NCBI GenBank assembly: GCA_017380995.1
Contig: JAFOCY010000007.1
Span: 1-13,964 of the forward strand
Source of the DNA: Oscillibacter sp.
GTDB taxonomy: Bacteria; Bacillota; Clostridia; Oscillospirales; Oscillospiraceae
DNA: 13,964 nucleotides
Direction: 5' to 3'
A program made the position numbers and the translations under genes. Shown one piece after another: positions 1 to 13,964 of this stretch. How positions within the stretch are numbered: position 1 is the stretch's first letter; every line of letters starts with the position of its first letter. The notes below the pieces were generated by a model, which was not told where the DNA came from, ran no database searches, and was given only the letters and a program-made list of their open reading frames with translations.

Positions 1-260
1 AGATCGCCGCGGATCTTGCTCTTTTCAATGTCAGACGCAGTGATGGCAATGACGATCTCCACATCGTCCTTGAGCTGCTGGAGCATCCGGATCTTGCTGT
101 CCGGCTCAAACCCCGGCAGCACCCGGGAGGCATGATAGTCGTCAAAGAGCTTGCCGCCAAATTCCAGATACAGCTTGCCGCCGAACTGGGCGATCCGCTT
201 GCGGATCTGCTCAGACTGGGTGGCGAGGTACTTTTGATTGTCAAACCCGATGGCATTCAT
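1..260 (-). CDS. UPF0371 (DUF1846) family protein, 5' part only
   Basis: The first 86 codons of a minus-strand gene that runs off the left edge. The translation starts [20 protein letters not shown] and continues through [26 protein letters not shown]. This is the very conserved N-terminus of the DUF1846/UPF0371 family, a roughly 500-residue cytoplasmic protein of Firmicutes whose biochemical role I cannot state. The ATG at 260-258 is preceded by an AGAAGGGG-like ribosome binding site about 10 bases upstream and by a clear promoter at 303-331, so the start is secure. It is divergent from the AGCS transporter gene. The family call rests on recalled sequence similarity; the remaining four fifths of the protein cannot be checked here. 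Confidence 0.88.
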
Positions 261-302
261 TCTGTACACAACCCCTTCTGTTCGTTTCACAAAATCGAAA
301 TT

Positions 303-331
303 AGTATACCACCATTTTTCCCGTTTGTGAA
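303..331 (-). promoter_or_regulatory. sigma-A type promoter for the UPF0371 gene
   Basis: Read on the minus strand, TTCACA (-35, plus positions 326-331) is followed after exactly 17 bases by TATACT (-10, plus 303-308), about 40 bases ahead of the ATG. Both boxes are close to consensus. No other nearby minus-strand gene could use it. Confidence 0.8.
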
Positions 332-485
332 GAAGTGACTTGGTCCCTCCGGGCAATGTTTGGCGCTTGATACAAAAGATCCTGTCAAAATGAACAGATT
401 TATAAAAAATTTGGGGCTTGACCGGAACGCCTTCATATGCTCCTTCTCCCGGGCATATATTCCTTTGAAAAGGGGGCTTGTATCC

Positions 486-1790
486 ATGGAATTTCTCTTC
501 ACCCTGCGCGCCGCCCTCTGGGGCGGCGGAACCATTGCACTTTTATTGGGGACAGGGGTCTTTTTATCCCTGCGCACCCGTTTTTTACCCCTGCGAAATA
601 TGGGAAAAGCCCTCCGCCTGGCCCTGAGCAAAGAGTCACGACAGGCCAAAAGCGGTGGGGTGAGTCCTTTTTCCGCTTTGATGACCGCCCTTTCCGCCAC
701 CATTGGGACGGGCAATATCGTAGGGGTGGCCGCAGCCCTCACCTCCGGCGGGCCGGGGGCTTTGGTCTGGATGGAGCTCAGCTCCCTCCCTGCCCTGGCC
801 ACCAAATTCTCCGAGTGTCTTCTCTCCGTGAAATACCGCCGCCGGAACAGGAGGGGAGAATGGATCGGCGGTCCCATGTATGTGATGGAATCCCGGCTGG
901 GCCGGCCCGGAAAGCTTCTGGCAGTGCTCTTTTCCCTCGCGGCAGTTCTGGTGGCCCTCTCCATGGGAAGCTCCGTACAGTCCAACGCCATGTCCCAGGC
1001 CCTGGCAGACTCCTTCTCCCTCTCTCCTTTCCTGGTAGGCGGAATAACGGCAAGCCTTGTTTTCCTGGTATCTCAGGGCGGCATCCGCTCCATCTCCCGC
1101 CTGGCGGAGATCCTGGTCCCCCTGATGGGCATTGGGTACATGGTGGCAGGGCTTTGGGTCATCCTTTGTCATCTGCCCGCCCTGCCGGGGGCCGTTATCG
1201 AAATGTTCCGGAACGCCTTTTCCCTGAGAGCCGCTGCGGGAGGGTTTCTGGGTGCAGCCCTTCAGCAGGGCATTGCCCGGGGCGTGCTGACCCACGAGGC
1301 CGGTCTTGGCTCCGCCGCCATCACCGCTGCCTGCTCCGATGACGGTGATCCTCTCCGCCAGGGCTATATCGCCGAGACCTCCGTGATTTTCGACACCTTT
1401 ATCCTCTGCACCGTTACCGGCCTTGCCATATTGAGTGCAGGGGTGATGGACGGAACGCGCACCGGGGCGGCGCTGACCATTGCCGCCTTTGAGACCGTCT
1501 TCGGCCACTTCGGCGGAGCCCTTCTCTCCATCGCCATTGTCCTGTTCGCCTTCTCTTCCATTTTGGGCTGGGCCTATCAGGGAGAATCCGCCTTTGCCTA
1601 TCTTTTCGGTCTGCGCTCTATTCCCCTTTTTCGCCTGGTCTACGCCCTCTCCGCCTTTTATGGGGCTGTTTCCGCCATGGATACGGTACTGGCCCTGAGC
1701 GACATCGCCAATGCCCTCATGTGTTACCCCAACCTCATCTGCCTGCTGCTCTTGTCCGGAACGGTGGCAAAAGAAGTCCGGAAGTCGTAA
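486..1790 (+). CDS. AGCS family sodium:amino-acid (alanine/glycine) symporter
   Basis: A 434-residue integral membrane protein of the alanine/glycine:cation symporter family, expected to import small neutral amino acids with Na+ across the cytoplasmic membrane. The family signature is intact: [20 protein letters not shown] at residues 63-82, then GGPGALVWM and [14 protein letters not shown], and GGPMY near residue 128. About ten hydrophobic segments fill the rest. An in-frame reading extends upstream to a TTG at 360. I chose the ATG at 486 because AAGGGGG (470-476) lies nine bases before it and because the extra 42 residues are charged and unlike the family. At 434 residues it is at the short end of the family. 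I found no convincing promoter in 332-485 and no terminator after the stop, so some read-through into the downstream GTPase operon is possible. The exact substrate cannot be read from the sequence. Confidence 0.92.
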
Positions 1791-1806
1791 AATTTTTGTG
1801 ACGGTG

Positions 1807-1834
1807 TTGAAATTTCCATTTTTAATGGTATGAT
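1807..1834 (+). promoter_or_regulatory. promoter of the CobW-type GTPase operon
   Basis: TTGAAA (1807-1812), a 16-base spacer and TATGAT (1829-1834), with a TGG triplet directly before the -10 giving an extended -10. It lies 38 bases ahead of the ATG at 1873, where AAAGGAA (1857-1863) is the ribosome binding site. I searched the surrounding AT-rich stretch (1791-1872) for a Zur-like palindrome and did not find a clear one. Confidence 0.7.
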
Positions 1835-1872
1835 ATGTTTGATATTTTATTTTAACAAAGGAATGATCCAAC

Positions 1873-3099
1873 ATGACGAAAATTGATATTTTTTCCGGTT
1901 TCTTAGGCGCCGGCAAGACTACTCTCATCAAAAAGCTTCTCTCTGAAGTTTACCAGGGCGAAAAGCTGGTGCTCATCGAAAATGAATTCGGCGAGATCAG
2001 CATTGACGGCGGCTTTTTGAAGGAGTCCGGCGTACAGATCTCCGAGATGTCCTCCGGCTGCATCTGCTGCTCCCTGGTGGGCGATTTCAACCAGGCCCTC
2101 AAGGACGTTGTGGCCCAGTATCAGCCTGACCGGGTGCTCATTGAGCCCTCCGGCGTGGGCAAGCTCAGCGATGTGATCGTGGCTGTTGAAAATGCCGTGG
2201 CCGAAAGCGAAGGCACCATGGTGCTGGGCAGCGCCGTTGCCGTGGTGGACGCCAGCAAGGTGAAGGTCTATATGAAGAACTTCGGCGAGTTTTATAACAA
2301 CCAGGTGGAGTCCGCCGGCACCCTGATCCTCTCCCGCACCCAGAAGCTGAGCGACGAAAAGCTCCATGCCGCCGTTGAAATGCTGCGGAAGAAGAATCCC
2401 GACGCCGCCATCCTCACCACTCCCTGGGATGAGCTTTCCGGCAAGACCATCCTCTCCGCCATTGAGAAGGTGTCCCTGGCCGATGAGCTGCTGGAAAAAA
2501 TGCGCTCCGAGCACGAGGAGCACGAGCATCACCATCATCATGACCACGATGAGCATTGCGAGTGCGGCTGCCACGACCATGAGCATCATCACCACCATGA
2601 CCATGACGAGCACTGCGACTGCGGCTGCCATGACCACGAGCATCATCACCACCATGACCATGACGAGCACTGCGACTGCGGCTGCCATGACCACGAGCAC
2701 CACCATCACCACGACCACGATGAGCACTGTGAGTGCGGCTGCCATGACCACGAGCACCACCATCACCACGACCACGACGAGCACTGCAACTGCGGCTGCC
2801 ACGATCATGACCATCACCATCATCACGCCGATGAGGTCTTCACCTCCTGGGGCGTGGAGACACCCAAGAAGTTTACCGAAGGTGCCATCCACGAGATCCT
2901 GGAGGAGCTGGACTCCGGCGAATATGGCAAGGTCCTGCGTGCCAAGGGCATCGTCAATGGCGAAAACGGCTGGATCGAGTTTGACTACGTCCCCGAGGAG
3001 CACGAGATCCGCGCGGGCCACCCCGACTATACCGGCCGCCTGTGCGTCATCGGCGCGGAGCTGGACGAGGGCAAGCTGAAGACCCTCTTCGGTCTGTAA
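1873..3099 (+). CDS. CobW/COG0523 family GTPase with His/Cys-rich tandem-repeat insert (putative metallochaperone)
   Basis: A 408-residue G3E-family P-loop GTPase. Visible in order: Walker A GFLGAGKT (residues 9-16), the ENEFGE motif (36-41), the metal-binding GCICC motif of COG0523 proteins (62-66), the Walker B-region EPSG (91-94), then a histidine-rich insert (about 216-318) and a CobW C-terminal domain (about 319-408). COG0523 proteins move or insert Zn, Co or Ni in the cytoplasm using GTP; the exact metal is unknown here, with zinc the likeliest inference. The insert holds five 19-residue units, each with nine His and three Cys, far more than the usual short His stretch. The base-recognition motif is not NKxD: the equivalent place reads SRTQ (154-157). 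It is first in a tight operon. The next gene's ribosome binding site overlaps its stop codon. Confidence 0.9.
   Translation: MTKIDIFSGFLGAGKTTLIKKLLSEVYQGEKLVLIENEFGEISIDGGFLKESGVQISEMSSGCICCSLVGDFNQALKDVVAQYQPDRVLIEPSGVGKLSDVIVAVENAVAESEGTMVLGSAVAVVDASKVKVYMKNFGEFYNNQVESAGTLILSRTQKLSDEKLHAAVEMLRKKNPDAAILTTPWDELSGKTILSAIEKVSLADELLEKMRSEHEEHEHHHHHDHDEHCECGCHDHEHHHHHDHDEHCDCGCHDHEHHHHHDHDEHCDCGCHDHEHHHHHDHDEHCECGCHDHEHHHHHDHDEHCNCGCHDHDHHHHHADEVFTSWGVETPKKFTEGAIHEILEELDSGEYGKVLRAKGIVNGENGWIEFDYVPEEHEIRAGHPDYTGRLCVIGAELDEGKLKTLFGL
2527..2826 (+). repeat. 57-bp coding tandem repeat (5 copies) encoding a His/Cys metal-binding array
   Basis: Five uninterrupted 57-base units run from 2527 to 2811, followed by a partial unit of five His codons (2812-2826). 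Each encodes the pattern HHHHHDHDEHCxCGCHDHE, where x is E, D, D, E or N. Units 2 (2584-2640) and 3 (2641-2697) are identical base for base. Units 4 and 5 differ from each other at a few mostly silent positions, and unit 1 is the most diverged along with the final one. The array keeps frame because its period is a multiple of three. It carries about 50 His and 15 Cys and lies between the GTPase domain and the C-terminal domain. Confidence 0.97.
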
Positions 3100-3111
3100 G
3101 GAGGCGCCCAT

Positions 3112-4050
3112 ATGCCCAAGAACGACATTCCCGTTTATCTGGTCGCCGGTTTCCTGGACGGCGGCAAGACCAACTTTATCAACGGCATCCTCCAGGACGG
3201 CTTTGCCAGAGAGGACCGTACCCTTCTCATCTGCTGCGAAGAGGGTGAGGAGGAATATGATGAATCCGCCCTGGGAAACGTCACCGTAGTGTACGTGGAC
3301 GAGGAGAAGGACCTCCTTTGCTCCCAGCTGAAGGCCTGGGAAAAGCTGTACCGTCCCAAGCAGGTCATCATCGAATACAATGGTATGTGGCAGCTGGAGC
3401 GGCTGTACCGGGACGTCCTGCCCGCCAACTGGGTCCTCTATCAGATCATGACCTTCGTGGACGCCGCCACCTTTGAGCCCTATGCCCGGAACATGGGCCA
3501 GCTAATGATGGAAAAGGTGATGAACACGGACCTGCTGGTCTTCAACCGCGCCACCCCCGAGGTCCGGGACGCTCTGCGCCAGCGGAACCTCCGGATGGTG
3601 AACCGTCAGGCAGATATTTTCTTTGAAATGATGGACGGCACCAGCGAGGAGTACCTCACCGGCGATGAATGCCCCTTTGATCTGGACCAGGAGGTCATCC
3701 ACATCCCTGATGAGGACTTTGGCGTCTGGTACGTGGATGTGATGGACCACCCTGACCGGTACGAGGGCAAGCTGGTTCACATGAAGCTGATCATGTGTCA
3801 CTCCAAGCAGTTCCCCGGTGTGGACTGTCCCGGCCGCTTTGCCATGGTCTGCTGCGAAAACGACATCCAGTTCCTGGGTCTCATTGCCAAGGGTGAGGGC
3901 CTGAGCCAGTACAATAACCACGACTGGATCGAAGTCACTGCCAAAATGGGTATCGAATCCCACGCCGCCTACCAGGGCGAGGGTCCTGTGATGCACATTG
4001 TCTCCATCGCTCCCTGCGAAAAGATCGAGCAGGACATCGTAAGCTTTTGA
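3112..4050 (+). CDS. Divergent CobW-like P-loop protein with YcgQ/DUF1980-like C-terminal domain
   Basis: A 312-residue protein, the second gene of the operon, with AAGGAGG (3098-3104) overlapping the previous stop. The N-terminal half follows the CobW plan: IPVYLVAGFLDGGKTNFI with a P-loop at residues 13-20, then an EYNG (88-91) where CobW proteins have EPSG. The GCxCC metal motif is missing; ICCEEGEEEYD (40-50) lies after the second strand instead. NRAT replaces NKxD. The C-terminal part (about 203-312) reads WYVDVMDHPDRYEGKLV, then CPGRFAMVCCENDIQFLG and later a PVMHI..I.PCEKIEQD ending. This resembles the C-terminal domain of YcgQ/UPF0703 (TIGR03943) proteins, which elsewhere pair with a predicted permease. 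That match is from memory and should be tested. Cys229, His230, Cys239 and the Cys247-Cys248 pair are candidate metal ligands. Likely a partner of the upstream GTPase in metal delivery; this is inference. Confidence 0.75.
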   Translation: MPKNDIPVYLVAGFLDGGKTNFINGILQDGFAREDRTLLICCEEGEEEYDESALGNVTVVYVDEEKDLLCSQLKAWEKLYRPKQVIIEYNGMWQLERLYRDVLPANWVLYQIMTFVDAATFEPYARNMGQLMMEKVMNTDLLVFNRATPEVRDALRQRNLRMVNRQADIFFEMMDGTSEEYLTGDECPFDLDQEVIHIPDEDFGVWYVDVMDHPDRYEGKLVHMKLIMCHSKQFPGVDCPGRFAMVCCENDIQFLGLIAKGEGLSQYNNHDWIEVTAKMGIESHAAYQGEGPVMHIVSIAPCEKIEQDIVSF

Positions 4051-4565
4051 TGAAAAGCCGGGAAATTGCCCTATGCGGTATGCTGAATGCCCTGGCGGTG
4101 GTTCTCATGAACCTGGGAAGCCTGGTTCCTCTGGCCACCTTCTGCACGCCCCTTCTTGCCATGCTGGTGCTGCTGCCGGTACTGGAGGAGTACGGAGCGC
4201 GGATGGGTTGGGCGGCCTGGGTCTCCGTCAGCATCCTCTCCCTGCTGCTGGTGACGGACCGGGAAACGGCGTTGGTGTATGTCTTTTTCGGTTGGTATCC
4301 CATGGTGCGGCCCAAGGTGGCTGCCATCCGGTCCAAAGTACTGCGCTTTGGCGTAAAGTTCCTGATCTGTAACGGTCTGATCTTCACACTCTATGGATTG
4401 GTGCTGCGGCTGATGGGATTGACCGCCGACCTGTTGGACTCCACCCGCCTCATGAACGCCCTCCTGCTGATTCTGGGAAACCTTGTGTTTTTCCTGACGG
4501 ACCTGGTTTTGCAGCGCATGACTCTGGTGTGGACGGTAAAGCTGCGGAAACGTTTTTTCAAATAA
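4050..4565 (+). CDS. Small multi-spanning membrane protein, possibly an ECF-type S-component (function unknown)
   Basis: A 171-residue very hydrophobic protein. Its ATG shares one base with the TGA of the preceding gene (TGATG at 4048-4052). There is no good ribosome binding site of its own, so translation is probably coupled. About five or six membrane segments can be drawn, near residues 6-21, 25-46, 54-68, 73-84, 102-122 and 136-153, ending in a basic tail. Size, topology and the N-terminal ALCGMLNALAVVLM segment are reminiscent of ECF-transporter substrate-binding (S) components and related small clostridial membrane proteins, but I do not recognise a named family with confidence. A TTG one codon earlier (4047) is the only alternative start. 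Its place behind two CobW-type proteins suggests a role in metal transport or sensing, which remains inference. Confidence 0.7.
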   Translation: MKSREIALCGMLNALAVVLMNLGSLVPLATFCTPLLAMLVLLPVLEEYGARMGWAAWVSVSILSLLLVTDRETALVYVFFGWYPMVRPKVAAIRSKVLRFGVKFLICNGLIFTLYGLVLRLMGLTADLLDSTRLMNALLLILGNLVFFLTDLVLQRMTLVWTVKLRKRFFK

Positions 4566-4570
4566 CAGCA

Positions 4571-4612
4571 AAAATACCTGTTTACCTTTTGCAAGGTAAA
4601 CAGGTATTTTTT
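4571..4612. terminator. bidirectional rho-independent terminator
   Basis: A perfect 16-bp stem (4571-4586 with 4595-4610) encloses TTTTGCAA, two further bases of which can pair on each side. A T-run follows on the plus strand (4607-4612) and an A-run precedes it (4570-4574), so it can stop the GTPase operon from the left and uvrC from the right. The uvrC stop codon (4611-4613) overlaps its end. Confidence 0.93.
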
Positions 4613-6428
4613 ATCCGTGAAAATGGTTCCACAGCGTCTGGGCAACATTCCGGGGCAAAACTACCGTCAGCTGCTCCACATCCGCCTCCCGGATGGCCTT
4701 GATGGTGCCAAAATGCTTTCTCAGCTCTGCCTTGCGCTTTTCTCCCACGCCCGGGATACCATCCAGAGCGGACTTCAAGGTAGATTTCGTGTGGCTTTCG
4801 TGGTGGAAGGTGATGGCAAAGCGGTGGGTCTCCTCCTGGATCTGTCCGATGAGGGAAAAGACCGCGGGATTGCCCACAATACCGATCTCCCGGCCCTCCG
4901 GGGTGATGAGTGCCCGGGTCCGGTGACGGTCGTCCTTTACCATGCCGAAAATGGGAACGGTGACGCCAAAGCGCTCCGCCACCTCCAGGGCGGCCCGGGC
5001 GTGGGTCTGGCCGCCGTCAATGAGGAACACATCAGGCAGGGGGAGGAACTTCTCGTCCCCATCCGCCGCGTGCTGAAGGCGGCGGCGCAGAACCTCCTGC
5101 ATGGAAGCATAGTCGTCCGGGTGGCCCTGCAGCTCCTTGATGCGAAAGCGGCGGTAAGCGCTTTTCAGAGGTCGCGTGCCGTTATAAACCACCATGGAGG
5201 CCACGATATCGCTCTTACCGGTATTGGAGATATCGAAGGACTCCATCCGCCCCGGCGGGGCCGGCAGGTCCAGCATCTTCCCCAGGACCTCCAACGTGTG
5301 GGCCACCCGCTCGGCGGCCGTGGTGGCTCGCTCCGCCTCCTCCTGAGCGTTGCGCTGGGCCATGGAGCGGAGGTCCGCCTTCTCTCCCCGCTGGGGGACA
5401 TGGACCCAGACCTTATGTCCTGCCCGGCGGGTCAGAACTTCAGAGAGATTCTCACATTCTCCGGTATCAAAGGGCAGTAATATCTCATGGGGCAAAATCG
5501 CCCTGGGCAGATAATACTGGGCGGTGAGAGCAGAGAGCATTTCCGCTTCTGTCTCTTCAATGGGAGCGGTAAACAACTCCGTCTCCCGTCCCGCCAGATT
5601 CCCCTCCTCCATATGAAGGATGGCGTAGCAGCATTTCCCGCTGCCCCGGTAAATGCCCCAGATATCCGTATCAGCGCAAAGGCCGGCAATGACGGTCTGC
5701 TTTTTGGAAAGGGCACTGATGGCATTGATGCGGTCCCTGATAGCGGCTGCCTGCTCAAAGCGCAGCGCTTCCGCCTCCTCCTCCATCTCCGCCTTCATAT
5801 CCCGCAGCAGCTGTTTCGATCTTCCTTCCAGGAGCTGGGCGGCCTGTTGGATGCGGCGCTGGTACTCCTCCCGGGGCATTTCCGTTCGGCAAAAGCCATC
5901 GCACCGGCCCATGTGGAAATTCAGACAGGGGCGCTCTGCCCCAATATCCCGGGGGAACTTGCGGCTGCAGGTAGGAAGACGCAGGGCGGAGAGCACCGCG
6001 TCCAACGCCTGGCGGGTCTCATAGCGCCCACCGAAGGGGCCAAAGTACCGGGCATTGTCCGCCGCAGGGCGGTTCACCAGGGAGAAGCGGGGATAGTCTT
6101 CCTTAGACAAGCGGATGAAAGGGTACCCTTTATCATCCTTCAGGAGGATGTTATAATGGGGCATATGGCGCTTGATAAGGGAATTTTCCAGCACCAAAGC
6201 CTCAAACTCCGAGGAGACAAAGATGGTATCGAAATGATCCACCTGAGAGACCATATTTCGGGTCTTGATGTTATGAGAAGCGCTGTCCTGGAAATACTGG
6301 CTCACCCGGTTTTTCAGTTTCTTGGCCTTGCCCACATAGATGACCTTGCCGGTCTTATCCATCATCAGATACACACCGGGGGCCAGGGGCAGGTCATTGG
6401 CCTTTTGCCGCAGCTCGTCTTTTGTCAT
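4611..6428 (-). CDS. uvrC: Excinuclease ABC subunit C
   Basis: A 605-residue UvrC, the nuclease that makes both incisions around DNA lesions after UvrAB loading. Domains in order: GIY-YIG nuclease with GVY (18-20), YVG (31-33) and Arg41; a cysteine cluster CLNFHMGRCDGFC; a UVR helix pair (EALRFEQAAAIRDRINAI) that contacts UvrB; the RNase H-like endonuclease half with SFDISNTG and FLIDGGQTH; and C-terminal helix-hairpin-helix motifs (GIPGVGEKRKAEL, then FGTIKAI). The length is normal for the family and no key motif is missing. The ATG at 6428-6426 has AAGGAG (plus 6434-6439) upstream. Only about 45 bases separate it from the terminator behind ptsH, and I see no promoter there. Expression may rely on read-through from ptsH or a weak promoter. 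Confidence 0.97.
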   Translation of the reverse strand: MTKDELRQKANDLPLAPGVYLMMDKTGKVIYVGKAKKLKNRVSQYFQDSASHNIKTRNMVSQVDHFDTIFVSSEFEALVLENSLIKRHMPHYNILLKDDKGYPFIRLSKEDYPRFSLVNRPAADNARYFGPFGGRYETRQALDAVLSALRLPTCSRKFPRDIGAERPCLNFHMGRCDGFCRTEMPREEYQRRIQQAAQLLEGRSKQLLRDMKAEMEEEAEALRFEQAAAIRDRINAISALSKKQTVIAGLCADTDIWGIYRGSGKCCYAILHMEEGNLAGRETELFTAPIEETEAEMLSALTAQYYLPRAILPHEILLPFDTGECENLSEVLTRRAGHKVWVHVPQRGEKADLRSMAQRNAQEEAERATTAAERVAHTLEVLGKMLDLPAPPGRMESFDISNTGKSDIVASMVVYNGTRPLKSAYRRFRIKELQGHPDDYASMQEVLRRRLQHAADGDEKFLPLPDVFLIDGGQTHARAALEVAERFGVTVPIFGMVKDDRHRTRALITPEGREIGIVGNPAVFSLIGQIQEETHRFAITFHHESHTKSTLKSALDGIPGVGEKRKAELRKHFGTIKAIREADVEQLTVVLPRNVAQTLWNHFHG

Positions 6429-6475
6429 AAGCGCTCCTTCCTTGGGGTTTGCAGGGCTGGAAATGCAGGGGGTAA

Positions 6476-6503
6476 AAAAGCAGCTCCTTTCGGAGCTGCT
6501 TTT
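6476..6503 (-). terminator. rho-independent terminator after ptsH
   Basis: A perfect 12-bp stem (6476-6487 with 6492-6503) closes on a TTTC/GAAA loop. Read on the minus strand it ends in a run of Ts (plus A-run 6474-6479). It lies 20 bases beyond the ptsH stop and about 45 bases before the uvrC start. Confidence 0.9.
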
Positions 6504-6523
6504 AAGGTGTTGTATCCTTTGGA

Positions 6524-6787
6524 TTACTCGCCAAAATTGTCGTTCACCAGCTCCACCAGAGCGCCGACAGCTTCCTTCTCGTCAGCACCATCAGCGATGA
6601 GGGTGATAGCAGTGCCCTTCACGATGCCCAGGGACAGAACGCCCAGCAGGCTCTTTGCGTTGACACGACGATCTTCCTTCTCGACCCAGATACCGCTCTT
6701 GAACTCGTTAGCCTTCTGAATGAAGAAAGTGGCGGGTCTTGCGTGCAGACCGACTTCGTTGTTAACAATGATCTCCTGCGTATACAT
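6524..6787 (-). CDS. ptsH: HPr phosphocarrier protein of the PTS
   Basis: An 87-residue cytosolic HPr, which passes phosphate from Enzyme I to sugar-specific EIIA domains. His15 sits in the active-site signature GLHARPA. Ser46 in NAKSLLGV is the site used by HPr kinase/phosphorylase in Firmicutes for catabolite control. The ORF can be extended nine codons upstream, but the ATG at 6787 gives the family start MYTQEIIVNNEVG and has AAAGGAG (plus 6797-6803) nine bases before it. No Enzyme I gene (ptsI) follows; uvrC comes next after a terminator. Stand-alone HPr genes of this type are common in Clostridia. It could also be a Crh-like paralogue, but a true HPr is preferred because His15 is present. 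Confidence 0.96.
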   Translation of the reverse strand: MYTQEIIVNNEVGLHARPATFFIQKANEFKSGIWVEKEDRRVNAKSLLGVLSLGIVKGTAITLIADGADEKEAVGALVELVNDNFGE

Positions 6788-6856
6788 GATACAGCTCTCC
6801 TTTTCCAATACCAAGTTGATTTGTCAGCGAGGTATGACGAATCTATAACCAGTATT

Positions 6857-6885
6857 ATCATACCCGTTTTTTGCCATTCCGTCAA
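6857..6885 (-). promoter_or_regulatory. sigma-A promoter of ptsH
   Basis: On the minus strand TTGACG (plus 6880-6885), a 17-base spacer, then TATGAT (plus 6857-6862). It lies about 70 bases ahead of the ptsH ATG, leaving a leader of roughly 60 bases. Beyond it, 6886-7106 holds no gene that I can support: it is the shared upstream region with the divergent lipoprotein gene. Confidence 0.85.
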
Positions 6886-7106
6886 CGGTGAATTTCAAAA
6901 ACATTTCCCAAAATCCTTTTCACATCAAAACAGTTTTCAGCGCTTTTCACCAGAGTTTTCTTGCATCCCCGGTCCCTATGCTTTCCTTGCCCAAATACAT
7001 GTTTCTCCGGTACAGGCAGAAACTTCCTGGACTTGATTTATCATATGCGCAGACAATAAGGCTTGGGTATCGCAAGCACGTTTCCAACAAAAAAGGAGAG
7101 GGAAGC

Positions 7107-7547
7107 ATGAAAAGAAGCATGACTCTTGCCCTTCTGGTCCTGGCTGCCATTGTCTGCGTGGTAGCCACTGGATGCGGCAGCCGCAAAGACCAGTCCACCA
7201 ACGACACCATGAACGGCACCACCAGTTCCAGCGGTGCCACCAGTTCCAACGGCTCTGCCAACGGTTCCAACGGCTCCGGTGATTCTGCCAGCGGTTCCGG
7301 CGGTGCCATCGGCAGTACCATGGAGGGCGTGGGTGACGCCATCACCGGCAGCAACGGTTCCGGCAGCGGTTCCGGCAGTGGCTCCGGCAGTGGTTCCGGA
7401 AACGGTTCCGGCAGTAGTTCCGGAAGCGGCTCCACTTCCAATCACTACGCATCCTCCGGAGTCCCTTATGACCAGATGCTGGATAACGGCAAGGTCACGG
7501 ACCACGACGGCAATCTCAACAACGATCCTGCCGCCCGCGGCCGCTAA
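7107..7547 (+). CDS. Small Gly/Ser-rich lipoprotein, function unknown
   Basis: A 146-residue predicted lipoprotein. The N-terminus has a basic MKR, a hydrophobic core and the lipobox ATGC with the modified cysteine at residue 23, so it should be anchored on the outer face of the cell membrane. Most of the mature chain (about 30-112) is low complexity, made of Ser, Gly, Asn, Thr and Ala, ending in a (GSGS)n block at 84-109. The only non-repetitive part is the last 35 residues or so, including YASSGVPYDQMLDNGKVTDH. The reading frame is open back to 6888, but the ATG at 7107 is chosen because AGGAG (7094-7098) precedes it by eight bases and because it gives a textbook signal peptide. I do not recognise the C-terminal segment. 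Possibly a flexible surface spacer. Confidence 0.85.
   Translation: MKRSMTLALLVLAAIVCVVATGCGSRKDQSTNDTMNGTTSSSGATSSNGSANGSNGSGDSASGSGGAIGSTMEGVGDAITGSNGSGSGSGSGSGSGSGNGSGSSSGSGSTSNHYASSGVPYDQMLDNGKVTDHDGNLNNDPAARGR
7356..7433 (+). repeat. 12-bp coding tandem repeat (GSGS)n
   Basis: Six 12-base units of the type GGTTCCGGCAGC run from 7356 to 7427, followed by half a unit. They vary at third positions and at a few codons (one unit encodes GSGN, one SSGS). They encode the flexible Gly/Ser tract of the lipoprotein and keep the frame at any copy number. Confidence 0.85.
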
Positions 7548-7555
7548 CATTTCAA

Positions 7556-7586
7556 ACTGCCGGAAATGCGATGCATTTCCGGCAGT
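7556..7586. repeat. perfect 14-bp inverted repeat with 3-base loop, no T-run
   Basis: The arms 7556-7569 and 7573-7586 are perfect complements around GAT, starting nine bases after the lipoprotein stop codon. The plus strand continues AAAACTTC instead of a T-run, so it is a poor intrinsic terminator alone. It may protect the 3' end of the lipoprotein mRNA or be a REP-like element; its copy number in the genome is unknown. Confidence 0.75.
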
Positions 7587-7641
7587 AAAACTTCATTGCC
7601 CTGTCACATTTTGTCCTATTTCTTACATCGTGCAAATATGT

Positions 7642-7670
7642 CCTCCCTCGAAAGAGGGAGGTGTTTTTTT
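7642..7670 (+). terminator. rho-independent terminator after the lipoprotein gene
   Basis: An 8-bp GC-rich stem, CCTCCCTC (7642-7649) with GAGGGAGG (7654-7661), caps on a stable GAAA tetraloop and is followed by TG and seven Ts (7664-7670). It stands about 95 bases beyond the lipoprotein stop and immediately ahead of the trmO promoter element. Confidence 0.9.
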
Positions 7671-7680
7671 CTCCTCCCTG

Positions 7681-7689
7681 TGGTATAAT
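7681..7689 (+). promoter_or_regulatory. extended -10 promoter element for trmO
   Basis: TGG followed by a perfect TATAAT (7684-7689), 30 bases ahead of the trmO ATG. The position 16-17 bases upstream falls in the T-run of the preceding terminator and shows no recognisable -35 box, so the extended TGn probably carries recognition. Confidence 0.65.
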
Positions 7690-7718
7690 GACTCCATTAC
7701 CTTGAAGGAGGCCTTTCC

Positions 7719-8390
7719 ATGCAGGAATTTTCGGTCATCGCCCGCATCCGAAGTGACTTTGCGACCAAATTTGGAGTTCCCCGACAAAGCGGTCTGGTGG
7801 ACGCCCTGGAGTCCACCATCGTCTTTGAGCCGGAGTACCGCAACGCCGATGCCCTGCGGGGCCTGGAGGGCTTTTCCCACATCTGGCTGATCTGGGTCTT
7901 TGATAAGGCCGTCAGGGACACCTGGTCTCCCACCGTCCGCCCGCCCCGCCTGGGAGGCAATACCCGGATGGGCGTTTTTGCCACCCGCTCCCCCTTCCGC
8001 CCCAACCCTATCGGTCTTTCCTGCGTACGTCTTGCAGGAATTGAGGAAACCGCGGAAGGTACTGTGCTGCGCATCCGCGGCGCAGACCTGATGGACGGCA
8101 CCCCTATTCTGGATATCAAGCCCTACATTCCTTATGCCGACTGTAAACCCGAAGCCCTGGGAGGCTTTGCCTCTGCCCCCGCCGGGGAGACTTTGGAGGT
8201 GTTGATCCCGGAAGGGCTTCTTCTCAGGATCCCCGAAAACCGCAGGGAATCTCTCCGGGGCGTTCTTGCCCAGGATCCCCGCCCCCACTACCATGACGAT
8301 CCGGAGCGTATCTATGGTTTTGGATTTGGCGGGATGGAGGTCAAGTTCCGGGTCGCAGGAAATGTTCTTACGGTAACGGACATTCTCTAA
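7719..8390 (+). CDS. trmO: tRNA (N6-threonylcarbamoyladenosine(37)-N6)-methyltransferase TrmO
   Basis: A 223-residue TrmO (TsaA, UPF0066) protein. It uses S-adenosylmethionine to methylate t6A37 to m6t6A37 in certain threonine tRNAs, which aids decoding. The family blocks are all visible: GFSHIWLIWVFD (51-62), RMGVFATRSPFRPNPIGLS (83-101) and DLMDGTPILDIKPYIPYAD (123-141). A C-terminal small domain contains the DPRPHYHDDPERIYGFGF segment. The length matches typical bacterial TrmO proteins with the C-terminal domain. The ATG is seven bases after an optimal AAGGAGG (7705-7711). It appears to be monocistronic: its own promoter element is upstream and a strong promoter for the next gene starts eight bases after its stop. 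Some family members are only annotated as methyltransferase-like, so the substrate is taken from the family. Confidence 0.93.
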   Translation: MQEFSVIARIRSDFATKFGVPRQSGLVDALESTIVFEPEYRNADALRGLEGFSHIWLIWVFDKAVRDTWSPTVRPPRLGGNTRMGVFATRSPFRPNPIGLSCVRLAGIEETAEGTVLRIRGADLMDGTPILDIKPYIPYADCKPEALGGFASAPAGETLEVLIPEGLLLRIPENRRESLRGVLAQDPRPHYHDDPERIYGFGFGGMEVKFRVAGNVLTVTDIL

Positions 8391-8397
8391 AAGAGCG

Positions 8398-8426
8398 TTG
8401 ACATTCCCATTTTCCGGTTTTATACT
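8398..8426 (+). promoter_or_regulatory. consensus sigma-A promoter of the aminotransferase gene
   Basis: A perfect TTGACA (8398-8403), a 17-base spacer and TATACT (8421-8426), beginning eight bases past the trmO stop and 38 bases ahead of the ATG at 8464. It is one of the two best promoters in the window, the other being that of rplU. Confidence 0.9.
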
Positions 8427-8463
8427 GAACTCATCACTTTAAATCAATAAGGAGCGTGACCCC

Positions 8464-9603
8464 ATGGAACTGACCCTCAACAGCGCCGTGATGGGCGTGG
8501 AGCTTTCCGGCATCCGCCGTTTTACCTATCTGGTCCGCAGCACCCCCGGTGCCTGCGCCCTGACCATTGGCGAGCCCGACCTGAACACCCCGGAATTGGT
8601 GAAGGAAGCTGCCAAGGCCGCTCTGGATGCCAATGACACCCATTATCCTCCCGGGAACGGCTATGACTATATGCTCCAGGCCGTCTCTGATTTTGAGGCG
8701 AAGCACCATGGTCTCCATTATTCCCCTGACGAGATCATCATGACCGTTGGCGCAACGGAAAGTCTTTTTATCGCCTTTTCCACCATTCTGAACCCCGGCG
8801 ACGAGGTCATCATCCCCACTCCCGCTTTCGGCCTTTATGAGTCCATCGTGCAGCTCTGCCGGGGCGTTCCTGTCTTCCTCCCCACGGAGAAAAACAAGTT
8901 CCAGATCAATCCCCAGGCCCTGAAAGCTGCCATCACGCCCAAGACCAAGGCCATCATCCTCACCTCTCCCAACAACCCCACCGGCTGCATCTATAAAAAG
9001 GAGAATCTGGACGCCATCCACGATGTGCTCAAGGATCTGCCCATCTTTGTTCTGTGCGACGATGTGTACCGCACCCTCACCTATACCGAAGGCTACCACA
9101 GCTTTTCCGAGTATCAGGATATGCGGGACCGGATCATCGTCATCCAGAGCTTCTCCAAGCCCTACGCCATGACCGGCTGGCGCCTTGGCTACTGCCTTGC
9201 CGACGCGCCCATCCGGGACCGGATGCAGATCTTCCACCAGTATTGCGTGGTATCTGTGCCCTCCTTCGTCCAGCCCGCCTGCGTTGCCGCTTTGGAAAGC
9301 GATACCAGCGGCGTGGTGGAGATCTTCCGCAAGCGCAAGGAGTACGTCTACCAGCGTCTTTGCGACATGGGTCTGGAGGTCCAGGAACCCGAGGGCGCCT
9401 TCTATATGTTTATCAACATCCAAAAGTATGGCATGGATTCCATCACCTTCTGTGAGAAAATGCTCACCGAAGGTCTGGTGGGACTGATCCCCGGCATTTA
9501 CTTTGGCACCGAAGGCTACGCCCGCCTCTCCTACTGCTACTCCGATGAGGACCTCAAAGAAGGCCTGGACCGCATCCAAAAGTTCATCAAAACCCTGGAA
9601 TAA
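8464..9603 (+). CDS. PLP-dependent class I/II aminotransferase
   Basis: A 379-residue fold-type I aminotransferase, cytosolic, moving amino groups between an amino acid and a 2-oxoacid with pyridoxal phosphate. Visible residues: GEPDLNTP near the N-terminus, the substrate-binding YPPGNGYDYM segment, Asn171 in SPNNPTG, Asp200 and Tyr202 in CDDVYR, and the Schiff-base Lys232 in SFSKPYAMTGWRLGY. The carboxylate-binding Arg is probably in YARLSYCYS near the C-terminus. The length is usual for the subgroup Ib enzymes (AspC, PatA, aromatic aminotransferases). The sequence alone does not separate aspartate from aromatic or other substrates, so no symbol is given. AAGGAG (8449-8454) lies nine bases before the ATG. 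It is transcribed alone between a consensus promoter and a strong terminator. Confidence 0.93.
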   Translation: MELTLNSAVMGVELSGIRRFTYLVRSTPGACALTIGEPDLNTPELVKEAAKAALDANDTHYPPGNGYDYMLQAVSDFEAKHHGLHYSPDEIIMTVGATESLFIAFSTILNPGDEVIIPTPAFGLYESIVQLCRGVPVFLPTEKNKFQINPQALKAAITPKTKAIILTSPNNPTGCIYKKENLDAIHDVLKDLPIFVLCDDVYRTLTYTEGYHSFSEYQDMRDRIIVIQSFSKPYAMTGWRLGYCLADAPIRDRMQIFHQYCVVSVPSFVQPACVAALESDTSGVVEIFRKRKEYVYQRLCDMGLEVQEPEGAFYMFINIQKYGMDSITFCEKMLTEGLVGLIPGIYFGTEGYARLSYCYSDEDLKEGLDRIQKFIKTLE

Positions 9604-9608
9604 GCACA

Positions 9609-9646
9609 AAAATTCTCCCGGATCTGAAGATCCGGGAGAATTTTTT
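9609..9646. terminator. bidirectional rho-independent terminator
   Basis: A perfect 16-bp stem (9609-9624 with 9629-9644) on a TGAA loop, with a T-run at 9641-9646 and an A-run at 9608-9612. It serves the aminotransferase gene on the plus strand and obgE on the minus strand. The last T belongs to the obgE stop codon (9646-9648). Confidence 0.94.
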
Positions 9647-10929
9647 CAGCGCTGATATTCAAATTCAAAGTCATAGAGGGAGACGATATCGCCATCCTCA
9701 ATGCCCATCTCCTCCAGCCGGGTATAGAGGCCGGCATCCCGGAGGCACTTATCAAAGTACATCCGGCTCTCGTAGTCGGAGAAGTTGGTGTTGCTCATGA
9801 CGCGCTGGAGCCAGGCACCCTCGATGAGCCAGGTACCGTCGTCGGCACGCTGGATATCCAGGGGAGCGGAGTAATCGATCACCGGCTCACGAGGCACGTA
9901 TTCAGGCTCATACACAGTGACGGGAGGCAGATTTGCCAGCTCTCCCGCCACCTTCTTCACAAGCTCCCGGGTGCCCTGGTGGGCAGCCGCGGACATCTCA
10001 AAGAACTGGTAGCCCAGGCCCTCCACATGAGCGCGCAGACGCTCCAGGTTCTCAGGGTCTTCCATGATATCCACCTTATTGGCCGCCACGATCTGGGGGC
10101 GGGTGGCCAACTCGGGGCTGTACTGCTTCAGCTCCTCATTGATGGCGTCAAAGTCCTCCACAGGGTCCCGGCCCTCGATACCGGAAACATCCACCACGTG
10201 GACCAGCAGCCGGCAGCGGTCAATGTGGCGCAGGAAGTCATGTCCAAGGCCGGCACCCTCGCTGGCACCCTCAATGATGCCGGGGATATCAGCCATGACG
10301 AAACTCACGCCATCGTCCACCCACACAACGCCCAGATTGGGATAGAGAGTGGTGAAGTGATAGTTTGCGATCTTGGGCTGGGCCTTGGAGACAACGGAGA
10401 GCAGGGTGGACTTACCCACGTTGGGGAAGCCGATGAGACCCACGTCCGCCAGGAGCTTCAGCTCCAGCACCACGTCATGGGCCTGGCCGGGCAGGCCGCC
10501 CTTGGCAAAGCGGGGAACCTGGCGGGTAGGCGTGGCAAAGTGCATATTGCCCCAGCCGCCACGGCCGCCCTTGCAGAGGATATAGGGCTCCTTGTCGGAC
10601 ATATCCTTGATGATCTCGTTGGTCTCGGCGTCCCGGACCAGGGTGCCCCGGGGGACCTTGATGACAAGGTCCTCGCCGTTTTTGCCGTGGCAGCGGGCGC
10701 CGGAACCGTCCTGCCCGTTGGGGGCCACATACTTGCGCTTATAGCGGAAGTCCATGAGGGTGGACATATTGTCGTCCACCACCAGGACGATGTTGCCGCC
10801 CCGGCCGCCGTCTCCGCCGTCAGGACCGCCGTTGGCGATATATTTCTCTCTGTGGAAGGCCACCGCGCCGTTGCCGCCGTTGCCGGCGCGGACGGTAATG
10901 CGGGCCTTATCGATAAAACCAGAAGCCAT
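9646..10929 (-). CDS. obgE: Obg GTPase (ObgE/CgtA), ribosome assembly
   Basis: A 427-residue essential-type Obg GTPase that binds the large ribosomal subunit and links its assembly to GTP/ppGpp levels. The glycine-rich Obg fold fills the N-terminus (AGNGGNGAVAFHREKY, then GGPDGGDGGRGG). The G domain shows G1 GFPNVGKS (167-174), switch/G3 DIPGIIEGASEGAGLG and G4 NKVD (284-287). A C-terminal OCT domain (about 340-427), found in Firmicutes Obg proteins, ends the chain. The frame is open further upstream, but the ATG at 10929-10927 gives the family start MASGFIDKARI and has GGAGG (plus 10939-10943) nine bases before it. It is the last gene of the rplU-prp-rpmA-obgE cluster, separated from rpmA by a hairpin terminator and about 135 bases. 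Confidence 0.97.
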   Translation of the reverse strand: MASGFIDKARITVRAGNGGNGAVAFHREKYIANGGPDGGDGGRGGNIVLVVDDNMSTLMDFRYKRKYVAPNGQDGSGARCHGKNGEDLVIKVPRGTLVRDAETNEIIKDMSDKEPYILCKGGRGGWGNMHFATPTRQVPRFAKGGLPGQAHDVVLELKLLADVGLIGFPNVGKSTLLSVVSKAQPKIANYHFTTLYPNLGVVWVDDGVSFVMADIPGIIEGASEGAGLGHDFLRHIDRCRLLVHVVDVSGIEGRDPVEDFDAINEELKQYSPELATRPQIVAANKVDIMEDPENLERLRAHVEGLGYQFFEMSAAAHQGTRELVKKVAGELANLPPVTVYEPEYVPREPVIDYSAPLDIQRADDGTWLIEGAWLQRVMSNTNFSDYESRMYFDKCLRDAGLYTRLEEMGIEDGDIVSLYDFEFEYQR

Positions 10930-11016
10930 TTGATAGAACCTCCATTGTAGCATCATGTTGCGTGTGTATATCCCAGAGCATGGCCGCCACACCCTCGGAT
11001 ATGCACACGGAGTTTG

Positions 11017-11053
11017 AAAAAGAGTCCCGAACGGGTTGGCGTTCGGGACTCTT
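11017..11053 (-). terminator. terminator-like hairpin between rpmA and obgE
   Basis: A perfect 13-bp stem (11020-11032 with 11041-11053) encloses eight bases. Read on the minus strand it ends with a run of five Ts (plus 11017-11021). It lies 12 bases past the rpmA stop and should reduce transcription into obgE. In 10930-11016 I see only a weak -10-like TATACA for a separate obgE promoter and no matching -35. Confidence 0.85.
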
Positions 11054-11065
11054 ACAAAGCAACTA

Positions 11066-11347
11066 TTACTCGGCAGCGTAAACAGAAGCCTGCTTACGAT
11101 CCTTACCCTTGCGCTCGAAACGGAGCACGCCGTCCACCTTGGCGAACAGGGTATCGTCAGTGCCGATACCGACGTTCACACCGGGATGGATGTGAGTGCC
11201 GCGCTGGCGAACCAGGATGTTGCCGGCCTTGACAAACTGACCGTCGGCGCGCTTGGGACCCAGGCGCTTGGACTCAGAGTCACGGCCGTTCTTGGTAGAG
11301 CCGCCGCCCTTCTTGTGGGCGAAGAACTGAAGACCAATACGAATCAT
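11066..11347 (-). CDS. rpmA: 50S ribosomal protein L27 with cleavable N-terminal extension
   Basis: A 93-residue L27, whose N-terminal tail reaches the peptidyl-transferase centre. The body is typical ([24 protein letters not shown] through [20 protein letters not shown]). It begins MIRIGLQFF before AHKKGG. In Firmicutes and relatives this extension is removed after the FF pair by the protease Prp, here predicted between Phe9 and Ala10. I chose the ATG at 11347 over one at 11359 because the latter overlaps the AAAGGA ribosome binding site (plus 11359-11364), while the former is 11 bases from it and matches the family. The gene encoding Prp is directly upstream, with a 40-base gap. Confidence 0.97.
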
Positions 11348-11387
11348 GATAGGGACCATCCTTTCTGTAGAATGATGGAGAGGAGAA

Positions 11388-11720
11388 TTACTCTTCCTCT
11401 AAAACTTCGATATTTTCGGGGTATTCGTCGTGAAGTTCGGCGAAATAGACCATCAATCCCGTCAGGAGTGCCTGACAAGTGCTCTCTGCCGTGGGGGACA
11501 ATCCTCCGGGCAGATGCAGGGAGATGAGGGCTTCGCTTTCCTTGACCTTCACGGATGCCGCCAGACCCAACACATCGTTGATCGTAGATTCCACCAGGCG
11601 GATGGCGCTGGTGATAGCCGCACAGACGATATCCTCGCCTGCCTCAGCATAGCCGCTGTGGCCCTGAGAATCAAAACCGATGATGCGGTTTCCTTCCGTA
11701 TGGAAAGTAACGGTGGTCAT
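11388..11720 (-). CDS. prp: Ribosomal-processing cysteine protease Prp (DUF464)
   Basis: A 110-residue Prp (formerly DUF464/YsxB). It is the cysteine protease that trims the L27 N-terminal extension before the protein functions in the ribosome. The catalytic pair is in place: His21 in GHSGYA and Cys33 in [11 protein letters not shown], matching the family His/Cys dyad. It lies between rplU and rpmA, the usual place. The start codon follows the rplU stop by three bases, and the sequence before it lacks a Shine-Dalgarno motif. Translation probably depends on ribosomes finishing rplU. No other in-frame start would keep the N-terminal strand [13 protein letters not shown]. Confidence 0.95.
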
Positions 11721-11723
11721 AAC

Positions 11724-12035
11724 TTAGCGGGCGATCTTGGTGATCTCAACCTTGGTGTAAGGCTGACGATGACCCTGGCGCTTACGATAACCCTTCTTGG
11801 GATTGTACTTGAAGATGCGGATCTTCTTGCCCTTGCCGTTCTTGACGATCTTGGCCTCGACACAAGCGCCCTCCACAACGGGAGCACCGAAGGTGGCCTC
11901 CTCGCCGTCGATGATGGCCAGGACCTGGTCGAACTTGACAGACTCGCCGGCCTCGACATCCAGCTTCTCGATGAACAGGACGTCGCCCTCTGCGACCTTG
12001 TACTGCTTACCGCCGGTCACGATGATTGCGTTCAT
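11724..12035 (-). CDS. rplU: 50S ribosomal protein L21
   Basis: A 103-residue L21, a 23S rRNA-binding protein of the large subunit. It begins [14 protein letters not shown] and carries the family C-terminal motif [23 protein letters not shown]. The ATG at 12035-12033 is chosen because it gives the normal length and start. An in-frame ATG seven codons upstream sits directly before the AAGGAG (plus 12048-12053) and therefore cannot use it. The spacing of 12 bases from that site to the chosen start is a little long. It is the first gene of the rplU-prp-rpmA-obgE cluster, with a consensus promoter and a structured leader. Confidence 0.97.
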
Positions 12036-12056
12036 TTTCTCTTTCAACTCCTTCAT

Positions 12057-12116
12057 TTACGGGCTCGCTGTCGGGGGCGGCGCGTCACCGCGCACTTCAG
12101 ACCCATTCAAAGCGGC
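12057..12116 (-). ncRNA. candidate L21-type ribosomal leader of the rplU operon
   Basis: The transcribed leader between the promoter and rplU is about 80 bases, GC-rich and able to fold. One hairpin is clear: GCGCG, a GTGA tetraloop and CGCGC (plus 12080-12093, read on the minus strand), with further G- and C-rich flanks. An autoregulatory L21 leader is described for this operon in Firmicutes. Position and GNRA-capped stem agree, but I cannot confirm the consensus fold by eye. Confidence 0.5.
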
Positions 12117-12122
12117 TCACCA

Positions 12123-12151
12123 AGTATAACAACGATTCAAACCTTTGTCAA
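12123..12151 (-). promoter_or_regulatory. consensus sigma-A promoter of the rplU-prp-rpmA-obgE operon
   Basis: On the minus strand a perfect TTGACA (plus 12146-12151), a 17-base spacer and TATACT (plus 12123-12128), as expected for a highly expressed ribosomal operon. It lies about 90 bases ahead of rplU and starts 40 bases past the stop of the upstream gene. No strong terminator separates the two: an AT-rich hairpin at about 12161-12183 has no T-run on the minus strand. Confidence 0.92.
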
Positions 12152-12191
12152 CGGTTTTTGAGAATTTTTTCAAAGAAAATTCCTATTTTTC

Positions 12192-13964
12192 TCACTCTCC
12201 GTACCGGAACCCTACCGCCGGGAGGATCCCGCTCTCAGGGAACTCCGTTCCCTCCAGGAGATACGTGTAGGTGATGGTATCGCCCTTGTCCAAAAGCACT
12301 GCCTGGGGAACTTCATTGGCAGCAAAGTCCAGATAGACCTCCATCAGCTCCATGCGGACATAATAGTGGGTATTGCCGTCGATCACAGCAGAGCGGATCT
12401 CAGCGATGGTGCCGGAGGCCTCCGTGGCAACGCCGTCGATGGAGGTATTTCCCGCTCCGATGAGGCCGTTATGGGCCAGGGAATTGCGGTAGTTCTGCTC
12501 ACACTCGGCAACGGTGGAGCCGGTGGAAACGATCTGATACTGCTCCACGTTTACCATGGCGTACATCTTTACCAGGCCGTCGGCGCCCTTGAGGGACATG
12601 AAATAGGTGGGCTGCTCAGCGATGTTCAAAAGCAGGGGGAAGGTGGCCTCGTAGCGCATCTGCTGGACCTGGCTCTCGGCAGACTCCATGGCAGAGTACT
12701 CCGTGGCACCGGCCACCCGGTAGAACTCGGTCTCCTTGGTGCGCTGGTTAGAGAGGATAAAGCCGATGTTGGACTGGTCGGAAGTGACGGAAGTGACGCC
12801 GGTATACATATAGACATCGTCGTTCAGGGCGATGTAGTTGTAGCCGTCGGTAGTGAGGGTCACATCCTTCTGTCCGAACATGGAGTTCAGGAAGCCGTTA
12901 TGGTACTGGCCGTAATAGTCGTACTGCTCCATGATGATATCAGAGGAGTAGAGGCGGTCCACCCAGTTGGGAACTTCCTCATAATAGGTGCTCTCGCCGG
13001 TGATAGCGTTCACCAGCACGCCACCCTTGATATCCGTTCCGCCAAAAAGGCCGATGGTCTTGACGATGCGGGAGCAGACCCAGTAGGGAGTTCCCTCCTC
13101 GTCGATCTCAAAGACAGGTTCATCGAACATCATGGTGGGATAGCGGAAACGGAGATGACGGTAAAGATTGCGGCTGAAATGCTCGGCGGGAGTGTACTTC
13201 ATACCCTCGGCCAAACGCACCACTTCCGCCTCCTGGGTCACCATGTCGATGATGATATAGGCGGGAAGACCCTCCGAGCGGTTGGTGAACCACTTGATGA
13301 TATCGCCGTAGCGAAGGCTGGTCACGCGGACGGGACGGCCCTGGTAGTTGATCTGGGTATAGGAGGGCAGGATCTCGAACTGGGACACCATATCGCTCAG
13401 CTCACCCAGCTTACGGCTGCCAAGACGGGCGGCGGAGTCAGAGTCCAGCATGGGGATCTGGTCGTAGCTGATCTCCTCAACGCCTGCGATGAAGTCGCCC
13501 CCCTCCTCCAGGGGCAAAAGCTCGCTGTAGCTTCCTGCCCGGAGCACCACCCAGGAGCTGATGGCGCCGATGGCAATGGCGGCGATCATGGCAATAAAGG
13601 CGAGGAAAGGTACGGTGCACTGCTTTTTCACAAAGCCCACATAGCCCTTAAAGCCTTCCCCCTGGAATCCGGAGGTGATCACAGCGCAGACACAGTAGAC
13701 GATGCACAGCAGGAACGCAAAGGCGTAGAACTCCTCAGCGTGGAGGTTGATGGCAGGAAGCTCCACATAGAAGTACACCAGGCCGAAAACCAGCGTCACA
13801 GCCAGGTTGATGAGAGTCCGGGTAAAGGCATTGCCGATGGCCTTGCGGGGCTTTTTCGGCTTTTTCGGCGGGGTCTGCTGGAAGGGGCTTTCGCCGCTGT
13901 CGGCGCTGTTGGGACTGTTGAACCCGCCGAAGCCGCCGAAGCCGCCAAAGCCGCCGGGGGTGAA
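12192..13964 (-). CDS. Large membrane-anchored protein, 5' end missing, function unknown
   Basis: A minus-strand frame of 590 residues remains open to the right edge of the window; a GTG at 13799 that could look like a start is internal. The visible N-terminus has FGG repeats (residues 4-15 of the visible part), a Ser/Asn stretch, then a basic Lys/Pro tract (TPPKKPKKPRK, 31-41). Three hydrophobic segments follow near 51-70, 80-98 and 118-138. The remaining 450 residues are hydrophilic and mixed, probably outside the cell. They include two segments resembling each other loosely in style (DEPVFEIDEEGTPYWV with GGVLVNAITGESTYY, and EFYRVAGATEYSAMESA), slightly PepSY-like. I do not recognise the family. 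It is not evidently cotranscribed with rplU, which has its own promoter. No frameshift is seen. Confidence 0.8.
   Translation of the reverse strand, partial: FTPGGFGGFGGFGGFNSPNSADSGESPFQQTPPKKPKKPRKAIGNAFTRTLINLAVTLVFGLVYFYVELPAINLHAEEFYAFAFLLCIVYCVCAVITSGFQGEGFKGYVGFVKKQCTVPFLAFIAMIAAIAIGAISSWVVLRAGSYSELLPLEEGGDFIAGVEEISYDQIPMLDSDSAARLGSRKLGELSDMVSQFEILPSYTQINYQGRPVRVTSLRYGDIIKWFTNRSEGLPAYIIIDMVTQEAEVVRLAEGMKYTPAEHFSRNLYRHLRFRYPTMMFDEPVFEIDEEGTPYWVCSRIVKTIGLFGGTDIKGGVLVNAITGESTYYEEVPNWVDRLYSSDIIMEQYDYYGQYHNGFLNSMFGQKDVTLTTDGYNYIALNDDVYMYTGVTSVTSDQSNIGFILSNQRTKETEFYRVAGATEYSAMESAESQVQQMRYEATFPLLLNIAEQPTYFMSLKGADGLVKMYAMVNVEQYQIVSTGSTVAECEQNYRNSLAHNGLIGAGNTSIDGVATEASGTIAEIRSAVIDGNTHYYVRMELMEVYLDFAANEVPQAVLLDKGDTITYTYLLEGTEFPESGILPAVGFRYGE

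Follow-up and report, generated by a model that had tools for sequence, protein, structure and literature searches.

The window, a stretch of 13,964 nucleotides from an Oscillibacter sp. genome, contains two neighbouring genes on the forward strand which are compiled with their features in Table 1. The first encodes a CobW-type protein, here called P1, in which a G domain and a CobW_C domain are separated by a periodic array of histidines, cysteines and acidic residues. The second encodes the partner protein P2, a fusion of a CobW-like G domain with a DUF1980_C domain. A genome search located P1 on contig C8 of the window's own genome, without internal stops.

Table 1. Positions of the two genes, their domains and motifs, and the array units in the window.
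Feature	Position	Strand	Basis
Sigma-A-like promoter upstream of P1 (TTGAAA 1807-1812, TATGAT 1829-1834)	1807..1862 region	+	by eye
Shine-Dalgarno-like AAAGGA upstream of P1	1857-1862	+	by eye
P1, array-bearing CobW-type protein, 408 aa	1873..3099	+	PF02492 130.4 bits, PF07683 33.5 bits
P1 CobW G domain with GFLGAGKTT	1888..2412	+	PF02492
P1 GCICC metal motif, residues 62-66	2056..2070	+	translation; 5/5 columns invariant (38 aligned proteins)
P1 SRTQ at N/TKxD base-recognition position, residues 154-157	2332..2343	+	alignment to TKTD of YjiA 1NIJ
Array unit 1, HHHHHDHDEHCECGCHDHE	2527..2583	+	translation and unit comparison
Array unit 2, HHHHHDHDEHCDCGCHDHE	2584..2640	+	unit comparison
Array unit 3, equal to unit 2 at 57/57 nt	2641..2697	+	unit comparison
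Array unit 4	2698..2754	+	unit comparison
Array unit 5, ending in HDHD (not HDHE)	2755..2811	+	unit comparison
HHHHH closing the array	2812..2826	+	translation
P1 CobW_C domain, residues 323-406	2839..3090	+	PF07683
P2 partner protein, 312 aa, CobW-like G domain and DUF1980_C	3112..4050	+	PF02492 30.2 bits, PF21537 62.5 bits, both over cut-off
DUF1980_C part of P2, C247 C248 xx D251 invariant (41 aligned partners)	3682..4032	+	PF21537, alignment

The two domains of P1 exceeded the cut-offs of their profiles (20.7 bits for PF02492 and 22 bits for PF07683), and the protein stayed below the NCBIfam equivalog cut-offs for ZigA (78.3 of 600 bits), YjiA (87.6 of 361 bits) and CobW (TIGR02475, 86.6 of 332.1 bits). 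An intact NKxD motif, given as a trait of G3E proteins in the consulted sections of a survey (PMC2770081), is absent from P1, which carries SRTQ at this place; the TKTD of YjiA is itself no literal NKxD. Among the 38 aligned P1 proteins serine 154 of this motif is invariant, arginine 155 and threonine 156 are found in at least 90%, and SRTQ is common to the array-type and the permease-type P1 proteins described below. The label of a chaperone GTPase, which had been attached to the protein in the original prediction, calls for caution: because of SRTQ, P1 is named here a CobW-domain relative without claim of GTP specificity, and as judged from the sequence its nucleotide specificity may be other than GTP. 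The AF2 model of P1 (mean pLDDT 72.2) has folded domains on both sides of a disordered array (residues 244-320 with pLDDT below 50); residues 1-197 are mostly confident, with values below 50 at 39-47 and at 55-69, the latter including GCICC. Upstream of P1, a TTGCATTTT...GGTATGATA-like box is repeated in most of the genus upstream regions among those listed.

P2 was modelled by AF2 with a pLDDT of 92 and a pTM of 0.72. Its DUF1980_C assignment (cut-off 25.9 bits for PF21537) is shared with the TIGR03943/DUF1980 proteins which accompany PF03773 permeases, for example in the YcgQ-YcgR pair of Bacillus subtilis. P2 differs from these in that a profile search found no match to the N-terminal part of DUF1980, and TIGR03943 reached 53.3 bits, under its cut-off of 88.8 bits, in the C-terminal part only. 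P2 lies downstream of P1 in all 69 genus loci with enough sequence, and likewise in 77 of 77 such loci of a wider set, which was chosen partly by His-rich peptides and partly re-samples genus genomes (such as L087, L101 and L119); because of this choice the prevalence of the array in the wider set is uninformative. The array gene is one half of a two-gene cassette. Two further reading frames were noted in the window. One at 4047-4565 encodes a membrane-like protein of 172 amino acids without Pfam or NCBIfam match and is found 600-1500 bases after P1 in only one of 74 genus loci, that of the window; the other, at 7107-7547, is short, lipoprotein-like and has a Ser/Gly-rich repeat with periods of 12 and 24 bp (TRF 7351-7433).

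The array and its turnover in the genus

The five in-frame 57-bp units within a CobW-type protein, as originally predicted, were found again, and the estimate of about 50 histidines and 15 cysteines in some 100 residues proved exact: the 100 residues encoded by 2527-2826 comprise 50 histidines, 15 cysteines, 18 aspartates, 11 glutamates, five glycines and one asparagine. The identity of two neighbouring units, taken as a sign of recent duplication, was likewise confirmed for units 2 and 3, and the other nine unit pairs differ at 7-10 nucleotides, of which at most one per pair lies outside the third codon positions. TRF described the array with a period of 57, 5.3 copies, 88% match and a score of 436, the top one of 22 rows for the window. 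At two to four ligands per ion the 65 histidines and cysteines would accommodate, very roughly, 15 to 30 ions.

An origin of the array by chance is implausible because the 57-base repeat is exact and 67 of the 70 linkers in the genus contain an array of this sort. An assembly artefact, which had been named as a possible refutation, is also unlikely: an array is present in the two-contig genome G082 (L030, 4.0 copies of 42 bp), and contigs end within the array in at least four genomes (G016, G041, G043 and G080; 11 loci inspected), as is expected of real repeats in short-read assemblies. The units of G016 are of the same 57-bp kind as those of the window, so this kind of unit predates the split of the two. 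In G016 one contig (L048) continues past the array with a different C-domain before it stops, and another (L076) begins in the array and has the expected C-domain; either the assembly is chimeric here or a second copy exists.

P1 was matched in 75 of the 86 genus genomes, and in 41 of the 42 with at least 90% completeness and at most 5% contamination. From 74 reading frames with the motifs 70 were full-length (L061, L068, L078 and L080 were left out), and all 70 have a His-rich linker. These linkers range from 30 to 129 amino acids, with 17-68 histidines (median 33.5) and 0-15 cysteines, exactly three in 41 and none in 13; the share of His, Cys, Asp and Glu has a median of 89.5%. The linker of the window ranks first in cysteines and third in histidines (52, flanks included). 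Fifty of the 70 contain a CxDPxCxC cluster, and five have CxCGC, as seen in the window. The best periods of the tandem arrays detected by TRF take 20 values, each divisible by three, and an exact tandem duplication with a unit of at least 15 nucleotides is present in 14 linkers.

Comparison of the arrays in related genomes, as suggested in the original prediction, yielded rapid length change between species. Among the 15 closest pairs (at least 95% G-domain DNA identity, from four species clusters) none shares its linker length and all share the length of the C-domain; at 90-95% identity the linker is equally long in one of 120 pairs and the C-domain in all 120, with the reservation that repeat lengths are possibly mis-sized in assemblies of metagenome-derived genomes. 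In 50 pooled arrays (TRF score at least 100, period at least 24) the units disagreed at 12.4% of first, 4.8% of second and 37.7% of third codon positions, the last value being 3.0 times that of the first and 7.9 times that of the second position; third-position mismatch lies above the mean of the other two in 49 of the 50 arrays. Of the 4951 linker residues 4394 are His, Glu, Asp or Cys, and only 116 are Gln, Asn, Tyr, Arg, Pro or Leu, which are one step away from histidine codons. The composition of the array looks selected because the units diverge mainly at wobble positions. Array length would change through gain and loss of units in frame, with selection presumably holding the His/Cys/Asp/Glu make-up and not the exact sequence.

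Permease-type relatives and genomic context

A tree of P1 proteins was calculated from 109 rows with the linker excluded. Twenty-eight rows were drawn at random from the wider locus set, the labels of 40 came from a survey of the genes downstream of P1, L168 (the partner of which ends before DUF1980_C) and L307 received manual labels, and four rows duplicate two sequences or places (L207/L287 and L240/L286). The 72 rows with an array cassette and one row without partner (L246) share a branch with an SH-aLRT support of 99, and 16 permease-type rows fall outside of it, in a tree which stems from a quick search, has several long branches and in which no single branch sets the outgroup apart from all other rows. 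The partnerless member of the array clade (L246/L267) has 19 histidines and no partner within 10 kb.

The permease-type cassette, known from 18 loci in 17 genomes, has the P1 subfamily, the P2 G domain and DUF1980_C in common with the array cassette and differs in the short linker of P1 (0-17 histidines), the presence of a membrane permease and the neighbouring genes. In 15 of the 18 loci the G domain of P2 and a PF03773 permease form one fusion protein, in three (L270, L283 and L284) they are separate, a DUF1980-type protein usually adjoins, and in two loci (L211 and L288) the permease gene lies on the strand opposite to P1. Thirteen of the 18 are located beside zur/znuABC-type genes, namely those of the FUR family (11), ZnuA type (8) or ABC-3 type (8); the ZnuA, ABC, FUR and PF03773 identities were upheld by Pfam in sampled proteins. 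A permease was found in none of 191 array-type entries (197 minus six without P1, repeats of the same place included). Loss of the permease and gain of the array coincide as one event on the tree, and an array cassette that arose once, out of an ancestor of the permease type, would fit these sequences, the direction of change resting on distant and partly long-branched relatives.

The histidine numbers of the two types abut, with at most 17 in the permease type, at most 19 in other outside rows (L241) and at least 17 in the array type; the array-cassette rows of the tree all have at least 18. A survey of the class with the G domain alone as query in 196 genomes listed 52 matches, the best 31 of which, including the window, have an array (L188 is incomplete), and among the lower 21 of those listed the 19 retrieved have 0-15 histidines. 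Both cassette types occur together in G082 and G231, so that there was no simple replacement of one by the other. In G082, a genome of the same genus, the permease-type cassette (L307, G082:C1:1395500-1414500) is accompanied by FUR-family, ABC-3 and ZnuA-type genes and by two further CobW-type genes.

Across the genus, 75 of 86 genomes encode a ZnuA, 22 of 86 a PF03773 protein and, of those of good quality, 37 of 42 a FUR-family protein. In G002, G007, G028, G054, G083 and G085 some 7-8 kb separate a FUR-family gene and the array cassette, which suggests a conserved synteny in these six genomes. A perfect 9+9 palindrome, as a Zur box, was absent from the 160 bp upstream of the 74 genus loci; near znuA (8 loci) just one, GC-rich, was found, so that this search was without positive control.

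Possible function of the cassette

On balance, P1 and P2 probably constitute a cytosolic zinc-handling cassette with a zinc reservoir or antenna which is derived from a zinc-transport cassette, as far as sequence comparison can tell. The ancestral cassette would have been linked to zur/znuABC-type genes, and in it the G domain of P2 would have formed one protein with the PF03773 permease. The array lineage would have lost this permease together with the N-terminal part of DUF1980 and have fused the soluble remnants. The disordered array of P1 may bind many loosely held ions, most likely Zn(II), and the GCxCC site of the G domain may exchange metal under control of the nucleotide with client proteins or, upon contact, with P2 (CEEG and CCxxD); the array would then be an integral reservoir or antenna of a metallochaperone. 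Zinc is proposed because of descent, genomic context and the calculated preference for zinc in cells of the COG0523 proteins YeiR and YjiA (PMC7895991, consulted in part). Of the original suggestion that zinc, nickel or cobalt is stored or buffered, descent and context support the zinc side and nothing favours nickel or cobalt; storage as such we infer. Counting against this reading as a whole, the array cassette stands beside zinc genes in just three distinct places (L008, L097 and L103), with flanks mostly shorter than those of the permease type, and the window's own genome (93% complete) gave no FUR, ZnuA or PF03773 match. The 13 linkers without cysteine, the two genomes with both types, the altered base-recognition motif and the abutting histidine ranges also speak against this explanation, as do the missing palindrome upstream of P1 (in the search lacking a positive control), the partnerless row in the array clade and the coincidence of permease loss and array gain in one event.

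It is rather doubtful that the array acts solely as an antenna which raises local metal to load GCxCC or P2, its capacity being irrelevant. Such a role would account for a free drift of array length, and the loose length (17-68 histidines) with its preserved composition and the position between G domain and C domain agree with it, but 50 ligands would hardly be needed and no array-cassette row of the tree falls below 18 histidines. Still less probable is an array serving nickel or cobalt for hydrogenase, corrinoid or other clients in the manner of HypB or CobW. The His stretch of HypB of B. japonicum does bind nickel, 18 per dimer according to the consulted part of PMC2770081, but 13 of the 18 outside relatives adjoin FUR-, ZnuA- or ABC-3-type genes, and P1 scored 21.2 bits with the hypB profile (cut-off 121.2), besides missing the TIGR02475 cut-off. 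Neutral slippage, by which CAY/GAY-rich repeats would have expanded in a tolerated loop, agrees with the turnover of length and period between near-identical species but is very improbable in view of the excess of third-position mismatch and the scarcity of residues one step from histidine codons.

The zinc-handling cassette allows a more far-reaching version, which we put forward tentatively: a soluble zinc bank may have arisen from one copy of a GTPase-permease cassette linked to zur/znu, which lost its membrane parts, fused the leftovers and acquired in P1 a disordered store adjustable by units. If this is true, array length would be a tunable capacity which tracks the metal supply available to each species in the gut.

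With COG0523/CobW-type G3E proteins (YjiA 1NIJ, ZagA/YciC, ZigA and CobW) P1 shares the G domain, Walker A, GCxCC and CobW_C, and His-rich regions are frequent there: in the consulted sections of Haas et al. 2009 (PMC2770081) about 40% of the 887 proteins are stated to have one, in some cases with as many as 29 histidines. Unlike these, P1 has a periodic array of 50 histidines and 15 cysteines, SRTQ and a fixed partner gene. The view that it is much more elaborate than usual COG0523 proteins holds when compared with that survey maximum, but it is not particular to this protein, being normal for a clade which reaches 68 histidines, with Cys modules and the fixed partner. Hpn, Hpn-like proteins and the His stretches of HypB, compared by description only and in partly consulted sources, are also His-rich metal-binding proteins or chaperone parts; the array of P1 differs in being rich in acidic residues and cysteines, built of tandem units and placed between two CobW-type domains. 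The word permease is absent from the main text of the 2009 survey (PMC2770081), and in the open PMC literature, judged from titles and the beginnings of abstracts, neither the gene pair nor the array clade was found to be described.

To our knowledge, the role of His stretches in COG0523 proteins is unsettled. Within a single genus, the 70 proteins that share their folded domains and range from 17 to 68 histidines offer a natural series for probing it, and the paired protein together with the permease-bearing sister cassette hints at how such systems arise.
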